The notes below the pieces were generated by a model. It was not told the origin of the DNA. It made no database searches and worked only from the letters and a program-made list of their open reading frames with translations. A stretch of DNA of 37,820 bases, taken from assembly GCA_023251675.1 (NCBI GenBank), contig JAHEYJ010000007.1:1-37820 (forward strand), read 5' to 3'. The first letter of the stretch is position 1. The number at the start of each line of letters is the position of its first letter. Source of the DNA: Bacteroidota bacterium (GTDB lineage Bacteria; Bacteroidota; Bacteroidia; Palsa-948). The position numbers were made by a program, and so were the translations under genes. Shown piece by piece: positions 1 to 37,820 of this stretch.

Positions 1-2170
1 ACACGGAGTTGAATCCCTGTCTGTCGTTGGTCAGGTCGTCAATAACTTTCTTGGTGAGCTTTGAATTGGTATGTGTCCAGATATCGATGATCTGGTTGTA
101 CCGCTCATTGTTGGTGATGAAGCCCTGGTTGTAATTTTCAACAACTTCTTCCACTTCTTTATAAGCGTTTCCGATAAGTTTTGTTTTCTCAACCGGAACC
201 GTAATGTCATCAAGATTGAACGACAATCCGCCTTTGAAAGCGTGCATGTATCCAAGTTCTTTGATGTCATCAAGGAACTTTGCAGCAGCAGCGGTTCCTG
301 CTACTTTCAGCACATCTCCGATGATGTCGCGGAGAGATTTTTTTGTCATCACGTCATTGATGTAACCGGTTTCCTTTGGAGCTACCTGGTTGAAGAGGAC
401 TCTTCCTACAGTGGTTTCAATGATCTTCGTAACAAATTCTCCTTTTTCATTTTTCGAATTGTCGACTTTTACTTTGATGTACGCATGCAGGTCAACGATG
501 CATTCGTTATAGGCAATAATTACTTCTTCATAAGAATAGAAGGTGATACCTTCCCCTTTCACTTTATGTTCTTTCGTGCTTTTTCTTCCCTTGGTCATAT
601 AATACAATCCAAGAACCATGTCCTGGGAAGGAACGGCAACCGGAGCGCCGTTGGCGGGATTCAGTATGTTGTGGGAAGCCAGCATGAGGATCTGTGCTTC
701 GAGAACCGCTGCGTGACTGAGCGGAACGTGAACGGCCATCTGGTCACCGTCAAAGTCGGCGTTGAAGGCAGTACAAACCAGCGGGTGAAGCTGGATGGCT
801 TTTCCTTCTATCAGTTTTGGCTGGAAAGCCTGGATACCTAAACGGTGGAGGGTAGGAGCACGGTTGAGAAGAACAGGATGTCCTTTCATCACGTTTTCCA
901 GAATATCCCATACAATCGGTTCTTTGCGGTCAACAATTTTCTTTGCCGACTTCACCGTTTTAACAACACCACGCTCTAATAATTTTCGGATGATAAATGG
1001 CTTGAACAACTCGGCTGCCATATCTTTCGGCAGACCGCATTCGTGCAATTTCAATTCAGGGCCTACCACAATTACCGAACGACCGGAATAGTCAACCCGT
1101 TTTCCGAGCAGGTTCTGACGGAAACGGCCTTGTTTTCCTTTCAGAGAATCAGAAAGAGATTTCAGCGGACGGTTGGCATCTGTTTTTACGGCACTTGCTT
1201 TTCTTGAATTATCAAACAAGGAGTCAACAGATTCCTGGAGCATACGTTTCTCATTTCGGAGAATAACTTCAGGGGCTTTGATCTCCAGCAGTCGTTTCAA
1301 ACGATTGTTGCGGATGATGACGCGTCTGTATAAATCATTCAGATCGGAAGTCGCAAATCGGCCTCCGTCAAGCGGCACCAATGGACGAAGTTCAGGTGGA
1401 ATAACCGGAAGTGTTTTAATGACGGTCCACTCAGGCCGGTTCTCCACATGATTATTTGCCTGGCGGAAAGCTTCGACAACCTGTAAGCGTTTGAGCGCTT
1501 CGTTTTTCTTTTGCTGGGAAAGTTCCGTATTGGCTGTATTGCGGAGTGTATAAGAAAGTTCATCCAGATTCAAACGGCTCATCAGATCGGTAACGGCTTC
1601 TCCTCCCATCTTGGCAACAAATTTATTCGGGTCTTTATCGTCAAGGTATTGATTGTCTTTTGGAAGGGAATCAAGGATCTTGATGTATTCGTCTTCACTG
1701 AGGAAGTCAAGGTATTTGACACCATCCGCCGCTTTTACTCCTGGATTGACCACTACGTAACGTTCGTAGTAAATGATCATTTCCAGTTTTTTCGTTGGCA
1801 AACCAAGGAGCGCACCGATCTTATTTGGCAGAGAACGGAAATACCAAATGTGAATTACCGGCACAACGAGATTGATATGCCCCATTCTTTCACGGCGTAC
1901 TTTCTTCTCTGTTACTTCAACGCCGCAACGGTCGCAAACAATTCCTTTGTAACGGATCCGTTTGTATTTTCCGCAGTGGCATTCCCAGTCCTTAACAGGC
2001 CCGAAAATCCTTTCACAGAACAAACCATCGCGTTCCGGTTTGTAGGTGCGGTAGTTGATTGTTTCCGGCTTTGTTACTTCACCGTGTGACCACTCCAGGA
2101 TCTGCTCAGGAGAAGCCAAAGAAATAGTAACCTTCGTGAAGTTGCTTTTTTGCCTTGTGTCCTTTTTCAT
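1..2170 (-). CDS. rpoC: RNA polymerase subunit beta' (3' end outside window)
   Basis: This is the largest subunit of RNA polymerase; it carries the catalytic magnesium site. The first 723 residues are present and the gene runs off the left edge still open, so about half of the usual ~1400 residues is missing. The N-terminal zinc site is visible as C64, C66, C79 and C82. The invariant NADFDGD metal-binding motif is encoded at 743-763 (residues 470-476). The ATG at 2170-2168 begins MKKDTRQK. It lies 54 bases downstream of the rpoB stop, in the same orientation, as the last gene of the rplKAJL-rpoBC cluster. The spacer holds a short heptamer repeat and no obvious terminator, so co-transcription with rpoB is expected. 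Confidence 0.98.
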
Positions 2171-2181
2171 ATATGTGATAG

Positions 2182-2196
2182 TCGTTATTCGTTATT
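2182..2196. repeat. Two-copy TCGTTAT heptamer between rpoB and rpoC
   Basis: Two direct copies of TCGTTAT lie in the short rpoB-rpoC spacer. The unit is close to the ATTCGTA/CGAATTA units found at about 7.15, 21.2, 31.4, 33.96 and 34.02 kb, so it is probably a small member of the same family. Confidence 0.6.
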
Positions 2197-2224
2197 AATT
2201 CTTGTTTTGTGAAAACATCAATCG

Positions 2225-5200
2225 TTAATCATGCAAAGCAAGGTTCAACCCAAGTCCGCGTAACTCATGCATCAATACATTGAATGATTCAGGAATTCCG
2301 GGGAGCGGCAGGTTATCGCCTTTCACAATTGCTTCGTATGTTTTTGTTCTGCCCACCACGTCGTCTGACTTAACCGTGAGAATTTCCTGGAGGATGTGCG
2401 CTGCACCGAATGCTTCAAGCGCCCAAACTTCCATCTCACCGAAACGCTGGCCACCGAACTGTGCTTTACCACCCAGCGGCTGCTGTGTGATGAGCGAGTA
2501 CGGTCCAATGGAACGTGCGTGCATCTTGTCGTCCACCATGTGGTGAAGTTTCAGGATGTAGATCACGCCAACGGTTGCCGGCTGGTCAAAACGTTTTCCG
2601 CTTTCGCCGTCGAACAAATAGGTTTTTCCATAGCGGGGAAGTTTTGCTTCATCCGTTAAGGAAGTGATCTGATCAATGGTGGCGCCGTCAAAGATAGGGG
2701 TGGAATATTTTTGTCCGAGTTTCAATCCGGCCCATCCGAGCACGGTCTCATAGATCTGTCCGAGGTTCATACGGGAAGGAACGCCCAGCGGGTTCAATAC
2801 CACATCCACCGGAGATCCGTCTTCCATGAACGGCATGTCTTCATCACGAACGATCTTGGCAACAATACCTTTGTTACCGTGGCGACCTGCCATTTTATCG
2901 CCCACTTTCAGCTTGCGCTTTTGGGTGATATAAACTTTTGCCAGTTGGATGATCCCTGCGGGTAATTCGTCACCCACCTGTACAGCAAACTTCCGGCGTT
3001 TGTGTTCGCCGAGAATTTCGTTGTACTTCACCCGGAAATTATGAAGAATGTGCTCGATCTGTTCGTTGACTTCTTTGCTCGTGGTCCATTTGTTCGGATT
3101 CACCTCTGTGTAGTCGTCAATTTTAAGCAGAAGTTTTTCGGTGAACTTGGTACCGCGTTCGATCAGTTCTTCTTTGAGATAATTATAAACGCCCTGTGAA
3201 GATTTTCCGCTTATCAGTTTCATTAATTTTCCGACCAGCTGAACTTTCAGGTCATCAAATTTATGATTGAACTCTTTGTCGATCTTATCCAGTGCATCTT
3301 TCTCGTCTGTCTTTGCTTTTTTGTCTTTCATCAGGCGGGAGAAGAGTTTTGTTTCCATCACAATTCCATAAGTGGAGGAAGGCATTCTCAGCGAAGCGTC
3401 TTTTACGTCGCCGGCTTTGTCACCGAAAATGGCACGAAGCAGTTTTTCTTCCGGAGACGGATCGGTTTCTCCTTTCGGAGTGATCTTTCCGATCAGGATA
3501 TCTCCTTCTTTTACTTCACAGCCTACGCGGATGATTCCGCGCTCGTCAAGATTCTTTGTCGCTTCTTCACTGACGTTCGGAATATCGGAAGTCAATTCTT
3601 CCATGCCGCGTTTTGTTTCGCGTACTTCAAGTGAATATTCATCCACGTGAATGGAAGTGAAAATATCTTCACGGACTATTCTTTCGGAAATTACAATGGC
3701 ATCCTCGAAGTTGTATCCTTTCCATGGCATGAATGCAACGGTCAGGTTTCTGCCCAGAGCCAGTTCTCCATTCTGCGTTCCGTAACCTTCGCAAAGCACC
3801 TGGCCTTTTTTTACTTTCTCGCCTTTCTTTACAATGGGGCGGAGCGTAACCGATGTGCTTTGGTTTGTTTTGCGGAATTTGGTCAGCAGATAAGTCTGAA
3901 TATCTTCATTGAAGCTCATCAGCTTTTCATCTTCGTCACGGGTATAACGTACGGTGATTTCTTTTGCATCAACGTATTCGATGACTCCATCGTTTTCTGC
4001 AACAATGAGTGTGCGTGTATCAAGGGCTACTTTTCCTTCCAGTCCTGTTCCGACGATCGGAGATTCAGGGCGGAGGAGAGGCACTGCCTGGCGCATCATG
4101 TTCGATCCCATCAATGCACGGTTGGCGTCATCGTGTTCAAGGAACGGAATGAGCGAAGCGGCAATGGAGGCGATCTGGTTTGGAGCCACGTCCATTAAAT
4201 TTACTTTGTCAGGAACAACAAGAGGATAGTTTCCTTCAAAGCGGGTTTTAACATGGTCCTCTTTTATATTTCCCTTGTCATCCATATTTGCGGTTGCCTG
4301 TGCAATCGCTTTTTCGTCTTCCTCTTCAGCAGTAAGATAGGTCACCGGCTTGTTTAGTTCCACTTTTCCGCCGGTTACTGAACGGTAAGGTGTTTCGATG
4401 AAACCGAGTTTATTGATCTTGGCGTAAACACAAAGAGAAGAGATCAAACCGATGTTCGGACCTTCCGGTGTTTCAATGGTACAAAGACGGCCGTAGTGCG
4501 TATAGTGTACGTCACGAACCTCGAATCCGGCACGTTCTCTCGACAGACCGCCCGGTCCCAGTGCAGATAACCTGCGCTTGTGTGTAAGTTCTGCCAGCGG
4601 ATTGGTCTGATCCATGAACTGAGACAGCTGGTTGGTTCCGAAAAATGAATTGATCACTGATGACAATGTTTTTGCATTGATCAGATCGATCGGTGTGAAC
4701 ACTTCATTGTCACGAACGTTCATCCGCTCACGGATCGTACGCGCCATACGCGCAAGTCCTACGCCGAACTGTGTTGACAATTGTTCACCAACGGTCCGTA
4801 CGCGACGGTTGCTCAGGTGATCGATATCATCCACGTTCACTTTCAGATTGATCAGCTGGATCAGGAATTTAATGATCGCAACAATATCTTCTTTGGTAAG
4901 AACGCGAACGTTGGGAGGAATAACGAGATTTAATTTTTTGTTGAGGCGGTAACGTCCAACTTCTCCCAGGTCATAGCGTTTGTCGGAAAAGAAGAGCTTT
5001 TCAATAACGCTTTTTGCCGTTTCTTCATCCGGCGGTTCTGCGTTACGGAGTAACCGGTAAATATATTCAACCGCTTCTTTTTCAGAATTAGTAGGGTCTT
5101 TCTGCAGGGTGTTGTAAATGATCGTGTAGTCGCTGAACTCTTTGTCTTCTTTATGGAGAATGACCGTTTTAACATTCGCGTTCAGGATCGTTTCAACGTG

Positions 5201-6040
5201 CTCTTCTGTGATAATGGTCTCGCGCTCGATCAATACTTCGTTACGCTCGATCGATACCACTTCGCCGGTATCCTCATCCACGAAATCTTCCACCCATGTT
5301 TTCAGAACGCGCGCGGCTAATTTTCTGCCGACCGCTTTTTTGAGGGAAGGTTTGCTGACGGTGATCTCATCGGCAAGGTTGAAAAGTTCAAGGATCTGCT
5401 TATCGTTCTCAAATCCGATCGCACGAAGCATCGTGGTAACGGGCAATTTCTTTTTACGGTCGATGTAGGCATACATCACGTTGTTGATGTCTGTCGCAAA
5501 CTCGATCCACGCTCCTTTGAACGGAATGACACGGGCGGAGTAGAGGCGGCTTCCGTTGGGATGGCGGTTCTGTCCGAAGAAAACTCCCGGTGAACGGTGA
5601 AGCTGAGAAACAATAACGCGTTCGGCTCCATTGATGATGAAACTTCCTTTTGGCGTCATGTACGGAATCGTTCCGAGATATACATCCTGCACAACGGTTT
5701 TGAAATCTTCGTGTTCCGGATCGGTACAGGAAAGGCGCAAACGCGCTTTCAGCGGAACGTTATAGGTCAGTCCGCGCTCGATGCATTCGTCAATTCCGTA
5801 GCGGGGAGGATCTACATAGTAATCCAGGAATTCCAGAACGAAATTGTTCCGAGCGTCGGAAACAGGATAGTTTTCAGAGAAAACTTTATAGAGTCCTTCG
5901 TTCTTCCTGTTTTCAGGAGTAGTGTCCACCTGCATGAAATCCTTAAACGATTTAACCTGGATGTCCAGGAAGTCAGGATAATCAATGGAGTGTTTTGTGC
6001 TGGCGAAATTAACGCGAGGGTTTTTCTTTAGTGATGCCAT
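2225..6040 (-). CDS. rpoB: RNA polymerase subunit beta
   Basis: This is the second-largest RNA polymerase subunit, 1271 aa, the usual Bacteroidota length. The rifampicin-pocket segment is at residues 468-500: [12 protein letters not shown], then [13 protein letters not shown]. It keeps the residues equivalent to E. coli D516, H526 and S531 (here D477, H487, S492), so the wild-type rifampicin-sensitive state is predicted. The C-terminal part contains the [12 protein letters not shown] motif and the protein ends LNLALHD. The ATG at 6040 is followed by [12 protein letters not shown]. It lies 161 bases downstream of rplL across a hairpin-rich leader, and directly upstream of rpoC. Confidence 0.99.
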
Positions 6041-6060
6041 AAAACATTTTTCAGTTTATT

Positions 6061-6079
6061 CCGAAGGAACTCCTTCGGA
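6061..6079 (-). promoter_or_regulatory. Hairpin just upstream of rpoB start
   Basis: CCGAAGG and CCTTCGG form a perfect 7-bp stem around a 4-base loop (8 bp if the loop closes to 2 bases). It sits about 20 bases upstream of the rpoB ATG, so in the mRNA it would be next to the ribosome-landing region. The sequence shows the hairpin directly; a regulatory role is inferred. Confidence 0.5.
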
Positions 6080-6104
6080 GCGGATTTTCGGTTTACCAAT
6101 CAAT

Positions 6105-6126
6105 TTCTGAAGCAAAAACTTCAGAA
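6105..6126 (-). promoter_or_regulatory. Perfect 8-bp hairpin in rplL-rpoB leader
   Basis: TTCTGAAG and CTTCAGAA are perfect inverted copies separated by six bases. On the transcribed strand the T-run precedes the hairpin instead of following it, so this is not a standard intrinsic terminator. It may be an RNA-processing or regulatory hairpin. Confidence 0.5.
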
Positions 6127-6151
6127 AAAAAAGAACAATATAAACGCAAAT

Positions 6152-6179
6152 ACCCCGCACCATTTTTCAGGCGCGGGGT
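6152..6179 (-). terminator. GC-rich hairpin downstream of rplL (attenuator-like)
   Basis: A 7-bp stem (ACCCCGC with GCGGGGT) lies 23 bases after the rplL stop. There is no good U-run after it, so it looks more like a partial attenuator or processing site than a full terminator. E. coli also has an attenuator between rplL and rpoB, which supports but does not prove the same role here. Confidence 0.5.
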
Positions 6180-6201
6180 TCTTGCAAGTATCTATAAAAG
6201 C

Positions 6202-6570
6202 TTACTTAACTTCAACTTCTGCTCCTGCTTCGGTTAGTTGTTTTCTCAAACTTTCAGCGTCTTCTTTAGAGACACCTTCTTTAACCGGTTTTGGTGCAGC
6301 ATCCACGAGATCTTTTGCTTCTTTAAGTCCGAGACCTGTAAGTTCTTTTACAAGTTTAACAACCTGAAGTTTGGCTTGTCCTCCGCTTTTGAGGATCACG
6401 TCAAAGGTTGATTTTTCAGCGGCTGCTGCTCCGGCAGCGGCTGGTGCTGCTGCAACGGCAGCTGCGGCTGGTTCGATTCCATACTCGTCCTTGAGTATTT
6501 TAGCCAATTCATTTACTTCTTTCACAGTTAAGTTTACTAACTGGTCTGCAATTTGCTTTAAGTCCGCCAT
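6202..6570 (-). CDS. rplL: 50S ribosomal protein bL12 (L7/L12)
   Basis: This is the ribosomal stalk protein that recruits translational GTPases; it binds uL10 as dimers. At 122 aa it has normal length. The N-terminal dimerisation region ([14 protein letters not shown]) is followed by an alanine-rich hinge at about residues 35-53, then the C-terminal globular domain starting near STFDVIL. The start is the ATG at 6570. It lies 43 bases downstream of rplJ in the same operon. Apart from the hairpin-rich spacer that follows it, nothing is unusual. Confidence 0.99.
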
Positions 6571-6613
6571 CGTGATTTATGTTTATGTGTTATTGTTGAA
6601 AAGGGTTACTTGT

Positions 6614-7141
6614 TTAGTTTGCTTTTTTGTTTTCCAGTGTTTTTAAAAGCCCTGCAATCTTGTGTTTACCGGACAACAGCCCGCTAACCACATTTTTCGC
6701 AGGCGACTGAAGAAGAGCAATAACTTCTCCGATCATTTCATTTTTACTCTTGATGTTTGCCAGCTCTTCCAATTGGTTGTGGCCGATGTAAACCGATTCC
6801 TCTACATAAGCAGATTTCAAGATCGGTTTTTCGTTTCCTTCTTTACGGAAATCCTTGATGAGTTTTGCAGGAGCGTTTGCCACCGAACTGAACAGGATAG
6901 CCGTTGCTCCTTTCAATGTATCATGCAGCGGTTCATAATTGGCGCTGGTCTTTTCCATCGCTTTACTGAGGAGCGTGTTTTTGACAACAAGCATTTTAAT
7001 ATCCTTGTCAAAACACAAGCGCCTGAACTTATTTGTCTTCTCCACCGAAAGCCCGGAAGCATCGGTCAGGTAAAAATGCGCATTCTCTTTCAGTAAAGCA
7101 GAAAGCGTTTCTATTGCCTGATTTTTTTCTTGTTTATTCAT
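6614..7141 (-). CDS. rplJ: 50S ribosomal protein uL10
   Basis: This is the base of the ribosomal stalk; it binds 23S rRNA and carries the bL12 dimers. The protein is 175 aa, beginning MNKQEKNQAIETL. The uL10 pattern YLTDASGLSV, then a KNTLLSKAM segment, is visible in the first 65 residues. The lysine-rich helical C-terminus (LLKTLENKKAN) would anchor bL12. The ATG at 7141 follows a spacer containing the CCCGATAGCTATCGGG palindrome. In E. coli the L10-L12 complex represses its own mRNA leader; I see no clear L10-binding structure here and do not claim it. Confidence 0.98.
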   Translation of the reverse strand: MNKQEKNQAIETLSALLKENAHFYLTDASGLSVEKTNKFRRLCFDKDIKMLVVKNTLLSKAMEKTSANYEPLHDTLKGATAILFSSVANAPAKLIKDFRKEGNEKPILKSAYVEESVYIGHNQLEELANIKSKNEMIGEVIALLQSPAKNVVSGLLSGKHKIAGLLKTLENKKAN

Positions 7142-7148
7142 ATTACAA

Positions 7149-7185
7149 CGAATTACTGATCCCGATAGCTATCGGGACGAATTAC
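7149..7185. repeat. Palindrome CCCGATAGCTATCGGG between two CGAATTAC copies
   Basis: The rplA-rplJ spacer contains an 18-base perfect palindrome (7160-7177, core at 7161-7176). CGAATTAC copies flank it at 7149-7156 and 7178-7185. The flanking unit belongs to the same CGAATTA family seen near 21.2 and 34.0 kb. Transcribed RNA would fold into a stable stem here between rplA and rplJ. Confidence 0.7.
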
Positions 7186-7193
7186 GGATTTTG

Positions 7194-7883
7194 TTAGCCA
7201 ACAATTTTAGAGTCGATCTTAACGCCAGGGCTCATCGTGCTGGACATTACGATACTTTTTATATAGGTTCCTTTGGAAGCAGCCGGTTTGAGTTTTGCAA
7301 TGGACTGGATCAGTTCGTTTGCGTTATCAGCAATTTTATCTGCATCAAACGAAACTTTTCCAATGGATGCATGAACGATTCCCTGTTTGTCTGCTTTGAA
7401 ATCGATCTTGCCCGCCTTTACTTCTTTAACGGCTTTGCCAACTTCCATTGTAACGGTTCCGGATTTCGGGTTGGGCATGAGCCCGCGTGGACCGAGCACC
7501 TTTCCGAGTGCACCTACCTTTCCCATTACAGCGGGTGTGCAGACGATAACATCAATATCTGTCCATCCATTTTTAATTTTTTCTACATATTCGTCGAGAC
7601 CGACATGATCAGCGCCTGCCGCTTTTGCTTCTGCATCTTTGTCAGGAGTGCAAAGCACGAGTACGCGTACGGATTTGCCGATTCCGTGAGGCATCGCCAC
7701 GGTTCCGCGAACGATCTGGCCTTTTGCAGTATCAATACCCAGCCGAACACTGATATCAACTGAAGAATCAAACTTGGTGGTAGTTATTTCTTTAACGATC
7801 TTGGCTGCATCGCGCAGGTTATACACCTTAGTGGCGTCAAACTTGCCGATCACTGCTTTTCTTTTTTTAGTCAACTTTGCCAT
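7194..7883 (-). CDS. rplA: 50S ribosomal protein uL1
   Basis: This is the L1-stalk protein of the large subunit, 229 aa, involved in E-site tRNA release. The reading frame extends upstream to 7946, but that extension translates a heptamer array (residues like SQISNLKS). The real start is the ATG at 7883, beginning [15 protein letters not shown], which matches the family length. Typical uL1 segments are visible: [12 protein letters not shown], and [14 protein letters not shown]. It lies downstream of rplK and upstream of rplJ. The rplK-rplA spacer (about 145 bases) is unusually long for this operon and is filled by heptamer arrays. Confidence 0.98.
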
Positions 7884-7892
7884 GTAAATTCC

Positions 7893-8027
7893 AGATTTGA
7901 GATTTGAGATTTGAGATTTGAGAAGGAGCGCCATGCTCGTATTCATTTCTCTTAGCTCATTTCTTCATTTTAGTTTTTTCGTTTGTTTGTTGTCTTTTTA
8001 TCTCACGTCTAATATCTCACATCTCTC
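7893..8027. repeat. Inverted pair of 7-nt arrays in rplK-rplA spacer
   Basis: Array 1 (7893-7923) is four exact AGATTTG units plus a partial one. Array 2 (8000-8027) is four degenerate units, ATCTCAC, GTCTAAT, ATCTCAC, ATCTCTC. The TGAGA core of array 1 is complementary to the TCTCA core of array 2. Each repeats every seven bases, so the RNA could form a long stem with 2-nt internal loops around a 76-base loop. Confidence 0.8.
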
Positions 8028-8029
8028 TT

Positions 8030-8461
8030 CTATTTTTTTTCTTCCACATTGATACCCATGCTGCGTGCCTGGCCAGCAACCATGCTCATAGCGGATTCAA
8101 TCTTAAAACAGTTCATGTCAATCATTTTATCTTCGGCGATAGCTTTGATCTGAGCCCAGGAAACGGTACCTACCTTTTTTCTGTTGGGTTCTCCTGATCC
8201 ACTTTCGATCTTTAAGGCTTCTTTTAACTGGGCTGCAACCGGAGGCCGCTTAAGAACGAATTCAAATGTTTTATCTGTGTAAACAGTAATGATCGCCGGG
8301 ATCATTTTGTTGCCCAGCTCTTTTGTGCGGGCATTGAACTGCTTGCAGAACTCCATGATGTTCACTCCCTTTGCGCCGAGTGCCGGGCCGATAGGAGGAG
8401 CAGGGTTTGCAGCGCCTGCTTTAATTACCAGTTTTACTAATGCGCCTACTTCTTTTGCCAT
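8030..8461 (-). CDS. rplK: 50S ribosomal protein uL11
   Basis: This protein forms the GTPase-associated centre with 23S rRNA helices 43/44. It is 143 aa, starting [16 protein letters not shown] at the ATG at 8461. The proline-rich N-terminal signature ([16 protein letters not shown]) is intact; this is the thiopeptide-contacting region in the family. The C-terminal RNA-binding domain contains the GTARSMG-like segment, here [14 protein letters not shown]. It lies between nusG and rplA, and both flanking spacers carry heptamer arrays. Confidence 0.98.
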
Positions 8462-8471
8462 TGTATCTCTT

Positions 8472-8541
8472 AGATTTGAGATTTGAGATTTGAGATTTGA
8501 GAGGTGGTTTTTGTCTCACGTCTCATACTCTCACGTCTCAT
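8472..8541. repeat. Inverted pair of 7-nt arrays in nusG-rplK spacer
   Basis: Array 1 (8472-8499) is four exact AGATTTG copies, the same unit as at 7893. Array 2 (8513-8541) reads GTCTCAC, GTCTCAT, ACTCTCAC, GTCTCAT, with one unit lengthened by a base. TGAGA and TCTCA cores are complementary with a 7-base period and a loop of only 13 bases, so a bulged hairpin in the operon mRNA is likely. It fills nearly all of the 87-base spacer. Confidence 0.8.
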
Positions 8542-8548
8542 TTCTGTT

Positions 8549-9139
8549 TTATTGTTTTTCAACCTGCATGTAACTGAGTTCAAGCGGAGTTTTGCGCCCG
8601 AAGATCTTCACGGTTACTTTCAGTTTTTTCTTTTCTTCAATTACTTCTTCAATCGTTCCAGTAAATGTATTGAACGGGCCGTCGATAATTTTTACCGTAT
8701 CGCCAACGTAAAAAGGAATATTTATCTTTTCGGTTGTTTCCGCCAGTTCATCCACCTTTCCAAGGATGCGGTTCACTTCCGACAAGCGGAGCGGAGTCGC
8801 TTCCCCGTTTTTGCTTCCCAGGAATCCCAATACGCCGGGCACATTCCGGATGGTGTGTGGTACTTCCCCGGAAAGAAGCGCTTCAACTAATATGTATACG
8901 GGAAAGAAATTTCTTTCCTTGCTTACTTTCTTTCCGGCGCGGATCTGGAACACTTTCTCAGTTGGAATCAAAACCTGGGAAACAAATTTCCCGAGTTTCA
9001 TTCGCTTGATCTCTGCTTCAATGCTCTGTTTGATCTTCTTTTCCTTTCCACTGATCGCACGCACGACAAACCATCTTTTTTCATCCTGAGCGGCAGGTGA
9101 ATTAGAAACGGAGACTTTATGTTGGGCCGTTGTTGCCAT
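8549..9139 (-). CDS. nusG: Transcription termination/antitermination factor NusG
   Basis: NusG binds RNA polymerase as a processivity factor and links it to ribosomes or Rho. The protein is 196 aa. A poorly conserved ~20-residue N-terminus precedes the NGN domain beginning KRWFVVRAISGKEKK. The NGN core contains FFPVYILVEA and the TIRNVPGVLGFLG segment. The C-terminal KOW domain starts near VGDTVKIIDGPF and ends SYMQVEKQ. The start is the ATG at 9139, three bases after the secE stop, so the two genes are probably translationally coupled. Confidence 0.98.
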   Translation of the reverse strand: MATTAQHKVSVSNSPAAQDEKRWFVVRAISGKEKKIKQSIEAEIKRMKLGKFVSQVLIPTEKVFQIRAGKKVSKERNFFPVYILVEALLSGEVPHTIRNVPGVLGFLGSKNGEATPLRLSEVNRILGKVDELAETTEKINIPFYVGDTVKIIDGPFNTFTGTIEEVIEEKKKLKVTVKIFGRKTPLELSYMQVEKQ

Positions 9140-9142
9140 TGC

Positions 9143-9337
9143 TTATTTGAAAAAATTATAAATCATTTCCATCAGGAATTTGAAAGCCACATCCATTCCG
9201 TATACCAGCAGGGCAGTGAAAAGGGTTGCTATCATTACAATGACAGCGCTGCCTTGAAGTTCCTTCCACGAGGGCCAGGAAACTTTTGTTACCAGCTCGC
9301 TGTAGGTATCGTTAATGTAGGCTCTTACTTTGTTCAT
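9143..9337 (-). CDS. secE: Preprotein translocase subunit SecE
   Basis: SecE is the small essential subunit that clamps SecY in the inner membrane. The protein is 64 aa, with the single-membrane-helix form usual outside proteobacteria. An amphipathic N-terminal segment ends at the conserved VSWPSWKEL, followed by one hydrophobic helix (about residues 30-52). The frame is open further upstream through tRNA-Trp, but the correct start is the ATG at 9337 (MNKVRAYINDTY), 20 bases beyond the end of the tRNA. It is transcribed after tuf and tRNA-Trp and just before nusG. Confidence 0.97.
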   Translation of the reverse strand: MNKVRAYINDTYSELVTKVSWPSWKELQGSAVIVMIATLFTALLVYGMDVAFKFLMEMIYNFFK

Positions 9338-9357
9338 CTTCTGTTCCTTATTATATG

Positions 9358-9430
9358 CACAGGTGGAGAGGCTCGAACTCCCAGCCTGCGGTTTTGGAGA
9401 CCGCTGCTCTACCAATTGAGCTACACCTGT
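9358..9430 (-). tRNA. tRNA-Trp (anticodon CCA)
   Basis: A 73-nt cloverleaf can be drawn. The acceptor stem is ACAGGTG with CACCTGT. The D-arm region is TAGCTCAATTGGTAGAGC. The anticodon stem GCGGT/ACCGC holds loop CTCCAAA, and the T-arm contains GTTCGAGCC. No 3' CCA is encoded. It sits between tuf and secE, a classic location for tRNA-Trp. Confidence 0.97.
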
Positions 9431-9437
9431 TTCTCAG

Positions 9438-9507
9438 TTGGGAGTCAGTAGTCAGGAGTTCGGAGCGGTGAGACATGAAGTTACTCCCAACTCCGGACTC
9501 CTTCTCC
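9438..9507. repeat. Inverted pair of 7-nt arrays between tuf and tRNA-Trp
   Basis: Array 1 (9438-9465) reads TTGGGAG, TCAGTAG, TCAGGAG, TTCGGAG. Array 2 (9483-9507) reads ACTCCCA, ACTCCGG, ACTCCTT, CTCC. The GGAG cores of one pair with the CTCC cores of the other across a 17-base loop. The element begins 4 bases past the tuf stop and ends just before tRNA-Trp, so it could act in tuf mRNA 3'-end formation or tRNA release. Confidence 0.8.
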
Positions 9508-9510
9508 AAA

Positions 9511-10698
9511 CTATTTTATGACTTCAATTACTTGTCCGGCACCCACTGTTCTTCCACCTTCACGGATAGCAAAGCGCAGTCCTTTATCCATAGCTACAGG
9601 CTGTATTAATTCAACCTGGATGGTTACGTTGTCGCCAGGCATTACCATTTCGCGTCCTTCAGGAAGCGTACAGGTTCCCGTTACGTCAGTTGTACGCATG
9701 TAAAACTGAGGGCGGTAGTTATTATGGAATGGAGTATGACGTCCGCCTTCTTCTTTTTTCAGAACGTAAACTTCCGCTTTGAAAATAGTGTGGGGTGTAA
9801 TCGTTCCCGGTTTGGCAAGCACCATTCCTCTCCAGATGTCTTTTTTATCAATACCACGGAGCAGCAGTCCTGCATTGTCACCCGCCTGGCCTGAGTCAAG
9901 TTCTTTGCGGAACATTTCAACGCCGGTGATAACGGATTTCATTTTTTCAGGGCGCATTCCCACGATTTCAATTTCCTCTCCAACCTTACAAATGCCTTGC
10001 TCAATTCTTCCGGTAGCAACCGTTCCGCGTCCGGTGATCGAGAAAATATCTTCCACGGGCATAATGAATGGTTTGTCAACGATACGAACAGGCAGCGGGA
10101 TGTAGGAGTCAACAGCATCCATGAGTTCCATGATTTTAGGAACCCATTTTGGATCTTTGTTCATTCCGCCAAGAGCAGACCCTTTGATGATCGGAGTGTT
10201 CTTGCCATCATATCCATAAAAAGTGAGCAGGTCACGAATTTCTACTTCAACCAGTTCGATAAGATCCGGATCGTCAACCATGTCCACTTTATTCATGAAC
10301 ACAACTACCTGCGGAACTCCAACCTGGCGTGCCAGAAGAATATGTTCGCGTGTTTGTGGCATGGGGCCATCTGTAGCGGCAACGACGAGAATTGCGCCGT
10401 CCATCTGTGCAGCACCGGTAACCATGTTTTTTACATAGTCGGCGTGACCGGGACAGTCCACGTGCGCATAGTGGCGTTTCTCAGTAGAATATTCTACGTG
10501 TGCGGTATTGATCGTAATACCACGCTCTTTTTCTTCAGGAGCATTATCAATAGAAGCAAAGTCACGCACGGATGCAAGACCTTTATCTGCAAGCACCATA
10601 GTGATTGCTGCTGTAAGCGTAGTTTTACCGTGATCGACGTGACCGATTGTTCCAATGTTTACGTGTGGTTTGGAACGGTCGAATTTTTCTTTTGCCAT
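9511..10698 (-). CDS. tuf: Elongation factor Tu
   Basis: EF-Tu delivers aminoacyl-tRNA to the ribosome using GTP. The protein is 395 aa, full length. The P-loop GHVDHGKT is at residues 19-26, and the effector threonine lies in [12 protein letters not shown]. Further GTPase motifs DCPGHADY and NKVDMV are intact. Domain 3 contains [21 protein letters not shown]. The ATG at 10698 is preceded by a well-formed Bacteroidota promoter at 10764-10793 as well as by the upstream tRNA genes. It may therefore be transcribed both with the tRNAs and alone. Confidence 0.99.
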
Positions 10699-10758
10699 AG
10701 TGAAAAAGTGTTTAAAGTTTTAAACGATTGATTCTTAAATAATAAAAAATATTTTAAG

Positions 10759-10793
10759 GGGTGCGAATATAGATAATATTTTCTCACCCCCAA
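10759..10793 (-). promoter_or_regulatory. tuf promoter (TTG-N19-TATATTCG)
   Basis: On the minus strand TTG (10793-10791), 19 bases and TATATTCG (10771-10764) match the Bacteroidota sigma-A consensus TTG-N19-TAnnTTTG with one mismatch. The -7 box is followed by CACCCC. The same TATATTCGCRCCCC string precedes rpsU. Inverted GGGGTG/CACCCC copies (10785-10790 and 10759-10764) bracket the -7 region, which could be an operator or simply leader structure. Confidence 0.65.
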
Positions 10794-10881
10794 TCAAAAA
10801 AATAACATTTTTTCCTGAAATTTATGGCCTGCAGGGAAGCGTTTTGGGACCATAAATCCGGAAGGAATTTGTTGAAAACAG

Positions 10882-10954
10882 AGCCAATGACCAGGATCGA
10901 ACTGGTGACCTCGTCCTTACCATGGACGCGCTCTACCAACTGAGCTACATTGGC
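10882..10954 (-). tRNA. tRNA-Thr (anticodon GGT)
   Basis: The 73-nt cloverleaf has acceptor GCCAATG with CATTGGC. The anticodon stem CGTCC/GGACG holds loop ATGGTAA (anticodon GGT), and the T-arm contains GTTCGATCC. No encoded CCA. It is the last tRNA before tuf. Confidence 0.97.
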
Positions 10955-10985
10955 AATTAACTCAGTTAATAATTAATAGTTCGCG

Positions 10986-11007
10986 GCTAATCGGGAGAAC
11001 GATTAGC
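10986..11007. other. Inverted repeat in tRNA spacer
   Basis: GCTAATCG and CGATTAGC are perfect 8-bp arms around a 6-base loop, between tRNA-Thr(GGT) and tRNA-Gly(TCC). It is probably a structured spacer for tRNA precursor processing. No U-run follows it. Confidence 0.5.
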
Positions 11008-11063
11008 AAACCAGTGCCGTCTCTGGCAGAAAACGATTAACATTAACTTTTCAAAAGAACGAG

Positions 11064-11136
11064 AGCGGAAGACGGGACTCGAACCCGCAACATTCAGCTT
11101 GGAAGGCTGAAGCTCTACCAATTGAGCTACTTCCGC
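11064..11136 (-). tRNA. tRNA-Gly (anticodon TCC)
   Basis: The 73-nt cloverleaf has acceptor GCGGAAG with CTTCCGC. The anticodon stem TCAGC/GCTGA holds loop CTTCCAA (anticodon TCC), and the T-arm contains GTTCGAGTC. It lies in the Thr-Tyr-Gly-Thr cluster upstream of tuf. Confidence 0.97.
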
Positions 11137-11141
11137 ATTTT

Positions 11142-11205
11142 ATCATCCAAAGCCTTGGCGAAGGATGATGGTAATCTTTGCCCGCCTTCGTTAAAACTTC
11201 GGCGG
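11142..11205. repeat. Two palindromic elements between tRNA-Gly and tRNA-Tyr
   Basis: Two adjacent imperfect hairpins are present. ATCATCC/GGATGAT lies at 11142-11169, with an interior containing CCTTGGCGAAGG-like sequence. CCGCC/GGCGG lies at 11182-11205, around TTCGTTAAAACTTC. They resemble dispersed extragenic palindromes. A TCCGC/GCGGA hairpin with a related core is at 28170-28196. Confidence 0.55.
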
Positions 11206-11211
11206 ACGAAG

Positions 11212-11294
11212 TGGGGAGACAAGGATTTGAACCTTGGAACTCCGAAGAGGACAGATTTACAGTCTGTTGCCTTTGACCACTTGGCTATCTCCCC
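11212..11294 (-). tRNA. tRNA-Tyr (anticodon GTA)
   Basis: This is an 83-nt class II tRNA with a long variable arm. The acceptor is GGGGAGA with TCTCCCC. The anticodon stem CAGAC/ATCTG region holds GTA, the variable stem contains CCTCTTCGGAG, and the T-arm contains GTTCAAATC. The discriminator base is A. Confidence 0.96.
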
Positions 11295-11397
11295 AGCAAT
11301 AGAAACAAGTTTGAAGTTTTCCCGTGAGGGACTCCTTTCGGAGCAAGTTTATAGGTTAAAACAAGGAACAACAAACACGAAAAAAAGAACACGCATG

Positions 11398-11470
<73 letters not shown>

Positions 11471-11536
11471 TGATGAAATTCATAATTCAAAAAAACATAT
11501 TGTACCTTAGATCGAATAAACGGTCATTCGGGCCGG

Positions 11537-11564
11537 CAAAAGTAGGAAACATTTCTTACCTCAA
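11537..11564 (-). promoter_or_regulatory. Promoter of the tRNA-tuf cluster
   Basis: TACTTTTG (11544-11537) is an exact TAnnTTTG -7 box. A TTG lies 17 bases upstream (11564-11562). Position and orientation fit a start of transcription for tRNA-Thr(TGT), Tyr, Gly, Thr(GGT) and tuf. The spacing is slightly shorter than the 19 bases seen at the other promoters here. Confidence 0.6.
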
Positions 11565-11604
11565 GCAAGAAGAAGAAAATTTTTACAAAGGAGGTTGACG
11601 GAAC

Positions 11605-11940
11605 TTATTCGCCAAAGCTGGCCGATTCTTTTCTCCGGGCTAAACTACGGCGGGATTTCTCCTTTCGTTTTTTTAGCTGCTGCTTTAAGGCCTCGGTGCA
11701 TTCATCGGTGGCTTCTTCAAATGATACACACTGGCGTTTTACAAAGAGGTCATTGCCGGGAACATGTATCTTTATTTCAACGACTTTATTTTCTGCATTT
11801 TCTGATTTGTCGACCCTTAAAAAGATTTCACAGCCTATAATAGCATCAAAGAAATGACTGAGCTTGTCAACTTTTTTGTTGATAAGCGTAAGCAGTTTTG
11901 TATCTGCATCAAAATGAATGGAGTGGATTTGAATGTTCAT
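11605..11940 (-). CDS. hpf: Ribosome hibernation-promoting factor, short form
   Basis: This is a cytoplasmic ribosome-binding protein of the HPF/RaiA family that silences ribosomes in stationary phase. At 111 aa it is the short form, a single S30AE-type domain without the C-terminal dimerisation domain. It begins MNIQIHSIHFDADTKLL. The basic tail (KQQLKKRKEKSRRSLARRK) fits rRNA binding. The ATG at 11940 lies 23 bases downstream of the XerC-like gene, so the two probably share a transcript. Short versus long form is judged from length alone. Confidence 0.88.
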   Translation of the reverse strand: MNIQIHSIHFDADTKLLTLINKKVDKLSHFFDAIIGCEIFLRVDKSENAENKVVEIKIHVPGNDLFVKRQCVSFEEATDECTEALKQQLKKRKEKSRRSLARRKESASFGE

Positions 11941-11963
11941 AGATGAAATATAAGTATAAGTGA

Positions 11964-12845
11964 TTATGCTTTTGGGTGAGCTTTCGAATATACAGATTTT
12001 AATTTCTCGATTGTGTTGTGAGTATAAACTTGTGTGGCGGCAAGGCTGGCATGTCCAAGAAGTTCTTTGATCGCATTCAGATTTGCTCCGTTATTTAAAA
12101 GGTGTGTAGCAAAAGTGTGTCTGAGAACGTGCGGACTTTTTTTAGACAGGGTTGTTACTTTGGTTAATAGTTCCGTTACAATGCGGTATACGGCAGATGG
12201 ATTAATTTGGTTTCCTTTTTTTGTAATAAAAAGAAAATTGTTCCTGGCTTTGATGGTTCTGTTTCTTTCCGCAACATATTCTTTTATTAGTAGTATCAGT
12301 TCCGAATGGACCGGAATGAGCCGCTCCTTATTTCTTTTTCCAAGTACTTTAATAGTGCTGTTATTGAAGTTGATGTCTGTTTCCTTTACATTCATCAGTT
12401 CTGCCCGCCGCATGCCGGTGGAATAGAGCATTTCGATAATTAATAAGTTTCGCTTTCCTTCAAAATTATTTTCGAAAGTAACATCCTCGATCAGGTTGTT
12501 CATTTTACTTTCTTCCACAAAAACAGGGAGGCGTTTAGGCGTTTTTGGAGCCTGGATCTTATGCATCGGGTTTGTTTCAACCGCTTTTTCCCTTAGCAAA
12601 AACCGGTAATACGATTTCAAGGTACTTATCTTCCGGTTGGTGGACCGAGCGGAGATTTTATTTTCCATGAGTGACACTACCCATGACCGGATGATTGAAT
12701 AATTTACTTCCTTGATATCGTCAAGCCGGTACACATTTTTCAGGTATAAATAAAACTGGTCCAGGTCAGTAGCGTAGGAGAGGACCGTGTGCGGGGACAT
12801 CCGTTTTTCGAACTTCAGGAAATTAATGAACGCTTCTTTATTCAC
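11964..12845 (-). CDS. xerC: XerC/XerD-family tyrosine recombinase
   Basis: This is a site-specific tyrosine recombinase that most likely resolves chromosome dimers at dif. With a GTG start at 12845 it is 293 aa, the normal Xer length. The N-terminal SAM-like domain (KRMSPHTVLSYATDL) is followed by the catalytic domain with R146 (STGMRRAEL), K170, H239 and R242 (HVLRHTFATHLL), H265 (LLGHASL) and Y274 (QVYTH). The frame is open to a TTG at 12923. That start is rejected because it lies in the rpsU terminator hairpin. Whether it is XerC or XerD cannot be settled from one protein. Confidence 0.9.
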   Translation of the reverse strand: MNKEAFINFLKFEKRMSPHTVLSYATDLDQFYLYLKNVYRLDDIKEVNYSIIRSWVVSLMENKISARSTNRKISTLKSYYRFLLREKAVETNPMHKIQAPKTPKRLPVFVEESKMNNLIEDVTFENNFEGKRNLLIIEMLYSTGMRRAELMNVKETDINFNNSTIKVLGKRNKERLIPVHSELILLIKEYVAERNRTIKARNNFLFITKKGNQINPSAVYRIVTELLTKVTTLSKKSPHVLRHTFATHLLNNGANLNAIKELLGHASLAATQVYTHNTIEKLKSVYSKAHPKA

Positions 12846-12877
12846 AATAAGGTAATTTAAGGAACAAACGTAAGCAT

Positions 12878-12918
12878 AAAAAAAATATTGCGGACTGAAA
12901 CTGAATTCAATCCGCAAT
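12878..12918 (-). terminator. Intrinsic terminator of rpsU
   Basis: On the minus strand the 8-bp stem ATTGCGGA/TCCGCAAT (12918-12887) is followed by AT and eight T residues (12885-12878). This is a textbook rho-independent terminator, placed 28 bases after the rpsU stop. It lies upstream of the GTG start of the recombinase gene and excludes the more distal TTG start. Confidence 0.85.
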
Positions 12919-12946
12919 GGCAATAGGTTTGTGCAAGAGAAGAGGT

Positions 12947-13138
12947 TTACTCTTCCGCTTCTATAAGGCGCTGTTTGTGTTTAGCGCGTTTGATCGTTTC
13001 TCTTCGGGCAATGGATGGTTTGGTGAATACCTGTCGTTTACGAAGTTCGCGCAACGTTCCTGTTTTCTCAAATTTCTTTTTGAGTTTCTTCAGCGCTTTC
13101 TCAACGCCTTCGCCTTCTTTTACCTGTACTATTAGCAT
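12947..13138 (-). CDS. rpsU: 30S ribosomal protein bS21
   Basis: This is a small basic protein of the 30S platform, 63 aa, starting MLIVQVKEGEGVEKALKK at the ATG at 13138. The lysine/arginine-rich sequence with RRETIKRAKHKQR matches bS21. It has its own likely promoter upstream and an intrinsic terminator downstream, so it is probably a single-gene unit. In some Bacteroidota bS21 sequesters the anti-Shine-Dalgarno sequence of 16S rRNA; the sequence here cannot show that. Confidence 0.96.
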   Translation of the reverse strand: MLIVQVKEGEGVEKALKKLKKKFEKTGTLRELRKRQVFTKPSIARRETIKRAKHKQRLIEAEE

Positions 13139-13165
13139 TTTTGTTTCTTTGTTATTATTGGGGCG

Positions 13166-13173
13166 CGAATATA
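13166..13173 (-). promoter_or_regulatory. rpsU -7 box TATATTCG
   Basis: TATATTCG followed by CGCCCC repeats almost exactly the tuf promoter element (TATATTCGCACCCC). There is no clear TTG 19 bases upstream, so only the -7 element is supported. It lies 28 bases before the rpsU ATG. Confidence 0.45.
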
Positions 13174-13300
13174 AGAATTTATTTATTCACTGTTATTTAA
13201 TCTTTTTCTCGAGTTTTATTTTGCTCATTTTGCACTTGCCGGGTTCGTTTAAGATTGCATGACGCTTAATTACCACGTACTACTGCCGGCAGTGTGAATC

Positions 13301-14398
13301 TTACTTCTTTTCTATGAGCTCCATGCCGCATACGGGGCATTTACCCGGTGATTTACTTTGGCTGCCTTCGCATTTCATCGGGCATTCATAAACGATTTCC
13401 CCGGCTTTGGCAGTGAGGTTTTTAGCAGTAAGGAATCTATAAGAAACACCTAAAGTTACGGGTGTGGAAACCATCTGAGAGCCATTGACATATTGGTAGA
13501 CAGGTATTTCGCCAAGAACATAAATTGAGAATGCTTTTATGTTATAACTGATCTGCGGCGCCAGAATGATCTTTTTACTGCCTGTTGATTTGCGGTCAAT
13601 ATTATAATAAGAACGAAGTTTTATATGTTTTGCCCCGTCTAAAGTATCTATCCATTCACCTTTCAATTGCAGCGTAACTCCTAATGATTTGAAAAATGTT
13701 TTGCCGGCAAAGAGACCAGCACTTGCATAATCGCCAAATTTTATACCTAGAGAATTCCATCCCTTTCTTATATAAGTTGAATTTGCAAAAAGCCTGAAAT
13801 TATGTTTAGGAAATCCTCTGTAGAAGAAGGCATACAAAATAATATCCTGTGAGCCTGTTGTGGGCTGAAGAAGGGGTGGCATTATCGCATAGATCCGGTG
13901 TCCGTTGGGATTGTAATATACTACCGTAGAATCCATGTGTTTTCCGAGAGGGTATTTATATCCAAGCCCTACTGTAATATCCACCCGCTTTTTTTCATTT
14001 ACACGGCTGTAAATATCATATTTAGGAAACACGATCAGGTCTCCGATCCCGGAAGAGTACATCGTATCAATTCCATGCAACCCTTTCTCTTTTTTATCGA
14101 TAAAATAACCGGCTTCAACGGAAACAGTTAGCTCTTTTGTAACGCCATAGGCTAAGCGGGTATAAATATATTTGCTGTTAAAATTATCAAACAAGGAAGT
14201 TGTGTCTTTATCGCCGGAAAAAAACTTATTGCCGTTAATGTACTGAAAGCTGGAGCCTAATTCCATTTGTTTTGCAAGTAAAACTCCGGGTGAACTGCCG
14301 CCGGCTATAGGGCAGCCGCTTCCCCCGGAACAACATCCTTGTCCGTAAAGCGGGTGTGAAAATAAAAAAACGGCAAAAGAAAGAATAATAAATCTCAT
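13301..14398 (-). CDS. Outer-membrane beta-barrel protein with C-terminal heavy-metal-binding domain
   Basis: The 365-aa protein has a signal peptide (MRFIILSFAVFLFSHPLYG) followed by a cysteine/glycine-rich stretch (GCCSGGSGC). A long region of alternating beta-strand pattern then looks like a 'transporter'-type outer-membrane barrel. Residues 337-365 form a heavy-metal-binding domain, YECPMKCEG, then PGKCPVCGMELIEKK. Similar HMBDs occur in the efflux locus at 19.9-26.5 kb, but this gene is separated from it by three T9SS cargo genes. A barrel with a metal site hung on its C-terminus suggests metal sensing or capture at the outer membrane. The function is inferred from the domain only. Confidence 0.7.
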   Translation of the reverse strand: MRFIILSFAVFLFSHPLYGQGCCSGGSGCPIAGGSSPGVLLAKQMELGSSFQYINGNKFFSGDKDTTSLFDNFNSKYIYTRLAYGVTKELTVSVEAGYFIDKKEKGLHGIDTMYSSGIGDLIVFPKYDIYSRVNEKKRVDITVGLGYKYPLGKHMDSTVVYYNPNGHRIYAIMPPLLQPTTGSQDIILYAFFYRGFPKHNFRLFANSTYIRKGWNSLGIKFGDYASAGLFAGKTFFKSLGVTLQLKGEWIDTLDGAKHIKLRSYYNIDRKSTGSKKIILAPQISYNIKAFSIYVLGEIPVYQYVNGSQMVSTPVTLGVSYRFLTAKNLTAKAGEIVYECPMKCEGSQSKSPGKCPVCGMELIEKK

Positions 14399-14564
14399 AG
14401 GCAGAAGGTAAAAGTAACGGTTTGAATTTCTTGTTAAACAACAAAGAGTGCAAAGTCGCTCTCGTTATCGAAAGGCATAAGGAATGCAAATAAAATTTTT
14501 GTATTCCTTGTGCGCTTGTGCTACAATGTTTTTATAAAATAGTTTTGATGAAAATTAAAACGGG

Positions 14565-15455
14565 CTAATTGATTACGATTTTTTTCACTTCTGTTCCATC
14601 ATCGGCAATTACATTTATGAAATATTCTCCTTTTGCAATTCCGTCAATGCTCAAAGAATATTTTGTAGCGCCATTGACCGACCCAATATCCGCTTCTTTC
14701 ACCAGCTTTCCATTCAGATCGATCATTTGAATTTCTATGTTCTGCGATTTTTCTAAATTAAAATCAACAAAAAAAGTTGTGCTGGATGGATTAGGGTAGA
14801 TAGTAAGGCCTCTTACACCACGTGCCTGATCTTCCACAAACGTTGCAGTGCCTGAAAAAGCAAGGTTATCTACCCAGAGATAATCAAGATTTGTCGGAGA
14901 CGAGCCGCTGGCCTTCAGAAAGATAATACAACTGTCAGGCATATTGCCGCTTACGTAGGAAAAATTGATAGAGAAGGTTGCCCAACTCATCGCCATTCCC
15001 GATAATGTTTGAGTGGCAGTTGCTACCACCTCTCGTACTTTTGTAGTGGAATTCCATTTCGTGAGTGTAGCAGTAATTGATCCTTGGCTGCTTCCGTAAA
15101 TCATATGCTGCCATGATCCGGTAAGTTTTGCCGGCTGCGAACTAAAAGCAAATCCTGATTTGGGCTGCATGGTAAGGGTATCTAATTTTCCGCTTACAGC
15201 AATTCCGTTCGCTACTCCTGCCGGAGTCGTCTTTGAAGTGAGCTTTAAGTAGGAAGAACCTGGATTTCCAGGAGTTCCCTTTTCGGCCGTATAAATACTG
15301 GCTGCTTTTGTTGTATTATTCATCGTTCCCCATTGCGCAGGGACAGAATAGGAACCCATGCTGGTCCATGTTTCAAATCCTTGATTCGGGATCGTCTGCG
15401 CAAATGCGGCAACAGATAAAAGGCAGCAAGCCGCGATCGTATAACTTTTTTTCAT
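14565..15455 (-). CDS. Secreted T9SS cargo protein of unknown function
   Basis: The 296-aa protein has a signal peptide (MKKSYTIAACCLLSVAAFAQ). The ~180-residue beta-rich body starts NQGFETWTSMGSYSVPAQW, a pattern common to Bacteroidota extracellular jelly-roll modules. The C-terminal sorting domain (about residues 218-296) begins TIYPNPSSTTFFV and ends KKIVIN, typical of type A T9SS signals, so the protein is probably exported across the outer membrane and its CTD removed. I cannot assign a substrate. The next gene downstream is the HMBD barrel; the next upstream is another T9SS protein. Confidence 0.75.
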   Translation of the reverse strand: MKKSYTIAACCLLSVAAFAQTIPNQGFETWTSMGSYSVPAQWGTMNNTTKAASIYTAEKGTPGNPGSSYLKLTSKTTPAGVANGIAVSGKLDTLTMQPKSGFAFSSQPAKLTGSWQHMIYGSSQGSITATLTKWNSTTKVREVVATATQTLSGMAMSWATFSINFSYVSGNMPDSCIIFLKASGSSPTNLDYLWVDNLAFSGTATFVEDQARGVRGLTIYPNPSSTTFFVDFNLEKSQNIEIQMIDLNGKLVKEADIGSVNGATKYSLSIDGIAKGEYFINVIADDGTEVKKIVIN

Positions 15456-15515
15456 AGAAAAACAGATTAGTTTTAGATATTGTTTAGGGTAAAGGGTAGT
15501 GTTTGATAAACGTAA

Positions 15516-16292
15516 TTAATGAACGACCGTTAGCTTGGCTGTTTGAGTTGCCTCTCCTGCATGTAATTCTACAAAATAAACTCCTTCACTAAGAGATTCC
15601 ATATTTATCGGGTATTCATGTTTGCCGGGAGATTGTGTTCCAACAAAGGCTGTATTTATTTTTTCTCCAAGTAGGTTTAATAAATCAATACGGACCTTTG
15701 TTGAATTGGTAAGCGTATAATTAATTTTTGAATTTGATGATGCGGGATTTGGAAATACATTTAATCCTAAACGGATATCATTGTTATCTGCAATACCCGA
15801 AGCGGCCAGCGCATTATTAATGCCGGTTTGTAATGGTCCGGTTGTAATGGCGCCATTCACATTATAAAAAACCGTATGGGTACTGCCTCCAAGGACAATC
15901 GTTTTTTGCATTTCACCGCCAGGGCCGCCGTAATCGGCCATATTGATTGCCGCATTTGAAAAAGTTGAATTGGGGGATATGCTGTTTGTACTTGCCCAGC
16001 TTACTAAATCAACACAAAGATCATCAGCATAGTCATCAACAAGATAAAACTTAACTCTTCCGGGATAAGAAGAAGAATAACCCTGGGCTGTTGTTGCTGC
16101 GGTAGAAGCAACCGGTATGCATGCAATGCAAGGCATCACCCACGTGATCACAACTACAGTCCCTGCATCGAGTTCTGCAAAAAGATGATGCGAGTTGCTG
16201 GCACAATCATTAACAGTGAAATCTACAGCTGTTTGAGAAAAACCAACATTTGCCGTTATTGCAATGCATAAAGAGAGTAGTGTTTTTTTCAT
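15516..16292 (-). CDS. Thioredoxin-like protein with T9SS sorting domain
   Basis: The 258-aa protein has a signal peptide (ending NVGFSQ). A thioredoxin-like domain carries a CxxC motif at C55-C58 (VMPCIACIP) in the position expected after the first beta-alpha unit. The C-terminal sorting domain (about residues 180-258) begins LNVFPNPASSNSK and ends TAKLTVVH. It is a paralogue of the damaged gene at 28836-29378: both share a DFxxxDC start, CxxC, and a YGGxG segment. It probably acts outside the cell in thiol-disulfide chemistry, but redox activity is inferred only from CxxC. Confidence 0.75.
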   Translation of the reverse strand: MKKTLLSLCIAITANVGFSQTAVDFTVNDCASNSHHLFAELDAGTVVVITWVMPCIACIPVASTAATTAQGYSSSYPGRVKFYLVDDYADDLCVDLVSWASTNSISPNSTFSNAAINMADYGGPGGEMQKTIVLGGSTHTVFYNVNGAITTGPLQTGINNALAASGIADNNDIRLGLNVFPNPASSNSKINYTLTNSTKVRIDLLNLLGEKINTAFVGTQSPGKHEYPINMESLSEGVYFVELHAGEATQTAKLTVVH

Positions 16293-16550
16293 AGGGTATA
16301 TTTTAAATAGGGTGGGTTATGTTTATAATTTATAAAAGTAGTATTGAATTCATTTGTTTTAAAACTAAAGATAGCCTTTTTTATATTTCCTAATGAAATC
16401 GTTTATAATATAACTATTTCATTATTAGCAGAATGCATGTTAAATAACATTGATTCATAATTCATCTTTTTAATTAGAATAAAAGGTTGCAAATGAAATA
16501 AACCCGACGCAAAATTTTAAAGTAGTTTTTGATCATTTGATAATTATTAT

Positions 16551-17882
16551 TTAATGGATGATAATGAGTTTTTGAACCGAACGGGCTGAGCGATCCGTTT
16601 TAAATTTTTCCGAAGAATCGAATCCTTGAACGAAATATATTCCGCCAGGAAGATAGGGATTTATATTTTCCTGTTTGCCGTGTATGGTTGCTTGAAAAAC
16701 AAGTTTGCCAAATACATCGTAAATATTTAAATGGTTAGTTGCGGATGGCAACTGGCAGATTGTAAACTTGCCTTCAGCAGGATTGGGATAAATCTGAAAC
16801 GATAAATCCGAGGCTTTATGCTCTTGGATTCCAACAGAACCGTCCCACTTTGCAATATAATTAACGGTGGTCGTATCTGCTTTTGTGAAATAGCCTCCGG
16901 CATAAATTTCGCCATTGAAAGTTCCCAGCACACGCACGCCATCGTTCATCCCGCCGGCCATAGCCGACCAGTTATTCCCATCCCAGCCAGCAACGCGATT
17001 GGCGGAAATTCCACCTGCTGTAGTGAACCATCCGGCTGCATATAAATTCCCTGAGAATGAAAGCAGCGCATTCACAGAACTATTTGTGCCGCTTCCCAGT
17101 GCTGTCCAAGTATTTCCATCCCATACGGCAATGTTGCTTGCCGGATTTCCACCCGCTTGTGTGAAAATGCCACCGGCATATAATTTTCCGTTGTGCGCTT
17201 CCAATGCGTAAACATATCCGTTGATCCCGCTGCCCACAACTGACCAATTTGTTCCATTCCATTTGGCAATATTATTCGCAGCGATTCCTCCTGCGGAATC
17301 AAATTGTCCGCCTATATACAATTCGCTGTTGTAAACGGTCATTGTATGAATAACATTATTTGTTCCGCTGGTGAGCGAATCCCATTGTGTTCCGTTGAAC
17401 CGGGCAATATTGTTTACGGTAATTCCACCGGCAGTAGGAAACCCGCCGCTAATGTAAAGTTCGCCGTTATAAACAGTCAGGTGCTGCACACTGCAGTTCC
17501 CGGTAGTAAATCCAATTGAATCCCAGCTGGTCCCATTCCATCGGGAGAAATATCTTCTGATCTTGTTTCCGGCTTTTGTAAAGGAACCGCCGGCATAAAG
17601 CTGATTGTTATAGAGGGCAACAGTACTTACATAGCCGTTAGATAAACCGGTACCCATGGTATCCCAATTGAATCCATCCCACTGCGCGATGCGGCTGCAT
17701 GAAAAGCCATTTGCAGTATCAAACTGGCCGCCTGCGTATAAGCGGTTGCTGATCGGATCGTTTGCAAGAGAAAATACCGCATAATCAAAGCCGCTGCCAA
17801 CGGGTTGCCATGTTTGACTCTGGGCTGAAAAATTCTCTGCAGACAGCATATACATATATGTTGCAATCAGAAAAATTTTCAC
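16551..17882 (-). CDS. Secreted beta-propeller-like repeat protein with T9SS sorting domain
   Basis: The 443-aa protein consists mostly of seven repeats of about 43 residues. Their consensus is LYxGGxFxxAGG, then xNxIAxWDGxxW, then xxLGSGxN; residues about 24-355 are covered, which fits a seven-bladed propeller. The last ~80 residues are a T9SS sorting domain (FQIYPNPAEGKF to QKLIIIH). That domain has an extra arginine/serine stretch (KFKTDRSARSV) just before the final strand, which most CTDs lack. The start is a GTG at 17882; using the first internal ATG would cut away most of the signal peptide. It follows the cytochrome lipoprotein gene by 56 bases. Confidence 0.72.
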   Translation of the reverse strand: MKIFLIATYMYMLSAENFSAQSQTWQPVGSGFDYAVFSLANDPISNRLYAGGQFDTANGFSCSRIAQWDGFNWDTMGTGLSNGYVSTVALYNNQLYAGGSFTKAGNKIRRYFSRWNGTSWDSIGFTTGNCSVQHLTVYNGELYISGGFPTAGGITVNNIARFNGTQWDSLTSGTNNVIHTMTVYNSELYIGGQFDSAGGIAANNIAKWNGTNWSVVGSGINGYVYALEAHNGKLYAGGIFTQAGGNPASNIAVWDGNTWTALGSGTNSSVNALLSFSGNLYAAGWFTTAGGISANRVAGWDGNNWSAMAGGMNDGVRVLGTFNGEIYAGGYFTKADTTTVNYIAKWDGSVGIQEHKASDLSFQIYPNPAEGKFTICQLPSATNHLNIYDVFGKLVFQATIHGKQENINPYLPGGIYFVQGFDSSEKFKTDRSARSVQKLIIIH

Positions 17883-17938
17883 AGTAGATGGTTTGTTTTA
17901 TTTATCGTGTCAAATAAAGGTAGTATTTCAATCCATAG

Positions 17939-18211
17939 CTACTCCTCGTTTGCGGTTTTTAAGAACTCAATTATTTTTGTTTCTTCATAATGGGTCAGGT
18001 TGGCCCTGATACGCATGTGCGTTCCAATGGTCTCCCATCTGTAATCGCTGTAGGCGGAGGGTGAAGGAACGCTGTGACACCGGCTGCAATTCTCTCCCCA
18101 AAGTTGAACGCCGCTTTTATCTGAAAGTTTTTCAGAAGAAGAACAGCTATTTAAAATGATTGTGGTGATGAGCAATGCCGGAAAACAAAACTGTATGATT
18201 TTCTTTTTCAT
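17939..18211 (-). CDS. Small c-type cytochrome lipoprotein
   Basis: The 90-aa protein has a lipoprotein signal with lipobox ILNSC (C23). One haem-attachment motif CSRCH (C42, C45, H46) is present, and M66 is a possible axial ligand. It would be a periplasm-facing monohaem electron carrier anchored to a membrane. It lies 13 bases downstream of the porin-like gene and is the last gene of the tightly packed efflux run. A partner protein is not evident, so its link to metal export is inferred from position alone. Confidence 0.8.
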   Translation of the reverse strand: MKKKIIQFCFPALLITTIILNSCSSSEKLSDKSGVQLWGENCSRCHSVPSPSAYSDYRWETIGTHMRIRANLTHYEETKIIEFLKTANEE

Positions 18212-18224
18212 TTTATTTTCTCAT

Positions 18225-19508
18225 TTAAAATCCCATGGCCCATTGAAGAAGCACCACCTGGCGTGCCTGGGTTCCGTTTTCCATCTGGAAAGCCAGCTTT
18301 AAAACAGAATGCCAGTTGATCCAGTAATTATATCCGATCGTATATTGTTTGATCTCTTTTTCCCACAGGGAACCTTTGGGTGTTTTTATATAGGAATAAC
18401 GGAAACAGAATTCTGATTTGTTTAATATGTTATTTTCAAAAAAGGAAAGATGGTAAGCGCACTGGGCATAATAATCAATACTGTGATTGGCAAAAGCATA
18501 AGACCATACAACGCCCGATGTGTCGTACGTATTCAGGTATTTAGAGTAGCCCGTTTTTATTTCGTTCCATTGTCCTTTAATATCAATCATGCCTTTCAGG
18601 AAAGAAACTTTCTTCAGGCAAGAAAAATCAAACCCGTATATCCTCGACTGCACGTTTGAATAATCCGGCTCATCAATATGGGGTGTGCCTGCCGGGAACG
18701 TATGAACATGCGCCTTGAATCGGTCGCCGACTACAGCGGTTTCTCCCCATACCCCTATTTCGAAAGAGGAATTAGGGAAGGGCAAGATCCCGATTCTTCC
18801 ACCTGTCGCTTTGTTGCTGTTATTGTCTTTGTAATTTTTTTTGAGATTTAGAAATCCAAGCATGGACGTATCCTCGTCCGAATACAACAACATTCCCTCT
18901 GTGCGTTTGAGGTGATGGCCGTCGCTCAGGATAGGGCCGTTTGAAACAAAGAAACAATAATTCAGTTTTGATTTCAAAACCGAAAATCCCCCGCGGATGT
19001 TTGCTCCTGTTTCTGTAACGGGAAGCAGGTCATCGTGCCCGAAACCCATCGGTACCTCCGGAAGTTTATTGATCCACATCGGATGCAGTCGTTCCTGGTA
19101 CGTTCCAAGCGGAGACAGAAAATTTCCTGCCTGCAGGGTTAAGAATTTAGCTGCAATAAAATTTACGTCCGCATAGCCGACCTTGATATGCGCTTTGCCC
19201 CTTAGTGATTTTGCTTCCAGTTCGCTTTCAATAAAAAACCGTTTGGATATTTTCCACAGCAGGATCGGGCTGAATCCATAATCAAAATAGGCGGAAGCGC
19301 GGTTTTTATCATTCCTGTCATTGAATCCTTTCCTGAACTGCGTGAAAAAGTTTCCGGTTAGCAGCGGTTTGTGGAATGATTTTTCTTTTTGCTGTGGGAT
19401 TGAATCAGCGGCAATTGCCATTGCTTTTCCGGGCGAACGAAAAATCCCTGCAAACAGAAAAAGAACTGCTGGGAACAAAAAACTTATTTTGAACGTTACG
19501 CTTTTCAT
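18225..19508 (-). CDS. Outer-membrane porin-like beta-barrel protein
   Basis: The 427-aa protein has an N-terminal signal peptide and an extended beta-strand pattern, ending in an aromatic residue (LLQWAMGF) as outer-membrane barrels often do. The segment LQAGNFLSPLGTYQERLHP resembles the pore-constriction region of phosphate-selective/OprO-type porins. The ATG at 19508 overlaps the stop of the preceding cytochrome gene by four bases (ATGA), which implies translational coupling. A porin is unusual inside a Cus-type operon. The ion or solute it carries cannot be told from sequence. Confidence 0.65.
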   Translation of the reverse strand: MKSVTFKISFLFPAVLFLFAGIFRSPGKAMAIAADSIPQQKEKSFHKPLLTGNFFTQFRKGFNDRNDKNRASAYFDYGFSPILLWKISKRFFIESELEAKSLRGKAHIKVGYADVNFIAAKFLTLQAGNFLSPLGTYQERLHPMWINKLPEVPMGFGHDDLLPVTETGANIRGGFSVLKSKLNYCFFVSNGPILSDGHHLKRTEGMLLYSDEDTSMLGFLNLKKNYKDNNSNKATGGRIGILPFPNSSFEIGVWGETAVVGDRFKAHVHTFPAGTPHIDEPDYSNVQSRIYGFDFSCLKKVSFLKGMIDIKGQWNEIKTGYSKYLNTYDTSGVVWSYAFANHSIDYYAQCAYHLSFFENNILNKSEFCFRYSYIKTPKGSLWEKEIKQYTIGYNYWINWHSVLKLAFQMENGTQARQVVLLQWAMGF

Positions 19509-19936
19509 TTTTTATTTTCAGTTTTTGCAAGAAAGCGGATGTAATTTATAACCGCCCATCGCTGCTCTTTTGTTAATGACGGTGCGAAAGACACCATTGC
19601 GTTTCTTCCGGTTGAAATTTTCCAGAACAGGGCGCCGTCTTTTTGAGACTGCACTTTTGCGGAAATTAATATGCCGGGTTTAGGATTAAGGGCGGCGCCG
19701 GCAATTCCATCGCCTTTCCCTTTATCTCCGTGGCAGGGAACGCAGAACTGAGTAAAAGTTGTTTTTCCTTTTTTAATGCTTTCTTCATTAAATGGCAATG
19801 GGTTTTTTATAGTATCAGCGCCGGCGGGAGCTTTCCATTCGGATACTTTTTGCTGACCGCAAGCAGGTGAACGCCCGGCAACATTTAGAAAGGCGGCTAA
19901 AGAGATGGCCGATATGTTTTTTATAATCCTGTTCAT
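19505..19936 (-). CDS. Periplasmic c-type cytochrome
   Basis: The 143-aa protein has a signal sequence and one haem motif CVPCH (C65, C68, H69). The class I pattern GDKGKGDGIAG follows, then M114 (GRNAMVSF) as the likely sixth ligand and a closing helix (WAVINYIRFLA). A cysteine at 26 (SPACG) could make it a lipoprotein. The start codon overlaps the stop of the second CusB-type adaptor by four bases, and its own stop overlaps the porin start. It therefore sits inside the efflux operon as a coupled gene. Its electron donor and acceptor are unknown. Confidence 0.85.
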   Translation of the reverse strand: MNRIIKNISAISLAAFLNVAGRSPACGQQKVSEWKAPAGADTIKNPLPFNEESIKKGKTTFTQFCVPCHGDKGKGDGIAGAALNPKPGILISAKVQSQKDGALFWKISTGRNAMVSFAPSLTKEQRWAVINYIRFLAKTENKK

Positions 19937-21243
19937 TTCATTTTCATGTTTTTGTCCATTTTCATGTCCATGTTCACATTCATGTTCTTGTTCTTGTTAG
20001 TTAACGGATCGGTCCCTTTTTTGAAAATAAATTCGCTGTTAAGAAGGTACGTTCCTGAGGTAACAACCACATTTCCTGCTTTAATGCCGGAAGTGATCTC
20101 CGTGTAATCCTTGTTCTGAATCCCTAAGGTTACCATACTGAAATCAAATTTCCCATCTGGATTCTGACGCCACACGAGTGAGCTTTTTTCTCCCCGGATC
20201 ACCGCATTTGCAGGAACGGCAAGTGTTTTCTTCTTGTTGATGTTGATCATAATATACGCCATCATTCCCGGTTGGTAAATCATTTTTGAATTGGCCAGTT
20301 CAATGCGGATCAGGTTTATTTTACTACCGGTGTTTAACTCTGGGTTTACAAAACTGATTTTGCCCGGGATCTTTTCATCCGATACAGACGGAATGGTTAT
20401 CTCCACTTCTGTTTGTTCCTTTAAATTTTGTATGTCATCCGGGTACAATTGCCCTTCTACCCATAGCGAAGAAAGGTCCGCTACTTCCAGAATGATTTTT
20501 CCTTCATCAACATATTCTCCTTCCCTCACGGAAATGTTTGTGACCACGCCGCTGATGGTGCTGAAAACCGGAACACTTGTTTTGACTTCTCCGTCCGATT
20601 TCAGCTGTTCGATCTGTTTGTCGCTCATTCCCCAGAGGATCAATTTGTTCTTTGCTGCGTTGATCATGTTTTCATAACCGGCAGCATTGTCCCCAAATGC
20701 GCTTTTATTCTTCAGGGAAAGCAGGAATTCTTTTTCGGCCGAGATTAACTCCTCGCTGTACAGATCATAAAGTACCTGTCCGGTTTCTATTTTCTCCCCT
20801 GTATTTTTTACATATAAATGTTCCACTCTTCCCGCAACACGCGCACTTGCCTGTTGAATTTTGTTTTCATCCACCGCAATGATCCCTGTAAACGTTTTTT
20901 CTTCATTAATGATTTGCGGTCGGACGGTGTCCGTTTTAATGTTCGCCAGTTTAATTTGTGTTTCATTCAGTTTGATGCTGGTGCCTTGCAGGTCTTCTTT
21001 CGTTAGTATGATTTTCGAAAGCGGCATCTTGCAGATGGGGCACATCCCGGGTTGTTTTTCCATCACCTGCGGATCCATGGAGCAGACATAGAATACATTT
21101 TCCTCAACGGATCTTTCTCTTTCTCCGCAGGAGATCAGGAGCAGGGGAAGGAAACAAAAAATAAATTCAACTCTTCGAATTACGAATTTCCGAATTACGA
21201 ATAAAATGCAACCCAATGCTTTGTTTGATGTTCTTGAACTCAT
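19933..21243 (-). CDS. CusB-type RND adaptor with N-terminal HMBD and Met-rich tail (second copy)
   Basis: This is a 436-aa periplasmic membrane-fusion lipoprotein that would link the RND pump to the TolC channel. The lipobox LLISC (C39) is followed by an HMBD (residues 52-78: C54, M56, C68, C71, M73). The CusB hairpin (YDLYSEELISAEKEF), beta-barrel (VEGQLYPDD) and proximal domains come next. The last 26 residues are low complexity, with six methionines in the final 16. The N-region FVIRKFVIRR is translated from a heptamer array, and the ATG itself lies in the paired array, so the true start is less certain. It shares domain order with the adjacent adaptor. Confidence 0.88.
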   Translation of the reverse strand: MSSRTSNKALGCILFVIRKFVIRRVEFIFCFLPLLLISCGERERSVEENVFYVCSMDPQVMEKQPGMCPICKMPLSKIILTKEDLQGTSIKLNETQIKLANIKTDTVRPQIINEEKTFTGIIAVDENKIQQASARVAGRVEHLYVKNTGEKIETGQVLYDLYSEELISAEKEFLLSLKNKSAFGDNAAGYENMINAAKNKLILWGMSDKQIEQLKSDGEVKTSVPVFSTISGVVTNISVREGEYVDEGKIILEVADLSSLWVEGQLYPDDIQNLKEQTEVEITIPSVSDEKIPGKISFVNPELNTGSKINLIRIELANSKMIYQPGMMAYIMININKKKTLAVPANAVIRGEKSSLVWRQNPDGKFDFSMVTLGIQNKDYTEITSGIKAGNVVVTSGTYLLNSEFIFKKGTDPLTNKNKNMNVNMDMKMDKNMKMK

Positions 21244-21272
21244 TCGTAATTCGTTTTTATTCGTTATTCGTA
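21176..21272. repeat. Inverted pair of CGAATTA/ATTCGTA heptamer arrays at the start of an adaptor gene
   Basis: Array 1 (21176-21204) reads CGAATTA, CGAATTT, C, CGAATTA, CGAATAA. Array 2 (21242-21272) reads ATTCGTA, ATTCGTT, TTT, ATTCGTT, ATTCGTA, which is the reverse complement of the same unit. The arms are separated by 37 bases. Array 2 supplies the A and T of the start codon and the upstream leader; array 1 is translated as part of the signal peptide. Confidence 0.85.
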
Positions 21273-21284
21273 GTGTTGTGGTTG

Positions 21285-22568
21285 TTATTCATCTTCCTTG
21301 ATTTTTATAAAACTTTCACTGTCCATTAAGTAATGCGCGTCAAAAGCAATGGAATCCTCTTTCGATAATCCATCTGTAATTTCAATCCGGTCATTAATCG
21401 CTGCGCCGGTAGTGATCTTATGCGCCTCAAAAGATTTTTCTTTCTTCAGCCATACGATTTTATTTTTTCCAATATCCAGAAGCGATTTTTTCTGGATCCA
21501 CAAGCCTTTCACGGTATCGCCCTGTATTTTCGCTTCTACCCAGCTGCCGGGCCTTATTTTGTTCGTTTTATTCTCAAGATATACCCGGGCATTCATGGAT
21601 ACGGATTTGGATTCATAGAAAGGTTCAATAAAATCAATCGTTCCTTTAATAGTGGAATCGGGGCTGTTTTCAATTTTCAAGATCACTTTCTGATGTAGTT
21701 TGGTCTTTGAAATATCCGGTGAATTTATTTTAAGAACGGCCCAGATGTTTTCCGGGTTTACAATGCTGAAAATGGTTTGGCCTTTGTTGATGTAGATCCC
21801 TTCCCTGGCAGAGGTGAGTGTTCCGGACGGATTATTTTTTTCTGCCGGTTTTCCTCCCATCGGTACGCTTTCGCCCATGTTGTTTTTAGATGATTCCTGG
21901 ATACGGCCAGCCGCAGCTGATTCATACACATAGCCGTCGCACGGGCTGAAAACAGGCAAAGCATATTCCGCTTTTCTTGTTTTTACTATTGTTTCGATCT
22001 GTGAATCGGTTAATCCGTATAAGATTAATTTTTGTTTTTCAGCATTGATTAAACGGGAAGCAAGCGAATCATTCTTCAGAAGATAAATAAAGTTTTGCTG
22101 TGCCGTGACTATTTCAGGGCTGTAAATATCAAAAAGCCGTTGTCCTTTTTTTACCGGCTGAAAAAGATATTTAACGTAGAGTTTTTCAATTCGTCCTCCG
22201 TACCGGGAGGCGATCGCGGTAAGTGCTCTTGTGTCATATTCTATTTTTCCGGTTGCGGAAAATTCATCGGCCATATTTCTTTCTTCAGGTGCTGCTAGCT
22301 TTACCGAAGCAATCACAAATTCATCGGTAGGTCTTAAAAGTGTATTAAGCAGGTCGTCATTTTTTAATTTTTCAAATTCTGTTTTCGTTATCAGGTCCAT
22401 TTTGCAAACAGGGCAGATGCCGGGCCCTTTTTGAACCACCGTGGTATCCATCGGGCATATATACATTTCCACTTCCTTTTTTTGAATGGGATGACAGGCA
22501 ATAATGAAAAATACAAGCAGCGCCACTGTGTAAAAGAAATTCCTATGTAACCGTTTGCCGTTTCTCAT
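21285..22568 (-). CDS. CusB-type RND adaptor with N-terminal HMBD (first copy)
   Basis: This 427-aa membrane-fusion lipoprotein has lipobox IIAC (C25) and an HMBD at residues 36-62 (C38, M40, C52, C55, M57). The adaptor core follows: GKIEYDTRALTAIASRYGGRI, the hairpin with YSPEIVTAQQNF, and the barrel WAVLKINSPDI. A glycine/methionine/asparagine-rich loop (NNMGESVPMGGKPAEKNN) interrupts the lipoyl-like half, absent from the other adaptor. It begins 6 bases after the TolC-family gene. Two consecutive non-identical adaptors could form a mixed hexamer with the pump, or serve different metal loads; that is inference. Confidence 0.88.
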   Translation of the reverse strand: MRNGKRLHRNFFYTVALLVFFIIACHPIQKKEVEMYICPMDTTVVQKGPGICPVCKMDLITKTEFEKLKNDDLLNTLLRPTDEFVIASVKLAAPEERNMADEFSATGKIEYDTRALTAIASRYGGRIEKLYVKYLFQPVKKGQRLFDIYSPEIVTAQQNFIYLLKNDSLASRLINAEKQKLILYGLTDSQIETIVKTRKAEYALPVFSPCDGYVYESAAAGRIQESSKNNMGESVPMGGKPAEKNNPSGTLTSAREGIYINKGQTIFSIVNPENIWAVLKINSPDISKTKLHQKVILKIENSPDSTIKGTIDFIEPFYESKSVSMNARVYLENKTNKIRPGSWVEAKIQGDTVKGLWIQKKSLLDIGKNKIVWLKKEKSFEAHKITTGAAINDRIEITDGLSKEDSIAFDAHYLMDSESFIKIKEDE

Positions 22569-22574
22569 TTTCAG

Positions 22575-23810
22575 TTAATTGCTTTCAAGTTCTTTTTCCA
22601 GTTCCGCTTCTGTTTTCAGCGTGGTCTCCAGGATGTCCAGGTACTGGAGCTTTGCCATTTGCAGATCATCCCAGGCCATTAACACCGGCAGCAGTTCACC
22701 GGTATTTTGCTGGTAGGCCAGCAGGCTGACTTCAAAATTTTTAGTATAAGCAGGAATTATTTTTTCGGAATAATTATCTAAAATATGATAGTTGGAACGC
22801 AGCTTGATCAGGTTCATCCGAACCATGCGGCTGGCCATATTCATCATTCCTGTTTTTTGCTGCTGCATCGCGTCGATCTGGAAATCCATGGCCCGCGCTT
22901 CCGATTTGTATTCTTTTGAAACCCAGGGAAGAATAGGAACCGTCATCGTTAATCCAAGCATGAAAGGATGGCGGTTGGTGTACGTATTGTTGCGCTGCAC
23001 CATCACTCCAAAATCAGGATGGGCCTGTGCCATCGTTAATTTCCTGTTAAGTTCCATGGAATTGATGGAGTTGTTCATTTTCTGAATATCGCTTCGTTTG
23101 CTTTCAAGGGTTTCCTTGGTTGTGTCAGGAGTTTGGTCCGTATATTTTTGAAGAGCGATTACTGTATCGATGGAAAAATTATTGGAAAGATTTTCATTCA
23201 TCATGTAATTCAAAGCGGCGGTGGCTTCGTCGATCATTCCCTGTTCTTCTGTCAGCATGCTTTCCTGTGTATTTAATTTTGCCTGCGCCCGGTAAACCGA
23301 CGGCAGGTCCGATTTGTTATAGGCGATCTGTAGTTCTGAAATATCCAGGATGAGCTGCAATAGGCGCAGGTTCTCTTTCAGTACTTTGGATTTTCTTTCT
23401 GCAATGTAACGTTCGTAATAAGCGGTTTTTGCCGCTGCAAAAAACTGGTTCTTTAAATATGAAGCATCGTTTGACTCCAGCGCGGCAAGCGATTTCAGAT
23501 AATCTTTCTTCGCATTTTGTTTCCGGGCATTCGGAATCATTTGACTTATTCCTACGGTTGCAGAATCGAATTCAAGACTAAGTGTTGGAGGCATCCAGCT
23601 TTTTACCCCTTTTGCCATTTCATTGGCTGATAAAATTTTGTTTTGATAGGATAGGATGGAGGGATTGTTTTTTTCAATCCGTGAAAGAACAGAATCAAGC
23701 GGAATCGTCTGACAGTTGGCAATTGGCAATTGGCAATTGGCAATAAGTATGGCAATCATTATTTGCAAACCGCCAACTGTAAACTGCCAATTTCTGTTCA
23801 ATGTTTTCAT
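22575..23810 (-). CDS. TolC-family outer-membrane efflux channel
   Basis: The 411-aa protein belongs to the outer-membrane factor family, forming the exit duct of an RND pump. Long helical stretches (about residues 60-210 and 265-411) carry the typical two-fold repeat, with LSLEFDSATVGISQ and PILPWVSKEYKSEA near strand regions. The signal-peptide region is odd. NWQFTVGGLQ and ANCQLPIANCQ are translated from two inverted heptamer arrays, yet still give a usable hydrophobic segment (IMIAILIA). It lies 6 bases after the CusA C-half and 6 bases before the first adaptor. Copper/silver specificity is inferred from the operon. Confidence 0.88.
   Translation of the reverse strand: MKTLNRNWQFTVGGLQIMIAILIANCQLPIANCQTIPLDSVLSRIEKNNPSILSYQNKILSANEMAKGVKSWMPPTLSLEFDSATVGISQMIPNARKQNAKKDYLKSLAALESNDASYLKNQFFAAAKTAYYERYIAERKSKVLKENLRLLQLILDISELQIAYNKSDLPSVYRAQAKLNTQESMLTEEQGMIDEATAALNYMMNENLSNNFSIDTVIALQKYTDQTPDTTKETLESKRSDIQKMNNSINSMELNRKLTMAQAHPDFGVMVQRNNTYTNRHPFMLGLTMTVPILPWVSKEYKSEARAMDFQIDAMQQQKTGMMNMASRMVRMNLIKLRSNYHILDNYSEKIIPAYTKNFEVSLLAYQQNTGELLPVLMAWDDLQMAKLQYLDILETTLKTEAELEKELESN
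23713..23792. repeat. Inverted pair of CAATTGG/GCCAATT heptamer arrays inside tolC-like gene
   Basis: Array 1 (23713-23743) has CAGTTGG and three CAATTGG units plus CAA. Array 2 (23772-23792) reads GCCAACT, GTAAACT, GCCAATT, the reverse complement of the same motif. Both lie within the first 33 codons, so the element codes for most of the signal peptide. Confidence 0.85.
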
Positions 23811-23816
23811 TTTTCT

Positions 23817-25736
23817 TTAATGCTTAATTGCCGAATCAACCATGTCCATTTTCCCGAATTTATTCAGTTCGTATTCTTTTACCATTTCAAAAACCACAGG
23901 GGTCGTAAGCAAGACAAAAACCGAAGAAGTAAAAACGCCGCCGATCATCGGAAGAACGATCGGGATCATCACGTCGCTGCCGACTCCTTTGCTCCACAAC
24001 ACAGGGACAAGCCCGAACAGCATCACCGCAACCGTCATCATTTTCGGGCGAAGCCGCTGGGCGGCTCCTTTATACACATAAGCGCGCAACTCATCATTTG
24101 AAATGGTTTGCCTTGAGTTGCCTTTCAGCCGTACCAGTTCGTGCATGGCTTCATGCAGGTAAATGACCATGAAAATACAGGTTTGCACTGCAATGCCGAA
24201 GAGGGCAATGAATCCAACGGCAACGGCAACCGATAAATTCACATGCCAGAAATACACGATATACACTCCGCCTACAAGTGAAAAAGGAACAGTGATCAAA
24301 CTGAAAAATGCTTCGCGTATCGATTTGTAAACCAGGTAGAGGACGATAAGAATAATGAGCAGTACAAAGGGGATAATTATTTTCAAAGTATTGGTAGCAT
24401 GGATCTGGTTTTCCCATTGGCCGCTCCAATCGATGTAATATCCTTTGGGGAGTTTTTTGATCGTGTCTTCAATTTTTTTCTTTGCATCGTTCACGGTGCT
24501 TCCCAGGTCTCTTCCGCGCACATTGAAAAGCACGGTTCCCCGCAGCATTGAATTTTCCGACTGGATCATGGGTGGCCCCTCAGAAATCTTTACATCGGCC
24601 ACTGCGGAAAGCGGGATCGGGCCGAAGTCCGTTGTTTTGATCAGGGTTTGCCTGATTTCATCAAGAGAACTGCGGTAATCCTGCGCAAGGCGTGCATTTA
24701 CGCTGAAACGCTGGCGGCCTTCAACGGTGGTGGTTAACTGCATTCCTCCTATTGCAGACTCTACTACCATGTTCACATCGTCAACGGTTAAGCCGTATCT
24801 CCCGATCTCCTCTTTTTTAATTTGAATGTCAATGTATTTTCCGCCCAGGATCGGTTCGGCATAGAGATCTTTCACGCCCTCCATCCCGGTAAGAGCCTGT
24901 TTTACTTTTTGCGCGACCAGATTGATGCTATCGAGATTGTCTCCGAATATTTTAACTCCTACATCGGTACGAATGCCTGTCGAAAGCATATTGATCCGGT
25001 TGATGATGGGCTGGGTCCATCCGTTCACGGTTCCCGGGATCTGGAGTTTGGCATTCAGTTCATTGATAATATCTTCTTTCGTCAGGCTGTCCCTCCATTC
25101 GTTCTTTGGTTTCAGCAGGATAATGGTTTCGATCATGCTGATGGGAGAGTTGTCGGTGGCGGTGCTTGCGCGCCCGGCTTTTCCCAGTACATACGAAACT
25201 TCCGGAACCGATTTGATCAGTTTGTCCTGAACCTGGAGAATTCTTTTTACCTCCGAGTTGGAAACATCAGGCAGCGTAACCGGCATAAATAATATACTTC
25301 CTTCATCAAGGGGCGGCATGAACTCCGTTCCCATATTCATCATCATGGGGATGCTGATCAGGAGGGCAATGACATTAATTCCAAGCGTTGTCTTTCTCCA
25401 TTTAAGGCACCACTTGATGACCGGAGAATACATTTTCTGAAGTACGTGGTTTACGGGGTTTTCCGTTTCAGGGCGGAATTTCTTTCCTTTCAGAAAAAAG
25501 GAAGCGAGAACCGGAACGAGTGTTATGGCAATGAATGCATCAATGAAAAGAATAAATGTTTTTGTCCAGGCTAAGGGCGAAAATAATTTTCCTTCCTGCC
25601 CGGTGAGCATAAATACCGGGAGGAAAGAGGCCACTATAATAATGGTAGAATAAAACGCCCCCTTGCCAATCTGCTGGCAGGCCTGCTCAATGATCGAGAG
25701 GCGTTTTTGTTCTTCTATTTGTTTTTCTTCGTTCAT
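23817..25736 (-). CDS. CusA-type RND pump, C-terminal half
   Basis: The 639-aa protein matches CusA from the loop after membrane helix 4 to the C-terminus; with the N-half at 26492 it totals 1062 aa, normal for CusA. It begins MNEEKQIEEQKRLSIIEQAC, which resembles the native interhelical loop, then ASFLPVFMLTGQEGKLF. Methionines of the metal-binding cluster of CusA align at M250 (RINMLSTGI) and M390 (GPPMIQSENS), with M332 (GGMQL) near the third. The proton-relay lysine is kept (K565, RPKMMTV), but the usual acidic residue of the IAVET-type motif is Q518 (IAVQTCIFM). The start lies 5 bases after the small HMBD gene. Both halves look undegraded. Confidence 0.9.
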   Translation of the reverse strand: MNEEKQIEEQKRLSIIEQACQQIGKGAFYSTIIIVASFLPVFMLTGQEGKLFSPLAWTKTFILFIDAFIAITLVPVLASFFLKGKKFRPETENPVNHVLQKMYSPVIKWCLKWRKTTLGINVIALLISIPMMMNMGTEFMPPLDEGSILFMPVTLPDVSNSEVKRILQVQDKLIKSVPEVSYVLGKAGRASTATDNSPISMIETIILLKPKNEWRDSLTKEDIINELNAKLQIPGTVNGWTQPIINRINMLSTGIRTDVGVKIFGDNLDSINLVAQKVKQALTGMEGVKDLYAEPILGGKYIDIQIKKEEIGRYGLTVDDVNMVVESAIGGMQLTTTVEGRQRFSVNARLAQDYRSSLDEIRQTLIKTTDFGPIPLSAVADVKISEGPPMIQSENSMLRGTVLFNVRGRDLGSTVNDAKKKIEDTIKKLPKGYYIDWSGQWENQIHATNTLKIIIPFVLLIILIVLYLVYKSIREAFFSLITVPFSLVGGVYIVYFWHVNLSVAVAVGFIALFGIAVQTCIFMVIYLHEAMHELVRLKGNSRQTISNDELRAYVYKGAAQRLRPKMMTVAVMLFGLVPVLWSKGVGSDVMIPIVLPMIGGVFTSSVFVLLTTPVVFEMVKEYELNKFGKMDMVDSAIKH

Positions 25737-25741
25737 CCGGA

Positions 25742-25966
25742 TTAGATCTTAACTTTTTTATCCAGCTCCATTTCTCCGCATTTAGGGCAGTTGCCGGGTT
25801 TGCATGAATTGACCTCGGGATGCATCGCGCACTGATAGTAGGCCTCGCCGGTTTTCAGTTTTGTCGTGTCGCACGGCTCAAAGGTTGCTTTGGTAGTGGA
25901 AGAATTTCCGCAGGCGCCAAATAAAAGGGAGAGCGCAACGGAAGATAACAGGATTGCTTTTTTCAT
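25742..25966 (-). CDS. Small HMBD lipoprotein
   Basis: The 74-aa protein has a lipoprotein signal (LLFGAC, C19) and one HMBD at residues 43-70: YYQCAMHPEV, then PGNCPKCGEMELDKK. The last motif has an extra glutamate between CG and M, unlike the CGMxL of the other copies. Additional cysteines at 32 and 55 could add ligands. It would face the periplasm and hand metal to, or take it from, the neighbouring pump. It lies between the two halves of the RND pump, 5 bases before the C-half. Confidence 0.85.
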   Translation of the reverse strand: MKKAILLSSVALSLLFGACGNSSTTKATFEPCDTTKLKTGEAYYQCAMHPEVNSCKPGNCPKCGEMELDKKVKI

Positions 25967-25985
25967 TGGTTAAATTTTTTTATGT

Positions 25986-26477
25986 TTATTTTTTCTCAAT
26001 TAAATCCATTCCGCACTTGAGGCATTTGCCGGGTTTATCCGACTTGACGTCGGGATGCATGGAGCAGGTGTACGAAATTCCATTCTGAACGGGAGCTTTG
26101 GTATCGGTTTTACCTTGTTTTGTTGAATCCTTCTGCTCATTGCTTCCGGTTTTGTTCTTGTCATCCATTCCGCCCATCATCGGGCACATCATTTTCATCC
26201 CTTTAGCATCTGACTTTTTCACAAGTGCCATCCCGCATTTAGGACAGTTGCCGGGTTTGTTGGATTGCACCTCGGGGTGCATCGGGCAAGTATATAAAGC
26301 GGTATCCGTTTTGGCGGTTGTGTTATTTGAAGATTTTTGGTTTTCAGTTGGTTCATTCTTGCTTTTATCTTTTTGTGCAGAAGCTTTCATTCCCCCGCAC
26401 ATTTGGCTGTAAGCGGTAGCGGCAAAGCAAAGCCATGTTGCGATCGCGGCGGTTTTTAAGATGTTTGTTGTTTTCAT
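25986..26477 (-). CDS. Periplasmic protein with two HMBDs
   Basis: The 163-aa protein has a signal peptide ending near ATAYSQ, then a CGGM motif. HMBD 1 is at residues 62-88 (YTCPMHPEV, CPKCGMALVKK) and HMBD 2 at 136-163 (YTCSMHPDV, CLKCGMDLIEKK). Between them is a Cys/Met-rich centre (MKMMCPMMGGM, residues 94-104) flanked by hydrophilic Lys/Asp/Asn linkers. This makes a flexible, multivalent soft-metal binder, probably for copper or silver. It follows the CusA N-half stop by 14 bases and precedes the small HMBD lipoprotein by 19. Confidence 0.87.
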   Translation of the reverse strand: MKTTNILKTAAIATWLCFAATAYSQMCGGMKASAQKDKSKNEPTENQKSSNNTTAKTDTALYTCPMHPEVQSNKPGNCPKCGMALVKKSDAKGMKMMCPMMGGMDDKNKTGSNEQKDSTKQGKTDTKAPVQNGISYTCSMHPDVKSDKPGKCLKCGMDLIEKK

Positions 26478-26491
26478 AATTTTTATTTTAT

Positions 26492-27763
26492 TTACTTTTT
26501 GTTTTGTTCTTCTGCCAGGTGTCGGTACGCGTTTTCCACCATCATGATCCCGTCATCCACCACTACACCGATAGCCAGCGCAATTCCGGTGATCGACATG
26601 ATGTTGGAGGAGATCCCAAAGGCGTTCAGTAAAATAAAGCTGGCGGCAATGGAAACAGGGATCTGAATGATGATCACAAAGGCGCTTCTGAAATGAAATA
26701 AGAAGATCAGGACAATGAGCGATACGACGATCATTTCTTCTATGATCGTTTTTTTGACCGAAGAAATACTTGCTTCGATCAGCTCGCTGCGGTCATAGGC
26801 TGTTTTGAATTTTATTCCGTCGGGAAGTCCTTTTTCAATATCGGTGAGTTTTATTTTTACTCTTTTGATCACTTCATCGGCATTTTCCCCATAACGCATC
26901 ACCACGATGCCGCCAACTACTTCTCCCTCGCCGTTCTCATCAAAGATTCCAAGACGCAGATCGCCTCCCATCTGAATGCTGGAGGAAACCATGCCAAGCG
27001 TAATGGGTGTTGTGCCATCTTTTCCGACCGCTATGTTCTCGATTTCCTCTTTTGATTTAATATATCCTAAGCCGCGAACTATATAGGCCATGTCACTCAT
27101 TTCGAATTTCCTTCCGCCTACATCGTTGTTGTTCGATTTCACTGCTTTTAAAACATCCATCAGTGATACGTTGTAATAATTTAATTTATGCGGATCGATG
27201 TTGATTTGGTATTGTTTCTGAAATCCGCCGAAAGAGGCGACTTCAGCGACGCCTTTGACGGTTTGCAATCCATATTTAATGTACCAGTCCTGAAGTGCGC
27301 GCAATTCGCCCAGATCGTATCCCTTTGCCTCAAGGGCATACCAAAAAATATGTCCTACACCGGTTCCATCCGGACCAAGCGTCGGTGAAACCCCTTCGGG
27401 AAGCAAGCGCTGGGCATAATTTAACCGTTCAAGAACACGGGTGCGAGCCCAGTAAATGTCAACATTGTCTTCAAAGATCACATAGACAAAACTCATCCCG
27501 AACATGGAGGATCCCCGCACTGTTTTTATTTTCGGAATGCTCTGCAAATTCGAAACAAGCGGATACGTCACCTGGTCTTCGATCACCTGCGGGCTGCGCC
27601 CCATCCATTCAGTGAAAACAATGACCTGGTTTTCAGACACGTCCGGTATAGCATCAATAGGATTGTTCTTTACCGACCATGCGCCCCAGCCAAAAAGGGC
27701 GGCGCTGATCAGCAGAACTATCCAGCGATTGCGGAATGAAAAGGCGATAAGGTATTTTACCAT
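26492..27763 (-). CDS. CusA-type RND pump, N-terminal half
   Basis: The 423-aa protein begins MVKYLIAFSFRNRWIVLL and covers membrane helix 1, the first large periplasmic region (NQVIVFTEWMGRSP, YWARTRVLERL) and helices 2-4. The helix-4 aspartate of the proton relay is present as D403 (VVVDDGIMMVENAYRHL). It ends EEQNKK and a stop, exactly where the intact family continues through a cytoplasmic loop to the part encoded at 23817-25736. Its start overlaps the stop of the HMA protein (TAATG). No frameshift or decay is visible. It should be inactive alone and needs the C-half to complete the pump. Confidence 0.9.
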   Translation of the reverse strand: MVKYLIAFSFRNRWIVLLISAALFGWGAWSVKNNPIDAIPDVSENQVIVFTEWMGRSPQVIEDQVTYPLVSNLQSIPKIKTVRGSSMFGMSFVYVIFEDNVDIYWARTRVLERLNYAQRLLPEGVSPTLGPDGTGVGHIFWYALEAKGYDLGELRALQDWYIKYGLQTVKGVAEVASFGGFQKQYQINIDPHKLNYYNVSLMDVLKAVKSNNNDVGGRKFEMSDMAYIVRGLGYIKSKEEIENIAVGKDGTTPITLGMVSSSIQMGGDLRLGIFDENGEGEVVGGIVVMRYGENADEVIKRVKIKLTDIEKGLPDGIKFKTAYDRSELIEASISSVKKTIIEEMIVVSLIVLIFLFHFRSAFVIIIQIPVSIAASFILLNAFGISSNIMSITGIALAIGVVVDDGIMMVENAYRHLAEEQNKK

Positions 27764-28110
27764 TATTTATCTTTTTTCGGACGATCGTACTGGCAACATG
27801 AATGAAGGCTGCTGTACGCTTTGTCAGGCGCTGTAGCGTATTCATTATCATATCCGACTGAAGCGATCTTTTCTCCAATTTGTTTGATATTGGTTTTTGA
27901 AGGATCATAAGTCACCACCATCTTTTTGGTGTCCTTGTTCCAGTTTTTTGAAATGATGCCGTCTTTTTTACTTAACGAGCTTTCAATAGTTGTTTTACAC
28001 ATGCCGCAGTTGCCGTACACTTTAATGGTATCGGTTTTTTTGTCCTGAGCGAGCAGCCCGGTGATGCCGGCTGCAAAACACCATAACAGCGTGATGATTT
28101 TTGTTTTCAT
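27763..28110 (-). CDS. Periplasmic heavy-metal-associated (HMA) protein
   Basis: The 115-aa protein has a signal peptide (MKTKIITLLWCFAAGITGLLA), so its HMA fold acts in the periplasm, unlike cytoplasmic CopZ. The metal motif is CGMC (C35 and C38). The domain continues with the HMA pattern to VGYDNEYATAPDKAY. A second thiol pair, HSCCQ, lies near the C-terminus. It is the first gene of the packed run; its TAA overlaps the ATG of the CusA N-half by one base (TAATG). It probably carries Cu(I) or Ag(I) to the pump or adaptors. Confidence 0.87.
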   Translation of the reverse strand: MKTKIITLLWCFAAGITGLLAQDKKTDTIKVYGNCGMCKTTIESSLSKKDGIISKNWNKDTKKMVVTYDPSKTNIKQIGEKIASVGYDNEYATAPDKAYSSLHSCCQYDRPKKDK

Positions 28111-28146
28111 TTTATTTGTTTTTTAAAAGGTTAAACTAACAGTGAA

Positions 28147-28163
28147 TGCATTGGCCTAATGCA
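28147..28163. promoter_or_regulatory. Inverted repeat upstream of the efflux operon
   Basis: TGCATT and AATGCA form 6-bp arms around a 5-base centre, 37 bases upstream of the HMA gene ATG. The position suits an operator for a metal-responsive repressor, but no regulator gene is present in the window and no -7 box is convincing here. Confidence 0.3.
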
Positions 28164-28169
28164 AAATCA

Positions 28170-28196
28170 AATCAAGTCCGCCAAAGCGGATTGATT
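28170..28196 (-). terminator. Hairpin between HYC_CC_PP gene and efflux operon
   Basis: The stem is AATCAA-TCCGC with GCGGA-(bulged C)-TTGATT around loop TTTG on the minus strand, followed by the moderately T-rich TGATTTTGC. It is probably a weak terminator or attenuator that would separate the first gene from the efflux run. Confidence 0.5.
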
Positions 28197-28216
28197 CAAA
28201 AAATACAGGAAGGAGA

Positions 28217-28588
28217 TCAGATCAGGAAAGAATGGAACGCAACAACCCGGTCCGGAAATATCGGAGGTGGAGAGTGGTTGCTGAAAAGGCGATAAGCAGC
28301 AGAACTTGGTACAGCGATTAAAGAAGAAGAATTCAGGACAATAGCAATTGCGTCAAACTTTTCAATATTAAAATGAGAAGCAGGAGAGAAGTCGTCAGTG
28401 ATCTTTACATGAACCTGGGCGTTCTTGCAGCAGCTTTTCTTCATTTTGTTGCTTTTTTTGCAGCAACAGCCTTTTTTAGAAAAAGATATTGAAGTAAGAT
28501 TCTTTCCGCAGAAATGAGAATTGATCGTCATTCCCATAGCGCTGGTAAGGAAAACAAAAGAAAGAAATATGGAGAAGATCTTTTTCAC
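28217..28588 (-). CDS. HYC_CC_PP family protein
   Basis: With a GTG start at 28588 the protein is 123 aa, beginning (M)KKIFSIFLSFVFLTSAMG, a signal peptide. The family's three landmarks are visible: HFC at 25-27 (usually HYC), the CCC/CC clusters (KKGCCCKK and KKSCCKN), and PPP near the C-terminus (HSPPPIFP). The role of this Bacteroidota family is not known to me. The cysteine-rich centre and its position before the HMA/Cus genes suggest metal binding. An upstream TTG start (28636) is rejected because it coincides with the -33 element of a strong promoter. Confidence 0.75.
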   Translation of the reverse strand: MKKIFSIFLSFVFLTSAMGMTINSHFCGKNLTSISFSKKGCCCKKSNKMKKSCCKNAQVHVKITDDFSPASHFNIEKFDAIAIVLNSSSLIAVPSSAAYRLFSNHSPPPIFPDRVVAFHSFLI

Positions 28589-28606
28589 AAATAAAATACT
28601 TGTAAA

Positions 28607-28636
28607 CAAAGATACACTTAAGAAATGAAAAGCCAA
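28607..28636 (-). promoter_or_regulatory. Promoter of the HYC_CC_PP gene (TTG-N19-TATCTTTG)
   Basis: TTG at 28636-28634, exactly 19 bases, and TATCTTTG at 28614-28607 match the Bacteroidota housekeeping promoter consensus perfectly. Transcription would start about 10-15 bases before the GTG at 28588. It may also drive the downstream efflux run through the weak hairpin at 28170. Confidence 0.75.
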
Positions 28637-28689
28637 TCAAAAATTTAAAATATCTTTTAAAAGCTTTAAATTTTAAATAAAAGATGGGA

Positions 28690-28887
28690 TTACCTGCAAA
28701 GAATGATTTTTTTCTTGAAGGTCTCCTTCTCTGTTGTAATCCTCAGAAAATAAATGCCGCGAGGAGCATTGAGCGTGACTGTTTCCTGGGTATGGGTTAC
28801 GGAAACCTGAAGGATGGATTGGCCGAGCACATTAACTATTTCCAGGGCTTGTGCATTGGATGGCAGGTTTTTGATCCTGATATGCAA
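28690..28887 (-). pseudogene. Detached T9SS sorting-domain remnant
   Basis: This frame encodes the end of a T9SS sorting domain: LPSNAQALEIVNVLGQSI, then GIYFLRITTEKETFKKK and stop. It lies directly downstream of the thioredoxin-like gene but in the -1 frame relative to it. The linker with the usual YPNP motif is missing. There is no start signal, so it is probably not translated. Compared with the intact paralogue at 15516, about 25 residues of linker seem to be deleted. Confidence 0.65.
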
Positions 28888-29378
28888 AAGTTTTTAATTG
28901 CAGCGGCCACCAGCGCTGTATCCCCGGTAGGAAATCCATGATTGTTGAGATATAATAACTGGTGTGTATTTCCTGCGGCAACCGCAACGGTTGGCATTCC
29001 AAATCCGCCATAATAGGCTACCTGGGCTGCGCCTGAATCAAACGGAACAGAAGAAAATCCGTTGGTGTTATACCAGTTTAACACAACATTGCAATGGGAA
29101 TTATCATTAAATACAGTTTGATAGTATCTCACTTTCCCGCAGGTTGCTTTAAGTTCTTTATACATTGAATCAAGGGCTTTGCCTGCAACAATGCAAGGGG
29201 CGCATCCATCCATCCAGAACTCCATGATGATCGCATTGCCTGAATTAAGTTCACTGTAGAGGTTATGGAACTGCCCGTTGCAATCAATCATTGAAAAATC
29301 AAGCGCGGTAGTTGGCTGCGAAATGGCAGGAAGCCATCCTGAAAATAGGGATACTAGTAAAAAGATTGATTTTCTCAT
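28836..29378 (-). pseudogene. Thioredoxin-like secreted protein with lost T9SS domain
   Basis: The 180-aa reading frame starts MRKSIFLLVS with a signal peptide. It carries a thioredoxin-like domain with CAPC (C59-C62, DGCAPCIV), and resembles the intact protein at 15516-16292. It ends in unrelated residues (SGSKTCHPMHKPWK) after the frame changes near AAAAACTTTTGC. The sorting domain continues out of frame downstream. The Trx domain itself is complete, so a shortened periplasmic protein is possible, but secretion through T9SS should be lost. A single-base sequencing error could restore the frame but not the missing YPNP linker. Confidence 0.65.
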
Positions 29379-29396
29379 TTCGGTCAATGATCAAGA

Positions 29397-29426
29397 CAAA
29401 GGTACTTTTTTAATTTCTTCTACAAA
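29397..29426 (-). promoter_or_regulatory. Promoter of the damaged thioredoxin-like gene
   Basis: TACCTTTG (29404-29397) is an exact -7 box, and TTTG lies 18 bases upstream (29426-29423). It is divergent from mdh. That the promoter is intact suggests the gene damage is recent or that the truncated product is still made. Confidence 0.6.
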
Positions 29427-29520
29427 GATGATGGTTAGACACCTTTTTCGTATGAACATTTTTCTATATTTACGCCCGAACTCTAACGTAGAAAATAAAA
29501 ACAAAAAAAATTATTTCAAA

Positions 29521-30459
29521 ATGAAAATAACTGTAGTAGGAGCAGGAAATGTTGGCGCTACTTGCGCTGATGTGATCGCTCAAAGAGATTATGCCAATGA
29601 AGTTTGGCTCCTGGACATTAAACCCAATTATGCAGAAGGAAAAGCGCTTGACATTGCTCAGGCTGCACCTATTCATCTGTATGATTCACGTGTAAAAGGC
29701 GTAACGAATGATTATTCCAAAACTGCTAAATCGGATATTGTCGTTATCACTTCGGGACTTCCGCGTAAACCCGGTATGAGCCGCGATGACCTTATTTCAA
29801 CGAATGCCGGCATTGTGAAATCAGTTACTGAAAATATCTTGAAGTATTCTCCGGACACAATTATCATTATTGTCAGCAATCCGCTGGATGTGATGACCTA
29901 TTGCGCCTATCTCACAGCGAAAAAACCCTCTTCAAAAGTTTTCGGAATGGCAGGCATACTGGACACGGCACGTTACCGTGCTTTCCTGGCAGAGGAATTA
30001 AATTGTTCTGTCAAAGATATTCAGGCAGTTCTGATGGGCGGCCACGGCGACACCATGGTTCCGCTGCCGCGTTATACAACTGTTGGCGGAATTCCGGTAA
30101 CCGAACTCGTTGCGAAAGATAAGCTCGATGCGATCATTGACCGTACAAAGAAAGGCGGAGGAGAAATTGTAAACCTCCTTGGGACTTCTGCCTGGTATGC
30201 TCCGGGTGCTGCTGCTGCACAAATGGCGGAAGCGATCGCGCTTGACCAAAAAAGGATTTTCCCCGTTTGCGCTCTGCTTAACGGTGAATACGGAATGAAG
30301 GACATTTACCTTGGCGTCCCCGTTGTTCTTGGCAAAAATGGTATCGAGAAGATCATTGAGCTTAAGCTGAATGCGGAAGAGAAGAAACTCCTGGATTCAT
30401 CTGCAAAAGCAGTGAAAGAAGTAATGACGGTGCTTGATAATATGAAAGTGCTTGCCTGA
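29521..30459 (+). CDS. mdh: Malate dehydrogenase
   Basis: This TCA-cycle enzyme interconverts malate and oxaloacetate with NAD. The start at 29521 (MKITVVGAGNVGATCADVI) gives 312 aa, the LDH-like MDH length. The nucleotide motif GAGNVG is at 7-12, the substrate arginines R82 and R88 are in GLPRKPGMSRDD, and N120, D148, R151 and catalytic H175 (GGHGDTM) follow. R82 instead of glutamine supports malate over lactate specificity. The frame is open upstream, but that part reads through the divergent promoter. An intrinsic terminator follows the stop. Confidence 0.97.
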   Translation: MKITVVGAGNVGATCADVIAQRDYANEVWLLDIKPNYAEGKALDIAQAAPIHLYDSRVKGVTNDYSKTAKSDIVVITSGLPRKPGMSRDDLISTNAGIVKSVTENILKYSPDTIIIIVSNPLDVMTYCAYLTAKKPSSKVFGMAGILDTARYRAFLAEELNCSVKDIQAVLMGGHGDTMVPLPRYTTVGGIPVTELVAKDKLDAIIDRTKKGGGEIVNLLGTSAWYAPGAAAAQMAEAIALDQKRIFPVCALLNGEYGMKDIYLGVPVVLGKNGIEKIIELKLNAEEKKLLDSSAKAVKEVMTVLDNMKVLA

Positions 30460-30490
30460 TAAAATACGAACTCTTTAAAAATAAATAAAA

Positions 30491-30517
30491 GGGCTGAAGA
30501 TTCTTCAGTCCTTTTTT
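30491..30517 (+). terminator. Intrinsic terminator of mdh
   Basis: GGGCTGAAG and CTTCAGTCC form a 9-bp stem (one G-T pair) around loop ATT, followed by six T residues. The T-run ends directly at the ATG of the next gene (30518), so terminator and translation start abut. Confidence 0.85.
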
Positions 30518-30940
30518 ATGAAAGCAATTATTCCTATAAAAATTGTAAAGCTTGAAGACGGGCTGCATCTTCTGATCTCGATCCGGATCAACGGGAAGAA
30601 AGGCAGGGTGCTGATCGATACCGGCGCGTCGCATACGGTTTTTGATAAATCAAAGATCTCCCGGTTTTTGAAACTGGAAAAGCTGGAGAGTCATGAAAAG
30701 CTTTCAACAGGGTTGGGCACCAATGCAATGAAAAGCCACCTTGTTGTTATTGAGAAAATTGAAATAGGAAGATTACCTATCAGTAAATATAAAAGTGTGG
30801 TCATTGATTTGTCTCATGTGAATACGGCGTACGCTCAGTTGAAGATAAAACCGATAGATGGCGTCCTCGGCTCTGATCTCCTGAGAAAATACCAAGCAGT
30901 GATCGATTACGGGAAAAGAAAATTAACGCTGGTTAGTTAG
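30518..30940 (+). CDS. Retropepsin-like aspartic protease
   Basis: The 140-aa soluble protein carries a single aspartic-protease motif, LIDTGASHTVFD (D34). The flap and hydrophobic-hydrophobic-glycine motif IDGVLGSDLL lie near residues 113-122. With one catalytic aspartate it should act as a homodimer, like retroviral proteases and the single-domain bacterial members. No signal peptide is visible. The start MKAIIPIKIVKLEDG fits the family's usual N-terminus. The substrate is unknown. The ATG touches the T-run of the mdh terminator, so read-through transcripts would place a stable hairpin over its ribosome-binding region. Confidence 0.82.
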   Translation: MKAIIPIKIVKLEDGLHLLISIRINGKKGRVLIDTGASHTVFDKSKISRFLKLEKLESHEKLSTGLGTNAMKSHLVVIEKIEIGRLPISKYKSVVIDLSHVNTAYAQLKIKPIDGVLGSDLLRKYQAVIDYGKRKLTLVS

Positions 30941-30943
30941 CTT

Positions 30944-31348
30944 TCAGAGAAACCGATCCCTTGCATCTTCCGCAGGCACGATGCACCGGCCGTTCTTTTC
31001 CGCCCATTTATGCCGGTTGCGCGAAATGAAGTCGTAAAAAAAGTCACGGATAAATTCCGGCGTCAGAAGGAATACATAAAATAAAGGATAAAATCCACCC
31101 AGGTGATTTAATGCATGAAGCGCAGCAGCGGACTTCTGATAAACCTTGTCATCGCAGATCAGTATTACACTTTCTTCTTTTTCCGAGAGGTTGTATTGCC
31201 CCAGCAGTTTCTTTCCCGTTTCAGACTGCAATGGAGTAAATCTGAACTTCTTTTTTTTGTCGTGGCGGATAATGAAGTTTACCCAGTAGTTGCAATAGTT
31301 GCAGCAGCCGTCAAAGAGAAGAATGGGATGGGAATGTCCTGCTTTCAT
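30944..31348 (-). CDS. DCC-family (DUF393) thiol-disulfide oxidoreductase-like protein
   Basis: The 134-aa protein has the family signature DGCCNYC near the N-terminus (D13, C16, C19; LLFDGCCNYCNYWVNF). The body contains SETGKKLL and the late hydrophobic segment FYPLFYVFLLTPEFIRDF. The family is annotated as thioredoxin-like, but its physiological role is not established. It is convergent with the retropepsin gene, with only 3 bases between the stops, and divergent from the YdcF-like gene. Confidence 0.85.
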   Translation of the reverse strand: MKAGHSHPILLFDGCCNYCNYWVNFIIRHDKKKKFRFTPLQSETGKKLLGQYNLSEKEESVILICDDKVYQKSAAALHALNHLGGFYPLFYVFLLTPEFIRDFFYDFISRNRHKWAEKNGRCIVPAEDARDRFL

Positions 31349-31406
31349 TTTTGTTTGTTAAAGATACATTCCGGAATGAAAAGGTAAAAGTACGGAAACA
31401 GAAAGG

Positions 31407-31421
31407 ATTCGTAAATTCGTA
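31407..31421. repeat. ATTCGTA heptamer pair upstream of ydcF-like gene
   Basis: ATTCGTA is followed by AATTCGTA, two copies of the unit also found at 21.2, 33.96 and 34.02 kb, in the spacer between the DCC gene and the YdcF-like gene. Confidence 0.5.
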
Positions 31422-31442
31422 TGCAATTAGTAATTTATAAAT

Positions 31443-32210
31443 ATGTTTTTCTACATTTCTAAAATATTGTCTTTTCTCACCATGCCGGTGGTTTGGGTCT
31501 TTGCATTGATGTTGATTGCGCTGTTGTCAAAAAATCCAAAAAGAAAAAAAAGAAGCCTGATATGGGCGATAAGCCTTTTTTATTTTTTCTCCAACGCATT
31601 TATTCTTGACGAGGTGAACAGGGCATGGGAGGTTCCGGGTATGCATTATAAAGACCTTCAAACCTATGATGCGGGAATTGTGCTTGGCGGCATTTTGGAA
31701 TACGATATGAGCTTTGACCGCATAAAATTCCAGCATGGGGCCGACCGATTGTTTCAGGCAATTGAATTATACAAAACAGGAGTCATCAAAAAAGTTTTTT
31801 TTGTCGGTGGAAGCGGAAGCATCGAATTCCCTTATTTAAAAGAAGGAATGTTTGTCCGCAGGTATCTCCTGACCGTTGGCATCCCGGACAAAGATATCTG
31901 GATCGAAAATGAATCGCGGAATACGCGGGAGAATGCTGTGAACGCACTTGCTTTTCTGAATTCACACGACTATCAGTCAGGAAATTTTCTTCTGATCACC
32001 TCGGCTTATCATATGCGCAGGGCGACGGGCTGTTTTAATAAGGTAGGGATTAAAGTAACTCCTTACAGCGTGGAGAGGAATGCAGGCCCTGACAGGCGCT
32101 ATACGTTAGATCATCTCCTGGTTCCGAATGTCCAAACCCTGATGTGGTGGGAAGCGCTCATTCACGAATGGATCGGAATGACCATTTATAAGATCAAAGG
32201 ATACGCGTAG
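31443..32210 (+). CDS. YdcF/ElyC-like DUF218 membrane protein
   Basis: The 255-aa protein has two N-terminal membrane helices (about residues 5-27 and 38-56), then a DUF218 domain. It contains YDAGIVLGG, VFFVGGSGS, and the signature ESRNTRENAVNA followed by LLITSAYHMRRA. ElyC-type members influence envelope polysaccharide and peptidoglycan assembly in E. coli. The equivalence here is at family level only. The start is the ATG at 31443. No operon partner is evident; it is convergent with the M1 peptidase gene, 12 bases away. Confidence 0.85.
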   Translation: MFFYISKILSFLTMPVVWVFALMLIALLSKNPKRKKRSLIWAISLFYFFSNAFILDEVNRAWEVPGMHYKDLQTYDAGIVLGGILEYDMSFDRIKFQHGADRLFQAIELYKTGVIKKVFFVGGSGSIEFPYLKEGMFVRRYLLTVGIPDKDIWIENESRNTRENAVNALAFLNSHDYQSGNFLLITSAYHMRRATGCFNKVGIKVTPYSVERNAGPDRRYTLDHLLVPNVQTLMWWEALIHEWIGMTIYKIKGYA

Positions 32211-32222
32211 GGGTAGGGATAT

Positions 32223-33956
32223 TCATTGATCTGTTTCGATCACCTTCAGCTTTCGGAGCGCTTTATTTTCTTCAACGGCATACAGCATTTTGAAATCATT
32301 GAATGAGATCTGTTTGTAGCTGGCCTTGGAAATGGAAGCTTTCTGTACAAATCCCCGGGGGACTAAGGTCTTTTTCACTATGCCGTCCAGCATAAGTTCG
32401 ATCGGCATTTTGAAATCTGTATTTACATTGTTCCAGCGGTAAAAAAAGTTTTCACCTTCCCACCAGTATTCAAACACAGGCGCTTTGCGGTTATAAAGAT
32501 ATTGGTTGAAGAACCAGTTGAAGTCATAGTTCGTTTTTTCATTCACAATGGAAACAAAATCTTTTGAGCAGGTGGTTTTCAGTTTGTAGCGGTCGTAAAA
32601 TGTTTTAATAATATCAAAGAAGACTTCATCGTCATTGATCACCGAGCGTAACGTATGCAGCACCCATGCGCCTTTCTGGTAACAGTCGCTGTTCCGGTAA
32701 TCAAAATACCTTCCGTCGACCGGCCCGACCACCGGCCATTTGTTTTTAATGAAGAGCCGGTAGAACAGCATGTAACGATAATACGCATTTAGACCTTGTG
32801 TGCTTTCAACATACAACGCTTCGCTGTACGTAGCAAATCCTTCCTGGAGCCACACATCGGCAAAATCAGCAGCCGTCACCGCGTTGCCCCACCATTCATG
32901 TGCGCTTTCGTGAAGAATGATGTAATCGAAATCTCCGCCGTAACTGTTCTTGTAGCCTTGTCCGTACGCAATAGCCGTTTGATGTTCCATTCCTTCGTAT
33001 GGCGATTCGATCAGTTTATATCCGTCTTTGTACCATGGATATTCCCCGAACTTCTTTTCATAAAAGGCGATCTGCTGTTTTGCCTGCGGAAGATGCGCTT
33101 TTGCTCTCTCGTAATTATACGTCAGGACATAATGATTGATGGGAAGTATTTTTCCCGATGGCATGGTGTACGTATCCGGCAGAAGAGAAAACTTTCCCAC
33201 GTAAATGCTGACATCATAAAGGTTGATCGGGTAGGAGATCGCCCATTTGTAAGTGGTACTGTTCCCGTTCTCTTCTTTCCCGAGGAGATGCCCGTTGCTG
33301 ACGCCAACCAGTCCGTTTGAAACCGTAATATTTACTGCTGCGCTGTCGGGTTCATCGTTGTTAACGTCTTTGCAGGGCCACCAGAGCGATGCCCCTTCCG
33401 TTTCACAGGCCACGCCGATCCATGGATTTTTTTCTTTGTCCGTTTTCCAGACAAAACCTCCCCGCCACGGTGGTTTTTTTGCAACGACAGGAGCTCCTTC
33501 GTAATCGATCTTTATTTTGAAAATTTCTCCTGCTCTTTGTTTAAATGGAATGAAAATGGCTCCGTATTTCCTGGAATAAGAAGTAGTAATGAATTTAGTG
33601 TCCTTTTCCTGGACCGAATTTAACGTTGCCACTCCGATCGAATTCACTTTCATATTTTCATACAGGTCGATCTGGAGGGTGTCAAAGTCAGTTACAGCCG
33701 TTGCGCTTATGGTCACCGTTCCTTTCAGGTATTTCTTCTTGTCATCAACAGTAACATTGAGCTCATAAAATGTTTCATCGAAGCAGTTTCGGTATTTTGT
33801 ATTTTCTTTTCCCAATAATTTTGTGGATTCAGAAAACTTCGGATACTTGCCCGCATGCTTCGGTGTAGTAACCGTTTTGTGAATTCCAAGTAGTGAGCAT
33901 GAAGAAAGAGAAGCAAGTATCAGGTAGCAGGCAGCAAGAAATAAATTGTTTTTCAT
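32223..33956 (-). CDS. M1-family metallopeptidase lipoprotein
   Basis: The 577-aa zinc aminopeptidase-like protein has a lipoprotein signal (LSSC, C20). The zinc motif HESAH is at residues 349-353, with the third ligand E372, giving HExxH-x18-E. The exopeptidase motif is GMEHQ (322-326), replacing the usual GxMEN. This departure is seen in some secreted bacterial M1 members and may alter N-terminus recognition. It is probably tethered to the outer membrane or periplasm for peptide scavenging. Its ATG lies in an ATTCGTA heptamer copy, and it follows valS by 59 bases. Confidence 0.9.
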   Translation of the reverse strand: MKNNLFLAACYLILASLSSCSLLGIHKTVTTPKHAGKYPKFSESTKLLGKENTKYRNCFDETFYELNVTVDDKKKYLKGTVTISATAVTDFDTLQIDLYENMKVNSIGVATLNSVQEKDTKFITTSYSRKYGAIFIPFKQRAGEIFKIKIDYEGAPVVAKKPPWRGGFVWKTDKEKNPWIGVACETEGASLWWPCKDVNNDEPDSAAVNITVSNGLVGVSNGHLLGKEENGNSTTYKWAISYPINLYDVSIYVGKFSLLPDTYTMPSGKILPINHYVLTYNYERAKAHLPQAKQQIAFYEKKFGEYPWYKDGYKLIESPYEGMEHQTAIAYGQGYKNSYGGDFDYIILHESAHEWWGNAVTAADFADVWLQEGFATYSEALYVESTQGLNAYYRYMLFYRLFIKNKWPVVGPVDGRYFDYRNSDCYQKGAWVLHTLRSVINDDEVFFDIIKTFYDRYKLKTTCSKDFVSIVNEKTNYDFNWFFNQYLYNRKAPVFEYWWEGENFFYRWNNVNTDFKMPIELMLDGIVKKTLVPRGFVQKASISKASYKQISFNDFKMLYAVEENKALRKLKVIETDQ

Positions 33957-34030
33957 TCGTAATTACTCGCTGTTTAATTGTTGATTTGGTATTTGTGAAT
34001 GCTTCGCATTTCGTTCTAATTCGTAATTCG
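33955..34030. repeat. ATTCGTA/TAATTCG heptamers between M1 peptidase and valS
   Basis: One element (33955-33968: ATTCGTA, ATTACTC) overlaps the peptidase start codon. A second (34010-34030: TTCGTTC, TAATTCG, TAATTCG) overlaps the end of valS and its stop codon, so the last ValRS residues LRITN are repeat-encoded. A small AATGC/GCATT hairpin lies between them. Confidence 0.7.
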
Positions 34031-36736
34031 TAGTGCAGCAAGTTGTTCTTCGATGGCTTTGATCTTTGACTCTGCATCGGCTTGTTTCTTTTTTTCCATT
34101 TCTAAAACCTCAGGTTTGGCGCCTTGAACGAAACGCTCGTTGGAGAGTTTTTTTTGAACGGAGATTAGAAAACCTTTGTTGTATTCGAGCTCCTCTGAAA
34201 GCCGTTTTTTTTCGATGTCAAAATTGATATTCTCATCCATTGGAACATAAAATGTAGTTGCTCCGATTGGTGATGAAATGCTATAAGCATAACTAAGTTT
34301 TATTCCGAGCGGAGTAGAGTTGATGGATTCAAGATTTGCAAGTTTTGATTTTACTGAATCAAAATTTGTATTCCAGTATCCACCTTCAAGATAAAATAAT
34401 TTTATAGATTTTTTTGGTGACAATCCTACAGATTGTCTTAAGTCTCTAATATTCGAAATAATTGTCTTCACTATATTTCCATCGAAAATAATTTCTGAGT
34501 TATAAGAAGATTGTTTCGGCCACTCCGCCATCATGATGCATTCTTTCTCTTTTCTAACCCCGATCAAATGCCATAGCTCCTCGGTGATGAAAGGCATGAA
34601 CGGATGCAATACTTTTAAAAGCTTTTCAAAGAAGTTTATTGTTGCATCATAAGTTGGTTTGTCAATGGGGTTTGATTTTCCATCTACGAACTCCGGTTTT
34701 ATCATTTCCAGGTACCAGGCGCAGAAATCATCCCATACCAATTTATAAGTTGCCATCAAAGTTTCTGAAATTCTGTATTTGGAATATAGATCATTTATGT
34801 TTTCGAGTTCCGCATTGAACTTTGCATCGAACCATTCGACAGAAATTTTGTTTCCATCGGATTGTTCAATCTTCTCATCAACTTCCCACATTTTAACAAG
34901 GCGAAAGGCGTTCCATATTTTATTTGAAAAATTTCTTCCCTGTTCGCAATAGCTTTTATCGAACGGAAGGTCGTTTCCAGCGGGTGAACACAGCAACATT
35001 CCAACACGAACGCCATCGGCTCCGTATTTTTCCATCAGTTCAATAGGCTCGGGAGAATTTCCCAGCGACTTGCTCATTTTCCTTCCCAGTTTGTCGCGGA
35101 CGATGCCGGTGAGATAAACATTGGTGAATGGTTTCTCTTTTCGGTATTCGTATCCGGCAATGATCATCCGTGCTACCCAGAAAAAGAAGATCTCGGGTGC
35201 AGTTACCAGGTCATTTGTAGGGTAATAATATTTTATATCCGCATTGTTCGGGTCTTTGAATCCATCAAAAACAGAGATCGGCCACAGCCAGGAAGAGAAC
35301 CATGTGTCGAGTACGTCTTCATCCTGGTGGAGATGTTGGATGTTAGATGTTGGATATTGGATGTTATAAAGGCGCTTCGCTTCTTCATGAGTCTTAGCCA
35401 CAACAACATTTCCTTTTTCATCGTACCATGCCGGGATCCGTTGTCCCCACCAGAGCTGGCGCGAAATGCACCAATCGTGCACGTTCTCCATCCAGTGCCT
35501 GTACGTGTTGATGAATTTATTCGGAATAAGTTTTATCTCTCCATTCACAACAGCATCCAGTGCGGGTTTGGAAAGTACTTTTCCATTAAAAGTAAGTTCG
35601 TCAGAGGACATGTTCACAAACCATTGCATGGAATGTTTCTGTTCTATCACCGCATCCGTGCGCTCGGAATAACCTACATTATTTTTTATTTCTTCAACTT
35701 TTACCAAGTGCCCACGTTCTTCAAGTTCTTTTACAATTTTTTTTCTAACAATGAATCGGTCTTCTCCAATATAAAATTTTGCCTCTGGACTCATCGTGCC
35801 GTTTGTGGTAATTACATCAATAAAATCGAGTCTGTATTTGTTGCCTAGTGCATAGTCGTTTTTATCATGAGCAGGTGTGACTTTCAAAGCGCCGGTTCCG
35901 AATTCACGGTCAACGTATTCGTCAAAAATTATCGGAACGCTTCGTTCCACCATCGGAACGATCGCTCGTTTTCCTTTTAAGTTTTTATAACGTTCGTCTT
36001 CGGGATGAACACAAATAGCAGTATCGCCAAGGATGGTTTCGGGTCGTGTAGTGGCAATCGTTATCCAGGCCCCATCCTCTTGTGCATCTCCGAGGGAGAG
36101 GGGAGAGTTATCCCCGTTCACTAATTTATATCGGACATGATATAGTTTTGAATTGATTTCTTTGTAAATAACTTCTTCGTCCGATACGGCTGTCATTCCT
36201 GCAGGATCCCAGTTCACCATCCGGTGGCCGCGATAGATGTATCCTTTATTATATAGATCAATGAAAACATCAATTACCGCTTCGCTGAGGGAATCTTCCA
36301 TGGTGAAACGGGTTCGGTCCCAGTCGCAGGAGCAGCCCAGTTTTTTCAGCTGTTCAAGAATGATCCCGCCGTATTTTTCTTTCCATTCCCAGGCGTGTTT
36401 CAGGAATTCTTCGCGTGAAAGATCAGATTTCTTGATTCCTTTTTCTTTCAGCAGGGCCACCACTTTTGCTTCAGTGGCAATGGAAGCATGATCCGTTCCC
36501 GGAACCCAGCAGGCATTCTTTCCTAACATTCTCGCCCTGCGAATCAGCACATCCTGAATGGTGTTGTTGAGCATATGTCCCATGTGAAGGACTCCCGTAA
36601 CGTTCGGGGGAGGGATAACGATGGTGTATGGCTCGCGGTTATCCGGCACTGATCTGAAAAATTTCTTCTCCATCCAATAGGAATACCATTTGGATTCTAC
36701 CTCTTTTGGACTGTATGTTTTGGGTATTTCTGACAT
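34016..36736 (-). CDS. valS: Valyl-tRNA synthetase
   Basis: This class I synthetase charges tRNA-Val; it is 906 aa, close to the family norm. The HIGH-type motif HMGH is in [12 protein letters not shown], and KMSKS is in [11 protein letters not shown]. The editing (CP1) domain contains [13 protein letters not shown]. The C-terminal coiled-coil arm ([14 protein letters not shown] to the end) is typical of ValRS. Two oddities are seen. Residues about 457-468 ([11 protein letters not shown]) are encoded by a five-copy heptamer array just before the conserved [11 protein letters not shown]. The last residues are repeat-encoded. The ATG at 36736 begins [14 protein letters not shown]. Confidence 0.98.
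35332..35366. repeat. Five-copy GATGTTG heptamer array inside valS
   Basis: The units are GATGTTG, GATGTTA, GATGTTG, GATATTG, GATGTTA: exactly 35 bases. Since three units span 21 bases, the array encodes a seven-residue period ([10 protein letters not shown]...) and keeps the frame open. It lies in the loop immediately before a conserved catalytic-domain block. Confidence 0.85.
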
Positions 36737-36792
36737 AGTGATTATCGGGCTATAAAAATAGCAACAAGTTTGGAATAGATAGGGTAAATAAT

Positions 36793-36822
36793 TTGGAATT
36801 CAATTCGAAAAGTTTACATTTG
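36793..36822 (+). promoter_or_regulatory. Promoter of the BNR-repeat gene (TTG-N19-TACATTTG)
   Basis: TTG (36793-36795), 19 bases, and TACATTTG (36815-36822) match the Bacteroidota consensus exactly, 20 bases before the ATG at 36843. It is divergent from valS. Confidence 0.75.
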
Positions 36823-36842
36823 CTCATCCTAAAAAATTCTCT

Positions 36843-37820
36843 ATGAAAACTTTTCTTTTGTCAATGATCGCTTCTGTGCTGATCGTATTGTTTTTTTCTT
36901 CAAATCATTTCTCCGGAGTAAAGCAAGAAAGGAGAATGAATGCTTCCGAATCCAAGACAGATGCCATTGATGCCCTTCAGTTCCTTTCCGCAAGTTATGC
37001 CTATCCCAATGCTGATGTCCCTGAAGATGCGTTTGGAAAAGCCTATGATTTCTATAAACATAATTTTTTGAATCAGGCAAGTAAGATCGAGCAGGTGGGT
37101 GCATGGCAGAACATCGGGCCAACCAATGTTGGAGGAAGGACACTTTGCGTTGCAATCAATCCTTCTGATACTTCACAGATATGGCTTGGCTCAGCCGGCG
37201 GAGGATTATGGAAATCAACAACAGGAGGTATCGGGCCGAACTGGACCTATGTTCCAACAGGATTTCCAACACTTGGGGTCAGCACGATCGCGTTTGCTCC
37301 AAACAATCCACAGACAATGATCATTGGAACCGGTGAGACCTATTCTTACGGAGCATCTACCACCGGGTTGATCGATCGCACTACACGAGGGACATTTGGT
37401 ATCGGAATTCTGAAAACCACCGATGGTGGTGCTACGTGGTCGCAGGTGCTGAACTGGACCTATCAGCAGAACAGGGGCGTGTGGGATATTAAATTCAATC
37501 CGTTGAAGCCAAGCATTGTTTACGCCGCAACTACGGAAGGAATTTATAAATCATTCGACAGCGGAAATACATGGTCACAGGTGCTGAACGTTCAGATGGC
37601 AATGAACCTGGCGATCGACCCGGTGGATACAAATATTGTTTACTGCGGAGTTGGAAATCTTTCCAGTCCTAACAAGGGAATTTATAAAACCAGCAACAGT
37701 GGTGGTATATGGAGCGTTCTCACGAGCGGACTTCCTTCCAACACGGGAAGAACGGGCCGGATCATTCTTGCCATCAACCCGTTGAATCATAAAACGGTTT
37801 TAGCGCATATGTGTAACATG
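36843..37820 (+). CDS. Secreted BNR/sortilin-repeat protein (3' end outside window)
   Basis: The first 326 residues are present and the frame is open at the right edge. A signal peptide (MKTFLLSMIASVLIVLFFSS) is followed by a short helical region. Repeats of the BNR/VPS10 type then begin at AWQNIGPTNVGGR. Each has an Asp-box-like core, for example GLWKSTTGG, GILKTTDGGATWSQV, GIYKSFDSGNTWSQV and GIYKTSNSGGIWSVL. The N-terminal half of a large extracellular propeller is thus visible. Similar Bacteroidota proteins usually end in a T9SS sorting domain, which would lie beyond the window. Substrate unknown. Confidence 0.8.
   Translation, partial: MKTFLLSMIASVLIVLFFSSNHFSGVKQERRMNASESKTDAIDALQFLSASYAYPNADVPEDAFGKAYDFYKHNFLNQASKIEQVGAWQNIGPTNVGGRTLCVAINPSDTSQIWLGSAGGGLWKSTTGGIGPNWTYVPTGFPTLGVSTIAFAPNNPQTMIIGTGETYSYGASTTGLIDRTTRGTFGIGILKTTDGGATWSQVLNWTYQQNRGVWDIKFNPLKPSIVYAATTEGIYKSFDSGNTWSQVLNVQMAMNLAIDPVDTNIVYCGVGNLSSPNKGIYKTSNSGGIWSVLTSGLPSNTGRTGRIILAINPLNHKTVLAHMCNM

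Follow-up and report, generated by a model that had tools for sequence, protein, structure and literature searches.

A predicted Sec signal peptide written in an inverted pair of heptanucleotide repeats in a TolC-family gene of an uncultivated Bacteroidota genus

The window, i.e., the whole stretch of DNA analyzed here, comprises 37,820 nucleotides from a member of an uncultivated Bacteroidota genus and carries on the reverse strand a gene for a TolC-family outer-membrane efflux channel (Table 1). The operon around this gene represents a Cus-type heavy-metal efflux system with an RND pump, HMBD/HMA proteins and CusB-like fusion proteins. When solved structures were searched by sequence with the channel, no match was obtained. 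A 7-member alignment offered no conserved stretch suitable for a profile search. The Cus-type RND pump is split into two ORFs both in the window (23817-27763) and in locus L149 (6778-9971), with the ACR_tran profile aligned over 2-419 and 411-1020. In the congener G003, there is a 4-nt overlap between the two ORFs (425 and 639 aa); in the window, approximately 750 nt with a heavy-metal-binding-domain (HMBD) protein lie between them. Judging by these ORFs, the pump is a split one and not a sequencing error.

Table 1. Coordinates of the features discussed in the text (window positions; minus sign, reverse strand)
Feature	Position	Strand	Remarks
TolC-family outer-membrane efflux channel gene	22575..23810	-	411 aa; Pfam OEP, E 9e-21
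Signal-peptide coding stretch, codons 1-34 (MKTLNRNWQFTVGGLQIMIAILIANCQLPIANCQ)	23709..23810	-	predicted cleavage ANC/Q
Arm 1, degenerate array TTGGCAG TTTACAG TTGGCGG TTTGCAA	23763..23790	-	codes NWQFTVGGLQ, n-region side
Loop, 18-19 nt	23745..23762	-	in-frame ATG (codon 18), one stray TTGCCAT copy
Arm 2, TTGCCAA x4.1 + CTGTCAG	23709..23744	-	codes LIANCQLPIANCQ, h- and c-region; inverted partner of arm 1
(TCTCAAA)4.4	7893..7923	-	ends about 10 nt before likely ATG (near 7883) of ribosomal-protein-type gene 7194-7883
(TCTCAAA)4.4	8472..8502	-	ends about 10 nt before ATG of gene 8030-8461
GAGACGT-type inverted partner of the 8472..8502 array	8513-8540		
Signal peptide of M1-peptidase-like lipoprotein, MKNNLFLAACYLILASLSSC	33897..33956	-	second heptamer-patterned signal peptide in the window

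In the sense strand, the channel gene begins with ATGAAAACATTGAACAGAAA, continues with arm 1, the intervening ATAATGATTGCCATACTTA and arm 2, and goes on with ACGATT; the translation reads MKTLNRNWQFTVGGLQIMIAILIANCQLPIANCQ followed by TIPLD. The heptamer arms begin after 20 nt, and codons 7-34 consist of a degenerate heptamer array, a short loop and the inverted partner of the array. An earlier note, made from this sequence alone, placed the arms in codons 6-33; the pair is present, although the arms are located at codons 7-16 and about 22-34 and match imperfectly (71% over 31 nt). Arm 2 contains a perfect tandem array (4.1 copies, 100%, detected by TRF at 23716-23744). Arm 1 fits TTGGCAR x4 in 24 of 28 letters, shows 13 matches out of 21 at lag 7 (shuffle p = 0.00015), and is a decayed array of the unit of arm 2. 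The ungapped complementarity of the two arms is 21/28, compared to 13.8 when the codons of arm 1 are permuted (0 of 1000 permutations were as good), and the arm duplex has an energy of -32.3 kcal/mol, compared to -18.1 kcal/mol for the codon-permuted versions (p = 0.003); the pairing in RNA rests partly on G-U pairs. The lag-7 matches, the TRF array and the codon-permuted complementarity thus confirm the proposal that the start of this gene is built from an inverted heptamer pair. The locus combines tandem 7-nt copies beyond chance, as in heptanucleotide simple sequence repeats, with in-frame palindromic DNA inside an ORF, as in Rickettsia palindromic elements.

Sequence inspection and a home-made predictor both find the properties of a Sec signal peptide in the encoded N-terminus: a basic n-region (MKTLNR), a hydrophobic h-region (IMIAILIANC), and small residues at -3 and -1 of a predicted cleavage site, A-N-C/Q. 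Residue Q34, which follows the predicted cleavage site, falls on a Q that is invariant in every orthologue aligned. These features bear out the earlier suggestion of a plausible signal peptide; by its sequence, the stretch, the DNA of which is a heptanucleotide tandem-repeat pair, is probably the working Sec signal peptide of the efflux channel and would direct export. The start codon lies about 5-7 nt past the upstream stop codon, in the window and in G003 alike. A downstream start at the ATG of codon 18 is unlikely, because the resulting signal would contain no basic residue and because the upstream ATG is conserved after the stop of the preceding gene in both species.

Orthologues of the channel were sought in 60 related genomes, and the closest one was that of G003 (76% identity by search). 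Its first 33 residues are MKENEVSKQSAVNNRQVILSIVYCLLSTLGFAQ, and the underlying DNA contains, at the same place, an AGTARAC-type inverted pair (AGTAAAC AGTCAGC AGTAAAC AACAGAC / TTGTCCA TTGTCTA CTGTCTG TTATCTA), the unit of which differs from the TTGGCAA unit of the window. The identity between the two proteins is 9/32 (28%) in the signal peptide compared to 298/377 (79%) in the mature part. Comparison of orthologous N-termini, which had been proposed as a check, therefore did not refute the repeat-based reading, the nearest N-terminus being different and made of a different heptamer pair. Swapping the arms between the two loci lowers the number of matches (from 21 and 18 of 28 for the window and G003 to 14 and 17) and the stability of the duplexes (from -32 and -22 kcal/mol to -18.5 and -12.3 kcal/mol), the pairing in G003 alone being marginal (p 0.03-0.05). 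Outside the genus, the orthologues carry ordinary signals or, in G052, a different palindrome; hence the view that the repeat replaced the ancestral export signal is sustained. The G052 palindrome, of the CCCCCTTCAAAGGGGG type, is located in the signal peptide (locus L021, reverse strand, from 1404).

We surveyed 1.21 Mb from four congeners (draft assemblies), in which gene starts and signal peptides were called by simple, permissive home-made scripts and arrays were scored in windows by the number of matches at lag k. Period-7 arrays overlapped 37 of the 347 predicted signal peptides (about one in ten), this class being partly defined by hydrophobicity, which an array can itself supply; the overlaps at k = 5, 6, 8, 9, 10 and 11 were 8, 8, 6, 4, 1 and 2, respectively; in G006, the contrast was weak (5 versus 4 at k = 8). 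Codon-permuted signal peptides yielded 0.73 overlaps on average (max 2), compared to 34 observed in the same test. Under a stricter threshold, there were 63 period-7 arrays in 718 kb of the genome of the window versus 1-11 for the other periods tested. Rather than being an isolated oddity at one gene, the element belongs to a pattern found across the genus. The genome of the window holds many different heptamer units, not one or few fixed units such as TAACTGA. Outside the genus, period-7 arrays in predicted signal peptides were present but sparse (5 of about 155).

The placement of 160 period-7 arrays was highly uneven. There were 38 arrays in signal-peptide regions (7.0 expected), 37 within 120 nt upstream of starts (7.9 expected, 4.7-fold), where they were concentrated 8-37 nt before the start, and 13 just past stop codons (3.8 expected), as opposed to 54 in gene interiors (106 expected) and four in the first 150 nt of other genes (11.9 expected). 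T exceeded A in the sense strand of signal-peptide arrays (29:7), whereas A exceeded T in internal arrays (40:12; Fisher p = 1e-7), i.e., the protein context picks the repeat strand that is read. The period-7 arrays inside ORFs (L059 14370, L082 387, L087 6548 and about 50 others) are mostly A-rich in the sense strand, encode polar heptapeptides, and are apparently tolerated linkers. In the window, a degenerate GATGTTG array (35332-35365) lies within a valyl-tRNA synthetase-like gene (34016-36736), an unusual site in an essential enzyme, and an 18-nt GC-rich repeat (6417-6470) in a small ORF (6202-6570) of the ribosomal operon probably encodes an Ala-rich hinge.

An inverted partner was found for 24% of the upstream intergenic arrays, compared to 3%; for signal-peptide arrays, an ungapped test gave 3% versus 3%. 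Over 70 signal-peptide loci, own arms paired no better than swapped arms in a crude test in which some arms were cut. Locus-specific arm pairing as a rule for signal-peptide arrays is therefore rejected; it holds at the TolC gene, weakly in its orthologue, and in intergenic upstream arrays. As signal-peptide arrays do not generally come in inverted pairs, the two-armed TolC design represents a subset of them. The leaders of two adjacent ribosomal-operon genes of the window (7883-8040 and 8462-8545) each contain a purine-rich GAGAYGT-type inverted partner upstream of the (TCTCAAA)4.4 array. According to PMC3155529, the phylum generally lacks Shine-Dalgarno sequences.

Because an array can itself produce a hydrophobic signal-peptide call, the gliding lipoprotein GldD was anchored independently by Pfam (PF25593, E 7e-66), and this Pfam-anchored set is a clean control for period-7 signal peptides. 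In six of seven congeners, the stretch from the start codon to the lipobox is mostly a patchwork of heptamers, mostly of differing units, with signals such as MIFTPQATSHKSQVFFLTVTLCLLTFYFLLLASC, MSFKFQVTSHKSQVFLLSFFASCLLPIANCFFSSC and MIVKSKVKSQKSKVFLVAAFLLLTSYFLLLTSC. The best period-7 score in the genus was 23.9/28 on average, with 6/7 at >= 18/28, compared to 11.7 and 1/30 in 30 genomes outside the genus, where a few scored stretches missed the true signal. The first arm is A-rich and codes the basic n-region; the second arm is T-rich and codes the hydrophobic core. The units of the first arm across congeners (AAGTCAC, AAGTCAA, AAGTTCA and AAGTTTA, at a fixed start codon) look like one drifting array. 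Period-8 repeats were observed in the signal region of GldD in G057 (L226, KLSNLFVSSFKLSNLFVSSFKLSNLF) and in or near GldD in G023 (L241), where the scored region may miss the true signal.

Similar turnover occurs in other exported families. For the M1-peptidase-like lipoproteins (L174-L180), congeners carry different, mostly heptamer-patterned lipoprotein signals, and the same kind of turnover is seen, in part, for PD40 and T9SS-tailed proteins in several congeners. In G005, the M1-like lipoprotein (L177) has a CGTCATTGCGAGC-type palindromic repeat in frame instead of heptamers. Further in-frame palindromes in signal peptides (loci L021, L199 and L207) include CCCCCTACCCCCTTCAAAGGGGG (SPYPLQRGTKNIPLTPLIRGT), CCTGCCTGCCGGACAGGCAGG (LPAGQAG) and, in G006 (L199), a CTCCCC/GGGGAG palindrome, CTCCCC...GGAGAGGGG. 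It looks as if the N-termini of exported proteins were, in general, places where such elements land or are tolerated.

The strongest competitor of a repeat grown in place is an in-frame mobile palindromic element, similar to a MITE or a Rickettsia palindromic element, that inserted after the start codon and took the place of the previous signal, with a separate insertion in each congener. The different units of the congeners are compatible with this scenario, as are the other dispersed palindromes at the same spot in related genes (L177 of G005, L021 of G052 and L199 of G006); MITE/REP-type palindromes are also short, have inverted arms and occupy many loci. However, a TTGGCAA probe of the own genome gave 18 matches, and those inspected besides the TolC locus lacked the same loop and partner, so that neither a second arm-loop-arm copy nor dispersed copies of the whole element, as in Rickettsia palindromic elements, were seen among the inspected TTGGCAR-like arrays. 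In addition, the arms here consist of tandem heptamers, a family consensus or shared ends as in MITE/REP-type palindromes were not seen, and the first GldD arm resembles a single drifting array at a fixed start codon. We consider this explanation unlikely. The earlier note allowed for both insertion and growth at the gene start; because congeners carry heptamer arrays with drifting units at the same sites, the evidence leans toward growth and homogenization in place, and insertion is disfavored.

Even less probable is a phase-variation (contingency) switch, in which gain or loss of one 7-nt unit would shift the frame and turn the efflux channel off or on. Seven is not a multiple of three, the clean array is 29 nt long, a non-triplet tandem repeat directly behind the start codon is a feature shared with contingency loci, and simple repeats near N-termini, which Lin and Kussell noted to be enriched there (cited in PMC4692102), are commonly taken as a sign of phase variation. 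Against this interpretation, there are only about four clean copies, the arms have largely degenerated, the orthologues examined have open frames at their N-termini, and untranslated leaders, where a frame switch is meaningless, are equally enriched in arrays, among them leaders of housekeeping genes such as those for ribosomal proteins.

The hairpin itself deserves separate consideration. The strong hairpin that had been predicted after the start codon is confirmed: the 5' end of the TolC RNA folds with -35.1 kcal/mol (z = -3.7), the third most stable among 347 signal-peptide genes sampled in the genus, and in G003 the orthologue, which has a different sequence, likewise forms a stronger fold than its codon permutations do (z = -3.0). 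These values are in line with selection for a hairpin that tunes translation or membrane targeting, the peptide being incidental, but array-bearing signal-peptide genes do not exceed the array-free ones in structure (p = 0.49) and most signal-peptide arrays have no detectable inverted partner. A function of the hairpin common to signal-peptide arrays is thus rejected, and the hairpin represents a local outcome at the TolC locus; we regard selection for it as improbable even there. Finally, chance or a misread start codon can be dismissed as having next to no probability: a few hydrophobic residues do dominate signal peptides and raise self-similarity at any period, but codon permutation (0.73 versus 34) and other periods (1-8 versus 37) reject a chance or low-complexity origin, and the ATG is conserved directly after the upstream stop.

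We therefore favor, with a probability of roughly two in three, the explanation that 7-nt repeats arise and are homogenized in place and survive by selection, the TolC stretch being a Sec signal built from such a pair. The repeats would be born and homogenized probably by replication slippage, for which 7 nt has been proposed as a favored length (PMC4692102, PMC4679880), and arm-to-arm copying via template switching would account for the two-armed cases. Selection on the protein or the mRNA would spare the repeats only where composition alone matters, i.e., in signal peptides (T-rich sense strand), in the ~40 nt before start codons, and in hydrophilic linkers (A-rich sense strand); a dedicated regulatory role is probably absent. 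Since 7 is coprime to 3, the heptapeptide encoded by a 7-nt array does not depend on the frame, and therefore growth of the array extends one hydrophobic motif; the array stays open unless its 21-nt word holds a stop. The T/C-rich strand codes L/F/I/A/C, suitable for the h-region, and its reverse complement polar or basic residues. Because AAR (lysine) complements YTT (phenylalanine/leucine), a purine-first inverted pair spells an n-region followed by an h-region. Drift of the unit would alter the sequence of the signal and leave its character. A broader proposition, to which we give somewhat less than even odds, is that heptanucleotide repeats routinely give rise to the signal peptides of this lineage and keep rewriting them, with purine-first pairs as ready-made n+h modules, so that a mutational process supplies export signals.

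The closest published systems are heptanucleotide simple repeats and Rickettsia palindromic elements, and the TolC element is neither exactly. TAACTGA repeats were described in Beggiatoaceae, Cyanobacteria and five Bacteroidetes (PMC4679880), GGGAATC repeats in Xanthomonas and GGGGA(C/T)T repeats in Nostoc (PMC4692102). These are likewise 7-nt tandem arrays of few copies, dispersed and favored near start codons, with polymerase slippage proposed as the source; however, those studies deal with one or few fixed units, mainly intergenic, whereas the genus analyzed here has dozens of units, an inverted partner in approximately one quarter of the upstream arrays, and a second strong home in signal-peptide codons. 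Rickettsia palindromic elements (Ogata 2000/2002) are, as reviewed in PMC10969869, in-frame palindromic repeats tolerated in many unrelated protein genes, and the repetitive palindromic DNA in frame within protein genes is shared with the present case. They are described there as sequence families of ~150 bp with a conserved peptide, whereas only the 7-nt period is conserved here; furthermore, the main coding site here is the signal peptide, where a repeat can supply function. The open-licence literature searched yielded no description of signal peptides that are built from repeats and rapidly replaced.

The origin of new signal peptides is mostly discussed as tolerance of random hydrophobic sequence. 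In this genus, repeat DNA apparently serves as functional protein-export signals that are rewritten again and again. Signal peptides of this natural lineage would be supplied repeatedly by 7-nt repeats, in some cases arranged as inverted pairs, and would be replaced faster than the mature protein evolves, which makes testable both the DNA process that writes the repeats and the frequency of export-signal swaps without loss of function. For annotators, we suggest that odd N-termini in Bacteroidota, for example LPIANCQLPIANCQ and LLPAAYCLAQ, probably represent genuine signals derived from repeats. The same process may bear on the heptamer arrays found just upstream of starts in other phyla.
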